From positions 1,054,001 to 1,118,000 of the forward strand of contig NC_014541.1 in NCBI RefSeq assembly GCF_000148645.1: a DNA stretch of 64,000 nt, written 5' to 3'. The notes below the pieces were generated by a model, which worked only from the letters and a program-made list of their open reading frames with translations, searched no databases and was not told the DNA's origin. Shown piece by piece: positions 1-64,000 of this stretch (the stretch's first letter is position 1; each line of letters begins with the position of its first letter). The position numbers were made by a program, and so were the translations under genes. The stretch is from Ferrimonas balearica DSM 9799 (GTDB taxonomy: Bacteria; Pseudomonadota; Gammaproteobacteria; Enterobacterales; Shewanellaceae).

Positions 1-769
1 TGATACCACTCCGGATTGTGCCGAAGGCGTCCATCCCACCGCGGTGGTGCACCCGGAAGCCACTCTGGGCGACAATGTCAGCCTCGGAGCCAACGTGGTG
101 ATCGAAGCCGGCGCCATTATCGGTGATAATGTGCAGATCGGCCCCGGTTGCGTCATTGGCCGTGGTGCCCAGCTGGGTGCTGGCACCAAACTGTGGGCCA
201 ACGTGACCGTGTACCACAACGTGATTGTGGGCCAGGACTGCCTGGTGCACAGCGGCGCGGTAATCGGTTCCGACGGTTTTGGCTACGCCAACGAAAAGGG
301 CCAGTGGGTGAAGATCCCGCAGCTGGGCTCGGTTCGTATCGGCGACCGGGTTGAGATCGGGGCCAACACCTGTATCGACCGCGGTGCGCTGGATGACACC
401 ATCATCGAAGAGGGCGTCATCTTGGATAACCTGGTGCAGATTGCCCACAACGATGTGATTGGCGCCCATACCGCCATCGCCGGTGCCACCGTTCTGGCGG
501 GCAGCACCACCATCGGCAAGTACTGCATCATCGGTGGCAACAGTGCCATCGCCGGTCACCTGACCATCGCTGACGGCACCCACATCTCCGGTATGACTGG
601 GGTAACCGGAAGCATCAAGGAAAAAGGGCTGTACGCCTCACCCCCGCCGCTGCAGGAAGCAAAACAATGGCGAAAAAATAGCGTGCGCATGCGACAGCTG
701 GACGAGATGTACCGCCGCCTGCGTGAACTGGAAAAGCAGATGGCCAACCTGGCCACTGACGACGACTAA
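1..769 (+). CDS. lpxD: UDP-3-O-acylglucosamine N-acyltransferase, C-terminal part (window edge)
   Basis: LpxD adds the second (N-linked) hydroxyacyl chain to UDP-3-O-acylglucosamine, the third step of lipid A synthesis, using acyl-ACP in the cytoplasm. The reading frame is open from base 2 with no start, so the gene is truncated by the window edge. About 255 residues remain of a family near 340. The visible part is hexapeptide left-handed beta-helix (repeats such as [10 protein letters not shown]), with the QIAHN segment that carries the catalytic His. The end, [20 protein letters not shown] followed by a helical tail, is typical of LpxD. fabZ follows after 21 bases. The missing N-terminal uridine-binding domain is due only to the boundary. 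Confidence 0.96.
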
Positions 770-790
770 TTTTCTGTTGAGGACAGTGCT

Positions 791-1240
791 TTGTCAGAGC
801 AACTGAACACCATGGACATCCAGGAGATCCTGGATTACCTGCCCCACCGCCACCCTTTCGTCCTGGTGGATCGCGTGCTGGAGATCGTCCCGGGCGAGCG
901 CCTGGTGGCGCGCAAGAACGTCACCTTTAACGAGCCCTTTTTCCCGGGTCACTTCCCCAATATGGCCATCATGCCGGGGGTACTGATTCTGGAAGCGCTG
1001 GCTCAGGCCTCCGCCATCCTGGCGTTCAAAACCCATGGTAAACAGGACAACGCGCTGTACCTGTTCGCCGGCATCGACAACGCCCGCTTTAAGCAGCCGG
1101 TCGTGCCGGGCGACAGCCTGACCCTGGAAGTGGAAGCCATCAAAGAACGTCGTGGCATCGGCTTCTACAGCGCCCGTGCGCTGGTTGATGGCAAGGTGGT
1201 GTGCAGCGCCGACCTGATGTGTGCCAAACGCGAGATTTAA
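791..1240 (+). CDS. fabZ: 3-hydroxyacyl-ACP dehydratase FabZ
   Basis: FabZ dehydrates 3-hydroxyacyl-ACP to trans-2-enoyl-ACP in type II fatty acid synthesis and draws on the same hydroxyacyl-ACP pool as LpxA and LpxD. It is a 149-residue hot-dog protein. The catalytic pair His54 (FFPGHFPN) and Glu68 (LILEALAQ) falls at the same numbers as in E. coli. The start is TTG at 791, eight bases after a GAGG-like ribosome site. An internal ATG at 812 would remove seven residues and is less likely. The lpxD-fabZ-lpxA-lpxB order is the usual gammaproteobacterial cluster, and lpxA starts four bases after the stop. Confidence 0.97.
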
Positions 1241-1243
1241 GCC

Positions 1244-2014
1244 GTGATTGATGCTACTGCCGTCGTTCATCCGGACGCGAAAATCGGAAATAACGTCACC
1301 ATCGGAGCCTTCTGCTACATCGGCGCCGACGTGACCATTGGCGACGACACCTGGCTGAGCAGCCACGTGGTGATTAAGGGCCCGACCACCATTGGTAAGG
1401 GCAACAAGTTCTTCCAGTTCTGCTCCATCGGTGAAGAGTGCCAGGACAAGAAGTACGCGGGTGAAGCCACCCGCCTGGAGATTGGTGACAACAACGTATT
1501 CCGCGAGTGTTGCACCGTTCACCGTGGCACCATCCAGGATGAAGGGCTGACCAAGATCGGTTCTGACAACCTGTTTATGGCTTATACCCACGTGGCGCAC
1601 GACTGTGTTGTGGGCAACCACGTGATTCTGGCCAACAACGCTTCCATCGCCGGCCACGTAAAAGTGGACGACTGGGCGATCCTCGGTGGCATGACCGGTG
1701 TACACCAGTTTGTGCACATCGGTGCCCACGCCTTCACCGCCGGCTGCTCGCTGGTGCTGCAGGACGTGCCGCCCTACGTGATGGTGTCCGGCCAGAGTGC
1801 GGCACCTCGCGCCACCAACAGCGAAGGTCTGAAGCGCCGCAACTTCTCCAAAGAAGCGGTACTGGCCATCCGTCGTGCGTACAAACTGCTGTACCGCAGC
1901 GGCCTGACCACCGCCGAAGCCCTGCCGCAGATCCGTGAGCTGGCTGAGGAACATCCGGAAGTGGCCATCATGGCTGACTTCGTGGAGAGCTCCAGCCGCG
2001 GCATTGTGCGCTGA
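1244..2014 (+). CDS. lpxA: UDP-N-acetylglucosamine O-acyltransferase
   Basis: LpxA catalyses the first step of lipid A synthesis, transferring an R-3-hydroxyacyl chain from ACP to the 3-OH of UDP-GlcNAc. The 256-residue protein begins [10 protein letters not shown], has about ten hexapeptide coils, and keeps the motif THVAHDC, whose second His (residue 119) matches the catalytic His125 of E. coli. The C-terminal helical part ([20 protein letters not shown]) is typical of LpxA and separates it from LpxD. The start is GTG, four bases after fabZ. lpxB follows after 17 bases, so the genes form one operon. Confidence 0.97.
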
Positions 2015-2031
2015 ACGATGAGGAGAGACGC

Positions 2032-3210
2032 TTGCGTCCATTAACCATCGGAATCGTCGCCGGAGAACTCTCCGGCGATATTTTAGGTGCTGGCCTGATC
2101 CAGGCGATTCGCGCGCGTCATCCTGACGCGCGCTTTGTTGGTATTGGCGGCCCGCGCATGATTGAGCTGGGCATGGAGAGCCTCTTCCCGATGGAAGACC
2201 TCGCCGTGATGGGCCTGGTTGAGGTGCTGGGCAGCTTGCCCCGCCTGCTGCGCATCAAGCGCGAACTGGTGGCGCACCTCAGCGAGCTCAACCCCGACGT
2301 CTTTGTCGGCATCGATGCCCCCGATTTCAACCTGCGCATTGAGAAGATCCTGAAGCAGCGTGGTATCCCCACGGTGCATTACGTCAGCCCCTCGGTCTGG
2401 GCCTGGCGCCCCAAACGCATCTTTAAAATCGACGCCGCCACCGATCAGGTGCTGGCGTTGTTGCCGTTTGAAAAGGCGTTCTACGACCAGTACCAGGTAA
2501 GCTGTGAGTTTGTCGGCCACACCCTGGCCGATGAGATCCCGCTGGTCAGCGCGCAGGCACCGGCCCGGGCCGAGCTCGGCCTGCCGGAGCAGGGGCAGGT
2601 GCTGGCTCTGCTGCCGGGCAGCCGGGGCGGAGAGATGAGCCGGCTCGGCCCGGACTTTATCCAGGCCGCCGCGGTGCTGAAGCAGCGCCATCCGGCGCTC
2701 ACCATCGTGGTGCCGCTGGCCAACGAGCATCGCCGCGCCCAGTTTGAGCAGCTTCTGGCCAACTGCCCGGAGCCGCCGGAGCTGACTTTGGTGGACGGCC
2801 ACTCGCGCAGTGTGATGGCTGCCAGTGACGTCATTCTGCTGGCCTCAGGCACCGCCACGCTGGAAGCGATGCTGGTCAAACGCCCTATGGTGGTGGCCTA
2901 CAAGGTGGCGCCGCTCTCCTATCAGTTGGCCAAGCGACTGATGCTGATTGACCGCTTCAGTCTGCCCAACCTGCTGTCGGGCGAGAAAGACCTGGTGCCG
3001 GAGCTGATCCAGCACGACTGCACCGTCGACAACCTGGTGGCGGAAGTGGAGGCCAAGCTGGCGATGGACCCGGCCCCGCTTTTGGCGCGCTTTACCGAAC
3101 TGCACCAACAGATCCGGCTGGACGCCTCAGAGCGTGCCGCCGATGCGGTATTGGCGCTGGTGCCTGAGCGGCCGCAACCGGAACCTGCCAACAGGGAGCA
3201 AACCGCATGA
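2032..3210 (+). CDS. lpxB: Lipid-A-disaccharide synthase
   Basis: LpxB is a GT19 glycosyltransferase that joins UDP-2,3-diacylglucosamine and lipid X into the tetra-acylated disaccharide at the inner face of the cytoplasmic membrane. The 392-residue product has the N-terminal GELSGD motif (residues 10-15), [14 protein letters not shown] in the middle, and LLPGSRGGE of the nucleotide-binding half, all typical of LpxB. The start is TTG at 2032 after GAGGAG. The stop overlaps the rnhB start by four bases (ATGA), so the two are translationally coupled. Confidence 0.96.
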
Positions 3211-3782
3211 GCCGCCTGATTGCCGGTGTCGACGAGGTGGGTCGCGGCCCACTGGTTGGGGACGTGGTCACCGCTGCGGTGATCCTTGATCCCAACAACC
3301 CCATTGAGGGGCTGCGAGACTCCAAGAAACTCAGTGAAAAGCGCCGGGAGGCGCTTTACCATGAGATCCGGGAAAAGGCCCTGGCCTGGTGCGTGGCCCG
3401 TGCCAGCGTGGCTGAGATCGACCAGCTGAACATCCTGCACGCCACCATGCTGGCGATGCAGCGCGCCGTTGCCGGATTGCCGGTTCAGCCGGATTTTGTC
3501 AGGGTTGACGGCAATCGCTGCCCGGACTTTGGCGGCATTGGCGCCGAAGCGTTGGTGAAGGGGGACGACAAAGAGCCCGCCATCAGTGCCGCGTCCATCC
3601 TGGCCAAGGTCACCCGGGATGAGGAGATGAAAGCGCTGGATCAGCGCCATCCCCAGTACGGTTTTGCCAACCACAAAGGCTACCCGACCGCAGCCCACCT
3701 TGCTGCGTTGGCGGAGCATGGTGCTCTGCCGGAACATCGCACCAGTTTTAAACCGGTCCGGCGCGCGCTGGGCCTGGAGTAA
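3207..3782 (+). CDS. rnhB: Ribonuclease HII
   Basis: RNase HII cleaves RNA of RNA/DNA hybrids and removes single ribonucleotides misincorporated into DNA. The 191-residue protein has the [14 protein letters not shown] signature with the first acidic pair Asp9-Glu10, then RDSKKLSEK, and later FVRVDGN and the conserved HKGYPTAAH near the C-terminus. It overlaps lpxB by four bases and is followed by dnaE after 11 bases, the same order as in E. coli. Confidence 0.95.
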
Positions 3783-3793
3783 CGACACACGCC

Positions 3794-6700
3794 ATGAGCG
3801 AACCCAAATTTATCCACTTGCGGGTCCATTCCGACTTCTCCATGGTCGATGGCCTGGCCAAAGTCGGCCCCCTGCTGAAGCGGGTGGCCGAGTTGGGCAT
3901 GCCCGCCGTGGCCCTGACCGATCAGACCAACCTGTGTGGCCTGGTGAAGTTCTACAGTGGTGCCCACGGCAGCGGCATCAAGCCGATCATTGGCGCCGAC
4001 TTCTGGATGCTGAGCCCCCTGCAGGGCGACGAACAGTCGCGCCTGGTGGTGCTGGCGATGAACAACACCGGCTACGCCAACCTGACCGAGCTGATCTCCC
4101 GCGCCTACCTGCGCGGCCACGTTGATCACCGTCCGGTGATCGATCGGGAGTGGCTGGAGGAGCTGGGTGAAGGGCTGATCCTGCTGTCCGGCGCCAAGGA
4201 CGGGGAATTGGGTAAGGCCCTGGTTAAGGGCAACCTGGCCATGGCCCGTGAGATCGCGTCGTTCTACCAGACCCACTTCCCGGACCGCTACTACGTCGAG
4301 CTGCACCGCACCGGCCGCGCCGACGATGAGAGCTACCTGCACAGCGCGGTGGATTTTGCCGATGAGATGGGGCTGCCGCTGGTGGCCACCAACGAAGTGG
4401 TGTTCCTGCAGAAGGAGGATTTTGAGTTTCACGAGATCCGGGTCTGTATCCACGATGGCTACCCGCTGGATGATGCCCGTCGCCCGCGACTCTACTCTGA
4501 GCAGCAGTACCTGCGCAGTGAGGAGGAGATGTGTGAGCTGTTTGCCGACATCCCCGAGGCACTGCAAAACAGTGTGGAGATCGCCAAGCGCTGTAATGTC
4601 ACCGTGCGACTGGGCGAGTACTTCCTGCCCGACTTCCCCACCGGCGACCTCAAGATTGAGGACTTCCTGGTTAAGGTCTCGGAAGAGGGGCTGGAGGAGC
4701 GTCTTGAGTTCCTGTTCCCGGACCCGGAAGAGCGCGCGGCCAAGCGACCGGCATACGATGAGCGCCTCAAGATCGAGCTTGAGGTGATCAACAACATGGG
4801 CTTCCCGGGTTACTTCCTCATCGTGATGGAGTTTATCCAGTGGTCCAAGGACAACAACATCCCCGTGGGGCCGGGGCGGGGCTCCGGTGCCGGCTCTCTG
4901 GTGGCCTACGCGCTCAAGATTACCGACCTCGACCCGCTGGAATTTGACCTGCTGTTCGAACGTTTCCTTAACCCGGAACGGGTCTCCATGCCCGATTTCG
5001 ACGTCGACTTCTGTATGGATCGACGGGACGAGGTGATCGAGCACACTGCGGAGCTGTATGGCCGTGACGCGGTATCCCAGATCATCACCTTCGGCACCAT
5101 GGCGGCCAAGGCGGTGGTGCGGGATGTGGGTCGGGTGCTGGGCCACCCGTTCGGCTTTGTTGACCGGATCTCCAAGCTGATCCCCGGCGACCCGGGCATG
5201 ACCCTGGCCAAAGCCTTTGAGGTGGAGCCACAGCTGCAGGAGGTGTACGACGGGGATGAAGAGGTTCGTACCCTGATCGACATCGCCCGCAAGCTGGAGG
5301 GCACCACCCGAAACGCCGGTAAACACGCCGGGGGCGTGGTTATCGCGCCGACCAAGATCACTGATTTCGCGCCGCTCTACTGCGACGACGAAGGTAAGCA
5401 TCCTGTTACCCAGTTCGACAAGAACGACGTGGAAACCGCCGGTCTGGTTAAGTTCGACTTTCTGGGTCTGCGCACCCTGACCATCATCCAGTGGGCACTG
5501 GATATGCTCAACCCGGCGCTGGAGGCCAAAGGCAAAGCGCCGGTGCGGATCGAGTCGATTCCGCTGGATGACCCCAGAAGCTTCGAGTTGCTGCAACGCT
5601 CTGAAACCACTGCGGTATTCCAGCTCGAATCCCGCGGTATGAAGGAGCTGATCAGCCGCCTTAAGCCGGACTGCTTCGAAGATATGATCGCACTGGTGGC
5701 CCTGTTCCGTCCGGGGCCGCTGCAGTCGGGCATGGTGGACAACTTTATCGACCGTAAGCACGGTCGTGAGGCGATCTCCTACCCGGATGAAACCTGGCAG
5801 CACGAGAGCCTGAAACCGATCCTGGAGCCGACCTACGGCATCATTCTCTACCAGGAACAGGTGATGCAGATCGCCCAGGTGCTGTCCGGCTACACCCTGG
5901 GTGGCGCGGACATGTTGCGCCGTGCGATGGGTAAGAAGAAACCCGAGGAGATGGCCAAGCAGCGGGCCACCTTCGAAGAGGGCGCCATCGCCAACGGCGT
6001 GGATGGCGAACTGGCGATGAAGATCTTCGACCTTGTGGAGAAGTTCGCCGGTTACGGCTTCAACAAATCGCACTCCGCCGCCTACGCTCTGGTGTCTTAC
6101 CAGACCCTGTGGATGAAGACCCACTTCCCGTCCTACTTTATGGCGGCGGTGATGTCGGCGGATATGGACAACACCGATAAGGTGGTGACCCTGGTGGACG
6201 AGTGCAACCGCATGGGTCTGCCGGTGCTGCCGCCGGACGTGAACCAGGGTCTGTACAAGTTCAACGTTAACGAGAAAGAGGAGATCGTCTACGGCATCGG
6301 CGCCATTAAGGGCGTGGGTGAAGGCCCGGTGGACGAGATTCTGGCGGCCCGTGAGCGCGGCGGAAAATTCCTCGACCTGTTTGATTTCTGCAACCGGGTG
6401 GACCTGAAGAAGGTCAACCGGCGCACCATTGAAAAACTGATCCTGGCGGGCGCCATGGACAACCTCGGCCCGCGTTTGCCCGACGGTGCCCCGCACCGTG
6501 CCAGCCTGATGGCGACGCTGGAAGAGGCGATGAAGTCCGCTGCCCAGAACGCCCGCAACCTGGCTCAGGGCATGGATGACCTGTTTGGTACCCTGACCCC
6601 GGAACCGGAGCAGGCGCACCACTCCTTTGTCAAAGTGGCGCCCTGGTCTGATAAAGAGTGGCTGGATGGTGAGCGGGAAACCCTCGGGTTGTACCTCACC

Positions 6701-7291
6701 GGCCACCCGATCAACCAGTATCTGAAAGAGCTTAAAAAGTTCACCGCGGGACGACTCAAGGATGTGTCTCCCACCGGCCGGGGCAAGACCACCCGGGCGG
6801 CGGGTCTGGTGATCGCCTCGCGCATCATGATCACCAAACGCGGCAGCAAGATGGGGATCTTTACCCTCGACGACAAATCCGGTCGCCTTGAGGTGATGCT
6901 GTTTGCCGAAGGGGTTGAGAAGTATCAGGATCTGCTCACCACCGACCGGGTATTGGTGGTTGAGGGAGAGGTCAGCTTTGATCAGTTCAGCGGTGGCAAT
7001 AAACTGTCTGCCAAAGAAGTCTTGGATATTGGCCAGGCCCGCGAACGTTACGCGCGGGCATTGATCCTGACCCTGGACCAACAGCAAAGCGATGCGGCCC
7101 GACTGGATTCCCTCAAGGCGCTGTTGAAGGAACATGGCGCCGGCGGTTGTCCGGTGCAGATCCAGTACCAGCGACCGGACGCCCACGGGGTGTTTGAGTT
7201 GGGCGACCCCTACCGGGTGGTGCCCACCGATGAGTTGCTGAGCGGGCTGAAAAAGCTGTTTGGGTCGGACAAGGTAACTGTGGCATTTTAA
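3794..7291 (+). CDS. dnaE: DNA polymerase III alpha subunit
   Basis: DnaE is the replicative polymerase of the holoenzyme. At 1165 residues it is close to the E. coli length of 1160. The N-terminal PHP domain begins [15 protein letters not shown]. The catalytic aspartates of MPDFDVDFC fall at residues 401 and 403, the same numbers as in E. coli, and [10 protein letters not shown] carries the third. [10 protein letters not shown] is the nucleotide-binding loop. The C-terminal part has an OB-fold ([18 protein letters not shown]), with GMDDLF near residue 932 in the position of the beta-clamp binding motif. There is no sign of interruption. Confidence 0.98.
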
Positions 7292-7327
7292 CGGGTGGGG
7301 CGGCGGCCCCCCGAAAAGAGTATTGGT

Positions 7328-8287
7328 ATGAGCCTGGAATTTCTGGAATTTGAACACCCGATCGCGGAACTGCAAGCCAAGATCGATGAGCTGAAAAACG
7401 TCTCCCAAAATGGCGATCTGGACCTGGATCTGCAAAAGGAGATCTCCCAGCTGGAGGAGAAGCGCGAAGGTCTGACCCGCAAAATCTTCGCCTCCCTGGA
7501 GCCGTGGCAGGTGGCCCAAATGGCCCGTCACCCGCTGCGCCCCTACACACAGGATTACGTTGACGCCCTGTTCACCGATTTCGATGAACTGTGCGGTGAC
7601 CGCGCCTTCGCCAACGACGAAGCGATCATCGGTGGTACCGCCCGCTTTAATGGCCAACCGGTGATGGTGATTGGCCACCAGAAGGGGCGTGACACCAAAG
7701 AGAAGATCCGCCGTAACTTTGGTATGCCGCGTCCGGAAGGTTACCGCAAGGCGCTGCGCCTGATGGAGATGGCCGAACGGTTCCGCATGCCGATCATCAC
7801 CTTTATCGACACTCCCGGTGCCTATCCGGGCGTGGGTGCGGAAGAGCGCGGCCAGTCCGAAGCGATCGCCCGCAACCTGAAAGTGATGGCGGGCCTGAAA
7901 GTGCCGACCATCTGCACCGTAGTGGGTGAAGGCGGTTCCGGTGGCGCGCTGGCCATTGGCGTGGGGGACCGGGTTAACATGCTGCAGTACTCCACCTACT
8001 CCGTGATCTCCCCGGAAGGCTGTGCCTCCATCCTGTGGAAGGATGCCGGTAAGGCGGCGCTGGCGGCCGAAGCGATGGGCATTACCGCTGAGCGTCTGCA
8101 CGAGCTGGGCCTGGTGGACAACGTGATCCGCGAGCCGATGGGCGGCGCGCATCGCGATATCCCCGCCATGGCCGAACAGCTGCGTGTCCGTCTGGAAGAG
8201 GACCTGGCCGTGCTGCAGGGGTTGGACCTGGATACCCTGCTGGCTCAGCGTTATGAGCGCCTGATGGGGTACGGTTATTGTCGCTGA
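7328..8287 (+). CDS. accA: Acetyl-CoA carboxylase carboxyltransferase alpha subunit
   Basis: AccA with AccD (not in this window) transfers the carboxyl group from biotin to acetyl-CoA, making malonyl-CoA. I chose the ATG at 7328 because it gives [19 protein letters not shown], collinear with the E. coli N-terminus, and 319 residues as in E. coli. An in-frame GTG 33 bases upstream is not needed. The crotonase-like core includes [19 protein letters not shown] and [10 protein letters not shown]. The 3' end overlaps the tilS start by ten bases. Confidence 0.97.
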
Positions 8288-9618
8288 CGGCCCCTCTGGC
8301 GCGGCTTGAGGCCGCGCTGGCCGAGGCCCTCAAGCCCCACCTCGCCACCACTGGCCGCATCCTGCTGGCCTACAGTGGCGGGGTCGATTCTGAACTGCTC
8401 GCCGTTTGCCTGGCCCGATGGGCCGGGCAGTGTGCGTCTCCCCCCGTCTCCCTGATCCATATCCATCACGGCCTGTCGGCCTATGCCGACCAGTGGGCCG
8501 GGCATTGTGCTGCCCGGGCCAAAGCGCTGGATCTGCCCATCGAGGTGGTGGCGGTGCAGCTGCAACGCGGTCCTCGCATCAGCATTGAAGCCAGTGCCCG
8601 CCAGGCCCGTTATGACGCGTTCCGGGCCCGCCTTGGGCCCAACGACCTGCTGCTGACGGCACATCACCTGGATGACCAGGCCGAGTCGCTGTTGCTGGCC
8701 CTCAAGCGTGGCAGCGGTCCGCGCGGGCTGTCTGCCATGGCGGCGCAACAGGCGCTGGGGCAGGGCAGGATGGTCCGGCCCTGGCTGGGGCTGCGACGGG
8801 CGGAGATCGAGGCCGCGGCGGCTCAGCTGGGTGTGGAACACATCGAAGACGACAGCAACGCCGACACCCGCTTTGACCGTAACTTTCTGCGACATCAGGT
8901 GCTGCCACAGCTGAACCAGCGTTGGCCCGGTTTCAGTCAGGCGGTGGTGCGCAGTGCCGCACTGTGCGCTGAACAGCAGCAGCTGTGTGATGAACTGGCA
9001 GAGGCCGACCTGCTTACCCACCAACGGGATGATGGTGCCCTGTCAGTCACGGCGCTGGCCGCCCTGTCGGCGCCACGGCGCAACAACCTGCTGCGCTTCT
9101 GGCTCCGTCAGCAGGGGGCCCTGATGCCATCGCAGCTGCAGATGGCGGCGATGGCGCCCCTGTGGCAGGCGCGCGAGGATGCTCAGCCGCAACTGGATTG
9201 GGGTGAACATTCGCTGCGCCGGTTTCGCGATGGCCTTTATCTGGCGACTCCCCAGCCCGCGCTGAGCGTGGCGCAAGAGTCGCTCTCTCTGTCTGCCCCG
9301 ACCCAACTGGCTAACGGTCAGTGCTGGCGCTTTATTGAAAGCGCTCAGGGGCCAAGGTTGCGGTCACCGGCCCCCGGTCAGCAAGTGTCGGTGCGCTATG
9401 GTTTATCCGGTACCGTCAGATTAAAACCGGCAGGCCGCAGCGGTTCACGCCCGCTGAAGAAGTTGTGGCAGGAGCAGGGTGTGCCGCCCTGGCTGCGCGG
9501 GCGGGTTGCCATGCTTTGTTATGATGACGAGGTGGTCGCCGCGCTGGGTTACTGGCTCGAAGCCGCTGCACTGTGCGAGGATGGAACCGGCTGGGTGCCC
9601 CAGCTGGCACACGAATAA
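8278..9618 (+). CDS. tilS: tRNA(Ile)-lysidine synthase
   Basis: TilS attaches lysine to C34 of the CAU-anticodon isoleucine tRNA so that it reads AUA. The 446-residue protein has the ATP-pyrophosphatase P-loop SGGVDS at residues 33-38, then [12 protein letters not shown], and a C-terminal region ([20 protein letters not shown]) of the TilS substrate-binding domain. The start is TTG at 8278, inside the end of accA. Its presence means the cell already has the bacterial solution for AUA decoding, which bears on the TiaS-like gene at 51141-51860. Confidence 0.95.
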
Positions 9619-9644
9619 CAGACGGACAAGGAGATGGGCTAGGG

Positions 9645-11588
9645 ATGGATCACGGCTGGCTTGAAGTGGGATTGGCAATGGCCGCGATGGCGGTCCTGGC
9701 CTTGTGGTTGTGCCGCCGATTGGGATTGCCGGTGATTCTGGCCTGGTTGGGCCTGGGGCTGTTGGCCGGGCCACAGGGGCTGGATTGGCTGGCCACGGAG
9801 CAGATCCACCTGGTGGCGGAACTGGGCATCGTGTTCCTGATGTTCTCGCTGGGTCTGGAGTTCTCTTTGCCCCGACTCTGGGCCATGCGCAGCCGGGTGT
9901 TTGGTCTGGGTTCCGCTCAGGTGTTGATCACCGGCGGACTGGGGTGGCTGATTTCACTGGCGCTGGGCATTGAGCTGCGCTCGGCGCTGGTGGTGGGGGC
10001 CGCGATTGCCCTCTCCTCTACCGCTATTGTCCTGAAACAACTGGATGAGCTGGGCTGGCTGAACCGCCGCCACGGCGAACTGTCCGTCAGTATCCTGCTG
10101 TTCCAGGACCTCGCCGTTATCCCCCTGTTGATCGTCATCCCTATGCTGGGCTCCGACAGCGCCGGTACCGCCCTGATGGCGGAGCTGGGGTGGGCGCTGC
10201 TCAAGGGGTTGGCGTCCTTTGCCATCCTGTTGTGGGCCGGGGGATACCTGTTGCCACGGCTGTTTGATGAGGTGGCGCGCTCCCGCTCCGACGAACTCTT
10301 TGTGCTGACCACCCTGGTGGTGGCGCTGGCCACCGGCTTTATCACCCTGTGGCTGGGGCTGTCGATGGCACTGGGGGCGTTCCTGGCCGGTATGCTGCTG
10401 GGGGAAAGCCAGTATCGTCAGCAGCTGGAAGCGGACATTCGCCCATTCCGGGATCTGTTGATGGGATTGTTCTTTGTCTCGGTCGGCATGCTGCTGGATC
10501 TGACGCTGGTGGTCGACCACGCGCCGCTGCTGTTGGCACTGGTGGTTTCCGTGATCATCGGTAAGACCGCCGTGATCATGGCACTGGGGGTAATCAGCGG
10601 TGAGAAATATAAGGACGCCCTGGCCACCGGGCTGTGTTTGGCCCAGATCGGCGAATTCAGCTTTGTATTGATTGGCCTGGCGCTGACCTGGCAGGTGCTG
10701 GACCCGACGCTGGCCAACCTGCTGGTGGTCACTGGGGTGATCTCGATGGCGTTGGCCCCGAGTCTGATTAACCGCTGCCTTGACCTGGCCAAGCGCCTGA
10801 TTGGGCAGGGGCATCAGTGGACCACGGATCCGGAAGAGGATCTCTCGTTACCGCGGGAAGACCACGTTGTGCTGCTCGGCTACGGTCGGGTGGGGCAGAC
10901 CATCGCCCGCTTTTTGCGTCGTGAAAGCATCCCCTATACCGCCCTCGACCTCGACCCCATCCGGGTTCGCGAAGCCCGCCTGGGGGGCGAACCGGTGATG
11001 TTTGGTGATGGCAGCCGGGCGGACATCCTGAAGGAAACGGGCATTACCCGGGCCAAGCTGGCGGTGATCACCTTCGATAATCGCCGGGGCATCTTTAATC
11101 TGCTGGACTGCATTCGCGACCTGGCACCGGATTGCCGCATCCTGGTGCGAACCCGGGATGACGACACCTTGATGGCGCTGGAGCAGGCCGGTGCCGATCA
11201 GGTGATCCCCGAAAGCCTCGAGGGCAGCCTGATGCTGGTGTCTCAGGTGCTGTACCAGCTGGGCGTGCCGTTGCCGGTGATCCTGAAACGGCTGGAGCGG
11301 GAACGGCGACGTCACTACCGCACTCTGCACGGGTTCTTCTCCGGTGAAGAGGGGGTCACGGAGCAGCTGCACGGGGTGACTCTGCCAGAAGGTGCCTGGG
11401 CAGTGGGACGATCGCTCTCCAAGGTGTCACTGACCCACTGGCAGGTCAGCATTGAGGGGGTGCAACGGGAGCGGGAGCGACTGGAAGCGCGCGAGGACCT
11501 GGTGCTGGCTCCGGGCGATACCCTGCTGTTGATGGGCGCCTCCAGCAAACTGGAGCGGGCGGAGCGGCGGCTGCTGGACGGCTACTGA
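9645..11588 (+). CDS. Kef-type monovalent cation:proton antiporter with RCK domain
   Basis: This is a CPA2-family membrane transporter resembling KefB, KefC and YbaL, exchanging K+ or Na+ for protons. The chosen ATG at 9645 gives 647 residues; AAGGAG lies upstream. Residues 1 to about 385 contain around twelve hydrophobic segments, including LGLGLLAGPQGLDWLA and LSSTAIVLKQL. Near residue 407 a TrkA-N/RCK Rossmann domain begins (LLGYGRVGQTIARF), and a TrkA-C domain closes the protein (APGDTLLLMGASSKLERAE). No KefF/KefG-type ancillary quinone reductase gene is adjacent, so glutathione gating cannot be inferred. It converges on the patatin gene with a four-base gap. Confidence 0.9.
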   Translation: MDHGWLEVGLAMAAMAVLALWLCRRLGLPVILAWLGLGLLAGPQGLDWLATEQIHLVAELGIVFLMFSLGLEFSLPRLWAMRSRVFGLGSAQVLITGGLGWLISLALGIELRSALVVGAAIALSSTAIVLKQLDELGWLNRRHGELSVSILLFQDLAVIPLLIVIPMLGSDSAGTALMAELGWALLKGLASFAILLWAGGYLLPRLFDEVARSRSDELFVLTTLVVALATGFITLWLGLSMALGAFLAGMLLGESQYRQQLEADIRPFRDLLMGLFFVSVGMLLDLTLVVDHAPLLLALVVSVIIGKTAVIMALGVISGEKYKDALATGLCLAQIGEFSFVLIGLALTWQVLDPTLANLLVVTGVISMALAPSLINRCLDLAKRLIGQGHQWTTDPEEDLSLPREDHVVLLGYGRVGQTIARFLRRESIPYTALDLDPIRVREARLGGEPVMFGDGSRADILKETGITRAKLAVITFDNRRGIFNLLDCIRDLAPDCRILVRTRDDDTLMALEQAGADQVIPESLEGSLMLVSQVLYQLGVPLPVILKRLERERRRHYRTLHGFFSGEEGVTEQLHGVTLPEGAWAVGRSLSKVSLTHWQVSIEGVQRERERLEAREDLVLAPGDTLLLMGASSKLERAERRLLDGY

Positions 11589-11592
11589 AGCA

Positions 11593-12714
11593 CTACAGGT
11601 CGAAGAAGTACTTGAGCTCGCCCTTGCGGGCGAGCGCGTCGTGGTAGCCCAACTCAATCAGTTCACAGCAGTAGGGCGCCTCAAACATCAGGTAGCTCAA
11701 CAGGCTCGAATCACTGTCCTTCTGAACGCCGATGGTGCGCAGCAGCAGCCGTACCGGCGTCGGCAGCGTCCGGTAGTGACGCCGGGCGATCTCATCCAGG
11801 TCCCGCGAGGGCTTAATCACCAGAGTTTCAATCGGCTTGAGCGGCTGGCTCTGTCGCTGGTCCGGTGGGATCAGCGACAGCGACCGGTTGATCCGTTCCA
11901 GACGCTCCAGGTCGGAGTTGAGGGTATCGGAGAACACGGTATCCAACAGATGCCCGGCAATCTCACTGGTGGCCGGGGCCCGGTGGCGTTGAGCCATGGT
12001 CTGGCGTCCGTGTGGGCTGTCGAGGTTGACCACCAGCAGGCGGCTGGCGCCAAGGTGAATCGGGGGGCTCAGCGGCGAGAGCTGCAATACCGAACCATCG
12101 CCGTAGTGGTCATCCCCCAGGCGCACCGAGGGAAAGATCAGGGGGATGGCGCTGGAGGCCATCAGGTGATCAATGCTGAGCTGGGTGGGCTCGCCGCGCC
12201 GGCGAAAGCGTTGCCAGGGCAGCAGGCTGGGGTCGCCCTGATAGAAGTTCACCGAGCAGGGGTCGTGGTAGCGGCTGACGGATAGGGTGATGGCCCGCAG
12301 ATAGCCACCCTGAATGTGCCGGTCCAGCCGCTCCAGCGGCAGGACGCGTTCCAGCAGGGCGCGCAGCGGCCGGTTATCAAACAGGCTCGGAGGGCGTCCG
12401 GCCAGGCGCCGGCCCAGGGCGAGGTGACCAAAGTGTTTGGCCATGCCGAGGCTGTCAGCGCGGTAGACCTGGTGGGTGGAGAAGTTTTCCCAGACCCACT
12501 CCAGCTTACGCACCCCAAGGTGGAAGCAGCTGGCAAAGCAGGCCAGGGTGGCGGCATTGATGGCCCCGGCAGAGGTGCCGCACAGAATCGGAAAGGGCAG
12601 GCCATGGTTGCGGGGATAGAAACTGGCGATCGCCTTAAGCACCCCAACCTGATAGGCCGCACGGCCACCGCCACCGCTCAGTTGTAACCCGTACTGGTTG
12701 TGCTTTGATGCCAT
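11593..12714 (-). CDS. Patatin-like phospholipase
   Basis: This is a 373-residue serine acyl hydrolase of the patatin/RssA type. The oxyanion-loop motif SGGGGRAAYQVG is at residues 13-24, the nucleophile elbow GTSAG puts Ser48 in place, and the catalytic Asp206 lies in YGDGS (the family usually has DGG or DGA). There is no signal peptide, so it is probably cytosolic and acts on membrane lipids or acyl esters. The C-terminal third (YLMFEAPYCCELIELGYHDA) is shared by proteobacterial patatin proteins. It is a single gene with its own upstream region (12715-12781). The exact substrate is unknown. Confidence 0.88.
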   Translation of the reverse strand: MASKHNQYGLQLSGGGGRAAYQVGVLKAIASFYPRNHGLPFPILCGTSAGAINAATLACFASCFHLGVRKLEWVWENFSTHQVYRADSLGMAKHFGHLALGRRLAGRPPSLFDNRPLRALLERVLPLERLDRHIQGGYLRAITLSVSRYHDPCSVNFYQGDPSLLPWQRFRRRGEPTQLSIDHLMASSAIPLIFPSVRLGDDHYGDGSVLQLSPLSPPIHLGASRLLVVNLDSPHGRQTMAQRHRAPATSEIAGHLLDTVFSDTLNSDLERLERINRSLSLIPPDQRQSQPLKPIETLVIKPSRDLDEIARRHYRTLPTPVRLLLRTIGVQKDSDSSLLSYLMFEAPYCCELIELGYHDALARKGELKYFFDL

Positions 12715-12781
12715 CGTTTCCCGCTAACTCACTCCCTGATAACGAAATTCTAGGCGTTTTTTTGGCCAGGTGGAACGGCAT

Positions 12782-12808
12782 AAAAAAAACCAGGGCCGAA
12801 GCCCTGGT
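12782..12808 (-). terminator. Rho-independent terminator of proS
   Basis: Read on the minus strand, an 8-bp perfect stem ACCAGGGC/GCCCTGGT with a TTCG tetraloop is followed by a run of eight T. It begins 27 bases after the proS stop. Confidence 0.92.
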
Positions 12809-12835
12809 CAGTCGTTAGCGGGGGAAACGCGCCGT

Positions 12836-14548
12836 TCAGGCGAATTTGCCCTTGAAGAACTCCACCACCTGGTCGATGGCCAGTTCGGATTTCTCGCCGG
12901 TCTTGCGGACCTTGTATTCCACGTTGCCGTCGTCGATGCCACGGTCGCCAATCACGATGGTGTGCGGGATGCCGATCAGTTCGTGGTCGGCAAACATCAC
13001 GCCGGGGCGCTCTTTACGGTCATCGAACAGCACTTCAATGCCCGCTGCGGTCAGTTCGGCGTACAGCTTCTCAGCCAGCTCGGCCACGCGGTGGGACTTG
13101 TGCATGTTCATCGGCAGGATGGCCACCTGGTAGGGGGCGATGGCGTCCGGCCAGATGATGCCGCGATCGTCGTGGTTCTGCTCAATGGCAGCGGCCACGA
13201 TGCGGGACACGCCCACGCCGTAGCAACCCATGATCAGCGGGGTGGCTTTGCCGTTCGGGTCCAGTACGGTGGCGTTCATGGACTCGGAGTACTTGGTGCC
13301 CAGCTGGAAGATGTGGCCCACTTCGATGCCACGGGCGATCTTCAGGGTGCCATTGCCACAGGGGCTCAGGTCACCTTCCACCACGTTACGCAGGTCGGCC
13401 ACTTCCGGCAGCGCCACGTCGCGCTCCCAGTTGATGCCAAAGTAGTGCTTACCGTCGATGTTGGCGCCGGCGCCAAAGTCGTTCAGGGTGGCGACAGAGC
13501 GGTCAACGATAACCGGGATCGGCAGGTTAACCGGACCCAGGGAGCCCGGGCCAGCGCCGATGGCGGCACGGATCTCTTCTTCGCTGGCGAAGGTCAGCGG
13601 GGCAGCCACCAGCGGCAGTTTCTCCGCTTTGACTTCGTTCAGCTCGTGGTCACCGCGCACCATCAGGGCCACCAGCTCGTGCTCAGCGCCTTCGACGGCT
13701 TTAACGATCAGGGTCTTAACGGTCTTCTCGATGGCCAGGTCAAACTGCGCCACCAGCTCAGCGATGGTTTTGGCGTTCGGGGTGTCCACCAGAGTCATCT
13801 CCTGGGTGGCTTCACCGCGCTCACCCAGAGCCAGCGCTTCCGCTTTTTCGATGTTGGCGGCGTAGTCGCTTTCGGTGCTGTAAGCGATGGCGTCTTCACC
13901 GCTCTGAGCCAGTACCTGGAACTCGTGGCTGTGGCTGCCGCCGATGGCGCCGGTGTCGGCCAGTACCGGACGGTAGGCCAGGCCCATGCGCTCGAGGATG
14001 CGACAGTAGGCGTCGTACATCGCCTGGTAGGTCTCATCCATGGTTTCCTGATCCAGATGGAAGGAGTAGGCGTCCTTCATCAGGAACTCACGGGCACGCA
14101 TGACACCAAAGCGCGGACGACGCTCGTCGCGGAACTTGGTCTGGATCTGGTACAGATTGATCGGCAGCTGCTTGTAGGATTTGATCTCGTTGCGAACCAG
14201 ATCGGTGATCACCTCTTCGTGGGTCGGGCCCAGAACGAAGTCGCGGTCGTGACGGTCTTTCAGGCGCGCCATTTCGGCACCCATGTCGTCCCAGCGGCCG
14301 GTTTCCTGCCACAGGTCAGCCGGCTGAACCACCGGCATCAGGGTTTCTACGGCACCGGCCCGGTTCATCTCTTCGCGAACGATATTTTCCACTTTGCGCA
14401 GCACGCGCAGACCGCTTGGCAGCCAGGTGTACAGACCGGCAGCAAGTTTACGGATCATACCGGCGCGCATCATCAGCTGATGGCTGACGATTTCCGCGTC
14501 GGAGGGGGTCTCCTTCATGGTGGAGATCAGGGTTTGGCTGGTACGCAT
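12836..14548 (-). CDS. proS: Prolyl-tRNA synthetase
   Basis: ProS charges tRNA-Pro. I placed the start at the ATG at 14548 because it yields [19 protein letters not shown], collinear with the E. coli enzyme, and 570 residues (E. coli 572). An in-frame ATG 45 bases upstream adds an unrelated extension. Class II catalytic motifs are present ([38 protein letters not shown]), as is the long insertion editing domain of bacterial ProRS (roughly residues 220-400) and a C-terminal anticodon domain ([18 protein letters not shown]). The order proS, trmO, rcsF is conserved with E. coli, but two genes are inserted here. Confidence 0.97.
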
Positions 14549-14684
14549 TGTTGTGGGATCCAACTGCAGAAAAGTAGCCGAGTATTTTATCAATTCAATG
14601 GGACAAGTCTATCGCCCTGAATCACCTATCGGGGCCGACAGTATGGCGTTCTGCAACGCCGTCTCCTACTCTGAGACCCATGAC

Positions 14685-16304
14685 ATGGATGTTCCAAGGC
14701 TAAGGATAGTTGTGCACCGTTCTGTCTCCCTGTTGATCATCGCCGCGCTCGGCTGCGCCCTTTCGTTCTGGGCGGCGCACCGCATCGCCCAATCGGAACA
14801 GTCGCTGCTGGAGGAGGAGTTCCGCCACAGCGCTGACAATCAGGCGCAGATGCTGCGCTGGCACCTCAGCTCCCTGTACGACACCCTGAACCAACTCGGG
14901 GTGTTGTTTGAGGGCTCAGAAAACGTCAGTCCGGAAGAGTTTGCCCGGGTGGCTGAGGGGATGCTGTCGCGCCATCGCGAGATTCAGGCGCTGGAGTGGG
15001 TGCCTGCGGTGCCCCAGTCCCAACGCGCCGGGATGGAGGCGATGTGGCGTAAACGTTACCCGGGCTTCAGCTTCAGTGAACGGCAGCACGGTGTGATGGT
15101 CGAGGCCCGTCCCAGGCTGATGTATTACCCGGTGTACTATGTCGAGCCATTTTCCGGCAATGAGCGCGTCTTTGGTTTTGACCTTGGCTCAGAACCGATT
15201 CGCCTGAAGACGCTGATGGCCGCACGAGACCGCGGGCGGTTACTGGCGTCGGAGCCCATCCATCGGGTTCAGGGTGGCCAGGAGCGCACTGCCACTCTGG
15301 TGATGCTGCCGGTATACCGTGGCTTGCCCGGCACCCTGGCCAATCGGCGGGCGAATCTGATGGGGTTTGTGCTGGGGGTGTTTCAGATAGAGAAACTGGT
15401 GCAGGCGGTGTTTTTTAACCGGGCCCACAGTCGCATCGATTTTCGTTTGTTTGATGACACTGCCGATGGTGCGGCGCTGGCGACGGTGGGGGGCTTTGAT
15501 GACAGTATGGCCGACTGGAGTTATGACCAGCCCCTGCCCGATGTTGCGGGACGCCAGTGGCGTCTTCAGGCCCGTCCCCAACCCACATTTTTCCGTGACC
15601 AGCGCTCGTTGTTGCCTTGGATGGTGGGATTGGGTGGCCCAATCCTTATCCTGATTCTGACCAGCATGGTGTACCAGATGCGTCAGCGTAACCTGGCCAT
15701 TGCCGCCTTGGTGGAGCGTCGCACCGAGGAGTTGGACGAAGCCAATCGCAAACTGATTCAACTGACCCTGACCGACAGCCTGACCGAGGTGGGCAACCGC
15801 CGCCAGTTCGACCAGTGGCTCAGTTCGGAGTGGGACGCCGGCCGGCGCAGTGGACGGCCATTAACCCTGATGCTGGTGGACGTGGATTACTTTAAGTCCT
15901 TCAACGACAACTATGGCCATCGTGCCGGGGATAAAGCGTTGCGGTGCATCGCTGCCACCCTGCGGGAGCGTTTACACCGGCCCCGGGATCTGGTGGCGCG
16001 ATATGGGGGGGAGGAGTTTGCCATCCTGCTGCCCGAGACGTCAGACAATGTGCCCTTACTGGCTCAGGCACTGTGTGATGCGGTGGCGGAGCTGGGGATT
16101 CGCCATGAATGTGGTGGCGAGACCGGGGTGGTGACCGTCAGCATCGGTGTGGCGACGCTGGTGCCTGCGGTAGAGCAGCAGGCGGAGCATCTGGTGGAGC
16201 TGGCGGATCAGGCGTTGTACCGGGCCAAGGCCGAGGGACGAAACCGGGTGATCAGCTATGGCGGCCAGGTGCACCTGCAACTGGCCCCCGGCAGCCCGGC
16301 TTAA
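14685..16304 (+). CDS. Membrane diguanylate cyclase with CHASE-type sensor domain
   Basis: This is a predicted c-di-GMP synthase. With the ATG at 14685 it has 539 residues; an ATG at 14643 is an alternative. A membrane segment ([19 protein letters not shown]) is followed by a periplasmic CHASE-like domain ([40 protein letters not shown]), a second membrane segment ([20 protein letters not shown]), a short coiled coil and a GGDEF domain. The active site reads GGEEF (residues 441-445) and the product-inhibition I-site RPRD (432-435) lies five residues before it, so the enzyme looks active and feedback-inhibited. The ligand is unknown. It is divergent from proS and overlaps the next gene tail-to-tail by four bases. 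Confidence 0.9.
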
Positions 16305-16918
16305 TCGTCGCGGCGGTCGCCAATAATCCGCGCTGGACTGCCCGCCACCTTGGCGTAGGCCGGAACATCCCGGGTGACCACGGCTCCCATGCCGATAATG
16401 GCGTGATCGCCGATGCTGACCCCATCCACAATGCCCGCCCGGGCACCAATCCACACATCCTTACCGATGGTCACCCCTTTGGAGCTCACCGCCTGTTGGT
16501 ACAGCGGCTTATCCAGTGCCATGCCGTGGTTAAAGGCGTAGATGGTGACGCCATGGGCGATGCGGGTCTGCTCGCCGATGCGGATGCCGGCGCGGCCCCC
16601 GTCCAGGCTGCAACCGTGGTTGATGCTGACCTCACCCTCGATATGGATGGGGCCGTGGAGAAAGCAGCCTGCGGCGATCATGGTCTGCCGACCGATGTAG
16701 ACCGGCCGGCCCGGTTCGGCGAACAGGGCCAGATCCGGCGCGATAAAGCAGTCCGGCTCAATGGTGACGGTTTCCAGTGCCGCCAATCGGGCCTGAATCT
16801 CCGCCTGCCAGGGCTCCGCCCAGGCCCGGTGCTTGGGTTTGAGCCGGTAATAGAGCCAGGGCATCCAGGCCAGGCGGCGCTGGTGCTGGGCCCGGTAATC
16901 CTCAGGAGCTAATGCCAT
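16301..16918 (-). CDS. Hexapeptide-repeat acyltransferase (maltose/galactoside acetyltransferase-like)
   Basis: The 205-residue protein is a probable acetyl-CoA-dependent O-acetyltransferase. Its C-terminal two thirds form a left-handed beta-helix ([19 protein letters not shown], ending in [20 protein letters not shown]). YAFNHGMA holds the His expected as catalytic base in this family. The N-terminal 60 residues ([18 protein letters not shown]) are not recognisable. The ATG at 16918 overlaps the trmO stop by one base; a GTG at 16921 is also in frame. Coupling with trmO and rcsF suggests co-transcription, but the acceptor (sugar, lipid or envelope polymer) cannot be told. Confidence 0.83.
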
Positions 16919-17628
16919 CACAACCGCACCACGGCACAGACGCTGTTCACCTCATCCTTAACCTGCCAGCGCAGGTCCCAGTCATACAGTTGCACGCCGT
17001 AGACCCGTTCCGGTTCCGCCTGCTGGTAGGCAGGGCGCGGGTCCTGGGCCAATACCTGCCGGGCCAGCTCGGTAAAGCCGGGTTGCTGACGCTCCGCTTC
17101 CGCCAACTGCGCTTCCGCCTGGGGCTGCACCGTCATGGTCATCTGCGCCGGGGGCTCCTGAGCGTAACCGCCCTGGGCGTCCGGGTGGGCGTCGGAGTAG
17201 GGGATATAGGGCTTGATGTCGTAGATGGGCGTGCCATCCAGCAGGTCGATGCCGGACACCTCGAGATAGTGTTGTTTGCCCTGCTGGCCGATACCGTGCA
17301 GTCGCACCACCGAGAGCCCCAGACCGTTGGGGCGGAAGGTGGCGCGGGTGGCGAAGACGCCCAGTCGGGTATTGCCGCCCAGCCGGGGCGGCCGCACCAT
17401 CGGTTTCCAGCCCTGGGCCTGGTTTTCATGGAAGCCCCAGATCAGCCACAGGTGGGAGAACTGCTCCAGCCCTTTGAGGATCTCCGCCCGGTTGCACTCC
17501 CCCTGCAACAGCAGGCGACCGATGGCCGCCGGCACCAGGTTAGGCTGGCGCGGAATGGCAAATTTTTGGCGATAGGGGGATTGGCAGAGCGCCACCGGGC
17601 TCAGCAGGTGACCCTCACTCATCGACAT
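16918..17628 (-). CDS. trmO: tRNA (N6-threonylcarbamoyladenosine-37-N6) methyltransferase TrmO
   Basis: TrmO (YaeB) uses S-adenosylmethionine to methylate t6A37 of threonine tRNA, giving m6t6A. The chosen start at 17628 gives 236 residues (E. coli 235) beginning [19 protein letters not shown]; a second Met lies two codons in. Family motifs include [42 protein letters not shown] and [15 protein letters not shown]. The start lies inside the end of rcsF, which suggests translational coupling, and the rcsF-trmO pairing is the same as in E. coli. Confidence 0.94.
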
Positions 17629-17998
17629 TGCCCTGCTTGATGGCCTGGCCATAACAGGCCCGGGCGGCAACACAGCCGGGTTGCTCCTCCAGCGCCAGGC
17701 ACTGGTGCAGGCGAACCGCATCGGCCCCAAGCTTGCCCGCTTGCAGACGCATATCGGTGCGGGCGTCGGCGTCATTGGCCGGCACATCGCGGTTGTCGCT
17801 TTGGCAGCTTATCCCCTCCACCAGGCCCAATACGGTGGCATTGCCGATGGGGGTGTCGGCACTGAGCAGGGCCACCTGGCTGGGGGCAAAATACTGCTCA
17901 AAATTGTCGCGACTGAGGTTGGAGTTGATGGCGTAATCGCCAGCGCAGCCGGTTAACAGCAGGGCAGTAACCGAAAGGGAGAGGAGATAACGGGGCAT
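17615..17998 (-). CDS. rcsF: RcsF-like outer-membrane lipoprotein
   Basis: In enterobacteria RcsF senses envelope stress and signals to the Rcs phosphorelay. This 127-residue protein has a signal peptide with the lipobox LLTGC (lipidated Cys18). It also has four further cysteines at 65, 100, 109 and 115 in the pattern of the two non-consecutive disulfides of RcsF (ISCQSDNRD, LHQC, QPGC, RACYG). Its position directly before trmO supports the assignment. Whether this organism has RcsB, RcsC and RcsD cannot be seen here, so a role in Rcs signalling is inference. Confidence 0.88.
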   Translation of the reverse strand: MPRYLLSLSVTALLLTGCAGDYAINSNLSRDNFEQYFAPSQVALLSADTPIGNATVLGLVEGISCQSDNRDVPANDADARTDMRLQAGKLGADAVRLHQCLALEEQPGCVAARACYGQAIKQGNVDE

Positions 17999-18046
17999 AG
18001 GCTCAGTTGAGTGACCAAGGTATGCCCCGATTGTATCAAGCTTTTG

Positions 18047-19309
18047 TTAGCGTTGACGGTACTTTTGGTAGAGGCGCTGGTGGCGGTTGTCGAGGTCGAC
18101 GGCGCGCCCCTCCAGGTAGAGGCCGGTGACGTTGCCCTGGCCCATATCGAGCAGGTCGCCGTCACTGATCACCAGGCTGGCACGCTGGCCCACCGCCAGG
18201 GTGCCCATCCCTTCCACCCCAAGCAGGCGGGCCGGCACCTCGGTGATGGCACTGAGCGCCACCTCGGCGGGCAGGCCGTAGGCCACCGCCTGTCCGGCGG
18301 CAAAGGCCAGGTTGCGGCTGTCCCAGCTGCCGGTCCAGGCCAGCGCCAGGGTGATGCCCTTATCGTGCATCAGGCCCGGCAGGGCGAAGGCGTGGTCGTA
18401 GGGTTCGTCGATACGACGGGGCAGGCCGTTGGCGTGGGTGTAGATCACCGGCACCTCCATGGCCACCAGTCGCTCGGCAACGTGCACGGCGTCGTAGCCC
18501 CCCACGATAACCGCCGGGAATCCATATTGCTCAACCAGATCCAGTGCCTGCTCAATCTGGCGGGCGTCATTGGCGTGGATAAACAGGGTCAGCTGGCCTT
18601 CGAACAGGGGACGCATCGCTTCCCAGCGGGTGTCCACTGGCAGGCTGCCATCCTGGGCCTGGTGGTAGCGTTGGGCGGCTTCAACGCTTTGGTAGAGCTC
18701 ATCCAGTCGCGCCTCGCGCTGCTGCTGAGTGGCTTTGCGCTCTTCGACATCCCCCTGGGGCAGGTCGGCACGGGGCCAGTACAGATGCAGGCCGGTGTCC
18801 TGCTGTACCAGGCTGTCATGCAGGTTCCAGCCATCCAGTGCCACCAGCGCGGAGCGACCGGCCAGCAGGTCACCTTCCGGCACCAACTGGGCGTAGCCGA
18901 TGCCATTGCGGCGGACCGTCGGGATCACCTCGGAGTCCGGGTTGAAGGCCACACTGGCACGCAGTTGCGGGTTGTGATCACCCACTTCGTAGGTGTCCAC
19001 GGTGCTGCGGACCATGCCGATCTCGCGCAGACCGAGCTGGCTGTCCAGTGCGATCAGGGCGGGGTAGAGATGGTGGCCCGAAAGGTCAATCACTTCGGCA
19101 TCGGCCGGGGCGTCCAGAGTGGGGCCCACCGCCTGGATAACGCCGTCGGCGATCAGCAGGTCGCCCTGGGGCAGCACACCCTGGCTGACGGTGTGCAGAG
19201 TGGCGCCCTTAAACAGCACCACACCGCTCTCCTTGGCCGGGATCAGGTCGTGGGCCTGGGCCGGGATAAGGCTGGCCAGCAGGGCCAGCGATAGGGTCAG
19301 AAATCGCAT
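18047..19309 (-). CDS. Secreted amidohydrolase-family protein lacking the metal motif
   Basis: The 420-residue exported protein has a cleavable signal peptide (LSLALLASLIPAQAH). The fold is that of the amidohydrolase superfamily: an N-terminal beta-sandwich strand (KGATLHTVSQGVLPQGDLLI), a TIM-barrel region, and the closing LGVEGMGTLAVGQRASLVIS. The position that normally carries His-x-His after strand 1 reads YPALIALDSQLGL, with no histidines, so the usual binuclear metal site appears absent. It lies 12 bases after the 1018-residue amidohydrolase and is surely co-transcribed with it. It may be an inactive partner subunit; no substrate can be named. Confidence 0.8.
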   Translation of the reverse strand: MRFLTLSLALLASLIPAQAHDLIPAKESGVVLFKGATLHTVSQGVLPQGDLLIADGVIQAVGPTLDAPADAEVIDLSGHHLYPALIALDSQLGLREIGMVRSTVDTYEVGDHNPQLRASVAFNPDSEVIPTVRRNGIGYAQLVPEGDLLAGRSALVALDGWNLHDSLVQQDTGLHLYWPRADLPQGDVEERKATQQQREARLDELYQSVEAAQRYHQAQDGSLPVDTRWEAMRPLFEGQLTLFIHANDARQIEQALDLVEQYGFPAVIVGGYDAVHVAERLVAMEVPVIYTHANGLPRRIDEPYDHAFALPGLMHDKGITLALAWTGSWDSRNLAFAAGQAVAYGLPAEVALSAITEVPARLLGVEGMGTLAVGQRASLVISDGDLLDMGQGNVTGLYLEGRAVDLDNRHQRLYQKYRQR

Positions 19310-19321
19310 GTTGCGGGCTCC

Positions 19322-22300
19322 TTAGTGGTGATGCATGACCAGGCGGCCATTAACAAAGTGGCTGACGGAGTCGCAGTGCCACTCCGGTGTCTCCTCCGGG
19401 GTGACATCGAGGTCACCGCTGCCGGCGGGCGCATCGTCGGCCAGCAGCTTCTGCAGCAGGGCCTGGCGCTCGTCACTGAGGCGTCGGCGCTCGGCCAGGT
19501 CGCGCTGGCGGTCGAAGTAGGGCTTGCCGGCAATCCAGGTGGTTTCGGCGCGGGCATAGACCGACAGCGGATTTCCACTCCACAGCACCAGATCCGCCTG
19601 CTTGCCTTCGGCGATGGAGCCGACTAGGTGATCAATCTTGAGCTGTTGGGCTGGGTTGATGGTGATCATCTTCCACGCTTCCTCCGGGCTCATATCGCAG
19701 TACATCACCGATTTGGCGGCTTCCTGATTCAGTTTGCGGATCAGGTCGCGGCTGTCGGAGTTGATGCTGGTGTTCACCCCCTGTTCGGTCATGATGCAGG
19801 CGTTTTGCGGAATGGCGTCGTACACCTCGAACTTGTACGCCCACCAGTCGGAGAAGGTGGATGCGGTGGTGCCGGCGGCCGCCATCTCCCGTGCCACTTT
19901 GTAGCCTTCGAGGATGTGGGTGAAGGTCTGCACCTTGAAGTCCATCTCTTTGGCCAGATCGAGCAGGGCGATGATTTCGGACTGCACGTAGGAGTGGACG
20001 TGGATATGGCGGTTCTCCTCCAGAATCTCCGCCAGGGCATCCAGACGATAATCCGGGCGCGGCGCCAGGGTGCGGCGTTGGGCACTGCGGCTCAGGTCGT
20101 CATAACGCTGCTGGGCAGCGCGATACTCGCGGGCGGCCTGGAAGGCGTCGCGATACAGCGCCTCCACCCCCATCCGGGATTGCGGGTAGCGGGTGACGTA
20201 GTCATCGCCCCAGTTGGACTGCTTGACGTTCTCCCCCAGTGCGAACTTGATGCTGGGCGGTGCAGCGTCGAACTTCAGCCCTTCGGCATTCTCGCCCCAA
20301 CGCAATTGAATGGTCTGGGCTTGCCCGCCAATGGGGTTGGCGCTGCCGTGCAGCAGCTGGGCGGTGGTCACGCCGCCGGCCAGGGCACGGTAGATGTGGA
20401 TGTCGCTGGGGTCGAGGATGTCGCCGATGCGCACCTCGGAGGTGATGGCGTCGGACCCCTCGTTGGTGCCCCCATACAGGGCGATGTGGGAGTGCTCGTC
20501 GATGATGCCAGCGGTCAGATGTTTGCCGGTGCCGTCGATGACCCGGTAACCGCGGGGCGTCTCCAGGTTTTTCCCCACTTCACGAATGCGGCCATCGCGC
20601 ACCAGCACATCGGTGTCGGTGAGGATGCCACGCTCGTCACTGGTCCAGACCGTGGCGTTTTGAATATGAAGGTTTTCAGCCTGGGGCAGGGCATCCAGAC
20701 CATAGGCCCGGTTGGGCAGGGTGACGCGACTGACGTACTCCGGACGGTCGGATTCGGGATCCGCTTGTGCGGTACTCTCTGCTTTGCTCTGGCTGGTCAG
20801 GGCCAGAGCCTGGCGCTGGCCATCCGGCAGCAACAGGGTGCCATTCAGCCCGCCGCTGGACGGCGAGAGGCTGAGCACACTGATGCCGGGGTAGCCCAGG
20901 GCATCCAGTCGAACCTTACCATTGAGCTGGTATGGGTTGACGTTAACGTCAAACAGCTCAAGGCTGGCTTCGCCACTGGAGAGGGAAGCGCTCAGCTCGT
21001 CCTGATTCTCCACCAGCAGGCTCAGTTCATTGTCGTCCAGCGTCAGGGCAAACTGGCCGAGATAGGGCGGAGTGTGGTCCACCTCAAGCGGATGATATTG
21101 CCCCTGCAGATAGAGCGCCTGCAATTGGCCATCGGCAAACAGATCGCCTTTGGCCACTACCAGATCGGCGCGGTAACCCGGCGCGATTTTGCCAGCCTGG
21201 TCGGCAATGCCGGTGATTCGGGCCGGCACCGTGGTCAGGGCGGCCAGTGCATCGTCAGCGCTGAGGCCATGCTCGATGGCGGTTTTCAGGCGCGGCCAGA
21301 ACTGGTCCGCTTCAATGCCGTATTGGGTCAGCGCAAAGGGCAGGCCAGCTTCGGCAACGGCGGCCGGGTTGCCCGGGGTGCGTTCCCAGTGGCGCAACTG
21401 ACGCAGACTGATGTCCAGCGCATCACCGCTGCTGTCGAGACTGGGTTTGGCGGCCTGTTTAAGAGGCAGAATCAGGGTGGCATTCCAGCGGCTCAGATCA
21501 GCCAGGCGTTCAAACTCCAGACCGGTGCCCAGCAGCGCAGGCTTGACCTCGAACTCACCCAGCAGGCGCAGGGCGCGGAGGGTGTCATCGGGATGGTAAC
21601 TGGTGAACACCACCTGCTGCTCAGGCAGGTTGGCCAGTGGCGCGAGGCTTTGCTGGGGTTCCAGTTCGGTGATGAGTCCCTTTTCTGATTGGGCCTGATA
21701 CCAGCGGGCATCGGAAAGCGTCTGTCGAATCAGCGCCATTGAGCCCATGATGGAGGCCGGGTACTCCTGATAGCCGCTGCCCCGGTCAAAACTGATCTGG
21801 TGGGCGCCGTCGCTGCGATAGATCAGCGGGTGGTTCTCTTTATCGGCCAGAGAAACGGTGACGGCCTGGCCGCGGAACACCCCATCCTGAATGCTGCTTT
21901 GTACCGCAGTGAACCCATTATTACGCCATTGCCCGGCGCTGTCGTCGGGCTGAAAGTGTTCGGCCCAGCGCATCTCACTGTGAACGGAACTGTTGTAATG
22001 ACGGGCACCAATGGGTTCGATTTGATATATCGGGCCGTCATCCGGTGCGCCGGGGTATTCCCAATCAAGACCATAATCCGCGTAGGGATCAATAAAGCCC
22101 GGATACAGGGTATAGCCGGTCATATCGACTTGATAGGCACCATCGGGGATGGATACGCGTCGGGAAACGGCGCGGATAATGCCGTCTTCAATCAGGATTG
22201 TGGCGTTATCCAATACCTTGCCAGGTTCGGTAACAATTCGAGCGTGGGTCAGTGCGGTAAGGCTGGGGGTTTTATCCCGTATCCCTAATTCAGGCTGGGT

Positions 22301-22378
22301 TTGATTGGCATATCCGGAGAAACTGATAACACTCAGTCCCGTCAGGACACCCAATACCCAATGTCGTTCCACAACCAT
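19322..22378 (-). CDS. Secreted tandem amidohydrolase, 1018 residues
   Basis: This is a periplasmic or exported protein with two amidohydrolase-like halves. After a signal peptide (VLGVLTGLSVISFSGYA), the first half has the fold but reads YPGFIDPYADYGLDW where a His-x-His is expected. The second half carries an intact GIIDEHSHIALYGG (His629, His631), later HVHSYVQSEI and THILEGYK, and NSDSRD as probable metal ligands. So only the C-terminal half looks catalytic. Related secreted proteins act on cyclic amides, dipeptides or similar compounds, but the substrate is not evident. First gene of a two-gene operon with 18047-19309. Confidence 0.82.
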   Translation of the reverse strand: MVVERHWVLGVLTGLSVISFSGYANQTQPELGIRDKTPSLTALTHARIVTEPGKVLDNATILIEDGIIRAVSRRVSIPDGAYQVDMTGYTLYPGFIDPYADYGLDWEYPGAPDDGPIYQIEPIGARHYNSSVHSEMRWAEHFQPDDSAGQWRNNGFTAVQSSIQDGVFRGQAVTVSLADKENHPLIYRSDGAHQISFDRGSGYQEYPASIMGSMALIRQTLSDARWYQAQSEKGLITELEPQQSLAPLANLPEQQVVFTSYHPDDTLRALRLLGEFEVKPALLGTGLEFERLADLSRWNATLILPLKQAAKPSLDSSGDALDISLRQLRHWERTPGNPAAVAEAGLPFALTQYGIEADQFWPRLKTAIEHGLSADDALAALTTVPARITGIADQAGKIAPGYRADLVVAKGDLFADGQLQALYLQGQYHPLEVDHTPPYLGQFALTLDDNELSLLVENQDELSASLSSGEASLELFDVNVNPYQLNGKVRLDALGYPGISVLSLSPSSGGLNGTLLLPDGQRQALALTSQSKAESTAQADPESDRPEYVSRVTLPNRAYGLDALPQAENLHIQNATVWTSDERGILTDTDVLVRDGRIREVGKNLETPRGYRVIDGTGKHLTAGIIDEHSHIALYGGTNEGSDAITSEVRIGDILDPSDIHIYRALAGGVTTAQLLHGSANPIGGQAQTIQLRWGENAEGLKFDAAPPSIKFALGENVKQSNWGDDYVTRYPQSRMGVEALYRDAFQAAREYRAAQQRYDDLSRSAQRRTLAPRPDYRLDALAEILEENRHIHVHSYVQSEIIALLDLAKEMDFKVQTFTHILEGYKVAREMAAAGTTASTFSDWWAYKFEVYDAIPQNACIMTEQGVNTSINSDSRDLIRKLNQEAAKSVMYCDMSPEEAWKMITINPAQQLKIDHLVGSIAEGKQADLVLWSGNPLSVYARAETTWIAGKPYFDRQRDLAERRRLSDERQALLQKLLADDAPAGSGDLDVTPEETPEWHCDSVSHFVNGRLVMHHH

Positions 22379-22494
22379 GTGGTACTCCCAGTTCTAATTA
22401 TTGGTTAGGTAAGGGGAGGCATTATCTGGTGTGGGCTGTAAGCTTGGCAACCGTTACGTTACAAACGAGCCATATAAAATGTAACGTTGGGTAA

Positions 22495-22530
22495 AACGAA
22501 AAACGGCCGCCGAGGCGACCGTTTTAACTC
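22495..22530 (-). terminator. Terminator of hns
   Basis: On the minus strand, AAACGG and CCGTTT flank an inner CGCC/GGCG stem with one mismatch. A T-rich tail follows. It lies about 12 bases after the hns stop. Confidence 0.8.
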
Positions 22531-22540
22531 AGGGCAGCAA

Positions 22541-22939
22541 TCAGCCCTTGATCAGGAACTCTTCCAGAGAGTGGCCGGCGTCCAGCTTCTCTTTGATGGC
22601 CTTGGGGGTGCGGCCCTGGCCGGTCCAGGTGATGTGCTCACCGTCTACGGTGATTTCATACTTGGGCGGACGCGGCGCGCGCTTTTTACGCGGCGCAGCT
22701 TCGGTCAGCACATTCAATTCTTCCAGGCTGATACCATCTTCAGCCAGTTGCTTACGGATCGCTTCAATTTTAGCAATGCGCTCGGCATTGGCGGCATTTT
22801 CAGCGGCCAGCTCTTCTTCACGCTCTTCTGCAATCTTCTGCATCTTGGCGATGACTTCCTGCAGTTCGTCCAGGGTCAGACCCTTTAATTGCGCTTTCAG
22901 ACGACGACCGTGGGTCAGGATCTCAAGAAACTCTGCCAT
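22541..22939 (-). CDS. hns: H-NS family nucleoid protein
   Basis: The 132-residue protein has an N-terminal helical and coiled-coil oligomerisation region (LTLDELQEVIAKMQKIAEER), a basic linker (PRKKRAPRPPKYE) and the C-terminal DNA-binding motif TWTGQGRTPKAIKE near residues 104-117, diagnostic of H-NS/StpA. H-NS binds curved AT-rich DNA and silences horizontally acquired genes. It is a single gene with its own promoter and terminator. The upstream region is much more AT-rich than its surroundings, as expected if the gene is autoregulated (inference). Confidence 0.95.
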   Translation of the reverse strand: MAEFLEILTHGRRLKAQLKGLTLDELQEVIAKMQKIAEEREEELAAENAANAERIAKIEAIRKQLAEDGISLEELNVLTEAAPRKKRAPRPPKYEITVDGEHITWTGQGRTPKAIKEKLDAGHSLEEFLIKG

Positions 22940-22990
22940 ATTGCTTAAACCTTTTCGATGAACACAGGGAGGGTCAATTAATACTACCTG

Positions 22991-22996
22991 ATTATA
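22991..22996 (-). promoter_or_regulatory. Predicted -10 element of the hns promoter
   Basis: The minus strand has a perfect TATAAT about 52 bases before the hns start, in an AT-rich stretch. The -35 region is poor. The 22940-23273 gap holds this promoter and the etfB promoter/operator; I see nothing else in it. Confidence 0.55.
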
Positions 22997-23197
22997 ATAG
23001 TGTCATTTAGAAAAGAAAGGGCATTTTTTTACTGAGTTTTTCATTACTGTGCTGCAAATAAGTTTCCAAATTAATACTCCCGGTCTTATTCAGGCCCGGT
23101 TCAAAATTCAACAGGCGGCAATAGGGGGGTAATTTGACCCCGATATATATTGAGTTGCAGCCGGATAAGGCCGATAAAGCAAGGGTTGCAGCGCCAT

Positions 23198-23227
23198 GTT
23201 GACGTTTACGTTAACAGAAAGTAGAGT
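23198..23227 (+). promoter_or_regulatory. etfBA promoter overlapped by a LiuR-like operator
   Basis: The promoter reads TTGACG, 17 bases, TAGAGT, a near-consensus sigma-70 pair. Its -35 side lies within an 18-bp imperfect palindrome (23198-23215) of the form GTT-n-ACGT-nn-ACGT-n-AAC. The 16-mer at 23199-23214 matches 13 of 16 positions of the site in front of liuR (40294-40309, minus strand). Repression by LiuR is inferred from this match and the shared pathway. Confidence 0.72.
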
Positions 23228-23273
23228 GGCCCGAGGATTGCGGCACTGTGCCGGTACGCAATAAGGACTGACA

Positions 23274-24023
23274 ATGAAGATTCTCGTTCCCGTTAAGCGG
23301 GTGGTCGACGCTAATGTAAAAGTTCGCGTCAAAGCGGATGAATCCGCTGTGGAGCTGGCCAACCTGAAGATGGCCCTCAACCCCTTCTGTGAGATCGCGG
23401 TAGAAGAAGCGGTTCGACTGAAGGAGCAAGGCAAAGCCAGCGAAGTGGTGGTGGTTTGCATCGGCCCGAAAGCGGCTCAGGAGCAGTTGCGTACCGCGAT
23501 GGCACTGGGTGCTGACCGGGCGATTCAGGTGGAAACCGATCAGGAGCTGGTTCCATTGTCTGTGGCCAAGCTGCTGAATGCCATCGTGCAGAAGGAGCAG
23601 CCGGAGCTGGTGCTGCTGGGTAAGCAGTCCATCGACGGTGACAACAATCAGACCGGCCAGATGCTGGCGGCGCTGATGGGTGCGGGCCAAGCCACTTTCG
23701 CCTCCGAAGTGAGTGTTGTCGATGGTGGCGTTCAGGTGGTGCGTGAAATTGATGGCGGCCTGCAAACCGTCAGCCTGAAGCTGCCGGCGGTGATCACCGC
23801 TGACCTGCGCCTCAATGAGCCGCGCTACGCCTCCCTGCCGAATATCATGAAAGCCAAGCGCAAACCGCTTGAGGTGGTCAGCGTTGATGACCTGGGTGTG
23901 GCGCTGGGCGAGCACCAGAAGGTGCTGAAAGTGGCGGCCCCGAGTGAGCGTCAGGCCGGTGTGATGGTGGGCTCAGTGGAAGAGCTCGTGGACAAGCTGA
24001 AAAACGAAGCGAAGGTGGTGTAA
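23274..24023 (+). CDS. etfB: Electron transfer flavoprotein beta subunit
   Basis: ETF accepts electrons from acyl-CoA dehydrogenases (here LiuA, 38643-39806) and passes them to ETF:ubiquinone oxidoreductase. EtfB binds AMP. The 249-residue protein has the family start [37 protein letters not shown] and the signature [20 protein letters not shown]. The stop overlaps the etfA start (TAATG). The upstream promoter carries a LiuR-like operator, suggesting control by branched-chain acyl-CoA metabolism. Confidence 0.96.
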
Positions 24024-24949
24024 TGGCGATTCTGGTAATTGCAGAGCTGGATGGCCAGCTCAAGGCGGACACCGCCAAGGTGGTTCATGCGGCTCAGGCC
24101 ATCGGCGGTGATGTGCACCTGCTGGTGGCGGGTCATCAGGTTGCGGATGCGGCTCAGGCCGGTGCAGCGCTGGCTGGGGTTACCCAGGTGCTGGTGGCGG
24201 ACGATGCCCGTTTCGAACACGGTCTGGCGGAAAACCTGGCGGACCTGATCGTCAGCCTGGGTCGTGACTACAGCCACATCCTGGCCGCCGCGTCGGCTCA
24301 GGGTAAGGATGCGCTGCCCCGCGCGGCTGCGCTGCTGGACGTGTCGATGTTGTCCGACGTAGTGGCGGTGGAGTCTGCGGACACCTTTATCCGTCCCATC
24401 TACGCGGGTAACGCGATGGCCACCGTACAGTCGCTGGATGCCATCAAGGTGATGACCATCCGTACCGCCGCGTTTGATGCGGTGGGCGAGCAGGCGGCTG
24501 CACCGGTTGTGGCGGCCAGCGGCGGTGCCGATACCGGTCTGACTCAGTTTGTGGGTCTGGAGCGCATTGAATCCGAGCGTCCGGAGCTGGGTGCCGCCCG
24601 CGTGGTGGTTTCCGGTGGTCGTGGCGTTGGCAGTGGCGAGAACTTCGCTCTGATCGAAGCGCTGGCGGACACCCTGGGTGGCGCTGTGGGCGCATCCCGC
24701 GCCGCTGTGGATGCGGGCTTTGTGCCGAACGATTACCAGGTGGGTCAAACCGGTAAGATCGTTGCGCCGGAGCTGTATGTGGCAGTGGGGATCTCTGGTG
24801 CCATTCAGCACCTGGCCGGGATGAAGGACTCCAAGGTGATCGTCGCGATCAACAAGGACCCGGAAGCCCCGATCTTCCAGGTGGCCGATTACGGTCTCGA
24901 GGCGGACCTGTTTGAGGTTCTGCCGCAGCTGACCGCACAGCTGGCCTAA
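24023..24949 (+). CDS. etfA: Electron transfer flavoprotein alpha subunit
   Basis: EtfA is the FAD-binding partner of EtfB. At 308 residues it has the usual short bacterial length. The C-terminal FAD domain shows [48 protein letters not shown] and the terminal [18 protein letters not shown]. Its ATG shares a base with the etfB stop. No terminator is obvious right after it; the next 400 bases are regulatory sequence for the downstream transporter. Confidence 0.97.
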
Positions 24950-24969
24950 GCGAACACGCCGGCCCACTC

Positions 24970-25032
24970 TGTGAGCTGGATCACAATCTGGTGGCATTCT
25001 CTGGCGCGACGGTATGCCGTTGTGGTTAGAAT
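24970..25032 (+). promoter_or_regulatory. CRP-type site and promoter upstream of the lysine riboswitch
   Basis: TGTGA-N6-TCACA at 24970-24985 matches the CRP core in all ten positions. A -10-like TAGAAT lies at 25027-25032 with no recognisable -35. If transcription starts about seven bases later (near 25039), the CRP site is centred near -61.5, a standard class I activating position. The start point is inferred, not seen. The rest of the 24950-25349 gap is the riboswitch and a leader. Confidence 0.68.
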
Positions 25033-25075
25033 GCCGCCGTTGTGTTGCTCATTCGGGCAATGCAACTGCCTAAGT

Positions 25076-25265
25076 AAGGTAGAGGCGCACCGCCTATCAG
25101 TCCTCCGGAGTAGGGTGATTCCCGTTTATCCCGGACAAAAGGAGTCGGTGCCGAAGTGCGAAGGGCGTCATCCCGTCGTGCTGGGGTCGTATCGAATAGG
25201 TCCGACACTGCCATAGTAATCTCTGTCAGGACGACAGCAGTGGGTTTACTATGGAGCGCTACTGA
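25076..25265 (+). promoter_or_regulatory. Lysine riboswitch (L-box)
   Basis: The leader shows the conserved blocks of the lysine riboswitch in order: AGAGGCGC after the 5' arm of P1, GGAGTAGGG, AGTCGGTGCCGAAG, a GGGCGTCATCCC-type arm, the GCCATAGTAA to TTACTATGG helix, and GGAGCGCTACTGA. The four bases GTAG (25079-25082) pair with CTAC (25259-25262) to close P1. It lies 85 bases before an NhaC-family transporter. There is no T-run after it, so control is probably at translation initiation, as is common in gammaproteobacteria (inference). Confidence 0.9.
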
Positions 25266-25349
25266 AAGGACGGTGGATCACTTCTCATATCCCCCCGCGG
25301 TATCTATTGCCGTGTCAGTTGCCTCCATCTCATAACGACGACAATAAAG

Positions 25350-26936
25350 ATGGTTTCCATGCAATTCGCCAATACGGCGTTCGCGCTGCTGCCGCCGGTA
25401 GTGGCCATTCTGATGGCGGTAATCACCCGCCGGGTTCTGCTTTCACTGGGTGTGGGTATCCTGCTGGGTGCCCTGATGTACAACGGCTTCGCGCCGATGG
25501 CGACCCTCTCTGATATCGCCGACCGGGCCATTGGCCTGGTGATCGACGATGGCGCTCTGGAATCCTGGAACGTCCCGCTGATCGGCTTCCTGTTCGTACT
25601 GGGTATGACCATCGCCGTGATCAACGTGACCGGCGCTGCCAAAGCCTTTGCCCGCTGGGCCCGTCAACGGGTGAAAACCCGCCGTGATGCCCGCCTGATG
25701 ACCATGATGCTGGGCTTCATCATCTTTATCGATGACTACTTCAACACCCTGGCCGTGGGCTCCGTGGCCAAGCCGGTGGCGGATGACCACAAGATCTCCC
25801 GCGAAGAGCTGGCCTACGGGGTGGACTCCACCGCTGCGCCGGTGTGCGTGATGGCGCCGATCTCCTCCTGGGGTGCCTACATCGTTGGTTTGATTGGTAC
25901 CGTGTTTGCTGCCCGCGAAATCACCGAATTCAGCGCCCTGAACGCGTTCCTGCAGATGATCCCGATGAACCTGTACGCCCTTACCGCTCTGGCATTGCTG
26001 GCGTGCGTTATCGTGTTCAACCTGCAGATCGGGCCGATGGCCAAGGCCGCGCAGCGCGCCACCGAAACCGGTGAGCTGTGGGATGACAGCAAGGGCCTGC
26101 CGCCGGGCGCCGATCTGGACCTGCCGGAAGCGGATAACGGTTCCATTTGGGGCCTGCTGCTGCCGATCCTGGCACTGGTCGCGTCCTCCGTTTACTTTAT
26201 GCTGGCCACCGGCGCTGCCAACCTGGGCGATGAGCCGTTCACCGTAATGGCGGCTCTGGAAAATACCGACACCACCATTGCGCTGTTCTACGCCGCGCTG
26301 GTGAGCCTGGTGGTGGCTTTGGCCACCGCGTTCTACCAGAAGCTGACTCCGGCCATGATCAGCAAGGCGCTGATCAGCGGCGCCAAGTCGATGCTGCCGG
26401 CGGTATACATCCTGCTGTTCGCCTGGACCATCGCGGGCGTGATCCGCGATCTGGGTACCGGCACCTACCTGGCCTCCCTGGTGCAAACCACCATGCCAAT
26501 GTGGTGTCTGCCGGTGCTGATCTTCCTGCTCTCCGGGGTGACCGCCTTTGCCACCGGTACCAGCTGGGGCACCTTCGCCATCATGCTGCCCATCGCCGCA
26601 GATATCGCCATCGCCTCCGAGATGGCCATGCTGCTGCCGCTGATGGCCGCGGTACTGGCGGGTGCGGTGTTCGGTGACCACTGCTCGCCGATCTCCGACA
26701 CCACCGTACTGTCTGGCACCGGGGCGGGTTGTCACCATATCGACCACGTGTCGACCCAGTTGCCCTACGCGGTGTCTGCCGCACTGATTGCCGGCCTGGG
26801 TTACCTGGCCATTGGCATCACCCACTCCGCCATCGCCGGCTTCCTGGTGAGTGCAGTGGCCCTGACGGTCTGGGTACTGGTGATGCGCAGCTACTGTGAC
26901 CGCACCATCGCGATGCCGAGCGCGTCACAGGCCTAA
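25350..26936 (+). CDS. NhaC-family transporter, probable Na+-coupled lysine permease (LysW type)
   Basis: This 528-residue polytopic inner-membrane protein belongs to the NhaC Na+/H+ antiporter superfamily: [56 protein letters not shown] and [20 protein letters not shown] are hallmark segments. A second Met three codons in is an alternative start. The family name suggests sodium export. However, the lysine riboswitch in its leader points to lysine uptake; lysine-riboswitch-controlled NhaC relatives were proposed as lysine transporters (LysW) in comparative genomics. The specificity is therefore inferred from regulation. Confidence 0.9.
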
Positions 26937-26947
26937 GCGTTCAGCCC

Positions 26948-26979
26948 AACCGGCGGTGGTTCTCACCGCCGGTTTTTTA
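26948..26979 (+). terminator. Terminator after the NhaC-family gene
   Basis: An 11-bp perfect stem AACCGGCGGTG/CACCGCCGGTT with a five-base loop is followed by a run of T. It starts 12 bases after the stop. Confidence 0.93.
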
Positions 26980-27013
26980 TAAACTGGCGCGAACGTTTTT
27001 CGGGGGTCTTCAC

Positions 27014-27592
27014 TTGGCACAGCTCTATTTCTACTACTCGGCGATGAACGCCGGTAAATCCACCTCTTTGCTGCAATCCGCGTACAACTATCGTGAACGC
27101 GGCATGGTGCCGTTGGTGCTGACTGCCGGCTTGGATGACCGCTATGGCGTGGGCAAGATCACCTCCCGCATTGGCCTGGAGTCAGAAGCGCTGATCTACC
27201 GCAGTGAAGACAACCTGATTGAGCTGATCAAAACCGAAGTGGCCAAAGGAGCGGTGCACTGCATCCTGGTGGATGAGAGCCAGTTCCTGACCAAACTGCA
27301 GGTGCAGCAATTGACCCATGTGGTCGACAACCTCGACATTCCGGTGCTCTGCTACGGTCTGCGTACCGACTTCCAGGGCGAACTGTTTGAGGGTGCCCAG
27401 TATCTGCTGGCCTGGGCCGACAAGCTGGTGGAGCTGAAGACCATCTGCCACTGCGGTCGCAAAGCCAATATGGTGGTGCGGATGGACGCCGAGGGTAACC
27501 CGGTGCGTGATGGTGATCAGGTGCAGATTGGCGGTAACGACAGTTATGTGTCGATGTGCCGTACCCACTTCCGTGAGTTGGTCTGGGACTGA
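27014..27592 (+). CDS. tdk: Thymidine kinase
   Basis: Tdk phosphorylates thymidine with ATP in pyrimidine salvage. The 192-residue protein starts with TTG ([17 protein letters not shown], almost identical to E. coli), with the P-loop ending at Lys15-Ser16-Thr17. VDESQFL is the Walker B/catalytic segment, and the lasso/zinc domain has CHCGRKANM and a later Cys in SMCRTHF. It is a single gene bounded by terminators on both sides. Confidence 0.97.
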
Positions 27593-27607
27593 GATTGAAC
27601 TCAAACA

Positions 27608-27636
27608 GAAAACCGCCCATTGAGGCGGTTTTTTTA
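27608..27636 (+). terminator. Terminator after tdk
   Basis: An 8-bp stem AAACCGCC/GGCGGTTT with a six-base loop is followed by T. The convergent lipoprotein gene ends at 27651, and the T-rich/A-rich flanks would also allow some function on the other strand. Confidence 0.88.
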
Positions 27637-27650
27637 TGCTCATGTTTCCA

Positions 27651-28412
27651 TCAGTAGCGGAAGTCCACCACCATGTTGAGAAAGGTTTCGCTGTGGTTTT
27701 GCGTGGATTGGTGGGGCAAGTGGCCGTCAAACCGGGTGTTGGCGTAAACCAGTTCCAGGGTAAAGCCAAGACTCGCCTGAAATCGGTATTCCGTTGCCAG
27801 GTTGGCGCCCCAGATTTGCCCGTCGGCCTCCATCGTTTGGCTCAATGTCGGGGCCTCCGGGTAGCCTTGCCATAATCCCCGGGCCTCACCAAACCGGTAG
27901 TAGGGGCCACCATAGACTAACCTGCCAGCGCGGGGGCGGTAGCCGATGATCCAGGCCAGATCATAGAGCGCCAGTTTGGCGCGCCAGAGGTCGGATTCGC
28001 CGTCACTGCAAAAGGCGCAGTACGTTGACTCATCACTGTCAAACCGCTCCGTGGCCAGACTGATGGCCTGAGACCAGTTGCCGACGTCGGAGAACTCCGC
28101 ATATTGCCCGGCAAACTGGTATTTGAGGCTGTATCGGGTTGCCTGGCCGGCGGCGGCGACCCCGAACTCGATACCATGGCCCAGGCTCAACCCGATTCGG
28201 CCCAGGAGGTCGCTTTCCCGCTCCTTGAGCACCACCTCGTTCTGCAGCGGCACCTCCCGCTGGTTGACCTGGCCGAGGCCGATATTGGGGCGTAACGGGC
28301 GGGCGTCCACTTCGGGGCGATCCATGCGGAAGTGCTGAGGGGTAAATGAGACGGTGGTGGCACATCCGGTCAGCATCAGGCCGCATACCATCATCCATCC
28401 AAATCGCCACAT
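27651..28412 (-). CDS. Lipoprotein of unknown function, paralogue A
   Basis: I do not recognise the family. With the ATG at 28412 (AAGGAG six bases upstream; a second ATG at 28415 is adjacent) the protein has 253 residues, a signal peptide and the lipobox MLTGC (Cys17). After that it reads TPQHFRMDRPEVDARPLRPN, and alternating aromatic strands (LALYDLAWIIGYRPRAGRLV, GPYYRF, FLNMVVDFRY at the C-terminus) suggest a beta-barrel or beta-rich envelope protein. Its neighbour at 28745-29512 is a clear paralogue transcribed the other way. Two Cys close together (YCAFC) could form a disulfide. Confidence 0.8.
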   Translation of the reverse strand: MWRFGWMMVCGLMLTGCATTVSFTPQHFRMDRPEVDARPLRPNIGLGQVNQREVPLQNEVVLKERESDLLGRIGLSLGHGIEFGVAAAGQATRYSLKYQFAGQYAEFSDVGNWSQAISLATERFDSDESTYCAFCSDGESDLWRAKLALYDLAWIIGYRPRAGRLVYGGPYYRFGEARGLWQGYPEAPTLSQTMEADGQIWGANLATEYRFQASLGFTLELVYANTRFDGHLPHQSTQNHSETFLNMVVDFRY

Positions 28413-28744
28413 CATTCTCTCCTTGCTGAGCGATGCTGGCACCGATATGGCACCCGGTTTGGTCTAGAGAAAAAGGGCGACCAGAAAAAGCCAAAACCGT
28501 TAGGGATGGAACCGTTTTCGGGCAGACCGGGGAGAAAAGAGGGGCAGGCATTGCTGTTCGACTGATTCCGCCTGGATAAATGGGCAGACGCGTGAGGGCC
28601 GGCCGTTTCAGGCGCCGCCTTACGCCAAGCTGTGATGACACTTCTCTATGGAGAAAGGAAATGAGCGGTACGTGGTGGTGTTGATGAATGGGGCTCGGCA
28701 TACTCAGGCGACACATTGAAATGGTTGAGCTAAGGATGGCGAGA
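28413..28744 (+). other. Divergent intergenic region between the two paralogous lipoprotein genes
   Basis: This 332-base gap must hold both promoters. I see no convincing sigma-70 pair, terminator or RNA structure. The only repeat noted is a direct repeat GGCACC-N5-GGCACC at 28438-28454, one helical turn apart, close to the start of paralogue A. Short in-frame Met codons upstream of 28745 do not look like a separate gene. Confidence 0.4.
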
Positions 28745-29512
28745 ATGTGTAAAAAGCTCGGATTAATCGGTGTATTGATGCTGTTGTTGAACGCCTGCAC
28801 CACGGTGGTGACCGTCACCCCACAGCACTACCGTATGGATCGTCCGGAAGTGGATAGCCGGTCATTTCGTCCCAACCTGGCGCTGGGGATAGCCGCCAGC
28901 GAGACGATGGCGCTGGAGGAAAATCGGGATTCTGGAGGCAATAGCCTTTATCCGTTGGGGCGGGTCGGCCTGAGTCTGGGGCATGGCGCCGAGTTCAGTG
29001 TCGCGATGGTGGATAATGCCATGCGCTACGCCGCCAAGTGGCAGTTTCGCGGCCAGCGCGCCGAGCAATCGGAAGCGGGTAACTGGTCACAAGCGCTGAG
29101 TCTGGCGGTGGAGCTGTCCGACAGCGAAGATGCGGTCAGTTGTCACTACTGGTGTGGGCTTCCGAGAGAGACCGCCTGGAATGCGGATCTGGCACTCTAT
29201 GACCTGGCCTGGATCTTCGGCTACCGTCCAGAGCGGGGCTGGTTGCTCTATGGCGGTCCCTACTATCGTGTGGGGAAGGTGGATGGCCACTGGCATCATA
29301 AAGAGGGCGATGTCGTGACGGAGCGGCGCATCCGCAGTGATGGCGAGATCTACGGAGCCAACCTGGCACTGGAGTACCGTTTCGGATTTGGACTGGGGCT
29401 GACGGTGGAGGGGATCTACGCCACCACGCGCTTTGACAGCTTCCGGGCAGGTGAACCCCGGCAAAGCCAGTCCGATGCCTTTCTCAATTTCTTAGTGGAT
29501 TACCGTTTTTAA
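28745..29512 (+). CDS. Lipoprotein of unknown function, paralogue B
   Basis: Paralogue of the divergent gene at 27651-28412. Aligned segments include TPQHYRMDRPEVDSRSFRPN against TPQHFRMDRPEVDARPLRPN, RVGLSLGHGAEF against RIGLSLGHGIEF, LALYDLAWIFGYRPERGWLL, and the terminal FLNFLVDYRF. I chose the ATG at 28745 (AAGGA about nine bases before) because it leaves a compact signal peptide ending LLNAC (Cys18) and 255 residues; Met codons at 28721 and 28736 are alternatives. It has a CHYWC pair at the same position as YCAFC of paralogue A. Function unknown; the C-terminal aromatic residue is compatible with outer-membrane insertion. Confidence 0.8.
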   Translation: MCKKLGLIGVLMLLLNACTTVVTVTPQHYRMDRPEVDSRSFRPNLALGIAASETMALEENRDSGGNSLYPLGRVGLSLGHGAEFSVAMVDNAMRYAAKWQFRGQRAEQSEAGNWSQALSLAVELSDSEDAVSCHYWCGLPRETAWNADLALYDLAWIFGYRPERGWLLYGGPYYRVGKVDGHWHHKEGDVVTERRIRSDGEIYGANLALEYRFGFGLGLTVEGIYATTRFDSFRAGEPRQSQSDAFLNFLVDYRF

Positions 29513-29526
29513 CCGGCAATAACGAC

Positions 29527-29553
29527 ATTGGGCCCCGCACTGCGGGGCCCAAT
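29527..29553. terminator. Perfect hairpin between convergent genes, probable bidirectional terminator
   Basis: Thirteen-base arms ATTGGGCCCCGCA/TGCGGGGCCCAAT pair perfectly around one base, between lipoprotein B and pepT. There is no good T-run on either side, so termination may be weak or Rho-assisted. Confidence 0.65.
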
Positions 29554-29564
29554 GGTTTGGTGTA

Positions 29565-30788
29565 TCAGCCGTAACGCTGTGCCGTCAGCTGGCACAAGCG
29601 GACAATCACCTTCACCGCCTTTTCCATCCCCTCCAGCGTGATGTACTCATGCTTGCCGTGGAAGTTATCACCGCCGGTAAAGATATTGGGGCAGGGCAGG
29701 CCCTTGTGGGACAGCACGGCGCCGTCGGTGCCGCCGCGGATCGGCTTGATGATGGGCTGCACATCGCAATCCACCATCGCCTCACGGGCCAGCTCGATAA
29801 TGTGCGCGTGGGGCTCCACCTGAGTTTTCATATTGCGGTAACCCGCCTCCCACTCCAGTCGGCAGGGATGACCCTGGGCTTCCAGCTTCGCCACCAGCTG
29901 TTCCAGCAACTGGCGACGCCCGGCCAGACCGGCCTCTTCAAAATCGCGGACGATGTAGTGCAGGCTGGCCTCAGCGGTGCCGCCGTTGATCGCCACCAGA
30001 TGGAAGAAGCCCTGATAGCCCTCGGTGGTTTCCGGAGTCTGGTCGGTGGGCATCTGGGCGTGGAACTGAGTCGCCAGCGTCAGCGCGTTAACCAGTTTGC
30101 CCTTGGCGCTGCCCGGGTGGACCGAATTGCCGGTGATGATGATGCGGGCGCTCGCGGCGTTGAAGTTTTCATACTCCAGCTCGCCCACCGGGCCGCCGTC
30201 GACGGTGTAGGCCCATTGGGCATCGAAACGGTCCAGATCAAAGTGATCAGCCCCCCGACCAATCTCCTCATCCGGGGTAAAACCGATGCGGATGGGGCCA
30301 TGTTCAATCTCCGGGTTGGCCTGCAGGGTGGCGATGGCGGTCAGGATCTCGGCCACCCCCGCCTTATTGTCTGCACCCAGCAGGGTGCGGCCATCGGTGG
30401 TGATCAGGGTTTGTCCCTGCAGCGCCTTGAGAGCCGGGTACTGCTCCGGGTCCAGGCGATCGCCCTGGCTGCCCAATACCACGGCGTGACCATCGTAGTT
30501 GGGGATCACCTGGGGACGCACATCCCGACCGCTGGCGTCCGGGGCGGTATCCAGATGGGCAATAAAGCCGATGGCCGGCACCGGCTTATCGGTATTGGCG
30601 GGCAGGGTGGCCATCAGGTAGCCGCGCTTATCGAGGTGGACGTCGCTCAGCTCCATGGCGGTCAGCTCCTCATAGAGGGCTTTGGCCAGCACCATCTGAC
30701 TCGGGGTGCTGGGGCAATCCTGGCTGTTGGCGTCGGACTGGGTATCGAAGGTGACGTAACGCAGAAAGCGGTCGAGCAAGCGGTTCAT
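29565..30788 (-). CDS. pepT: Peptidase T (tripeptide aminopeptidase)
   Basis: PepT is a cytoplasmic dizinc M20B aminopeptidase that removes N-terminal residues from tripeptides. The start at 30788 gives [20 protein letters not shown], collinear with E. coli, and 407 residues. An in-frame extension of 11 residues is unlikely. Metal and catalytic features are visible: His78 and Asp80 in [17 protein letters not shown], the acidic [10 protein letters not shown], and [19 protein letters not shown]. Confidence 0.96.
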
Positions 30789-30882
30789 GATGGCCTCAAA
30801 ACAACAGGGGGAACCGACCATTATGGGGAGCCGGGCGCGCTGCGAGCGCGCGCGGGATCACAAAATTGCGAGGCGCGCTGCA

Positions 30883-31833
30883 TCAGGGAGAGGCGGAGGC
30901 CGACGGGGGTTCGTGGGCTATGTCGAGCCCGAAGTGCTGTTTCAGAAAGGGCTCAGCCGCCCGCTGTACCTTGATCAAGGGCCCTAAGGCGAGCTCGAGA
31001 TGGTGCAGACCGGACAGCACCCGCTCGTTGCTCGCCGGTTCAGCCGGGGCGGGGGCCAGGGGGTCACGGTCGCTGTAGAGGGCAAAATAGGGAGCGGGGC
31101 TGCGGTGTAACCACGTTTGCCCATTGATTCCGCTGTGCCCACTCTGCTCCGCCAGATTTTGTGCCGCCTCGCGAAGCGAAGCGGTGGGCACCAGGTGGGC
31201 ATACCAGGGCACCGGAACGTACCCCACGCTGCTGGCGGTGGCCGTGGCAAAGTCACCCATGGGGGCGATGGCCAGCAATCGGGTGGGGCGGTCACTGTGA
31301 CGAATCAGCTCTACCGCCGGGATCACCCCCATTGAGATACTGACCACCAGGGTTGGCTGTTCTGTCGCCGGTTGAGACGCCAGCCACTGTGCCGCCAACC
31401 GGGCATTCGTCAGGCCAAAATCAAAAGGGTCGGACTGGCTGGGGCCCGCCAGCGCGGTGCAGTCAAATCCTAACGAAGTCAGCCACATGGCGTAGAAGCC
31501 TGATGCCATCAGGTCGGTGCTATGGCCGCCAATCAGCAGCGCTTTGGGGGCGTCGGCACGAGGCTCCGGCATCGACAGAATCTGTGATGCTCCGTTCAGG
31601 CTCATGGTGATTTGGGGCAGTCGTTCGCCATCGCTGAGCAGCATCGGCCAGTGCAACAGGGGCAGGCACTGTGTCTCCTGGCACCACTGTTCAACCCGGA
31701 AAAAGGAATCGGTGCTGGATTTGAACTCGATATAATCGCCCAGGACCGGGACGGGCTTGCTCAAATGCTGCTCCACCAGGGCGGTGCAGCCGCTCAGCAG
31801 CAGTAACAGGGCTGGGATAAGGGCACGTAACAT
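30883..31833 (-). CDS. Lipoprotein with alpha/beta-hydrolase fold
   Basis: The 316-residue lipoprotein has signal peptide ALIPALLLLLSGC with lipidated Cys16. The middle resembles an alpha/beta hydrolase: an oxyanion-side strand and loop ALLIGGHSTDLMASGFYAMW, a nucleophile elbow LVVSISMG, an acid in LYSDRDPLAP, and a His in SGLHHLEL near the C-terminus, spaced as a Ser-Asp-His triad. The elbow has Ser instead of the first Gly. No substrate can be named. It may be co-transcribed with nothing: pepT begins 95 bases further on and the sco gene ends 104 bases upstream. Confidence 0.72.
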   Translation of the reverse strand: MLRALIPALLLLLSGCTALVEQHLSKPVPVLGDYIEFKSSTDSFFRVEQWCQETQCLPLLHWPMLLSDGERLPQITMSLNGASQILSMPEPRADAPKALLIGGHSTDLMASGFYAMWLTSLGFDCTALAGPSQSDPFDFGLTNARLAAQWLASQPATEQPTLVVSISMGVIPAVELIRHSDRPTRLLAIAPMGDFATATASSVGYVPVPWYAHLVPTASLREAAQNLAEQSGHSGINGQTWLHRSPAPYFALYSDRDPLAPAPAEPASNERVLSGLHHLELALGPLIKVQRAAEPFLKQHFGLDIAHEPPSASASP

Positions 31834-31902
31834 TCGGTTAAATTAGCGGTTTTGATGCCAGGGGGAAATGGCGGGGGGACGCATTGGAGTGAGCCGGAAT
31901 TT

Positions 31903-31928
31903 GCAATGGCACCCGAAGGTGCCATTGC
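31903..31928 (-). terminator. Hairpin ending the liu-sco operon
   Basis: On the minus strand a perfect 11-bp stem GCAATGGCACC/GGTGCCATTGC closes a TTCG tetraloop nine bases after the scoB stop. The T content after it is low, so it could also be an mRNA-stabilising hairpin. Confidence 0.7.
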
Positions 31929-31936
31929 TGTGGGGG

Positions 31937-32602
31937 TCAGCCGTTGGTGAACTGCATCTCTGGCACGTGCTCCGGTACCACCAGTTCGCCACCGGTTTTG
32001 GCGACGATCTCCTCGACGCTGACACCGGGGGCGCGCTCCACCAGGTGGAACCGGCCGTCACGGATCTCGATGTAGGCAAGGTCGGTCACCACCTTGTTGA
32101 TGCAGCCGGCGCCGGTCAGCGGCAGGGTGCATTGGGGCAGCAGCTTGGAATTACCGTGTTTGTCGGCGTGGGTCATGGTGACAATGATGTTGTCGGCTCC
32201 GGCCACCAGGTCCATGGCGCCACCCATTCCCTTTACCAGTTTGCCCGGGATCATCCAGGAGGCGATGTTGCCGTGCACATCCACCTCGAAAGCGCCCAGT
32301 ACGGTCAGGTCAACGTGACCGCCGCGGATCATGGCGAAGGATTCCGCTGAGTTGAAGATGGACGCGCCGGTGATGGCGGTGACGGTCTGCTTGCCAGCGT
32401 TGATCATGTCGGCGTCCACCGCGTCCTCGGTGGGGAAGGGGCCCATGCCCAGCAAGCCGTTTTCCGATTGCAGCATCACCTCCATGCCCTCGGGCACGTA
32501 GTTGGCCACTAAAGTGGGGATGCCGATGCCAAGGTTGACGTAGTAACCGTCCTGCAGCTCCTGCGCCACCCGCATGGCCAGCTGTTCTCGACTGAGTGCC
32601 AT
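31937..32602 (-). CDS. scoB: Succinyl-CoA:3-ketoacid CoA-transferase subunit B
   Basis: The 221-residue beta subunit of a type I CoA-transferase. With ScoA it moves CoA from succinyl-CoA to acetoacetate, giving acetoacetyl-CoA. The covalent-catalysis Glu lies in the SENGLLGMGP motif. Other family segments are NLGIGIPTLVANY, FNSAESFAMIRGGHVDLTVLG and MGGAMDLVAG. As last gene of the liu operon it activates the acetoacetate released by HMG-CoA lyase. Confidence 0.94.
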   Translation of the reverse strand: MALSREQLAMRVAQELQDGYYVNLGIGIPTLVANYVPEGMEVMLQSENGLLGMGPFPTEDAVDADMINAGKQTVTAITGASIFNSAESFAMIRGGHVDLTVLGAFEVDVHGNIASWMIPGKLVKGMGGAMDLVAGADNIIVTMTHADKHGNSKLLPQCTLPLTGAGCINKVVTDLAYIEIRDGRFHLVERAPGVSVEEIVAKTGGELVVPEHVPEMQFTNG

Positions 32603-32619
32603 GTTGCTCTCCTTATTCG

Positions 32620-33321
32620 TTACGCCGGGCGCACTGTGCGCTGTTCAATCCGTTTTTCAAATTGGCCCTGGATCACCCGATTCACGTAGATGCCAGGGGT
32701 GTGGATCTGGCTGGGGTCCAGCTCGCCGGGTTCGACAATCTCTTCCACCTCCACCACGGTGATCTTGCCCGCAGTGGCGGCCATCGGGTTGAAGTTCTGG
32801 GCGGTGTGGCGGTAGATGACGTTGCCATAGCGGTCCGCTTTCCAGCCCTTAACGATGGCAAAGTCACCGGTGATGGAGCGCTCCAGAATGTAGGGCCGGC
32901 CATCAAACTCGCGCACCTCTTTGCCCTCGCCGACCGGGGTGCCGTAACCGGTGGCGGTAAAGAACGCCGGGATACCGGCGCCGCCGGCGCGCATCTTCTC
33001 CGCCAGGGTGCCCTGAGGGGTCAGTTCCACCTCCAGTTCACCGGACAGCAGCTGCTGTTCAAACAGCGCGTTCTCGCCCACGTAGGAGGCGATCATCTTC
33101 TTGATCTGGCGGTCTTCCAGCAGCAGCCCGAGACCGAAGCCGTCCACCCCGGCGTTGTTGGACACCACGGTCAAACCGCGGGTGCCCATCTTCTTAATCT
33201 GGCCAATCAACCCTTCGGGAATGCCGCACAGGCCAAAGCCGCCGGCAATGATGGTCATGCCATCGCTCAGTTCGGCCAGCGCTTCTTCGTAGCTGCCGAC
33301 CACTTTATCGAATCCAGACAT
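32620..33321 (-). CDS. scoA: Succinyl-CoA:3-ketoacid CoA-transferase subunit A
   Basis: The 233-residue alpha subunit. The start at 33321 ([15 protein letters not shown]) lies in the three-base spacing typical of this operon; an 11-residue extension into mvaB is possible but unlikely. Family motifs: [17 protein letters not shown] (CoA-binding glycine loop), [13 protein letters not shown], and [19 protein letters not shown]. Its place after mvaB completes the route from leucine to acetoacetyl-CoA. Confidence 0.94.
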
Positions 33322-33323
33322 CC

Positions 33324-34244
33324 TTACTCTCCGCTTGCTGATTGGGTCTGACACCGGCCGGTGAGGGCCTGTGCCACTTTGGAGCCATTGGGGCGGCCCA
33401 GCCGTTGGCTGATCTGATTGCCCGCCAACACCAGGGCGTCAAGCTCCACGCCGTGGCGGATCCCGAGGCCATTGAGCAGGTAAACCAGATCCTCCGTGGC
33501 CAGGTTGCCACTGGCGCCCGCCGCATAGGGGCAACCGCCGAGACCGGCCACTGCGCTGTCGATGGTGCTGACGCCCAGCTCCAGGCAGGCCGCCACATTG
33601 GCCAGCGCCTGACCATAGGTATCGTGAAAATGCAGGGCCAGGGCGTTCATCGGCACCCGCGCCGCCACCGCTTCCAGCATCGCCACCGCCTTATCCGGGG
33701 TGCCGATGCCGATGGTGTCGCCCAGGGAGATCTCGTGACAGCCCATGGCGTACAGCGCGTGTGCCACCTCCGCCACCTTGGCCGGTGCCACGGCCCCTTC
33801 GTAGGGGCAGCCCAGGACGCAGGAGACGTAGCCGCGCACCCGGATATCGGCCTCTTCCGCGGCCACCATCACCGGCTCAAACCGGGCCAGGGATTCGGCC
33901 ACTGAGCAGTTGATGTTCTTCTGGCTGAACGCTTCGGAGGCCGCACCGAACACCGCCACCTCCTGAGCCCCCGCCGCCTCGGCGGCTTCAAAGCCGCGCA
34001 GGTTGGGGGTCAGGGCGGAGTAGGTTACGCCGGGGCGGCGTTCAATGCGCTCAAACAGCGTGTCGGAACCGGCCATCTGCGGCACCCACTTGGGGGAGAC
34101 AAAGCTGCCCGCCTCAATCTGTTTCAGGCCAGTGGCGGAGAGCGCGTTAACCAGCGCAATCCGATCCTCCAGGGTCACTGCCGCTTCGTTCTGCAGGCCG
34201 TCACGGGGGCCCACTTCGACGATTTTGACTTCCCGTGGCCTCAT
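33324..34244 (-). CDS. mvaB: Hydroxymethylglutaryl-CoA lyase
   Basis: Cleaves 3-hydroxy-3-methylglutaryl-CoA to acetyl-CoA and acetoacetate, the last carbon-breaking step of leucine degradation (LiuE). The 306-residue TIM-barrel enzyme has [12 protein letters not shown] at the N-terminus, the metal-site [12 protein letters not shown], and the signature [14 protein letters not shown] with its catalytic Cys. It overlaps liuD by four bases. Confidence 0.96.
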
Positions 34245-36190
34245 GCTTCAGCCTCCAGGGCCACCAGCGCCGTACCATCGGCCACCTGAGCGCCTTCGGC
34301 AAAGGGCAGGGCGGTGACGGTGCCGTCAAACGGCGCGCTGATGGTGTACTCCATCTTCATCGCTTCCATCACCACCAGGGCCTGACCGGCGCTGACCGCA
34401 TCCCCCACGTTGACCAGATTGGCCACCAGGGTGCCGTTCATCGGTGCTTGCAGGGCTTGATCGGCATCGCCCTGGCTCTGTTCACCCTGATGGGTGACCT
34501 GGGCGAAGCGCAGCGGGCCGCCGGGCAGCAATACGGTGATTCCCTGCTCGTCACGGTGGCAGGGCCAGGATTTCAGGTGGCCGTTAAGTTCCAGGCGCAG
34601 GCGGTTGCGGCAGGGCACCTGAGCCAGCTGCACGGTGTCGCCGTTGTGCTCGGTGGTCCAGCCATGGTCGGCGGCGGTCAGCAGGATGGGGTAGTGTTCG
34701 CCGTGTTCATCTTCGAGCAGCAGCTGGGCCCGGGCCGGGGCGTTGAGGCGCCAACCCAGCGGCACATCGCCGCTATCACCCTGCTGCAGCAGCGCCAAAG
34801 CCACGGCCCAGGCGGCAGGCCAGGCGTCCTGGCTCGGTGCCAGCAGGGCGTCGCTGTGTTGTTCGATAAAGCCGGTGTGCAGATCCGCCGCAGCAAAGGC
34901 CGGGTGGTCGGTGATGCGGTGCAGGAACGGCAGGTTGGTGGTGATGCCCGCCAGCTCACATTGGCCGAGGGCCTGAACCATGCGGCGGATCGCCATCAGG
35001 CGGTCATCGCCAAAGCTGATCAGCTTGGCGATCATCGGGTCGTAGTAGGCGGTAATCGCGTCGCCCTCGATCACCCCGGTGTCGACCCGCACCCCATCCC
35101 CTTCGGGCCAGCGTAGGCGTGCCAGGGTGCCGGTGGCCGGCAGGAAGTCCCGCTGGGGATCTTCCGCGTAGAGGCGCACTTCGACCGCGTGGCCCTGCAC
35201 TTTGATCTGCTCCTGACGCAGCGGCAGCGGTTCACCGGCAGCTACCGCCAACTGCCAGGCCACCAGGTCCTGGCCGGTCACCAGCTCAGTCACCGGGTGC
35301 TCCACCTGCAGGCGGGTGTTCATCTCCATAAAGTAGAAACGGCCCTGCTCATCCAGCAGGTATTCGACGGTGCCCGCACCCAGGTAGTTGATGGCCTGAG
35401 CGGCTTTGACCGAGGCTTCCCCCATCTCCGCCCGCAGGGCATCAGAGAGGCCCGGTGCCGGCGCTTCTTCCACCACCTTCTGGTGGCGACGCTGGATGGA
35501 GCAATCCCGGTCGGACAGGTACACCACATTGCCGTGGTCGTCCGCAAACACCTGCACCTCAACGTGGCGTGGCGCGGTCAGGTAGCGCTCCAGCAGCAGT
35601 TGGTCATTGCCAAAGGCGCTTTGGGCTTCCCGTCGGGCGGTGGCCAGGGCAGCGCCCAGTTGCTCCGCTTTCTCGACGATGCGCATCCCTTTACCACCGC
35701 CACCGAAGGCGGCTTTCACCAGCAGCGGGTAGCCAATCTTGTTGGCTTCTTCGGTCAGCCTTTGGTCGCTCTGGTCGTCGCCGTGGTAGCCTGGCAGCAT
35801 TGGTACGCCCGCTTTGGCCATGATCGCCTTGGCGGCGCTTTTGGAACCCATCTTGGCGATGGCGTCGGCGCGGGGACCGATAAAGGCGATGCCCGCGTCG
35901 GCGCAGGCCTGGGCAAAGTCGGGGTTTTCCGACAGAAAGCCGTAACCCGGGTGAATGGCGTCGGTGGCGCTGGCTTTGGCCACCGCCAGCAGGCGCTCGG
36001 TATCCAGATAGGAGAGGCGGGCTTCTGCCGGGCCAAGGCGAAACGCCTCATCCGCCAGGGCCACATGGCGGGCGTGACGGTCGGCGTCGGAGTACACCGC
36101 TACAGTGGCGATGCCCAGGCGACGACACGTGTCGATGACCCGGCAGGCGATCTCGCCTCGGTTGGCGATCAGCACTTTCTTAATGTTCAT
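34241..36190 (-). CDS. liuD: Methylcrotonoyl-CoA carboxylase biotin-containing subunit
   Basis: This alpha subunit has biotin carboxylase and biotin carrier domains and with LiuB converts 3-methylcrotonyl-CoA to 3-methylglutaconyl-CoA. The ATG at 36190 gives 649 residues starting [18 protein letters not shown]. The ATP-grasp part has [32 protein letters not shown] and [13 protein letters not shown]. The C-terminal carrier holds EAMKM with the biotinylated Lys near residue 611. It overlaps liuC and mvaB by four bases on each side. Confidence 0.95.
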
Positions 36191-36972
36191 TCGGCCTCCT
36201 GCCATTGGGGGGAGCGTTTGTCGAAGAAGGCCTGCAGGCCCTCCTGGCCCTCCGGGCTGACCCGTACTTCCGCGATGCGGCGGGCGGTCTCTTCGCTCAG
36301 GGTGTCATCGATGGGGGCGTCGGCCACATGGGCCAGCAGCGATTTGCAGGCACGCAGCGCCTGGGGGCCATTGCTGAGCAGGGCGTCAATCAACGGCTGG
36401 GCGGCATCGGCGGGGGTGTCCGCCAGTTCGTGCACCAGCCCCAGTGCGTGGGCGCGCTGGCCATCAAAGCGCTCTGCGGTCAGGGCATAACGGCGCATCT
36501 GGCGCAGGCCGATGGCGCGGCTGACGTAGGGGCTGATGGCGGAGGGGATCAAACCCAGTTTCACCTCGGAGAGGCAGAACAGGCTGTTGGGCTGTGCCAC
36601 CACGATGTCGGCGCAGGCGATCAGGCCCAGTGCCCCGCCAAAGGCGGCGCCCTGTACCAGTGCCACCACCGGAATCGGCAGTTGATCGAGCCGCTGCATC
36701 AACAGCGCCAGCTGGCGGGCATCGGCCAGGTTGGCGTCGGCGTTCATGGCGGCCTGGGCCTGCATCCAGCCCAGATCAGCACCGGCGCAGAAGTGTTTGC
36801 CGTTGGCGTCCAGTACCAGCAGGCTCAGCGCGTCGTCAGCGGCGACGCTGGCCAGGGCATCCAGCAGCTCGGCGATGGTCTCGGCGTTAAAGGCGTTGTG
36901 CTTATCCGGCCGGTTCAGGGTCAGCCGGGCCAGGCGGCCCTGCTGAGTCAGTTCAATGTATTGGTAGGCCAT
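36187..36972 (-). CDS. liuC: Methylglutaconyl-CoA hydratase (enoyl-CoA hydratase family)
   Basis: The 261-residue crotonase-fold enzyme adds water to 3-methylglutaconyl-CoA to give HMG-CoA. Visible are LTLNRPDKHNAFN, the oxyanion loops KHFCAGADLGWM and GAAFGGALGLIACADIV, and SEVKLGLIPSAISPYV carrying the usual Glu. The family alone does not define the substrate; the position between the two carboxylase subunit genes does. The stop of liuB is three bases before its start on the same strand. Confidence 0.93.
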   Translation of the reverse strand: MAYQYIELTQQGRLARLTLNRPDKHNAFNAETIAELLDALASVAADDALSLLVLDANGKHFCAGADLGWMQAQAAMNADANLADARQLALLMQRLDQLPIPVVALVQGAAFGGALGLIACADIVVAQPNSLFCLSEVKLGLIPSAISPYVSRAIGLRQMRRYALTAERFDGQRAHALGLVHELADTPADAAQPLIDALLSNGPQALRACKSLLAHVADAPIDDTLSEETARRIAEVRVSPEGQEGLQAFFDKRSPQWQEAE

Positions 36973-36975
36973 GGT

Positions 36976-38583
<1,608 letters not shown>

Positions 38584-38613
38584 GGTCTGGTTCCCTGTCT
38601 TAAACGACTGGCA

Positions 38614-38634
38614 GGGCCGGCCTGAGACCGGCCC
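38614..38634 (-). repeat. Intercistronic hairpin between liuA and liuB
   Basis: Seven-base GC arms GGGCCGG/CCGGCCC with a seven-base loop lie in the only sizeable gap inside the operon. There is no T-run, so it is more likely an mRNA processing or 3'-end protection element than a terminator (inference). Confidence 0.55.
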
Positions 38635-38642
38635 GGTACGGA

Positions 38643-39806
38643 TCAGCGGATCTCGTTCATCAGTTCCCGGCCGATCAGCCAGCGGCGGATCTCCGAGGTC
38701 CCGGCGCCGATCTCATACAGCTTGGCGTCACGCAGCAGGCGTCCGGTGGGGTACTCGTTGATGTAGCCGTTGCCGCCCAGAAGCTGGATGGCATCGAGGC
38801 TGATCTGGGTGGCCAGCTCGGCACTGTAAAGAATCGCACCCGCGGCATCCTTGCGGGTGGTTTCACCACGGTCGCAGGCGGCGGCCACGGTGTAGACGTA
38901 ACTGCGTGCGGCGTTGGCGCGGGTGTACATGTCCGCCATCTTGCCCTGCACCAGCTGGAAGTTGCCGATGGCCTGGCCGAACTGCTCGCGCTGGCCAACG
39001 TAATCCATCACCGCATCCATGGCGGCGGCCATGATGCCAAGAGGGCCGCCGGACAGTACCACGCGTTCGTAGTCGAGGCCGCTCATCAGCACCTTCACGC
39101 CGTTGCCTTCGCCGCCAAGAATGTTCTCGGCGGGGACTTCGCAGTCTTCAAACACCAGCTCGCAGGTGTTGGAACCGCGCATGCCCAGCTTGTCGAGTTT
39201 CTGGGCCTGGCTAAAGCCGGGGAAATCGCGCTCGACGATAAAGGCGGTGATGCCTTTGGAGCCCGCGTCTGGGTCGGTTTTGGCGTAGATGACATAGGTG
39301 TGGGCATCCGGACCGTTGGTGATCCACATCTTGTTGCCGTTGAGGATGTACTTGTCGCCCTGTTTGCGGGCGGTCAGTTTCATCGACACCACGTCAGAAC
39401 CGGCGCCAGGCTCGCTCATGGCAAGGGCACCAATGTGCTGGCCGCTGACCAGCTTGGGCAGGTAGCGGGCTCTCTGGTCATCGTTGCCGTTTTTGACGAT
39501 CTGGTTGACGCAGAGGTTGGAGTGGGCGCCATAGGAGAGCCCGACTGAGGCGCTGGCGCGGGAGATCTCCTCCATCGCCACTACGTGGGCCAGGTAGCCC
39601 ATGTCGGCGCCGCCGTACTGCTCCGGCGCGGTGATGCCCAGCAGGCCCATCTCGCCCAGTTGCGGCCACAGTTCGTTGGGAAAGGCGTTTTCCCGGTCGA
39701 TGTCAGCGGCCCGTGGGGCGATCTCGCCCTGAGCAAACTCCCTCACTGCATCGCGTAGCATGTCCACGGTCTCACCGAGACCGAAGTTGAATCGTCCTAG
39801 ATACAT
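38643..39806 (-). CDS. liuA: Isovaleryl-CoA dehydrogenase
   Basis: This FAD acyl-CoA dehydrogenase oxidises isovaleryl-CoA to 3-methylcrotonyl-CoA and hands electrons to ETF (etfBA at 23274-24949). The 387 residues align with human IVD over long stretches, e.g. [16 protein letters not shown], where the Glu matches the unusual catalytic Glu of [23 protein letters not shown] and [20 protein letters not shown] also match. It is the first enzyme gene after liuR. Confidence 0.96.
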
Positions 39807-39857
39807 TCGCTTCTCCCCTTGTGCGAATCGGCCCGCCTGGCCTTTGAGCGATGATTA

Positions 39858-40250
39858 TTATTTTTGGATCGCTTCCAGGGCCTGGCGGCATTGGTTTTCT
39901 GCGGAGGTGAGTTCCATCATGATCACCTTGATGTCATCCATCTGCATCTGCAGGTCCCGCTTCTTCTCCTCGATCAGGTCCAGCATGGTGTGCAGCTGGG
40001 TCTGACTGGAGCGGTCGGCGTCGTACAGCTCAAACAAGCGGCCGGTTTCCGCCAGCGAAAAGCCCAGGCGTTTGCCACGCAGAATCAACTTAAGGCGAAC
40101 CCGGTCCTGCAGGCTGTAGATCCGGGTCTGACCCCGGCGCTTCGGCTTGAGCAGGCCCTGATCCTCGTAGAAGCGGATGCTGCGGGTGGTGATATCAAAC
40201 TCCCGCGCCAGCTCACTGATGGAGTAGGTGGCTTGTGAACCTTTGGTCAT
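39858..40250 (-). CDS. liuR: MerR-family regulator LiuR
   Basis: The 130-residue transcription factor has an N-terminal winged helix (YSISELAREFDITTRSIRFY, then LKPKRRGQTRIYSL) and a long C-terminal dimerisation helix without metal-binding cysteines. As the first gene of the liu operon it matches LiuR, the predicted repressor of branched-chain amino acid degradation in Shewanella and relatives. I chose the ATG at 40250; the in-frame upstream stretch crosses the promoter. A candidate operator lies 41-62 bases upstream and a second copy precedes etfB. Confidence 0.92.
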   Translation of the reverse strand: MTKGSQATYSISELAREFDITTRSIRFYEDQGLLKPKRRGQTRIYSLQDRVRLKLILRGKRLGFSLAETGRLFELYDADRSSQTQLHTMLDLIEEKKRDLQMQMDDIKVIMMELTSAENQCRQALEAIQK

Positions 40251-40266
40251 GGTGTTCCTATACGGA

Positions 40267-40281
40267 TGACATTTTTTGTCA
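40267..40281. promoter_or_regulatory. Perfect palindrome TGACA-N5-TGTCA in the liuR leader
   Basis: TGACA and TGTCA are separated by five T on the plus strand. It lies between the liuR -10 region and its start codon, so a bound protein there would block transcription. It does not match the LiuR site and its factor is unknown. Confidence 0.45.
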
Positions 40282-40283
40282 CC

Positions 40284-40312
40284 ATATATGAAGTTTACGT
40301 AAAGGTAAAGTT
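40284..40312 (-). promoter_or_regulatory. LiuR operator and liuR promoter
   Basis: The minus strand contains TTTAC-CTTTAC-GTAAA (40309 to 40294), an inverted repeat within a longer AAnTTTAC...GTAAAnTT. TTTACC followed after 17 bases by TATGGT gives -35 and -10 candidates in the same geometry as the etfBA promoter, with the operator starting at -35. Autoregulation by LiuR is inferred. Confidence 0.7.
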
Positions 40313-40374
40313 GGGCCCCTGGGGCGTGGGGCAAAGGGCGGGCTGGCGCGGCCTGCGTGGCCGCGCAGTGAGGC

Positions 40375-42174
40375 TCAGTTGACCTGCAGGTTGCCGTACA
40401 GGGTCTGGTAGAGGCCTTCGTGCCGGATCAGTTCGCTGTGGTGACCGGACTGGGTCACCTTGCCGTCCTCCAGCACGTAGATGAGGTCCGCCTGTTTTAC
40501 CGCGGACAGGCGGTGCGCCACGATAAGGGTGGTGCGACCGGCCAGTGCCTGATTCAGCGCTTGGTGCAGCGCCGCCTCGGTTTGTGGGTCAAGTGCTGAG
40601 GTGGCTTCGTCCAGGATCACCAGATCCGGATCGGTCAGCACCATGCGGGCGATGGCCAGGCGTTGGCGCTGACCGCCGGAGAGCCGCACGCCGTTTTTGC
40701 CCAATGGCGAGTCCAACCCGTCGGGCAGCGCGGCAATCACCTCCCTGAGCTGGGCGACGGTCAGAGCCTGCCACAGCTGCTCGTCACTGAAGCGGGGGTC
40801 GCCTAACGTCAGGTTCTGGCGCAGGGTGTCGTTAAACAGCGCCGGGTGCTGCAACACCACCGACATCCGCTCCCGCAACGCTTCGTAGCCCACCGCCTCG
40901 ATCGGGGCACCGTTAATCAGGATATCGCCGGAGGATTTCTGGTAGATCCCCATCAGCAGCTGGATAAGGGTGGACTTGCCGCCACCGGACGCGCCCACCA
41001 GGGCCACCCGCTTACCGGCCGGAATGGTCAGGCTGAGTTTCTGCAGCACCTGCTGTTCGTCGTTGTAGGCAAAGCACAGGTCGCGAATGGTGACCTCCAC
41101 TTTGCGGTCTGGGGTAAAGGGGTTGATGGTGGCGCGGGGACGGTTCTCCTCTTCCAGCTGCAACAGGCTGTTGAGGCGGCTGATGGCGGCGGAAGCGCCG
41201 TACCAGGCGTACTGGATCCCCAGCAGCTCCTGCACCGGGGTGAGCATAAACCAGAGGTAGCCGAACACCGCCAGGATCTGGCCAATGGTGAGGTCACTGA
41301 ACAGTACCATCACCAGGGCGGCGGCCCGGAACACCTCAAACCCCAGCAGGAACATCAGGAAGGAGGTGCGGCTGGCGGCTTCTGAGCGCCAGGCAAAGCG
41401 GTCAGCGTCGTGGCGGATCCCTTCGGCGTCCTGCTTCAGGGTGTCGAGATAGGCCCGTTCGCGGTTGGCGGCGCGGAGCTGGTACAGGCCGTCGAGGGTT
41501 TCCACCAGACGCTGCTGGAAGCGCTCAAAGGTCTGGTTCTCCTTACTCTTCAGTTGGCCCACATGCTGGCCGAGCTTTTGGGACAGGTAGATGATCACCG
41601 GGTTAAGCAGCAGGATAAACAGCCCCAGACGCCAGTCCAGCCACAGCAGCACAATGGCGATCCCCACCACGGTCAGTACGCCGACGATCAATCGGCTCAG
41701 GGTTTCACCGACAAAGCGGTCGATGGTTTCGATGTCGGTGACCAGCAGGGAAGCGACGCCGCCGCTGCCGCGAGCCTCGTACTGACTCATGCTGATGCGG
41801 CCCAGTTTGTCCAGCATCGCCTGGCGGATCCGGCAGGTCAGGGATTTGGCCACCAGGGTGAACTGCCGGCTCTGCAGGATATTGAGCGCCTGGCTGCTGC
41901 AGCGCATCAGGATCACCAGCACCAGCACAATGCCGATGTAGGTGACCGGCTGCTGCCAGCTGGCGGGCAACACCTCATTCATGGCGTGCAGCAGGGTGCC
42001 GGGCTGGTTCAGCAACACCTCATCCACCAACAGGGGCAGCATCAGGGGAATGGGCACGCTGATCACCGTGGCGACGATGGCGATCAGGTTAGCGGCCAGC
42101 AACCGCTTTTTGTGTGTCATCGCCTGCTGGACAATCCAGCGTGGCGTCAATGAGGTCAGGGTTGGGTGTGGCAA
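40375..42174 (-). CDS. ABC exporter, fused membrane and ATPase domains
   Basis: This is a 599-residue half-transporter of the MsbA/HlyB architecture without a C39 peptidase domain. About six membrane spans occupy residues 20-310 (NLIAIVATVISVPIPLMLPL, IGIVLVLVILMRC). The nucleotide domain has Walker A VGASGGGKST, Q-loop VVLQHPALFND, signature LSGGQRQRLA, Walker B LVILDEATSALD and H-loop AHRLS. I favour the TTG at 42174 because AGGAGG lies five bases before it; an ATG at 42225 is in frame but lacks such a site. It is 73 bases downstream of hutW on the same strand, so co-transcription is possible. The cargo is unknown. Confidence 0.88.
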   Translation of the reverse strand: MPHPTLTSLTPRWIVQQAMTHKKRLLAANLIAIVATVISVPIPLMLPLLVDEVLLNQPGTLLHAMNEVLPASWQQPVTYIGIVLVLVILMRCSSQALNILQSRQFTLVAKSLTCRIRQAMLDKLGRISMSQYEARGSGGVASLLVTDIETIDRFVGETLSRLIVGVLTVVGIAIVLLWLDWRLGLFILLLNPVIIYLSQKLGQHVGQLKSKENQTFERFQQRLVETLDGLYQLRAANRERAYLDTLKQDAEGIRHDADRFAWRSEAASRTSFLMFLLGFEVFRAAALVMVLFSDLTIGQILAVFGYLWFMLTPVQELLGIQYAWYGASAAISRLNSLLQLEEENRPRATINPFTPDRKVEVTIRDLCFAYNDEQQVLQKLSLTIPAGKRVALVGASGGGKSTLIQLLMGIYQKSSGDILINGAPIEAVGYEALRERMSVVLQHPALFNDTLRQNLTLGDPRFSDEQLWQALTVAQLREVIAALPDGLDSPLGKNGVRLSGGQRQRLAIARMVLTDPDLVILDEATSALDPQTEAALHQALNQALAGRTTLIVAHRLSAVKQADLIYVLEDGKVTQSGHHSELIRHEGLYQTLYGNLQVN

Positions 42175-42247
42175 ATAATCCTCCTGATGAACGCGGTCGT
42201 GCCCGGTTCCGGGGCGCGACGCCATATTAAGATTGGCTCTGTTAAGC

Positions 42248-43597
42248 CTAGGCGGCCTGGTGTTCAGAACGCAGGGTAATCACGCTGCGGATCAGGTTTT
42301 GGGCCAGGGTGACCGACCAGAACTGGCCCGCCAGAGTCAGCACCAGGTAGTCCGGCTCCAGGGTCACCAGCCCGTTGTCCTGCCAGGCCCGGAACAGAGG
42401 TAACAAAGTCGGGTACAGGTCGTCACCGGCCACCCGCTCAAGGGCACGGCGGGACAATACGCCATGATCAAATGCCGCTTTGATGTGACCCTGCAATGCC
42501 TGACCGGCGGGGGCTCGCAGCAGCATCGGTACCGGGTAGCGTTCGGCGTGAATCGCGTCGAGGTAATCCTCCATCTTGCGCGTCTGCATCATCTGCAGGC
42601 CAGCCACGTTGCCACCGCCCCCGGCGCCCAGCGGCAGGATCTCGGCGGTGGTTTTGGCGAGGCTGTTGTAGAGGCTGCGCTCGCGGTTATCCCGGGCCCA
42701 GTGATTGATGCTGAGGCGCCGTTGGTGATGGATGGCCATAAAGCGCACACCCTGTTCAAACATCGTGGCTTTGGTGGCGGTATCCGCGGGCGGTGGCAGC
42801 TTGCCCTGCTCAACCTGTCGGTGCATCGGCAGTCCCTGCATGTCGATAAGCTGGTAGAGGTCAACGCCGTGGGCCCCGCTCTCCAGGTAGTCCGCCAGAT
42901 CCTGCTGCCAGACCTCCAGGCTTTGATGTGGCAGCCCGTAAAGCAGGTCAATCACGATGGGGGCACTGTTGTAGGCCACTATCTCCTGGATCCGGCGCAT
43001 CACCACATCACCATCGTCGAGCCGCCTGGCAGCCCGCCGTACCTGGCTGTTGAAACTCTGCACGCCAAAGGAGAAACGGTTAAAACCGCCGGCGAGAGCG
43101 GACTCAAATTTGGCCCGGTCGAAGCCATTGACGCGCCCCTCCAGAGTGATTTCGCAATCCGGCGCCAGTGGGAAGTGCTGGCGCAGCATCTGCCCCAGCT
43201 GCTGTAACTGAGTGGCGCTCAGATCGGTGGGGGTACCACCACCGATGTAGACCGCCTGAAAGGGAGCCGCCTGACTCCAGGGCTGCGCGGCCTTGTGCCG
43301 GATCTCCCGACACAGCGCATCGAAATACTGGTCTATCAGCGACTGGCTGGAGGCGTACTGGAAGAAGTTGCAGTAACTGCAGCGCACGCGACAGAAGGGG
43401 ATATGAACGTACAGGCAGCGTGTGTCCCCCGGCTGTCCGGCGCCATCCAGTGCTTGTTGCAGGGCGGTTTGAACCTGGGAACCGGGTACGACCTCGCTGT
43501 CGCTGCCAGCGTGGGCGCCGTGTTTGCGGGCAAAGGCGTATCTCAGAGGGTCGGGGGTGGATTGACCGACCAGTTGGGGGTCGTTCAGGTCGAGCAT
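42248..43597 (-). CDS. hutW: Radical SAM heme-degradation enzyme HutW/ChuW family
   Basis: The 449-residue protein has a radical SAM cluster motif CRVRCSYC (Cys69, 73, 76), then YIGGGTPTDLSATQL, the HemN-like FSFGVQSFNSQVRR and IDLLYGLPHQ. Together with the C-terminal region (LPLGAGGGGNVAG) this fits HutW/ChuW, which opens heme anaerobically to release iron, rather than coproporphyrinogen oxidase HemN. A Fur-like box lies upstream, consistent with iron-controlled heme use. The usual partners hutX and hutZ are not next to it. Confidence 0.88.
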   Translation of the reverse strand: MLDLNDPQLVGQSTPDPLRYAFARKHGAHAGSDSEVVPGSQVQTALQQALDGAGQPGDTRCLYVHIPFCRVRCSYCNFFQYASSQSLIDQYFDALCREIRHKAAQPWSQAAPFQAVYIGGGTPTDLSATQLQQLGQMLRQHFPLAPDCEITLEGRVNGFDRAKFESALAGGFNRFSFGVQSFNSQVRRAARRLDDGDVVMRRIQEIVAYNSAPIVIDLLYGLPHQSLEVWQQDLADYLESGAHGVDLYQLIDMQGLPMHRQVEQGKLPPPADTATKATMFEQGVRFMAIHHQRRLSINHWARDNRERSLYNSLAKTTAEILPLGAGGGGNVAGLQMMQTRKMEDYLDAIHAERYPVPMLLRAPAGQALQGHIKAAFDHGVLSRRALERVAGDDLYPTLLPLFRAWQDNGLVTLEPDYLVLTLAGQFWSVTLAQNLIRSVITLRSEHQAA

Positions 43598-43659
43598 GCT
43601 GGCTCCCTATTGCCGATGAACCGATTGGGTAGGCGCACTCTACCAAAAGAGAATCGTAG

Positions 43660-43679
43660 TGCAAATGAGAATTAATTGC
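43660..43679 (-). promoter_or_regulatory. Fur-type iron box upstream of hutW
   Basis: AATGAGAATTAATT within a partly palindromic GCAA...TTGC stretch resembles Fur boxes of gammaproteobacteria (ATTCTCATTTGCA on the other strand). A second GAGAAT lies 17 bases away at 43650-43655. It sits in the divergent hutW/prpE interval and is nearer hutW. I see nothing else definite in 43598-43810. Confidence 0.65.
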
Positions 43680-43810
43680 GTTAGTTGATCTGGCGCAGGC
43701 TGAGCACAACCCGCAAGCGGCATCAGTAGCCTTAGGTCTAATGGGGCTTTGCCATTACCCCTGCTAAAAAAACCGGGACAGGCACAGCGTCGTGTCGAAA
43801 GGAGGCAAAG

Positions 43811-45718
43811 ATGACGTCTATCCGGGCATTGCAGCAACGCGCCAAGATCGAACCCCAAGAATTCTGGGCCGAAGCCGCCGAAGGCATCCACTGGGACCAA
43901 CCCTGGCAGCAGGTGCTGGATGACCGTGCGGCGCCGCTCTATCGCTGGTTCGACGGGGCCATGATCAACACCTGCTATAACGCCGTTGACCGCCACGTTG
44001 AGGCGGGCTTTGGTGATCAGGTGGCGATCCACTACGACAGCCCGGTGACCGATACCGCCTACGCCATCACCTATGCCGAGTTGCAGGCTCAGGTGGCGCG
44101 GCTGGCGGGGGCGCTGCGGGCCCAGGGGGTGGAGAAGAGCGACCGCGTCGTCATCTACATGCCGATGGTGCCGGAAACCGTATACGCCATGTTGGCCTGT
44201 GCCCGCCTCGGTGCCATCCACTCCGTGGTGTTTGGCGGCTTTGCCGCCGCGGAGTTGGCGACCCGAATTGACGACGCTTGCCCGAAGCTGGTGCTGTCCG
44301 CCTCCTGCGGCATTGAACCCTCCGGTGTGGTGCCCTACAAGCCGCTGCTGGATAACGCCCTGGAGCTGGCTCAGCATCCGGTTGAGCGCTGCCTGATCCT
44401 GCAACGTCCGCAATGCAGTGCGGTCCTGCATGAGGGGCGGGATCTGGACTGGCACCAGGCCCAACATGGGGTGGAACCGGCCGACTGTGTGCCGGTCGCC
44501 GCCACGGATCCGCTCTATATCCTCTACACCTCCGGCACCACCGGTACCCCCAAAGGGGTGGTGCGGGACAATGGCGGCCATGCGGTGGCGCTGCACTGGT
44601 CGATGAAAGCGATCTACGACATCGACCCGGGGGACACCTTCTGGGCGGCGTCCGATGTGGGCTGGGTGGTGGGTCACTCCTACATCGTTTATGGCCCGCT
44701 GCTGGCCCGCGCCACCACCGTGCTTTATGAAGGCAAGCCGGTGGGCACGCCGGACCCCGGCGCGTTCTGGCGGGTGATTGAGCAGTATCAGGTCAAAAGC
44801 TTCTTTACCGCCCCCACCGCCATCCGCGCCATCAAGCGGGAAGACCCCAATACCGAGTACCTGCAGCGGTACGACATCAGCACCCTCAAAGCACTCTATC
44901 TGGCCGGTGAGCGTTGTGATCCGGACACCCTGAACTGGGCGATGGACACCCTTAAGGTGCCGGTGGTGGATCACTGGTGGCAAACCGAAACCGGCTGGGC
45001 CATCTGCGCCAATCCGCTGGGTATTGAACCGTTGCCCATTAAGGCCGGCTCTCCGTCCCTGGCGGTGCCGGGTTACCAGGTGGAGGTGCTGGATGAGGAG
45101 GGCAACCCGATGGCCGCCGGGCAGAGTGGGGCGATCGCCATCCGCCTGCCGTTGCCACCGGGCACCCTGCCTACGCTGTGGGGCAATGATCAGCGTTACA
45201 TCGACAGCTACCTGAGCCGCTATCCCGGCTACTACCTGACCGGCGATGCCGGCTATCAGGATGAGGAGGGCTACCTCTACATCATGAGCCGCATCGACGA
45301 CATCATTAACGTGGCAGGCCACCGCCTCTCCACCGGTCGCTTCGAGGAGGTGCTGGCGCAGCATCCGGCAGTGGCGGAAGTGGCGGTGATCGGCGTTGCT
45401 GACAAGCTCAAAGGGCAGGTGCCGCTGGGCCTGGTGGTGCTCAAATCCGGCGTTGAGCTTGGCGAGGATGAGCTGTATCAGCAGCTGATTGCGCTGGTGC
45501 GTAAGGAGATTGGCCCGGTGGCGGCGTTTAAGCTGGTCAGCGTGATCAACAAACTGCCGAAAACCCGCTCCGGCAAGATCCTCCGTGGCACCATGCGCAA
45601 GATGGCAGACAATCAGGACTACGTTGTGCCCGCCACCATCGAAGACCCGGCGGCGCTGGACCTGGTGCACAACACCCTGGTGCGACTGGGCTACGGCAAG
45701 GGACGGGTGACCGGATAA
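43811..45718 (+). CDS. prpE: Propionyl-CoA synthetase (AMP-forming)
   Basis: PrpE activates propionate to propionyl-CoA through an acyl-adenylate. The 635-residue ANL-family enzyme starts at ATG after AGGAGG. It shows the adenylation motif YTSGTTGTPKGVVRDNGGHA, with the RDNGGH continuation typical of PrpE rather than Acs, WWQTETGWAI, YLTGDAGYQDEEGYLYIMSR, and KTRSGKILRG with the acetylatable catalytic Lys near residue 588. No prpBCD genes are adjacent. It could accept acetate or branched short acids as well. Confidence 0.92.
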   Translation: MTSIRALQQRAKIEPQEFWAEAAEGIHWDQPWQQVLDDRAAPLYRWFDGAMINTCYNAVDRHVEAGFGDQVAIHYDSPVTDTAYAITYAELQAQVARLAGALRAQGVEKSDRVVIYMPMVPETVYAMLACARLGAIHSVVFGGFAAAELATRIDDACPKLVLSASCGIEPSGVVPYKPLLDNALELAQHPVERCLILQRPQCSAVLHEGRDLDWHQAQHGVEPADCVPVAATDPLYILYTSGTTGTPKGVVRDNGGHAVALHWSMKAIYDIDPGDTFWAASDVGWVVGHSYIVYGPLLARATTVLYEGKPVGTPDPGAFWRVIEQYQVKSFFTAPTAIRAIKREDPNTEYLQRYDISTLKALYLAGERCDPDTLNWAMDTLKVPVVDHWWQTETGWAICANPLGIEPLPIKAGSPSLAVPGYQVEVLDEEGNPMAAGQSGAIAIRLPLPPGTLPTLWGNDQRYIDSYLSRYPGYYLTGDAGYQDEEGYLYIMSRIDDIINVAGHRLSTGRFEEVLAQHPAVAEVAVIGVADKLKGQVPLGLVVLKSGVELGEDELYQQLIALVRKEIGPVAAFKLVSVINKLPKTRSGKILRGTMRKMADNQDYVVPATIEDPAALDLVHNTLVRLGYGKGRVTG

Positions 45719-45732
45719 CCGGCGATGACAAA

Positions 45733-45766
45733 CAAAAAACGCCGCTCATTTGGGCGGCGTTTTTGC
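45733..45766. terminator. Bidirectional terminator between prpE and menA
   Basis: An 8-bp stem AACGCCGC/GCGGCGTT is flanked by A-run and T-run, so it can serve both convergent genes. Confidence 0.9.
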
Positions 45767-45783
45767 GTTTAGCGCGAATGGGC

Positions 45784-46674
45784 TCAGGCCATCCAGCGGG
45801 CCAGGATCAGGCCCAGGCTGCACAGCAGGCTGTATACCAGAGTCAGCTGGGCGGTACGGCCCAGCAGCGGGTTCAGGGCTGCGCCTTCGGTTTGCTCAAA
45901 CGCACTGGCCAGCTTCACGGCCATAGGCGCGGCGATGGCCGCCAACAGCACGGTCTGTCCCGGCAGGGCACCCAGCAACCAGGCTACGGTGATCATCAGG
46001 AAAGGCAGCAGCACCAGCGCACGGTACAGCATTCGGGCACTGTGCTGGCCGATGCGCACGGCCAGGGTGCGTTTGCCCGCTTCGGTGTCGGTGGCGATAT
46101 CGCGGGTGTTGTTCACCAGCATGATGGCCGCGTTATACAGACCCAGGGCGGAAGCCAGCAGCCACGCTGGCAGGTCGGTGTGACCGGTCTGGATAAAGTA
46201 CACCCCCACCACGGCCACCAGACCGAAGTAAACAAAGGCCGCCACCTCACCCAGCCCCAGTGACGCGATGGGGTAGGGGCCGCCGGAGTAGCCCAGCGCC
46301 CCGGCCACCGCCAGCGCCGCCAGCACCGCGATGGGCCAGCCGCCGACGTAGATCAGATAGAGGCCGACCGCCACCGCCAGTACCAGGCTCAGTGCCATGG
46401 CATTGCGCACGGCCGTAGGGGCCAGCAGGCCCGCCTGAGTCACCCGGGTCGGGCCCAGGCGCGCTTCGGTGTCGACGCCGCTTTTAAAGTCGAAGTAGTC
46501 GTTGGCCAGGTTGACGCCAATCTGCAGCAACACGCCGCACAGCATGGCACAGCCCGCCACCAGCCAGGAGAACTGGCCTTGATACCAGGCCAGCACATTA
46601 CCGAGCAACAGAGGGCTGATCGCCGCGGGCAAAGTTCGGGGGCGGATCGCCATGAGCCAATATTGGAATTGCAT
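45784..46674 (-). CDS. menA: 1,4-dihydroxy-2-naphthoate polyprenyltransferase
   Basis: MenA prenylates dihydroxynaphthoate to demethylmenaquinone in the inner membrane. I chose the ATG at 46674 (MQFQYWLMAIRPRTLPAAIS), giving 296 residues; upstream in-frame sequence lacks family similarity. The prenyl-diphosphate motif reads VNLANDYFDFKSGVDTEARL, and the second motif NNTRDIATDTEAGKRTLAV. About eight hydrophobic segments are visible. Menaquinone supports anaerobic respiration, in keeping with the suggested lifestyle. Confidence 0.94.
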   Translation of the reverse strand: MQFQYWLMAIRPRTLPAAISPLLLGNVLAWYQGQFSWLVAGCAMLCGVLLQIGVNLANDYFDFKSGVDTEARLGPTRVTQAGLLAPTAVRNAMALSLVLAVAVGLYLIYVGGWPIAVLAALAVAGALGYSGGPYPIASLGLGEVAAFVYFGLVAVVGVYFIQTGHTDLPAWLLASALGLYNAAIMLVNNTRDIATDTEAGKRTLAVRIGQHSARMLYRALVLLPFLMITVAWLLGALPGQTVLLAAIAAPMAVKLASAFEQTEGAALNPLLGRTAQLTLVYSLLCSLGLILARWMA

Positions 46675-46855
46675 TGATAACGCAGTTGAAAAAAAACAGG
46701 TACGCGAAGTGTACCTTGTCGGCACACAAAAGACTCCGATCACCCTCACGGAGGTTTCCAAGCAGCAGTAATACCCTTTGCACGGAGGATCACAGAAATT
46801 TCTCCCACCATGAGCCACAGTGACCGGACAATCACTCAAGGAAAGGCATCTAAAC

Positions 46856-47758
46856 GTGATTCAATTTGTCGACCAGGTGATTCTGGTTACTGGCGCGGCC
46901 CGGGGATTGGGTCGTGCTTATACGCTGGCGCTGGCGGAGCGCGGTGCCCATGTGGTGGCGCTGGACTCCGGTTGCGATACCGATGGCGAGGGACGTGATC
47001 CGGCCTTTCTCGAGGACGTGATCGAGCTTGCCCACGATATGGGGGCCGAGGTGATTGGCCACTGTGTCGATGTGCGCGACCCGGAAGCCCTGCAGCAGGT
47101 GGTACAGGATACCCTCAAGCGTTTTGGCCGGATTGACGGCCTGGTTTGCAACGCCGGGGTGCTGATCTGCCAGGAAGAGCTGGGCACCGACCTGGGCCTG
47201 TACCGCCGCCATATGGATGGCAACTACTTCACCACGCTGGCCAGCATTCAGGCGGTCTGGCCGGTGATGCAGGCGCAGGGCTACGGTCGCATTATGGTGA
47301 CCTCCGGCTTCTCCGCCCTGTACGGCGATGACCGCATGGCCGGTTACGCCGCCTCCAACGCGGCCAATCTGGCACTGGTGCGTAGCCTTCACGTCAAAGC
47401 CAACGAAGCGGGGATCCGCATCAACGCCCTGTGTCCGGCCTGCTACAGCCGCCTTTCCAAACGCTGGGTCCTGCCGGAGCAAGCGGATGAGATGACGCCG
47501 GATACCGTGGTGCCAGCGATGTTGTGGCTGATGTCGCGACGGGCCCCCAACGGCGAGGTGATCACCGCTGGCGGTGGCCACTACGCATTGGCGGGCGTGC
47601 AGGAGGGGGTGGGATTGCGGCTGGAGCCGGCGGAGCGTCGTCCGGAAACCCTGGCGAGCCTGTGGCCCAACCTGAAGTCCAGCCCGAAAACCCAGAGTTA
47701 CGACAGTTTCGCCCAGCGCCTGGCCCGCACCATGCGCAGTGTCATCGAGGGGCGCTAG
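46856..47758 (+). CDS. SDR-family protein with altered catalytic residues
   Basis: The 300-residue Rossmann protein (GTG start at 46856; a GTG at 46820 is an alternative) has an intact NAD(P) motif LVTGAARGLGRAY and VCNAGV, and most resembles 3-hydroxyacyl-CoA dehydrogenase domains of multifunctional enzyme type 2. Tyr164 is kept, but the Lys four residues on is Asn168 (YAASN), and the Ser thirteen before Tyr is Gly151, with Ser at 150. So it probably cannot work as a normal dehydrogenase. An extra C-terminal 60 residues follow the Rossmann fold. tesB follows after 60 bases. Confidence 0.82.
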   Translation: MIQFVDQVILVTGAARGLGRAYTLALAERGAHVVALDSGCDTDGEGRDPAFLEDVIELAHDMGAEVIGHCVDVRDPEALQQVVQDTLKRFGRIDGLVCNAGVLICQEELGTDLGLYRRHMDGNYFTTLASIQAVWPVMQAQGYGRIMVTSGFSALYGDDRMAGYAASNAANLALVRSLHVKANEAGIRINALCPACYSRLSKRWVLPEQADEMTPDTVVPAMLWLMSRRAPNGEVITAGGGHYALAGVQEGVGLRLEPAERRPETLASLWPNLKSSPKTQSYDSFAQRLARTMRSVIEGR

Positions 47759-47818
47759 AAATTCGGCGGATTTGCCAGTAGCGTATTGCCTCTTGTGCTC
47801 ACTGAAGTGGAATACGCG

Positions 47819-48694
47819 ATGTCAGATACGCTTAATCGCCTGCTCGGGATCCTGTCCCTGGAGCAACTGGAAGATGGCCTGTTCCGTGGCCAGACCCTGG
47901 ACCTGGGCTTTGGTCACCTGTTTGGTGGCCAGGTGCTGGGCCAGGCCCTCAGCGCCGCCAAGGAGACCGTGGCGGCAGAACGCTCGGTTCACTCTTTCCA
48001 CTCCTACTTCCTTCGCCCCGGCGACCTGTCCCGTCCGGTTCTCTACGAGGTGGAGAGCCTGCGCGACGGCGGCAGTTTCAGCGCCCGCCGGGTCAGTGCC
48101 ATTCAGCACGGCCGCCCGATCTTCTACATGACCGCCTCCTTTCAGGGAGAGGAGCCCGGGTTTGAACACCAGGATCCGATGCCCCAGGTGCCCGGCCCCG
48201 AGGGGTTGCCCAATCAGCATGACCTGGCCAAAGTGCTGGCGGACAAACTGCCCAAAAGCCTGATGGAGCGCTACCTGGATAACGCCGCCATCGAGATGCG
48301 CCTGGTGGAGCAGATCGACCCGTTCCGGCCCAAGGCCAGCGAGCCGCGCCGTTACGTCTGGATGCGCACCCAGGGCAAGCTGCCGGATGACCCGCGCCTG
48401 CACCGCTACCTCCTGGCCTACGCCTCTGACTTCAATTTCCTGGTCACTGCGCTGCAGCCTCATGGCCTGTCCTGGCTCGACCCGCGCCTGAAGGTTGCCA
48501 CCATCGACCACGCCATGTGGTACCACCGCCCGTTCCGCTTTGACGAATGGGTGCTATACGCCATCGACAGCCCCAATGCCACCAACAGCCGTGGCCTGGT
48601 GCGGGGCCAGTTCTTCAATCAGAAGGGGGAGCTGATCGCCAGTGCGGTGCAGGAGGGTTTGATGCGCCAGCAGAAGAAAATCCCCAAAGTGTGA
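47819..48694 (+). CDS. tesB: Acyl-CoA thioesterase II
   Basis: TesB hydrolyses medium- and long-chain acyl-CoA to free acid and CoA. With the ATG at 47819 the protein has 291 residues and is collinear with E. coli TesB through double hot-dog domains: GLFRGQTLDLGFGHLFGGQ, VHSFHSYFLRPGD, RDGGSFSARRVSAIQ, LLAYASDFNFL (catalytic Asp) and TIDHAMWYHRPFR. An 11-residue upstream extension is not conserved. It may be co-transcribed with the preceding SDR gene. Confidence 0.95.
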   Translation: MSDTLNRLLGILSLEQLEDGLFRGQTLDLGFGHLFGGQVLGQALSAAKETVAAERSVHSFHSYFLRPGDLSRPVLYEVESLRDGGSFSARRVSAIQHGRPIFYMTASFQGEEPGFEHQDPMPQVPGPEGLPNQHDLAKVLADKLPKSLMERYLDNAAIEMRLVEQIDPFRPKASEPRRYVWMRTQGKLPDDPRLHRYLLAYASDFNFLVTALQPHGLSWLDPRLKVATIDHAMWYHRPFRFDEWVLYAIDSPNATNSRGLVRGQFFNQKGELIASAVQEGLMRQQKKIPKV

Positions 48695-48782
48695 AACACA
48701 TCACCACCGTGCCCCATTGCGGCACGGCGGTTTTTTGTTACATTGCCTCTCCCCGCCTTTCACAAGCGGGGAACTCGGATGA

Positions 48783-48956
48783 AGGTATCAGGAGAGTGGT
48801 GGCCCAGCCGCCCGCCGAAGAAGTAAATCTTTCAGGCGTCGGGAGTTCCCGATGAGGACTGTTACTGGACGAGCCTCTGGAGAGATCCATTGATTTGGAC
48901 GCCGAAGGCGCAAGCGGCTATGCCGTGAAACGCTCAGGCAAAAGGACAGAGGTGCT
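48783..48956 (+). promoter_or_regulatory. Tandem glycine riboswitch
   Basis: There are two consecutive glycine aptamers. The first runs about 48785-48868 with GGAGAGTGG, CGCCGAAG, TTCAGGC and GGACTGTTACTGGACGA. The second runs about 48873-48956 with CTCTGGAGAGATCC, ACGCCGAAGG, GCTCAGGCAAAAGGACAGAG. GCCTCTG and CAGAGGTGC close the second P1. The gene behind it is an alanine/glycine:Na+ symporter. The gap 48695-49078 holds this element, a 10-bp hairpin (48962-48985) and a Shine-Dalgarno hairpin. Confidence 0.93.
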
Positions 48957-48961
48957 GAATA

Positions 48962-48985
48962 CCGCCATCGATCTCTCGATGGCGG
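48962..48985 (+). repeat. Hairpin after the glycine riboswitch
   Basis: A perfect 10-bp stem CCGCCATCGA/TCGATGGCGG with loop TCTC lies six bases after the second aptamer. There is no T-run, so it is not a standard terminator. It may insulate or connect the aptamers to the downstream platform. Confidence 0.6.
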
Positions 48986-49030
48986 CCTGCACTGCCGCTG
49001 TATCTCGGGCATTGGTCCCGGTCCATCATG

Positions 49031-49074
49031 GTTTCTCCTCTTTGTGTAGTGAGTCGTCACACAGGAGGAAAAAC
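49031..49074 (+). promoter_or_regulatory. Shine-Dalgarno-sequestering hairpin of the glycine transporter gene
   Basis: The segment 49031-49047 (GTTTCTCCTCTTTGTGT) is complementary to 49059-49074, which contains the AGGAGG ribosome site (49063-49068), leaving an 11-base loop. The start ATG is at 49079. This would hide the ribosome site and is the likely expression platform for the upstream riboswitch; the link between the two is inferred. Confidence 0.75.
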
Positions 49075-49078
49075 ACCC

Positions 49079-50440
49079 ATGAACTCACTCGAAAACGCAC
49101 TAGCCACACTGTCATCCTGGGTTTGGGGTCCGCCGTTGCTGATCCTGCTGCTGGGAACCGGTCTGTACTTCACCATCAATCTGGGCATGCTGCAGCTGCG
49201 CGGTCTGCCTCTGTCGTTCAAGCTGATGTTCCAGAAAAGCGGCAGCACCGGTGATGTCAGCCGCTTCAGCGCCCTGTGCACCGCCCTCGCGGCCACCATC
49301 GGTACCGGTAACATTGTCGGTGTGGCCACCGCGGTGAAGCTGGGCGGCCCTGGGGCCCTGTTCTGGATGTGGCTGGCGGGTTTGCTGGGTATGGCCACCA
49401 AGTACGCCGAGTGCATGCTGGCGGTGAAATACCGCCGCACCGATGACCGCGGCGAGCAGGTCGGTGGTCCGATGTACTACATCGCCCACGGCACCGGCCT
49501 GAACTGGCTGGCTAAGCTGTTTGCCCTGTTTACCCTGCTGGTGGCGTTTTTCGGTATCGGAACCTTCCCCCAGGTGAACGCCATTGTGGACGGCGCCAAT
49601 ATCGCCTTTGCCATCCCCAATACCCTGACCATGGTGGCACTGACCGTGCTGGTCGCGGCTGTGGTTCTGGGGGGCATTAAGCGCATTGCCACCGTCGCCA
49701 CAGCGTTGGTGCCGACCATGGCGATCGGTTACGTGCTGGCCTGTAGTGCACTGTTGCTGCTGAACTGGCAAGCGGTGCCCGGCGCCTTTGCCCTGATTTT
49801 TGAGTCGGCCTTCAACCCGGTTGCGGCCGGAGGCGGTTTTGCCGGCGCCACCGTGATGATGGCGATCCAGTTCGGTATTGCCCGCGGCGTGTTCTCCAAT
49901 GAAGCGGGCCTGGGCAGCGCGCCGATGGCCGCTGCTGCCGCCAAGACCGATTCTCCAGTGGAGCAGGGCCTAGTGTCGATGGCGGGACCGATGCTGGATA
50001 CCCTGATCATCTGCACCCTGACCGGTCTGGCGCTGGTGCTCAGTGGCGCCTGGCAGGGCGACACCGCCGGTGCGGCCATGACCTCTGAGGCGTTCAATAC
50101 CGCACTCTCCTCCTTTATCGGCACCAAGATCATCACCGTGGCGCTGCTGTTCTTCGCCTTCACCACCATCCTGGGCTGGTGTTACTACGGTGAACGGGCG
50201 GTGCTGTTCCTGGTGGGTGAACGCGGCCGCTTCCCCTACCGCGTGGTGTTTGTGGCGCTGGTGGCGGTCGGCGGCCTGCTGCAACTGGAGCTGATCTGGC
50301 TGCTGGCGGACGTGGTGAACGGCCTGATGGCGGTGCCGAATCTGATCGCGCTGCTGCTGTTGCGCAAGGAGATCCTGGCGGATACCCGTGCCTATCTGGC
50401 CGCTCGCGCACAGGCCGCGTCGGATCCACAACCGGCCTGA
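49079..50440 (+). CDS. Alanine/glycine:Na+ symporter (AGCS family)
   Basis: The 453-residue inner-membrane protein starts at the ATG behind AGGAGG. AGCS motifs are clear: GTGLYFTINLGMLQLRG, FSALCTALAATIGTGNIVGV, MWLAGLLGMATKYAECMLAV, GGPMYYIAHG and GVFSNEAGLGSAPMAAAAA. About eleven hydrophobic segments. It imports alanine or glycine with Na+. The tandem glycine riboswitch in the leader indicates that glycine is the physiological substrate (inference from regulation). It is followed by an unrelated lipoprotein gene. Confidence 0.94.
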   Translation: MNSLENALATLSSWVWGPPLLILLLGTGLYFTINLGMLQLRGLPLSFKLMFQKSGSTGDVSRFSALCTALAATIGTGNIVGVATAVKLGGPGALFWMWLAGLLGMATKYAECMLAVKYRRTDDRGEQVGGPMYYIAHGTGLNWLAKLFALFTLLVAFFGIGTFPQVNAIVDGANIAFAIPNTLTMVALTVLVAAVVLGGIKRIATVATALVPTMAIGYVLACSALLLLNWQAVPGAFALIFESAFNPVAAGGGFAGATVMMAIQFGIARGVFSNEAGLGSAPMAAAAAKTDSPVEQGLVSMAGPMLDTLIICTLTGLALVLSGAWQGDTAGAAMTSEAFNTALSSFIGTKIITVALLFFAFTTILGWCYYGERAVLFLVGERGRFPYRVVFVALVAVGGLLQLELIWLLADVVNGLMAVPNLIALLLLRKEILADTRAYLAARAQAASDPQPA

Positions 50441-50503
50441 CTTGAGGCAGGCAGAGCCGTTGATTACACTGGGTTGCATGCCCATTACGGAGCCATCTGG
50501 CCA

Positions 50504-50896
50504 ATGATTAAACGACTGCTTTGCCTGCTTTTTGTTGTCACCCTGAGCGGTTGCGTGACCGTCACGCCAACGGAACCGGACTACGTTCGCGTCAGCGGCG
50601 TGATCACCTATAAGGAAGCCACGCTTCTGCCGGATGGGTCCCGCGTGGTGGTGGCGATCATTGACGCCAAAACACCGGGCGTGATCCTGACTCAGAAAGA
50701 GTTTGATGTGGGTAAGCTGCCGGTGCCGTTCTACTTCTCGGTGCCGGAAGACATTCTCGATAAGAAGGCGGAATACGTGGTGTGGGCAGCGGTGCGTGTG
50801 AATGGCCGCCCCATCCTGCAAACCTTCGATCTCTACCCGGTGATCAACAACAAGGAGTTCAGTGCCGAAGTGATGCTGGAACCGATCCAGTCCTGA
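50504..50896 (+). CDS. YbaY-family lipoprotein
   Basis: The 130-residue lipoprotein (ATG at 50504) has signal peptide RLLCLLFVVTLSGC. The mature part, VRVSGVITYKEATLLPDGSR through VPFYFSVPEDI and FDLYPVINNKEF, is one beta-sandwich domain like E. coli YbaY and the YscW pilotin-type domain, but without the Ser/Thr/Pro-rich tail of YbaY. Role unknown, perhaps as a periplasmic or outer-membrane chaperone. It is 63 bases behind the AGCS gene. Confidence 0.82.
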   Translation: MIKRLLCLLFVVTLSGCVTVTPTEPDYVRVSGVITYKEATLLPDGSRVVVAIIDAKTPGVILTQKEFDVGKLPVPFYFSVPEDILDKKAEYVVWAAVRVNGRPILQTFDLYPVINNKEFSAEVMLEPIQS

Positions 50897-50913
50897 TGGC
50901 CTGAGCCAAACAA

Positions 50914-50942
50914 AACGCCCCGCATCGCGGGGCGTTTTTTGT
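50914..50942. terminator. Terminator after the YbaY-family gene
   Basis: A perfect 10-bp stem AACGCCCCGC/GCGGGGCGTT with loop ATC is followed by T. The A-rich 5' side may also serve the convergent ECF operon that ends at 50965. Confidence 0.92.
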
Positions 50943-50964
50943 TATGCCGTCAGACGGGGCTTAA

Positions 50965-51141
50965 TCACTGCGGGCGGCGGCACTCAAAGCCGTCAATCAG
51001 CCAGCGACGGTAGCGGCAGTTGTAGCAACTGACCAGCTCACTGTCGGTGTGTTCATCTTCGTCGTCGGGGCCAAATTGCGGGCATTGGCTGGCCAGCAGA
51101 CGCACTTCGGTGTAGGCGCTAAAACCTTTGTGCAGCGTCAT
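50965..51141 (-). CDS. Four-cysteine mini-protein at the end of the ECF operon
   Basis: This 58-residue protein starts at the ATG that shares one base with the TiaS-like stop (TGATG). Cysteines at 20, 39, 42 and 54 (SQC, SCYNC, FEC) are spaced as in a small zinc or iron-sulfur site, separated by an acidic stretch (GPDDEDEHTDSE). I do not recognise the family. The coupling to the TiaS-like gene suggests a joint function; archaeal TiaS carries a C-terminal zinc ribbon that the TiaS-like protein here appears to lack, so this could be a separate version of such a module (speculative). Confidence 0.72.
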   Translation of the reverse strand: MTLHKGFSAYTEVRLLASQCPQFGPDDEDEHTDSELVSCYNCRYRRWLIDGFECRRPQ

Positions 51142-51860
51142 CAGTACTCCTTCAGGTGGGGTTTCTGGGCATTGATCCAGCGGTCGCCATCGGCCACCAC
51201 CAGCAGGGTATTGCGGTGATCCCACCACACGGTTTTGACCTTATCCAGCAGGGTGATCATCGTATCCGGAGCCAGCACTTCACCGGCCGGTGTGGTCACC
51301 GCGTCGATCTCCGGGTGGGCCAGCAGTTGGGCCACCGTCAGTTGTTCTGCCTCGACTTTTAACCGCCCTTTGCAACGACCATCGCGGCCACTCAGGCGCA
51401 GGCCAACCCCGGCCAGCGCCCCAATCACACCGTCGCCGCGGCCACCGTGTTCACTGAGGTGGACGCCCAGCTCAAACGCCAGTTGGTAGGCCTCTGCGCG
51501 GGTCAGGACTTCGCGCTTTGCAGCCTGGCCAAAGGCGATGATGCGGGCCGCGTCGAGGGATTCGGCCGGGGCGATGCAGAGGCCCGGGTCGGAGCCAGCG
51601 GCAGATTGGGTCAGCAGGAACTGCTGCGCCATGCCGCTCAGGGTGCCGTAGTGGCGCGCTTCGGTCAGAACTTCGAAGCACATGGCGCTGTTGTGCGAGG
51701 TGTAGGGGATGTCCGGGTGCACATACAACTGGTGACGGGTAATGGCGGAACACTGGCCCAATGATTGTTGGTGAATGGCGTCGATCAGCTCCTGGGCCAG
51801 TTCACCGGTGCCCTTGGTGCCAATTTCGTCGGTGTCATCAATGCAGATAAAGAGTTTCAT
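51141..51860 (-). CDS. TiaS-like DDTD-domain protein in the ECF transporter operon
   Basis: The 239-residue protein begins MKLFICIDDTDEIGTKGTGE and continues HPDIPYTSHNSAMCFEVL, which closely follows the IDDTD and NPTIPYKTRGNGA segments of archaeal TiaS, the agmatine-transferring tRNA-Ile2 enzyme. GSDPGLCIAP matches its next domain. The OB and zinc-ribbon regions of archaeal TiaS are not recognisable in the C-terminal half. Because this genome has TilS (8278-9618), an AUA-decoding role is unlikely. Its reading frame is coupled to the S-component gene by a one-base overlap, so it probably acts on, or responds to, the transported compound (inference). Confidence 0.75.
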   Translation of the reverse strand: MKLFICIDDTDEIGTKGTGELAQELIDAIHQQSLGQCSAITRHQLYVHPDIPYTSHNSAMCFEVLTEARHYGTLSGMAQQFLLTQSAAGSDPGLCIAPAESLDAARIIAFGQAAKREVLTRAEAYQLAFELGVHLSEHGGRGDGVIGALAGVGLRLSGRDGRCKGRLKVEAEQLTVAQLLAHPEIDAVTTPAGEVLAPDTMITLLDKVKTVWWDHRNTLLVVADGDRWINAQKPHLKEY

Positions 51861-52426
51861 CAGCAGGCCTCCTGGGCCGGTTGCAGCTTAGCGGGTTGGC
51901 GGTTGGCCGGGATCAGTTGATGGTGGGCCAGGTGGCGCAGCAGGGTGGGCACCAGCAGGCAGGCTAAAGTGGCAAACACGCAGCCGCCAAACAGTTTCCA
52001 GCCCGCCTGCACCAGCATCACCTCGTAGGTGGCGCCGGCCAGGGCCAGCTCCAGAACGCCTTTGGCGGTCCAGGCGGCCACCCCAATAAAGGCCACCACC
52101 ATCGCCTGCAGGCGATACCAGGGGGCGAACGGCAGCAGCCACAGCGCCAGTTCGACCGCCACCGCCGGCATCATAAATTTGAGCAGCACCAGCGGCCCGC
52201 CTTTGCCCACCCCCAGCACCATGGCGAGCAGACCGGCGATCAGGCCACAGTAAAATACCGAACCTTTGACCGGCACCAGACCACGGGCCAGCAGCAGGGT
52301 GGTCATCAGGAAAAACATGGAGTGGCCGGTCAGGCCCAGCTTAAAGCGGAACACGGACTTCACCGCCACAAACAGCAGCGCCAGGGTGCCCAGCAACAGG
52401 GCATCGTTCAGAGAGCGCGCGTTCAT
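51860..52426 (-). CDS. Probable ECF-transporter substrate-binding (S) component
   Basis: A 188-residue membrane protein with about five to six hydrophobic segments (ALLLGTLALLFVAVKSVF, GLTGHSMFFLMTTLLLARGL, GLIAGLLAMVLGVGKGGPLV, LKFMMPAVAVELALWLLPF, AWTAKGVLELALAGATYEV). Size, topology and position between a T component and the rest of the operon identify it as an S component. It does not resemble BioY, ThiT, RibU, CbiM, QueT or other S families that I can recall by sequence. It overlaps the T gene by four bases (ATGA). Confidence 0.75.
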   Translation of the reverse strand: MNARSLNDALLLGTLALLFVAVKSVFRFKLGLTGHSMFFLMTTLLLARGLVPVKGSVFYCGLIAGLLAMVLGVGKGGPLVLLKFMMPAVAVELALWLLPFAPWYRLQAMVVAFIGVAAWTAKGVLELALAGATYEVMLVQAGWKLFGGCVFATLACLLVPTLLRHLAHHQLIPANRQPAKLQPAQEAC

Positions 52427-53049
52427 AAGATCTCCTTAAATCGGGTCAGGGGTTGGTCTTCCTGGTAACCCCGGCTGCGCAAGGCCAGGGCTTGTTGTTC
52501 GGAAAAGCGCATCATCTGCACCAGCAGCGGCAGCAGCACGGTTTGCCCTAGCTCGGCGTAACCCCGGGGACGCAGAAAGTCGCGGGCGGACAGGTGCGCG
52601 CCGCGCAATTTGGCGAGCTGAAACAGCAGTCGGGCTTCATTGACCATGGTCGGCAGCAAGGCCAGTGCGGCCTGCAGCACGGTGGCGTTGCGTCGCGACA
52701 GCCAGGGATCCAGCGCCCGGATCAGGGTTTGCCCCGGGGTCGACAGGTAGAACCACAGCCCCGGCAGGATCCCCAGCAGGATACGAACGCTGATAAGGCC
52801 AGCCATCGGCAGGCCGTCTGCCCCAAACTTGAAGGCGTAGACGGCGCTGATCAGCAGCCAGTTGGGCAGCATAAACAGCAGGGTACGCCGCAGTTGGCGT
52901 GGCCCTTTCGGCAGGGGCAGCAACACCGCCAGCCAGGCCAGCATAAGCGGCGCCAACAGCCAGTTTGGTCCGGACAGGCCCAGCAGGGTCAGCAACGGTA
53001 CGGCCAGTAGTTTGGCCTGGGTCAGACGCACCGGATCAGGCCGCCACAT
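52423..53049 (-). CDS. ECF transporter transmembrane (T) component
   Basis: The 208-residue EcfT-like protein (CbiQ family) begins MWRPDPVRLTQAKLLAVPLL and starts 14 bases inside the ATPase gene behind GGAGG. Membrane spans are visible in the N-terminal half (LLTLLGLSGPNWLLAPLMLA). The coupling helices carry KLRGAHL and the Ala-x-x-x-Arg-Gly type signature in ALALRSRGYQ, which contact the two ATPase domains. It joins the S component to the ATPases. Confidence 0.86.
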   Translation of the reverse strand: MWRPDPVRLTQAKLLAVPLLTLLGLSGPNWLLAPLMLAWLAVLLPLPKGPRQLRRTLLFMLPNWLLISAVYAFKFGADGLPMAGLISVRILLGILPGLWFYLSTPGQTLIRALDPWLSRRNATVLQAALALLPTMVNEARLLFQLAKLRGAHLSARDFLRPRGYAELGQTVLLPLLVQMMRFSEQQALALRSRGYQEDQPLTRFKEIL

Positions 53050-54298
53050 GTACACCTCCGTTATCGATATGCCAGGCCAACCCGGTATCGGGTAGGGCAC
53101 GATGGCTGGCGATGACAATGGCCATCCCCCGCTGGCACTGGGTGATCAACAGTTCCCACAGCCGGGTTTGCGCGTTGGCATCGAGTCCGGCCAGTGGGTC
53201 ATCCAGCAACAGCAGATCCGGCTTGGCGGCCAGTTGGGCCAGCAGCGCCAGTTGATGCTGTTGGCCGTAGGAGAGGTGCAGGGGCGAACGCTGGGCCAGA
53301 TGACCGAGCCCCAGTGTGTCGAGCCAGTGCGACACCTCGTTTAGGCTCTGGCCGGAGCGACGCAGGCTGAAGCCGATCTCCTCCGCCACAGTGGCGGCAA
53401 ACAGTTGGCGGTCGGGTCGTTGCAGCAGGCAGCCAATACGGCCTGCGGCGCCTCTTTTGCCGCGTTGTCCGGGACGACGTCCCAGCACTGAAACCTCGCC
53501 CTCAAGGCGATGCTCCAATCCGGCCAGAGCCTGCAACAGAGAACTTTTCCCACTGCCATTGGCGCCACTGAGGGTGACGCATTCACCCGCCCGCAGCGCC
53601 AGCCTCGGCAGCACCAGCAGTGCGGTATCGTCGGTGCGCAGCAGCGCATCCTCCAGGGCCAGAACGTTGTGGCCGCGGGGCAGTTGTGGCCATCGGACGA
53701 GGGTAACCGGCTCGGTATGGCCGAGCGGATAGTGGCGCGGATTGAGGCGGGCAAACGCCTCCGCGTGGTGTTCGGCAATCACCATGCTGACGCCTTTCTG
53801 GCGCAGGCTGTCGAGGGTGTCCAACACCACCGCCAGTGCCTCCGGGTCCAGCTGGGCCCAGGGTTCGTCAAGCAGCAGCAGGTTCGGTTCGGCCACCAGT
53901 TGTGCGGCCAGCAGCAGGCGGTATTTCTGTCCCTGCGACAGCTGGGCCACCGGGGTGTCCAGCGGCAGCTTCAGCCCTACCTGGGCCAGCGCGGTTTCGA
54001 TACGGGGACGCATCTGTGCCGGTGGCACAGCGAGGTGTTCGAGCCACAGTGCCACTTCCGGGCCGATGCGTTCGCGCATCAGCTGCAGCGCCGGGTCCTG
54101 CATCACCAGGCCGATACGGGGGGGACGGGTGATCTGGCCGGAGGGGCTCTCCAGCAGATCGGCAATCTGCAAAAGCAGGGTGCTTTTGCCGGAGCCCGTG
54201 GGCCCGCTGAGGATCATCACCTCACCGGGCGCCAGGGTGAATGAGATCGACAGAGCCGGGTTACCCCGGCTCAACGTCAACTGGTCAAGTTGCAGCAC
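53036..54298 (-). CDS. Fused double ABC ATPase of the ECF transporter
   Basis: The 420-residue cytosolic protein has two ATPase domains in tandem, i.e. EcfA and EcfA' in one chain. Domain 1: Walker A SGPTGSGKST (31-40), signature LSQGQKYRLL, Walker B LLLLDEPWAQLD, H-loop IAEHH. Domain 2: Walker A SGANGSGKSS (near 242), signature LSYGQQHQLA, Walker B LLLLDDPLAGLD, H-loop IASHR. The catalytic Glu of domain 2 is Asp, so the two ATP sites are probably unequal. The gene follows the TonB receptor by three bases. Confidence 0.9.
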   Translation of the reverse strand: MLQLDQLTLSRGNPALSISFTLAPGEVMILSGPTGSGKSTLLLQIADLLESPSGQITRPPRIGLVMQDPALQLMRERIGPEVALWLEHLAVPPAQMRPRIETALAQVGLKLPLDTPVAQLSQGQKYRLLLAAQLVAEPNLLLLDEPWAQLDPEALAVVLDTLDSLRQKGVSMVIAEHHAEAFARLNPRHYPLGHTEPVTLVRWPQLPRGHNVLALEDALLRTDDTALLVLPRLALRAGECVTLSGANGSGKSSLLQALAGLEHRLEGEVSVLGRRPGQRGKRGAAGRIGCLLQRPDRQLFAATVAEEIGFSLRRSGQSLNEVSHWLDTLGLGHLAQRSPLHLSYGQQHQLALLAQLAAKPDLLLLDDPLAGLDANAQTRLWELLITQCQRGMAIVIASHRALPDTGLAWHIDNGGVHVAA

Positions 54299-54301
54299 GA
54301 C

Positions 54302-56407
54302 TTACCATTGGCCCTTCAGCTGCAGCAGCCATTGCCGACCCGGTTGGGGCAGGGCGCGGCTGGTTTCATACAGCTCATCGAACAGGTTGGTCACGGTGAA
54401 CTGCCAGCTCAGGCCGTCAACCGGCAGCGGCTGACTGAAGCTGATGTCCACCAGCACGTAGTCGTCCAGTTCCTGCTGCTCGCCGCTCTTGTAGAAGACC
54501 TGGTCCATCACGTACTGACTGTCCAGACGAGCGGTCAGTTGCCACGGCAGGTAAGCGGTGACATTGGCCTTCACGGTGTGCTTGGGACGGTACTGCAGGG
54601 TGGTGCGATTCTGGTCGTCCTCACCACGGTTCTCGGCGTCGAGGTAGCTGTATCCCAGCATCCAGTGCACCGACTCGAAGGTCTGGTTCTGCCAGCTGGT
54701 GTCCACACCGGTAAAGCGGTAATGGGCGTAGTTGCGCAGAACGTCGTTGTCGTCCTTCTCGATGTAGTTGGCCACATCGCTGTAGTAAGCACTCAGTTCG
54801 ATGCGGTTGGTCTGGCCCAGGTATTGGGTCAGGCCCAGCTCGTAGTGCTCGGTGGTTTCCGGCTCAAGTTCCACATCGGCTGCCGCCTCGTACTGGTTTT
54901 CCAGAGTCGGGTAGCGGATCTTACGAGCGGCACTGGCGCTCAGCTTGGTGCTGTCAGTCACGTAGTAGTAACCGGAGCCCAGCAGGCTGTGGCGCAGGGT
55001 GTCGTCCATGTCGTTGTCGTGCAGACCGCCACTCAGGGTCAGGCCGCCAGACTGGCTGGGCTGCCACTGGTATTCCGCCACGATGGACTGGGTACGTTGG
55101 TCGCGCTGCTGCATCGGGTCGCCACTGCCGCCACCGGAGCCGTCGCCACCGCCAGTGCCACCACCGGAACCGTCGCCCCCGCCAGTGCCGCCACCGGAAC
55201 CATCGCCACCGCCAGTGCCACCACCGGAACCGTCGCCACCGCCAGTACCACCACCGGAACCACTGCCGTCACCAGAGCCACCGCCAGTACCGCCGCCGGT
55301 ACCGCCGCCAGAGCCTGTGCCGCCGGCAAAGGTGCTGGCAGAGAGGTCATCCAGCTCGGAGCGCCAGCGCTGCTGTTCCAGCATGTAAGCGGTGGTCAGC
55401 AGGTGAGCGTCCTGCTTCCAGACCCATTGCAGGTTGATGCCCTGATTGGCCAGGTGCACGTCGGTACGGTCCAGCGCCTTGGCCAGGGTGTCATCGGCGT
55501 AGGTACGGCGCTCTTCGTCCTGCTCGTGGTAGTAGACGTAGCCGCGCAGCTGATGCTGCTCGGTCAGGTTGTGGCTGGCGCGGGCCTGGATGCCAAAGCG
55601 GTCCTGATTTTCGATGCGCTCCACTTCGCTCTTCTTGCTGTCCACCTGGATGGGGTTGCCCTTCTCCAGGGTGCCCCAGTTGGCGGTCAGTCCGAGTTCG
55701 GTGTCTTCGCTCAGCTGCCAGTCGTATTCGCCCAGCAGGCTGTGTTGTTCGTAGTCGCTGTTGTTGCGGGTGCCGCCATCTTCCTGGGCCTGGGCGTCGA
55801 AGTCGGAGGGCAGGCGGAAGCCGTCGCGGCCATAGCCCTGGTACTGCAGCAGGCCAGAGTGGGTCTGGTCGCCCAGTGCCACACCGGCGCCCGCTTGCCA
55901 GGCACCGTCGTTGCCGCCACCGGCATTGGCGCTGAAGCTGTGACCGTCGAAGGATTTGCGGGTGATGATGTTGATAACACCGCCTGCACCACCCGGGCCG
56001 TACAGCAGGGAGCCGCCGCCGGTGACCACTTCAACCCGCTCGATCAGGTTAACCGGCAGGGTGGCCGGGTCGAACTCACCGTCGCTGCCGTTGTTGTACG
56101 GCACGCCGTTGATCAGGAAGGTCAGGTGGCGGGTTTTAAAGCCGCGGGCTTCAATGCGGGCCGGGCCTTTATTGGCGTTGCGGATGTGCAGGCCGGGGAC
56201 CTCCTGCAGCACCTGCTCCAGGCTCTGGGCACCGGACAGCTCAATGTCGGAACGGCTGACGGTGTACTGGGTCGCGGCTTCGCGCTGGGCTGTGGGCTGG
56301 TCAGCATGAACCACCACCACTTCATCAATCCCCCCGGCAGAGACCGCCAGGGCCGGAAGCGGCATCAGCATGGCGACCAGAATGGGGTTGAGTCCAAATT
56401 TCAACAT
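54302..56407 (-). CDS. TonB-dependent receptor with glycine-rich loop, first gene of the ECF operon
   Basis: The 701-residue outer-membrane receptor has a signal peptide (LNPILVAMLMPLPALAVSA), a plug domain (DEVVVVHADQ, LSGAQSLEQVLQEVPGLHIR, VEVVTGGGSLLYGPGGAGGV) and a 22-strand barrel ending LQLKGQW. Residues about 360-432 form a Gly-rich insertion of near-identical 10-residue repeats, GGGTGGGDGS, between two predicted strands, so probably in a surface loop. The fixed link to an ECF module implies that its ligand crosses the outer membrane by TonB and the inner membrane by ECF, as for cobalamin-sized or metal-bound compounds; the identity is unknown. Confidence 0.9.
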   Translation of the reverse strand: MLKFGLNPILVAMLMPLPALAVSAGGIDEVVVVHADQPTAQREAATQYTVSRSDIELSGAQSLEQVLQEVPGLHIRNANKGPARIEARGFKTRHLTFLINGVPYNNGSDGEFDPATLPVNLIERVEVVTGGGSLLYGPGGAGGVINIITRKSFDGHSFSANAGGGNDGAWQAGAGVALGDQTHSGLLQYQGYGRDGFRLPSDFDAQAQEDGGTRNNSDYEQHSLLGEYDWQLSEDTELGLTANWGTLEKGNPIQVDSKKSEVERIENQDRFGIQARASHNLTEQHQLRGYVYYHEQDEERRTYADDTLAKALDRTDVHLANQGINLQWVWKQDAHLLTTAYMLEQQRWRSELDDLSASTFAGGTGSGGGTGGGTGGGSGDGSGSGGGTGGGDGSGGGTGGGDGSGGGTGGGDGSGGGTGGGDGSGGGSGDPMQQRDQRTQSIVAEYQWQPSQSGGLTLSGGLHDNDMDDTLRHSLLGSGYYYVTDSTKLSASAARKIRYPTLENQYEAAADVELEPETTEHYELGLTQYLGQTNRIELSAYYSDVANYIEKDDNDVLRNYAHYRFTGVDTSWQNQTFESVHWMLGYSYLDAENRGEDDQNRTTLQYRPKHTVKANVTAYLPWQLTARLDSQYVMDQVFYKSGEQQELDDYVLVDISFSQPLPVDGLSWQFTVTNLFDELYETSRALPQPGRQWLLQLKGQW
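55121..55335 (-). repeat. 30-bp tandem repeats coding the Gly-rich loop
   Basis: About four nearly exact 30-base units, each coding GGGTGGGDGS, with degenerate units on both sides. Such arrays change copy number by slippage, and because the unit is a multiple of three the frame is kept. Confidence 0.88.
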
Positions 56408-56424
56408 TCTGAAAATCCTCGAAA

Positions 56425-56514
56425 TAATCGGCCGTATTTTGGTGAAGCCGATTACCCCCGGGCAACGCCACGGGGAAGAAATTCAGAGATGGATCAACCA
56501 GAAATAACCTGATC
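56425..56514 (-). promoter_or_regulatory. Structured leader of the TonB/ECF operon
   Basis: Three inverted repeats stand just before the receptor gene: TAATCGGC/GCCGATTA (56425-56454), CCCCG-GGC/GCC-CGGGG with a one-base bulge (56456-56475), and GATCA/TGATC (56492-56514). The first ends five bases before the GAGGA ribosome site (56416-56420). The structure does not match a riboswitch class I know. It may sense the transported ligand (inference). Confidence 0.45.
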
Positions 56515-56600
56515 TGACTACAGGGGTGAAAAGTCCGAATTGCGCTGGACAGAATGTCTCGCCTGAGGGCCATTGTGACCCGGGTTCAGGACAGTTTGGC

Positions 56601-57500
56601 TCAGGGCACATTGTGGCCGGTTGAGGCCACCCAGATGCGGAACCACTGCTCCCGGGTGAGGTTCAGGCGCTCTGCCGCCACCGCTTGCTGAAGTCGTTCA
56701 ATCTTGCCGCTGCCCAGAATCGGCAGCGGGTTGCTGGGCAGCGCCAGCAGCCAGGCCAACGCCACCTGATCCACGCCCTCGGCGCCCACCTCTTCCGCCA
56801 CTTTTGACAGCTCCAGGCGGACGCTGCGGGCCTGTGGGTCTGCGGGGCTGAACAGGCGACCGCCCCCCAGGCAGGACCAGGCCATGGGGCGGATGCGGTG
56901 TTGCTGCAGGTGGTCCAGCGTACCGTCGTGCAGGGCGGTCAGTTGCAGCGGGGAGATCTCCACCTGATTGGTGACCAGCGGCTGATCAAGCCGGGATTGC
57001 AGCAGGTCAAACTGACTGGGGGTGAAGTTGGAGACGCCGAAATGACGCACCTTCCCGGCCTGCTGCAGCTGGTTGAACGCTTCGGCCACTTCGTCCGCCT
57101 GCATCAGCGGGTCGGGACGGTGGATCAGCAGCAGGTCGAGGTAGTCGGTGCCAAAGTGGCGCAGGCTCTGCTCCACCTGGTGCTGGATATGGCCAGCGCT
57201 GGTGTTGTAGTGGGGCAGGTCATAGCCCTTGCTGCCGGGCAGGCAGATGCCGCACTTGGTGACCAGTTGGATCCGCTCGCGCAGGCCGGGGTTCAGTGCC
57301 AGTGCTTCACCAAACGCGGCTTCACACTGGTAATCGCCATAGATGTCCGCGTGGTCACAACTGCTGATGCCCAGATCGAGATGAGCTTGCAGGAAACCTA
57401 ATCGTTGCTGCGGCGTCATCTGCCAGTCGAGCAGTCGCCAGTAGCCGGCAATAAAGCGGGAAAGAACCGGGCCTTGCGGATGTGTCGGGGCGTGCAGCAT
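56601..57500 (-). CDS. Aldo/keto reductase (YdhF type)
   Basis: The 299-residue NADPH-dependent TIM-barrel oxidoreductase has the tetrad Asp49, Tyr54, Lys82 and His127 (CDHADIYGDY, LVTKCG, LIHRPDP). VRHFGVSNFTPSQFD and the closing LPILGSGKIERLQ match the YdhF branch. Physiological substrate unknown. The ECF operon begins 194 bases further along on the same strand; a palindrome at 57531-57548 lies upstream of this gene. Confidence 0.9.
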   Translation of the reverse strand: MLHAPTHPQGPVLSRFIAGYWRLLDWQMTPQQRLGFLQAHLDLGISSCDHADIYGDYQCEAAFGEALALNPGLRERIQLVTKCGICLPGSKGYDLPHYNTSAGHIQHQVEQSLRHFGTDYLDLLLIHRPDPLMQADEVAEAFNQLQQAGKVRHFGVSNFTPSQFDLLQSRLDQPLVTNQVEISPLQLTALHDGTLDHLQQHRIRPMAWSCLGGGRLFSPADPQARSVRLELSKVAEEVGAEGVDQVALAWLLALPSNPLPILGSGKIERLQQAVAAERLNLTREQWFRIWVASTGHNVP

Positions 57501-57530
57501 AGGAACGTCCTGTCATAAAAAGAGATGATT

Positions 57531-57548
57531 TCGTGATGCTGATCACGA
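57531..57548. promoter_or_regulatory. CRP-like palindrome between the aldo/keto reductase and ompW
   Basis: TCGTGAT-GCTG-ATCACGA has perfect 7-bp arms and matches the CRP core TGTGA-N6-TCACA at eight of ten positions. It is 31 bases from the reductase start and 132 from ompW. Confidence 0.5.
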
Positions 57549-57583
57549 TGGGATGGTGCTGTTTCCTAATTGTTTCAGAGAGG

Positions 57584-57625
57584 TTGAGCGAGATCAAAGT
57601 TGCTGTTGGGAAAGCTCGCTAGGGT
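57584..57625 (+). promoter_or_regulatory. FNR/EtrA-type site and ompW promoter
   Basis: TTGAG-CGAG-ATCAA at 57584-57597 matches the FNR consensus TTGAT-N4-ATCAA at nine of ten positions. A -10-like TAGGGT lies at 57620-57625. With a start near 57632 the site is centred near -41.5, the usual activating position. ompW is a known FNR target in E. coli; the start point here is inferred. Confidence 0.65.
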
Positions 57626-57679
57626 TGGCGCCATAAGGTTACGGGAACCAACCCTTTCTCACCTCATGGAGTGAACAAG

Positions 57680-58309
57680 ATGAAAACCAAACTGCTGTCT
57701 CTGGCGATTCTCACTGCCCTCTCTGCTCCGGCCTTTTCTCACGAAGCGGGCGATTTTATCGTTCGTGTTGGTGCTGCCACCGTAGCGCCGAATGAAAGCT
57801 CAGGGCAAGTAGCCACTTTTGGTGAGTTTGCGGTTGATGACAACACTCAGCTGGGCCTGAACTTCACCTACATGGTGACTAACAACTTTGGTGTGGAACT
57901 GCTGGCCGCTACCCCATTCAGCCACGAAGTGACCCTGCCGGAAGCTGGTGTCAACGATCTGGCTAAGCTGAAGCACCTGCCGCCGACCCTGATGGCCCAG
58001 TACTACTTCGGTTCCGGTAACCTGCGTCCCTATATCGGTGCCGGTGTGAACATGACCGTTTTCTTCGACGAGAAGTTCACCAATGACCTCGACGGCGCAC
58101 TGAGCGATCTGGACGTGGACACCTCCTTTGGCCTGGCGGGCCAGGTGGGCATCGATTACAAATTTAACGACAACTGGCTGGTGAACGCGTCCGTTTGGTA
58201 TATCGATATCGGCACCGACGTGAACTTCAATCTGGGCGAAGACCGGGTATCCATTAAGACCGACATCGACCCCTGGGTTTACATGCTTTCCGTGGGTTAC
58301 ACCTTCTAA
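57680..58309 (+). CDS. ompW: OmpW-family outer-membrane protein
   Basis: The 209-residue eight-stranded barrel has signal peptide LLSLAILTALSAPAFSH, GDFIVRVGAATVAPNE after cleavage, GVELLAATPFSHEV, LPPTLMAQYYF and the aromatic C-terminus VYMLSVGYTF. OmpW forms a small hydrophobic channel. I chose the ATG at 57680 (GGAG eight bases before); a GTG at 57671 overlaps that site. A FNR-like site upstream suggests oxygen-dependent expression. Confidence 0.94.
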   Translation: MKTKLLSLAILTALSAPAFSHEAGDFIVRVGAATVAPNESSGQVATFGEFAVDDNTQLGLNFTYMVTNNFGVELLAATPFSHEVTLPEAGVNDLAKLKHLPPTLMAQYYFGSGNLRPYIGAGVNMTVFFDEKFTNDLDGALSDLDVDTSFGLAGQVGIDYKFNDNWLVNASVWYIDIGTDVNFNLGEDRVSIKTDIDPWVYMLSVGYTF

Positions 58310-58337
58310 AGCGAAACCCGGTCACAAAGACAGACGC

Positions 58338-58367
58338 AAAAAAGCCACCCGCTTGGGTGGCTTTTTG
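58338..58367. terminator. Bidirectional terminator after ompW
   Basis: An 11-base arm AAAAGCCACCC pairs with GGGTGGCTTTT around GCTT; A and T runs on both sides allow it to serve ompW and the convergent SDR gene. Confidence 0.92.
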
Positions 58368-58378
58368 CTGTGCGGGCC

Positions 58379-59107
58379 TCAGCCCTTGTATTTGCGCTTG
58401 TTGTAGATGTACTCCGGCAACAGCGCAGTCAGCCAGCTGATTACGCGCCAGCGGCGGGTAACGTACACAGTGTGTTTGGCTTTTTTCATTGCTTTGACGC
58501 ACTGCTGGGCGATCACCGGCAGCGGCGCGCTCCACAGCTTGCTGCCGCGGCCCTGCATCTTGTCGAGGTAGCCCATGCGCAGGTCGGTGATGGTAACCGG
58601 CAGCTTCAGGCGCTGGGCATGCAGGCGCAGGCCCTGCAGGTAGTTCTGCTGGAACGCTTTGGAGGCGTGGAAGGCCACCTGCGGACCACCGCGCTCACCG
58701 GCGATGGAGGTCAGGGCTGCCAGTTGGCCATACTTTTGCTCCACCATGCGGGCAAAGGCGGCGTTGGCCAGGGCGGTAAAGCCGGTGACGTTGATGTCGA
58801 TGACGGTTTTGTCCAGTGCCCAGGGCAGGTCCAGGTCCAGGCCACCGGCGGCGGTGTTGATCACCACCAGGGCGGCGCCGTCCAGCTTCTGCCACAGGGC
58901 CTCGAACGCCTCCCGACAGGCTTCCGGGTTCTGGATGTCGATGGCCACCATCTCGGTCTGCGGGCCCAGCTTTTCAGCCAATGGGGCCAGCGCGTCGGTA
59001 TCCGCGGCCATCAGGCCGAGGCGCACGTTGTCTTTGGCCAGTTCCAGCGCCAGGGCCTGGGAGAGGCCGGAGTTTGCGCCGATCAGGATGGCACTTAATT
59101 GACTCAT
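58379..59107 (-). CDS. SDR-family protein with Phe in place of catalytic Tyr
   Basis: The 242-residue Rossmann protein keeps Lys150 and the upstream Ser (ALTSIAGERGG), but the Tyr-x-x-x-Lys motif reads FHASK with Phe146, and the glycine motif is GANSGLS (last Gly changed to Ser). NAAGG stands in for NNAG. The C-terminus is basic and partly hydrophobic (VTRRWRVISWLTALLPEYIY), suggesting membrane contact. Standard oxidoreductase activity is doubtful. It is a single gene convergent with ompW. Confidence 0.82.
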   Translation of the reverse strand: MSQLSAILIGANSGLSQALALELAKDNVRLGLMAADTDALAPLAEKLGPQTEMVAIDIQNPEACREAFEALWQKLDGAALVVINTAAGGLDLDLPWALDKTVIDINVTGFTALANAAFARMVEQKYGQLAALTSIAGERGGPQVAFHASKAFQQNYLQGLRLHAQRLKLPVTITDLRMGYLDKMQGRGSKLWSAPLPVIAQQCVKAMKKAKHTVYVTRRWRVISWLTALLPEYIYNKRKYKG

Positions 59108-59191
59108 AAAAATGGAAACTCTTGCGGGGTATGGGCCGATTCTAGAGAGGCTGAAGGGGCCTCACAAGGTCATAACCGACACTTTCACAAA

Positions 59192-59232
59192 AGCTGTCCG
59201 GACTTGTGGACGTCCAGATGTCCTGTTATAAC
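59192..59232 (+). promoter_or_regulatory. MetJ operator array and metA promoter
   Basis: Four consecutive 8-bp met boxes run from 59192 to 59223. The last two, GGACGTCC and AGATGTCC, each match AGACGTCT at six of eight positions, the first two at five. A -10-like TATAAC is at 59227-59232 with TTGTGG 17 bases before it, so the boxes cover the -35 region. MetJ repression is inferred. Confidence 0.78.
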
Positions 59233-59258
59233 GGTCGAGTTACTTAAGGAGAAGCGAT

Positions 59259-60194
59259 ATGCCGGTCAAGGTGCCTGACAGTCTGCCCGCGTCCGCAATA
59301 CTGCGGGGCGAGAACATCTTTGTGATGTCTGAAACCCGGGCTGAGGCCCAGAACATCCGGCCCCTGAAGCTGCTTATCCTTAATCTGATGCCCAATAAGA
59401 TTGAAACCGAAACCCAGCTGTTACGGTTACTGGGCAACAGCCCCCTGCAGGTGGATGTGGAGCTGCTGCGTATCCACAACCGTCCCTCAAAGCACACCCC
59501 CTGTGACCATATGAACGCGTTTTATCGTGACTTCGAACAGGTGCGTGGCAACAACTACGATGGGCTGATCATCACCGGTGCGCCTCTGGGTGATCTGGAG
59601 TTTGAAGAGGTGGCCTATTGGGATGAGATCCGCGCCATCATCGACTGGTCACAGCAGCACGCCACCTCGGTGTTGTTCCTGTGCTGGGCGGCTCACGCGG
59701 CGTTCTACCATCTCTACGGCATCAAGCGTTACCTGCGGGAGGAGAAGATCTCCGGGGTGTTCCAGCACCGTCGGGTGCATGAGCATGTGCCGCTGCTGCG
59801 GGGCTTTGATGATGAGTTCTGGGTACCGCACTCCCGTTATGCCCAGGTGTCGCTGGACCAGCTCAAGGCCCATGGCGACCTGAAGGTGCTGGCGGAATCC
59901 GATGTGGCGGGCGCCTATCTGGTGGTGGATCAGAACAACCGCAATCTGTTTGTGACCGGCCATCCTGAATACACCCGCACTACCTTGCAGGATGAATACC
60001 GCCGTGACCTGGCCGCCGGGCTGACGCCGCAGGTGCCGAACCACTACTATCCCGAGGATGACCCCACCCGGCCGCCCCGGGCCAGTTGGCACGCTCACGG
60101 GGCCTTGCTGTTCAGTAATTGGCTCAACTACTACGTCTACCAGCAGACCCCGTTCGATCTGAACGACATGGCGGGCATGACCCCCTGGGAGTGA
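59259..60194 (+). CDS. metA: Homoserine O-succinyltransferase
   Basis: MetA activates homoserine with an acyl-CoA, the first committed step of methionine synthesis. The 311-residue protein starts after AAGGAG and keeps the catalytic residues at the E. coli numbers: Cys142 ([10 protein letters not shown]), His235 and Glu237 (TGHPEY). Other family parts are [20 protein letters not shown] and [10 protein letters not shown]. The acyl donor (succinyl or acetyl) cannot be decided by eye alone. An upstream met-box array points to MetJ control. The stop is one base from the convergent membrane gene. Confidence 0.95.
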
Positions 60195-60195
60195 C

Positions 60196-60591
60196 TCAGA
60201 ACGGCATCTTTGTGGCGCCCTGGGGCAGGTGCCAGAAGCGTTTGTCGGCGAAGGCGTACTGCCACACCGGATACATCAGGATCAGCACCACCACGAAGTG
60301 CATCAGCAGCGGGAACAGGTGCATCGGGTCCGGTTGGTCGAGCCACACCATAAAGCCCATCACCAGGGTGAACTGACAGGTCACAAACAGCAGGCTGGCG
60401 CAGGCGATGGCAAACCAGCGCGGCACAATGGGATAGTGGTAGGCAAAGCCAAAAGCGGGCAGCAGCAGCAAACCACCGCACCAGACCACCAGCCACTGCA
60501 GCATGGTCAGCCCTCCGGTAAACAGCCAGGTCAGCAGTTGGGTGCCCATCAGGGCCGCCACCATGGCAATCATTACGCGCCAGAACAGCAT
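60196..60591 (-). CDS. Small inner-membrane protein of unknown function
   Basis: A 131-residue protein with four hydrophobic segments (MLFWRVMIAMVAALMGTQLL, LQWLVVWCGGLLLLPAFGFA, FAIACASLLFVTCQFTLVMG, LMHFVVVLILMYPVW) and short polar ends. The ATG at 60591 follows GGGGAG; an in-frame GTG-type upstream extension is less likely. I do not recognise the family. It ends one base from metA on the opposite strand. Confidence 0.7.
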   Translation of the reverse strand: MLFWRVMIAMVAALMGTQLLTWLFTGGLTMLQWLVVWCGGLLLLPAFGFAYHYPIVPRWFAIACASLLFVTCQFTLVMGFMVWLDQPDPMHLFPLLMHFVVVLILMYPVWQYAFADKRFWHLPQGATKMPF

Positions 60592-60691
60592 CGTCGTCTC
60601 CCCAAAAGTGCGTATGCCATGCCGTTGTACCAAGGGGAATTTTCCCATTCAACTCAACTCGTTGGGTTACTTAACGCAGATCATGGTGAAC

Positions 60692-60722
60692 AAAAAAAGC
60701 GCGGCCTGGGCCGCACTTTTTG
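60692..60722. terminator. Terminator of the second TonB receptor gene
   Basis: GCGGCC and GGCCGC pair around two bases, flanked by seven A and five T, so it can act in both directions; on the minus strand it lies just after the receptor stop. A run of eight G (60722-60729) separates them. Confidence 0.85.
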
Positions 60723-60743
60723 GGGGGGGAGGGGGATGATCAC

Positions 60744-63245
60744 TCAGAAGTCGTAACTCAATCTCAGGTAATAGAATCCGCCGTTAATGCCAACCGGTGC
60801 GGTGGCGGGATAGCGAGCCCCCGCAATGCCCTGCCAGGGATGCTCATCAGCACGTTGATCCAACAGGTTCTGGGCACCGATGGCAGCCGACACGCCATCT
60901 GCCATGTGGTAACGAAGCTCGGCATCCACGGTCCAGGCGGCCTCACCCTCAATGGGGAAGATCTCGGAATCCAGGTGGTCCTCAAAGTATTCGCCAAAGT
61001 AGTTGAGCCTGAGCAGGCCATCATAGTCGCCGATGCGGTGGTTGGCGGACAGGTTGCCTTTGTGGCGCGGCAGGTTTTGCTCCAGCAGTCGCACTTTGGT
61101 GTCACTGATGTTGGCCGGGTTGAAGTCGGTGACTTCGGTTTGGTTCCAGTTGTAGGCCAGGGCAAAGCTGGTGTCGCCCCAACCGCTGCTCAGGCGGTAG
61201 TTCGCCACCAGGTCGACCCCCTGAGTGGTGGTATCGAAGTCATTGGTAAAGTAACGCACGCTGCTGAAGCTGCTGGCGTCCAGAATACCCTGATTGAGCA
61301 GTGCCTGGATCTCATCGTCCGTCAGCGTCAACGGTGAGGTCTGACTGATTCGGTCCTGCACCTCGATATGGTAGTAATCGAAGGTAACGTACAGGTCACC
61401 CAGGGTGGCAACGGCGCCGAGGGTGTAACTGAAGGACTCCTCAGGTTCCAGCGGCTTGCCCCCTTTCTGCATTGCGATGGGGTTGGTCGGCGGCAGGGTG
61501 GCCTGGTCCTGCAGGCCGGTGGCGGAGAATTGGGTGGTCACGTTACGGACATTTTCCTGGCCAACGGTGGGTGCCCGGAAACCGGTATTGACGCTGCCCC
61601 GCAGCTTGAAGCGTTCGGACAGATCCCACAGTGCGGAGAGTTTGCCATTGATGGTGTCACCAAAGCTCTGGTAGTCCTCGTAGCGCAGCGCGGCGGCGAG
61701 AAGCAGAGTGTCGTCAACGCTTTTCTCAATATCGGTGTAGAGGGCGATGTTTTCCCGGCTGTGGGAGCCCTGGTCGCGGGGCTGAAAGCCCGGGAAGCCG
61801 TTGGAACCGATACTGAACCCCTGAGAGGCCAGAGGGCCGATGGTCCATGAGGCCGGGTCGCCGGCGTAGATCTCAAAGGTTTCTTTGCGGTATTCGCCGC
61901 CGAATGAGAACACCCAGGTGTCCATGGGGTAGGAGAAGTCGGCGTTAACACCGTTCTCTATCTGCACATAACGGCCGGGCTTAAAACGGGTCGGAGAGTT
62001 CGGGCCCATCGAGGCGTTTACCGTATTTTCGATAAAGAAATCGACTTCGTTGCGACCGGCTCCGGCGCTGAAATCGTAATACAGCCCGTTGGCCCACTCC
62101 CCCTTCACCCCTGCGGTCAGGGAGAGGTCCAGCATGTCGCCGCCGAAGCTGGGCGTGAAGCCGCCGGGGAAGCGTTGGTAAAAGGTGAAACAGTCCGGGT
62201 TGGCGGCCACCTGAGCGAGGGCGTCCGGGTCGGGGATCTGATCCACGATGGGCACGACGGGGCAGTTGCCGTTCATCCCATCGCTGAGGTCACCCACCAG
62301 CAGGGTATCGCCGCCATCGCCGGAGAATACGCCTCCGCGGGTATTGGGGTTGCGGAAGTAAAAGCCGCCGGTGGCAGTGCGCTCTGCCCAGTTGCCGAAC
62401 AGGTAGGCATCGCTGTTTTCGCTCAGGGCGAGGCCGGCATTCACAAACAGTTTGATGTCTCTATCGATGGCCGGAGAACCCCACACCTGCGCCGGGTTGG
62501 CGACGGCGCTGTTGCCAGCGTTGATGAGATCGGCGGCATCGTCACGTTGAATCGAGCGGCTGGTGGCGTCGGCGGTTTTGTACTCGGCGCTGAGGTTGAT
62601 AAAGCCCTGCTCGGACAGGGGGAGGCCCAGGTTGGCCGCCAGATTCAGGGTATCGCCGTCGCCTTCGTAATATTGGCCATATCGGGCTTCTATCCGGCCA
62701 CCGGAATCGGCGTCCTTGAGCACAAAGTTGATCACGCCGGCGATGGCATCGGAGCCGTACTGCGCGGCCGCACCATCCCGCAGCACTTCCACCTGTTTCA
62801 GGGCAATGGCGGGGATCACCGACACATCCGTGGCCTGGGCCCCATCGGAGATGCCACCGCCGAGAAAGGTGATGACTGCGGCACGATGGCGCCGTTTGCC
62901 GTTGACCAACACCAGGGTGCTGTCCGGCGACAGGCCTCGCAGATTGGCGGGGCGCACCAGGGTGGCGCCGTCAGAGATGGGTTGGGCATTGACGTTATAG
63001 GAGGGCACCACCGTGGTCAGCATGGCGTCCATATCGGTGCTGCCCTGGCGCTCAAACTCCTCGGCATCGATGATGTCGATGGGCACCGGGGAGTCATCAA
63101 CCGAACGGGGCAGGGCACGGGTGCCGACAACGGCGATGCGCTCAGTCTGAGCGGTGGACTCATTGGCCAGAGAGGCCGGTATCGAGTGGAAGCTGGTGAC
63201 GATCAGGGTCAACGCGATGCTCCCGGAAGACAATGGGTTGCTCAT
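60744..63245 (-). CDS. TonB-dependent outer-membrane receptor
   Basis: An 833-residue receptor with an N-terminal signal segment (SIALTLIVTSFHSIPASLA), a plug domain (ERIAVVGTRALPRSVDDSPV, VPSYNVNAQPISDG, LRGLSPDSTLVLVNGKRRHR, LRDGAAAQYGSDAIAGVINF) and a C-terminal barrel with the usual TonB-receptor end (NLLDQRADEHPW to YLRLSYDF). The plug with LVNGKRRHRAA and LRDGAAAQYGSDAIAG is typical of a broad clade found in Shewanella-like bacteria, with varied ligands; the substrate cannot be named. Only one Cys pair (NGNCPVV and NPDCFTF) is visible, perhaps a loop disulfide. Three inverted repeats lie upstream. Confidence 0.92.
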   Translation of the reverse strand: MSNPLSSGSIALTLIVTSFHSIPASLANESTAQTERIAVVGTRALPRSVDDSPVPIDIIDAEEFERQGSTDMDAMLTTVVPSYNVNAQPISDGATLVRPANLRGLSPDSTLVLVNGKRRHRAAVITFLGGGISDGAQATDVSVIPAIALKQVEVLRDGAAAQYGSDAIAGVINFVLKDADSGGRIEARYGQYYEGDGDTLNLAANLGLPLSEQGFINLSAEYKTADATSRSIQRDDAADLINAGNSAVANPAQVWGSPAIDRDIKLFVNAGLALSENSDAYLFGNWAERTATGGFYFRNPNTRGGVFSGDGGDTLLVGDLSDGMNGNCPVVPIVDQIPDPDALAQVAANPDCFTFYQRFPGGFTPSFGGDMLDLSLTAGVKGEWANGLYYDFSAGAGRNEVDFFIENTVNASMGPNSPTRFKPGRYVQIENGVNADFSYPMDTWVFSFGGEYRKETFEIYAGDPASWTIGPLASQGFSIGSNGFPGFQPRDQGSHSRENIALYTDIEKSVDDTLLLAAALRYEDYQSFGDTINGKLSALWDLSERFKLRGSVNTGFRAPTVGQENVRNVTTQFSATGLQDQATLPPTNPIAMQKGGKPLEPEESFSYTLGAVATLGDLYVTFDYYHIEVQDRISQTSPLTLTDDEIQALLNQGILDASSFSSVRYFTNDFDTTTQGVDLVANYRLSSGWGDTSFALAYNWNQTEVTDFNPANISDTKVRLLEQNLPRHKGNLSANHRIGDYDGLLRLNYFGEYFEDHLDSEIFPIEGEAAWTVDAELRYHMADGVSAAIGAQNLLDQRADEHPWQGIAGARYPATAPVGINGGFYYLRLSYDF

Positions 63246-63278
63246 GGGCGTTCCTTGAGACTGAAGGGGGCTCTGAGC

Positions 63279-63377
63279 TGAACCGGGTACCGCGGGTTCA
63301 ACAAATTGATTTCACAGGTGATTGCACCTGCGAAATCAACCTAAGTGGGGAGAGGGGGTGGGCACAATGGTGTGCCC
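63279..63377. promoter_or_regulatory. Cluster of three inverted repeats upstream of the TonB receptor
   Basis: (1) 63279-63300, arms TGAACC/GGTTCA. (2) 63306-63339, 15-base arms with one mismatch, TTGATTTCACAGGTG and CACCTGCGAAATCAA, loop ATTG. (3) 63360-63377, perfect 7-bp GGGCACA-ATGG-TGTGCCC. The second could end transcription of the FMN reductase gene on the minus strand, but its T tail is poor, so one or more may be operators for the receptor gene at 63245. Confidence 0.5.
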
Positions 63378-63409
63378 GGGGAGATTGGTAAGCGGGTTGT
63401 AATGGCGGC

Positions 63410-63952
63410 TCAACGCACCATTCCGGCCAGCGCGGCCATCTGCCGCTGAACCAATTGGACAAGATGGGGGTCTTTCAACTGGCCCTGACCGTCAAAAGCG
63501 GTATCGGCGGCACTGAGCATCACCTCTGGCCGGTTCAGTACCCAGGCGTTGAGAAACACCATCACCTGACGTAGATGGTATTGGCAGCGGGCGGTGCCCA
63601 GACGTCCCGGGCTGGCGCCCATAATGGCCAGTGGCTTGTTGTCGAACCCCTGATGGTCAAACCGCGACAGCCAATCGATGGCGTTCTTCAGTGGGGCGGG
63701 GATGGAGTAGTTGTATTCCGGGGTGACGATAAGCACCGCATCGCTGGCCCGCAACTGCTGATGCAGGTTGATGGCGGCCTGGGGAAATCCGGCATCCTGC
63801 AGATCGGCGTTATAGAGCGGCAGGCTGCCGATCTCGCCGATGCGAAAATCCACATTGGACGGGGCCAGACTGATGGCGCACTGCATCAATTGGCGGTTCA
63901 GTGAGTCCCGGCGCAGGCTGCCGCACAGCGCCATGATTGAGATGGGTTCCAC
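63410..63952 (-). CDS. NADPH-dependent FMN reductase
   Basis: A 180-residue flavodoxin-fold reductase of the ChrR/azoreductase/YieF type: CGSLRRDSLNRQLM at the FMN-phosphate loop, TPEYNYSIPAPLKNAIDWLS at the isoalloxazine site, and GASPGRLGTARCQYHLRQ. Such enzymes reduce quinones, azo dyes or chromate. The start ATG at 63952 lacks a strong ribosome site; the window ends 48 bases upstream, so the promoter is only partly visible. Confidence 0.92.
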   Translation of the reverse strand: MEPISIMALCGSLRRDSLNRQLMQCAISLAPSNVDFRIGEIGSLPLYNADLQDAGFPQAAINLHQQLRASDAVLIVTPEYNYSIPAPLKNAIDWLSRFDHQGFDNKPLAIMGASPGRLGTARCQYHLRQVMVFLNAWVLNRPEVMLSAADTAFDGQGQLKDPHLVQLVQRQMAALAGMVR

Positions 63953-64000
63953 AGCGATTCCCCCTCGTTACCACCCTAACTCCCGATGATGCTTCCAGTT

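Follow-up and report, generated by a model that had tools for sequence, protein, structure and literature searches.

A six-gene TonB-receptor/ECF operon of Ferrimonas balearica as a candidate importer of a tungsten or molybdenum compound

In the marine bacterium Ferrimonas balearica, six genes on the minus strand join an outer-membrane receptor, an ECF-type transporter and a protein resembling TiaS (Table 1), which raises the question of what such an assembly brings into the cell. An earlier note on this DNA had left the ligand open. This has changed: regulation (a riboswitch and a shared operator-like dyad), genomic neighbours and co-occurrence point to tungsten, less likely to molybdenum. 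We consider it likely that the operon provides energised import, through both membranes, of a tungsten (possibly molybdenum) compound, most likely a complex, that is processed by the TiaS-like protein (here TiaSL) and a mini-protein. No description of this system was found in the literature searched, in line with the note's view that it is undescribed.

Table 1. Features of the operon and its upstream region, numbered in the window, i.e., the whole 64-kb stretch of DNA analysed
Feature	Position	Strand	Size or location	Remarks
TonB-dependent outer-membrane receptor	54302..56407	-	701 aa	Plug PF07715 and barrel PF00593
Glycine-rich receptor insert	55118..55324	-	residues 362-430	GDGSGG four times, at residues 391, 401, 411, 421
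Fused double ECF ATPase	53036..54298	-	420 aa	two ABC_tran stretches
ECF T component	52423..53049	-		ATG start; PF02361 CbiQ
ECF S component	51860..52426	-	188 aa	no sequence family; fold model
TiaS-like protein TiaSL	51141..51860	-	239 aa	predicted TiaS kinase and ferredoxin-like domains, own C-terminal part
Mini-protein	50965..51141	-	58 aa	four Cys and acidic DDEDE stretch
Operator-like dyad AGACATTCTGTCC	56547..56559	-	upstream of receptor gene	matrix from such sites finds tupA promoters
Second, degenerate dyad GGTCACAATGGCC	56568..56580	-		weaker than Shewanella sites

A recheck of the open reading frames reproduced the six genes with their coordinates, and junctions, families or folds confirmed that the operon is real. 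Upon recomputation, the receptor and ATPase genes are separated by 3 nt, followed by overlaps of 14 nt (ATPase/T component), 4 nt (T/S), 1 nt (S/TiaSL) and 1 nt (TiaSL/mini-protein), which bears out the claim of one translational unit. The 14 nt overlap assumes the T-component ATG at 53049; alternative upstream starts exist, the longest being a TTG at 53118 that extends the overlap to 83 nt. TiaSL is present in 15 of the 60 relatives examined, the F. balearica genome itself included. In all 14 others the ATPase, T, S, TiaSL and mini-protein genes occur together, so the search across genomes that the note had called for, for S component plus TiaS-like protein, found the pair kept throughout these relatives. 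A matching receptor was found in 11 of these 14 and not at the loci L026, L028 and L029. The full six-gene set is kept by Ferrimonas and Shewanella relatives. Chance adjacency is ruled out by the set kept in the 14 relatives and by the linkage control. At L028, the mini-protein gene sits upstream of the ATPase gene. Six stretches of viral contigs contained no relative.

The note's proposal of an uptake system is supported. Both ATPases of an ECF transporter are present in a single protein, and the T component matches CbiQ with E 2.5e-11 and 44.1 bits (cut-off 25). The S component had no match in family profile searches, which agrees with its earlier description as lacking a known sequence family. 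In a Foldseek search against the PDB, the sole match of its AlphaFold model (pLDDT 91.6) at E ≤0.001 was the ECF S component 5edl (E 2.8e-4, TM 0.69), and other S components ranked next at E 0.16 and above, with 4hzu_S and RibU at E 0.25 and above; the model thus predicts an S-component fold. Across 28 relatives, G34 is invariant and H35 nearly so. CbiMNQO and the vitamin ECF systems have the CbiQ-domain T component, the two ABC domains and the S-component fold in common with the operon, which differs from them by an S component that fits no named family and by the additional TonB receptor, TiaSL and tungsten/molybdenum context.

The receptor scores above the cut-off for both Plug and barrel domains and hence is a TonB-dependent receptor. 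Its best PDB matches are BtuB, and a weak likeness to BtuB as the nearest known receptor, together with BtuC among the FecCD permeases, could speak for a corrinoid (vitamin B12-like) cargo. We regard this as very unlikely. The receptor reached only 142 bits against a cut-off of 599.7 for the NCBIfam family TonB-B12 (TIGR01779) and so falls outside BtuB, and the riboswitch found with the system is of the tungsten/molybdenum type. Neither the window nor any of the 41 scanned TiaSL loci gave a cobalamin riboswitch at the gathering score, and B12 uptake was rejected on this ground.

TiaS is the archaeal tRNA(Ile2) agmatinylcytidine synthetase. Against its profile (NF040849) TiaSL obtained 28.5 bits with a cut-off of 600, over residues 1-156 only, and family membership was rejected on this score. 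The TiaSL structure model (pLDDT 94.0) superimposes on TiaS (3amt) with an rmsd of 2.3 over 158 columns, at 26% identity and E 1.2e-9, and thus suggests that both have the kinase and ferredoxin-like domains. Unlike TiaS, TiaSL shows no profile match past residue 156, has another C-terminal part and resides in bacterial transport operons. Its top NCBIfam match, methanogenesis marker protein 11 (TIGR03280), stays far below the cut-off (32.3 versus 255.8 bits). T18 and a DDTD stretch are conserved among TiaSL sequences, D8, D9, T10, D11, T18 and G19 being invariant in 41 of them. With at least 529 matching stretches, the TiaSL-type protein is a widespread orphan. The mini-protein had no match in family profile searches; among the relatives listed, most alignment rows show the pattern C..F..DDEDE...SC[YFV]NC..RRW...C. 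In 67 of the 93 TiaSL loci, the mini-protein is encoded no more than 1.5 kb away from TiaSL. That the last two proteins process or sense the cargo, as the note had supposed, is a reasonable inference. The note's broader idea of a link to nucleosides or tRNA found no support beyond the distant TiaSL fold: uptake and modification of a nucleoside or tRNA-related compound would be in keeping with the shared kinase and ferredoxin-like domains, yet is extremely improbable in view of the short, low-scoring TiaS profile match and of a genomic context of tungsten and molybdenum.

Which part of the system is constant can be read from the 93 TiaSL loci. ECF genes accompany TiaSL in 43, a FecCD permease with binding protein in 28, an S component only in four and a partial FecCD set in two, while 16 have none of these transporter types. 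TiaSL is the constant part, and the transporter swaps between TonB receptor plus ECF module and a FecCD-type permease paired with a MolA-like binding protein. The note had called receptor, S component and TiaS-like protein permanently linked; this largely holds within Ferrimonas and Shewanella but not across phyla, where the transporter is exchanged. In the Firmicutes version, the best named PDB relative of the binding protein is MolA HI_1472 (2.9e-24). This version likewise has the FecCD permease, ATPase and MolA-like protein of the Haemophilus FecCD-type molybdate importer MolBC-A, whose description, in the sections available to us, makes no mention of TiaSL, the mini-protein, a surface Ig protein or an ECF form (PMC4031551).

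The note had further proposed a check for a regulatory RNA or regulator, and conserved regulatory elements indeed emerged, a riboswitch in other lineages and a dyad in Shewanella. In an Rfam scan of 41 of the 93 TiaSL loci, the Mo/W-cofactor riboswitch RF01055 was found in 20 loci (32 RNAs) and was absent from 21; none of eight control windows, drawn from six TiaSL genomes, contained it (p 0.015). In 18 of the 41 loci it heads a same-strand gene row that includes TiaSL, which places the system in the riboswitch regulon of these other lineages. The window had no RF01055 at the gathering score, and a search of 50400-57700 that admitted matches with E values as high as 1 was also negative. All 22 aligned RF01055 RNAs have only 4-5 nt between the P2 3' strand and the next stem, a place occupied by an additional hairpin in the moaA RNA of E. 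coli; this comparison uses four printed TiaSL-locus RNAs and the spacing in the 22 aligned. By eye, the remaining 10 RNAs look alike, with no P3 hairpin. RNAs of this type without P3 have been tied to the tungsten cofactor (PMC2408646), and tungsten is therefore favoured over molybdenum.

A second regulatory trace leads to tungstate transporters. A matrix derived exclusively from promoters of the receptor gene recognised, with at least 16.6 bits, the tupA promoters of all 10 Shewanella tup loci, four of which belong to genomes without TiaSL; in Ferrimonas, nine of 11 tup loci scored at least 12 bits. The Shewanella operon and a TupABC-like (tungstate) transporter share an operator-like dyad; the dyads of the window are weaker than those of Shewanella. 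A response regulator and a sensor kinase adjoin tupABC in Shewanella and are a candidate regulator only. Searching for a wider dyad regulon in the F. balearica genome led nowhere (five sites versus one for the control pattern), and the two-site pattern was not enriched in 60 Shewanella genomes, with 43 matches listed (31 of 60 genomes) versus about 75 for the reversed pattern. Among eight picked places with this pattern, five have the TiaSL operon (L129, L131, L132, L134, L135), L133 has the operon's receptor end alone, at the margin of the stretch, L130 only an ATPase gene and a receptor fragment in a genome where TiaSL was not found, and L128 falls in recQ.

In 28 of 37 TiaSL-positive Shewanella genomes, tupA lies within 20 kb of TiaSL; in F. 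balearica, about 386 kb separate TiaSL from the nearer of two tupA-like genes. The names tupA and tupB denote a predicted specificity, given from best or only tungstate-family matches below cut-off (TupA-like 167-239 bits versus a curated 400, TupB-like 166-178 versus 320); TupA was the sole NCBIfam match of four TupA-like proteins tested. As all 15 TiaSL-positive relatives have TupA-like genes, the operon would be dispensable for plain tungstate in them. TupABC, ModABC and WtpABC import free oxyanions by means of a periplasmic binding protein. The operon would serve the same metals, and in Shewanella has its dyad in common with the tupABC-like set, but it employs an outer-membrane receptor, S component, TiaSL and mini-protein instead; with no periplasmic oxyanion-binding protein and permease among its six genes, it does not belong to these families.

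Genes of TupA-like, MoSto, MoaA or MoaC type occurred near TiaSL in 18 of 65 loci compared with one of 60 control windows from seven of the TiaSL genomes (p 2.8e-5). Here, seven duplicate loci had been dropped beforehand, L057 and L109 were removed from 20 initial positives as phosphate permeases (PstA, PstC above cut-off), and a MoaA-profile match of 103 bits in one control window stayed below the threshold of 150; the proteins used to build the neighbour and transporter profiles came from the very loci on which these profiles were then run. Homologues of the Azotobacter molybdenum storage protein MosAB (E 4.5e-75 to MosB) adjoin TiaSL in some loci, and in the Bacillota sample occur only alongside it; this is a storage protein outside the operon of the window. 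Of 299 Bacillota genomes, six contain MoSto, all TiaSL-positive, and the 18 TiaSL-positive genomes carry TupA in 15 cases and the tungsten-oxidoreductase family PF01314 in all 18; genomes from the same clade are not independent data points in these counts. The co-occurrence tests excluded the centre genome G114 and took three weak or fragmentary TiaSL matches (G313, G317, G328) as negative. PF01314 also matches in E. coli, an organism not known to use tungsten (PMC13328260).

Molybdenum instead of tungsten as the main cargo is unlikely, though still to be reckoned with. The Firmicutes binding protein resembles MolA, a binder of molybdate and tungstate (PMC4031551), a MOT1 molybdate permease follows the mini-protein gene in L052, MoSto is named for molybdenum though also able to accumulate tungsten (PMC6448029), and the TupA-like genes score below the TupA cut-off. 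Tungsten is preferred in light of the P3-less riboswitches, of TupA as the only family matched by the four proteins tested and of PF01314 in every TiaSL-positive Bacillota genome.

The cargo might also be organic, namely an external pterin, molybdopterin or the finished tungsten or molybdenum cofactor, with TiaSL activating the pterin lactam carbonyl. TonB-dependent receptors, ECF and FecCD systems often transport organic cofactors, and TiaS, acting on the carbonyl of cytosine, performs a chemistry suited to heterocyclic carbonyls. Moreover, MoaA and MoaC are linked to TiaSL in several loci, and the riboswitch is believed to detect the cofactor and not the metal (PMC2408646). Such salvage nevertheless seems improbable to us: the linkage to MoSto and a TupA-like importer points to the metal, and as MoaA and MoaC adjoin TiaSL, those cells make the pterin themselves.

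For metal import, we propose the following route. The TonB receptor would capture the tungsten compound and admit it across the outer membrane; in the inner membrane the S component would take over the cargo, and the ECF ATPases and T component would power inward transport. The TiaS kinase domain activates an oxygen via phosphorylation. TiaSL might similarly spend ATP on modifying the cargo, rendering the metal usable, and the four-Cys mini-protein could bind the product for cofactor synthesis or storage. We infer that tungsten is the cargo in F. balearica as well, and that it most likely enters as a complex rather than as bare oxyanion; the reaction of TiaSL and the role of the mini-protein are likewise proposals.

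Tungsten enzymes (formate dehydrogenases, aldehyde oxidoreductases, benzoyl-CoA reductases) power a large share of anaerobic carbon metabolism. To our knowledge, tungsten uptake has been described only for free oxyanions, via TupABC, WtpABC, ModABC and similar transporters, and we know of no outer-membrane route. If our proposal is true, Gram-negative bacteria actively draw a tungsten compound through their outer membrane, complexed tungsten exists in nature and is sought, and functions can be named for three orphans, TiaSL, the S component and the mini-protein.

More tentatively, a 'tungstophore-like' pathway of bacteria and haloarchaea is conceivable. Its surface trap would be GDGSGGG glycine loops, placed in the receptor insert in Ferrimonas and, in Firmicutes, at the N-terminal end of Ig-like surface proteins. 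Exchangeable importers, TonB plus ECF or FecCD, would bring in the captured tungsten complex, the TiaS-fold kinase would phosphorylate the ligand or oxo-metal and so free tungsten to the four-Cys metallochaperone, which would supply MoSto for storage and the synthesis of tungstopterin. Such a pathway would represent the first outer-membrane tungsten transport known to us and would add a new chemistry to the TiaS kinase fold. Of 35 Ig-like surface proteins adjoining TiaSL, 16 contain the motif GDG[ST]GG, with duplicate loci accounting for three of these, and no six-frame segment from the control windows has it. Based on this comparison of TiaSL neighbours and control windows, the connection between receptor insert and Firmicutes Ig-protein motif is only suggestive. 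At some loci only, further neighbours are an MtrC-like cytochrome, a sigma-54 activator and HdrD-like and MenF/YhhQ-like proteins.

All six genes of the operon lie on the minus strand of the window, joined by a 3-nt gap and then overlaps of 14, 4, 1 and 1 nt, which reproduces the layout and junction sizes of an earlier note. Pfam and NCBIfam profiles recognized plug and barrel domains in the TonB receptor, two ABC ATPases fused in one protein and a T component of the CbiQ type, and neither database matched the S component or the 58-residue, four-cysteine mini-protein. The S component model (pLDDT 91.6) had an ECF S component, 5edl, as its sole PDB match with E ≤0.001 (E 2.8e-4, TM 0.69), and further S components ranked next at E ≥0.16. 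The 239-residue TiaS-like protein (TiaSL) matched methanogenesis marker 11 and TiaS profiles far below both cut-offs, yet its model (pLDDT 94.0) shared the kinase and ferredoxin-like domains of TiaS (3amt, E 1.2e-9, rmsd 2.3 over 158 columns). Residues D8, D9, T10, D11, T18 and G19 were invariant in 41 sequences; T18 presumably is the residue autophosphorylated in TiaS. By family or fold, the operon thus encodes an outer-membrane receptor, an ECF importer and TiaS-type kinase domains.

TiaSL was found in 15 of 60 relatives, namely 11/14 Ferrimonas, the genus of the window, and 4/13 Shewanella. Apart from the own genome, the ATPase, T, S, TiaSL and mini-protein genes were co-located in 14/14 of these, with a matching receptor gene at 11/14. 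TiaSL was rare across Pseudomonadota (4/398 genomes) and commoner in Bacillota (21/299, including three weak or fragmentary matches). A scan of species genomes gave at least 529 relatives among at least 590 stretches; the top 80 loci were retained and stem from Ferrimonas, Shewanella, Geobacter, Geomonas, Desulfuromonas, Desulfobacterium, Syntrophomonas, Sporomusa, Pelotomaculum, Neobacillus, Oceanospirillum, a Kiritimatiellales MAG and others. Plasmid records with TiaSL came from haloarchaeal Natribaculum (n=2) and from Pimelobacter (n=1). The latter, pC-N39 (L016), is a 3.8-kb circular record in which a divergent gene beside TiaSL looks S-component-like by eye but was not detected by the S profile; a gene for a very glycine-rich protein follows. 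Syntrophomonas-type loci (L100, L104, L111) have a tandem of two or three genes of the TiaSL cluster, and one copy in the L104 genome is only distantly similar (E 6.6e-39). The record titled Marinobacter nauticus DP3N21-5 (L034) is the same contig as L020 (G007); since the proteins of the operon and of both flanking genes are 72-92% identical to the Ferrimonas window and the genome was classed in the same genus, this organism name is probably wrong.

TiaSL is the core part of the system and its transporter is interchangeable. In a census of 93 TiaSL loci, with duplicates, Natribaculum and Pimelobacter set aside and transporter and mini-protein profiles built from these same loci, 43 had ECF genes with an S component, 28 a FecCD permease with a Peripla_BP_2 binding protein, four an S component alone, two a partial FecCD set and 16 neither ECF, S component nor FecCD type; the mini-protein gene lay within 1.5 kb of TiaSL at 67 loci. 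At L058, L086, L098 and L182, the S component adjoins TiaSL and perhaps is solitary or uses a distant ECF module, since ECF ATPase and T genes were not recognized nearby. Both Natribaculum loci have the permease and binding-protein families of the FecCD type. The first gene of Firmicutes FecCD operons often encodes an Ig-like (Big_5) protein anchored in the membrane; in some, a gene for a giant surface protein stands before it, and S-layer domains were present in the one giant protein tested (L052). The FecCD-type binding protein matched an unnamed structure, 4ovk, best in the PDB and second MolA HI_1472 (2.9e-24), which binds molybdate and tungstate as stated in PMC4031551. Nickel- and iron-binding proteins scored as well, and MolA likeness alone hence leaves the ligand unsettled.

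Genomic context strongly supports that the operon belongs to tungsten/molybdenum metabolism. Neighbour clustering at TiaSL loci, with one or few members checked per family, gave TupA-like and TupB-like proteins, MoaA, MoaC and MOSC, plus one protein homologous to the molybdenum storage protein MosB. MoaA and MoaC exceeded NCBIfam cut-offs, MOSC its Pfam cut-off, and the MosB homologue matched the solved storage protein with E 4.5e-75. For four TupA-like proteins, TupA was the only NCBIfam match at 167-239 bits versus a cut-off of 400, and TupB-like proteins reached 166-178 bits versus 320. A first count gave at least one of these families at 20 of 65 TiaSL windows (deduplicated, non-gamma, mean 16.0 kb) versus one of 60 control windows of 18 kb drawn from seven of these genomes (p 5.7e-6, Fisher test). 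The hits at L057 and L109 proved to be phosphate permeases and were dropped; the corrected count is 18/65 versus 1/60 (p 2.8e-5), with profiles built from linked members, a bias favouring TiaSL windows. The clearest row, L047, combines TiaSL, TupA-like, TupB-like, ATPase, MoaA, MoaC and MOSC genes. A 2019 statement in PMC6448029 describes the molybdenum storage protein (MoSto) as lacking known homologues in databases; in contrast, several were found at TiaSL loci. A family-less 77-residue protein adjoins most MosB homologues there.

The earlier note had called for a search for a conserved regulatory RNA or regulator. Rfam scans of 41 of the 93 TiaSL loci detected the Mo/W-cofactor riboswitch RF01055 at 20 (32 RNAs) versus none of eight control windows (144 kb, six genomes; p 0.015), but gave no match in the window itself; cobalamin riboswitches were absent from the 41 loci. 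RF01055 heads a same-strand gene row including TiaSL at 18 loci. In loci of the Geobacter type and related ones (L069, L076, L087, L095, L097, L106, L109) it lies directly 5' of TiaSL, and in the other rows it precedes an Ig protein, giant surface protein or permease gene; of two further loci, L105 has it before tupA and L108 before an unrelated gene. According to passages of PMC2408646, most organisms with such RNAs carry one per genome, 58/176 RNAs lack the P3 stem, and P3 absence accompanies tungsten-cofactor metabolism in 17/19 organisms, the ligand of the P3-less form being a proposal. Of the 28 base pairs in the fold of our 22 aligned RNAs, 19 had both partners exchanged in one sequence or more. 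Between the P2 3' strand and the next stem, the moaA RNA of E. coli forms an additional hairpin, taken here as P3; all 22 aligned RNAs from TiaSL loci have only 4-5 nt there, and the remaining ten look alike by eye. For Pelobacter carbinolicus, a passage of PMC3543383 places TonB channels near cobalamin and molybdopterin riboswitches and suggests metal transport.

In Shewanella and Ferrimonas, many receptor genes are preceded by the dyad GGACAwwTTGTCC. When 21 tup loci were scanned with a matrix made solely from receptor promoters, the tupA promoter matched at 10/10 Shewanella loci with at least 16.6 bits, four of them in genomes without TiaSL. At 9/11 Ferrimonas loci it reached at least 12 bits, the remaining two giving 10.0 and 10.9; the two tup loci of the own genome scored 10.0 and 14.8. 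Other strong matches were the receptor promoters themselves and, in three Ferrimonas loci, a position some 1.75 kb 3' of the tupA start (up to 20.8 bits). With a 13-bit threshold, 41 sites were counted in 175,018 nt, and mononucleotide shuffles averaged 2.0. tupA lies 10-19 kb from the operon in 28/37 TiaSL-positive Shewanella genomes; in six of the other nine, the two are on different contigs. At two Shewanella tup loci (L249, L251), where MobA exceeded its family cut-off, a sigma-54-type response regulator and a Cache-domain sensor kinase are candidate regulators of the shared dyad. One Shewanella locus (L130, G070) has the dyad, an ATPase gene and a receptor fragment, lacks TiaSL and is possibly a decaying operon copy.

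Among 299 Bacillota genomes, MoSto occurs in six, all TiaSL-positive. PF01314, the tungsten-oxidoreductase family, is present in 173, among them 18/18 genomes with a TiaSL match of E <1e-35; it also matches in E. coli and is therefore no proof of tungsten use. TupA-like genes occur in 148 of the 299 and in 15 of these 18; the three others (G246, G249, G304) all have PF01314. With the centre genome G114 excluded, and in tests that all ignore shared descent, TiaSL genomes versus others gave 6/17 and 0/281 for MoSto (p 1.3e-8), 17/17 and 155/281 for PF01314 (p 6.8e-5) and 14/17 and 133/281 for TupA (p 0.005). In Shewanella, TupA was present in 37/37 versus 19/23 genomes (p 0.018, likewise regardless of descent), and among the 60 relatives in 15/15 versus 13/45.

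Tungsten is favoured as cargo over molybdenum because of the P3-less RNAs, the dyad common to tupA-like genes and the PF01314 co-occurrence. That molybdenum is the main cargo instead appears unlikely to us in view of these three lines, if slightly less so than before the TupA-like scores were found below cut-off. Because there is also a TupABC-like importer that shares the dyad, the operon's cargo is probably imported as a complex, which TiaSL would process ATP-dependently and from which the four-cysteine mini-protein could hand the metal over. The building blocks are known; their combination is new. In line with the earlier note, which held this not to be a described system, a literature search covering few subscription papers or preprints found no TonB- or ECF-dependent W or Mo importer with a TiaS-like protein. 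If correct, this would be a new route for tungsten/molybdenum metal.

The receptor contains a glycine-rich insert of 69 residues with four GDGSGG repeats; eight Geobacter-type receptors lack this type of insert. GDG[ST]GG occurs near the N termini of 16/35 Ig-like proteins at TiaSL loci (three from duplicate loci) and in 2/35 receptors of the receptor cluster. Among 2,067 chosen TiaSL-locus ORFs (527,680 aa) it was confined to these two groups, and six-frame segments of control windows (537,824 aa) had none. A cargo-binding role common to receptor and Ig-like proteins is possible; the likeness may also be a low-complexity coincidence.

Coordinates of features in the window and at fetched loci; one of the MosB homologues was tested against the PDB
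Feature	Location	Remark
Six-gene operon	window 56407-50965, minus strand	
Response regulator and Cache-domain sensor kinase	L249:3924-7464	next to tupABC-like genes and mobA
Response regulator and Cache-domain sensor kinase	L251:12247-15813	next to tupABC-like genes and mobA
MosB homologue outside Azotobacter	L091:12896-13735	
MosB homologue outside Azotobacter	L053:10081-10887	
MosB homologue outside Azotobacter	L077:7260-8108	
MosB homologue outside Azotobacter	L087:7480-8292	
MosB homologue outside Azotobacter	L094:13685-14515	
MosB homologue outside Azotobacter	L099:7259-8107	
MosB homologue outside Azotobacter	L107:697-1530	
S component adjoining TiaSL	L058:6228-6806	
S component adjoining TiaSL	L086:9993-10580	
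MtrC/MtrF-like outer-membrane multihaem cytochrome	L038:9975-12239	3' of operon in Ferrimonas sediminum
Glycine riboswitch	window 48867-48959	upstream of sodium:alanine symporter-family gene
Sodium:alanine symporter-family gene	window 49028-50440	
Lysine riboswitch	window 25072-25269	108 bits
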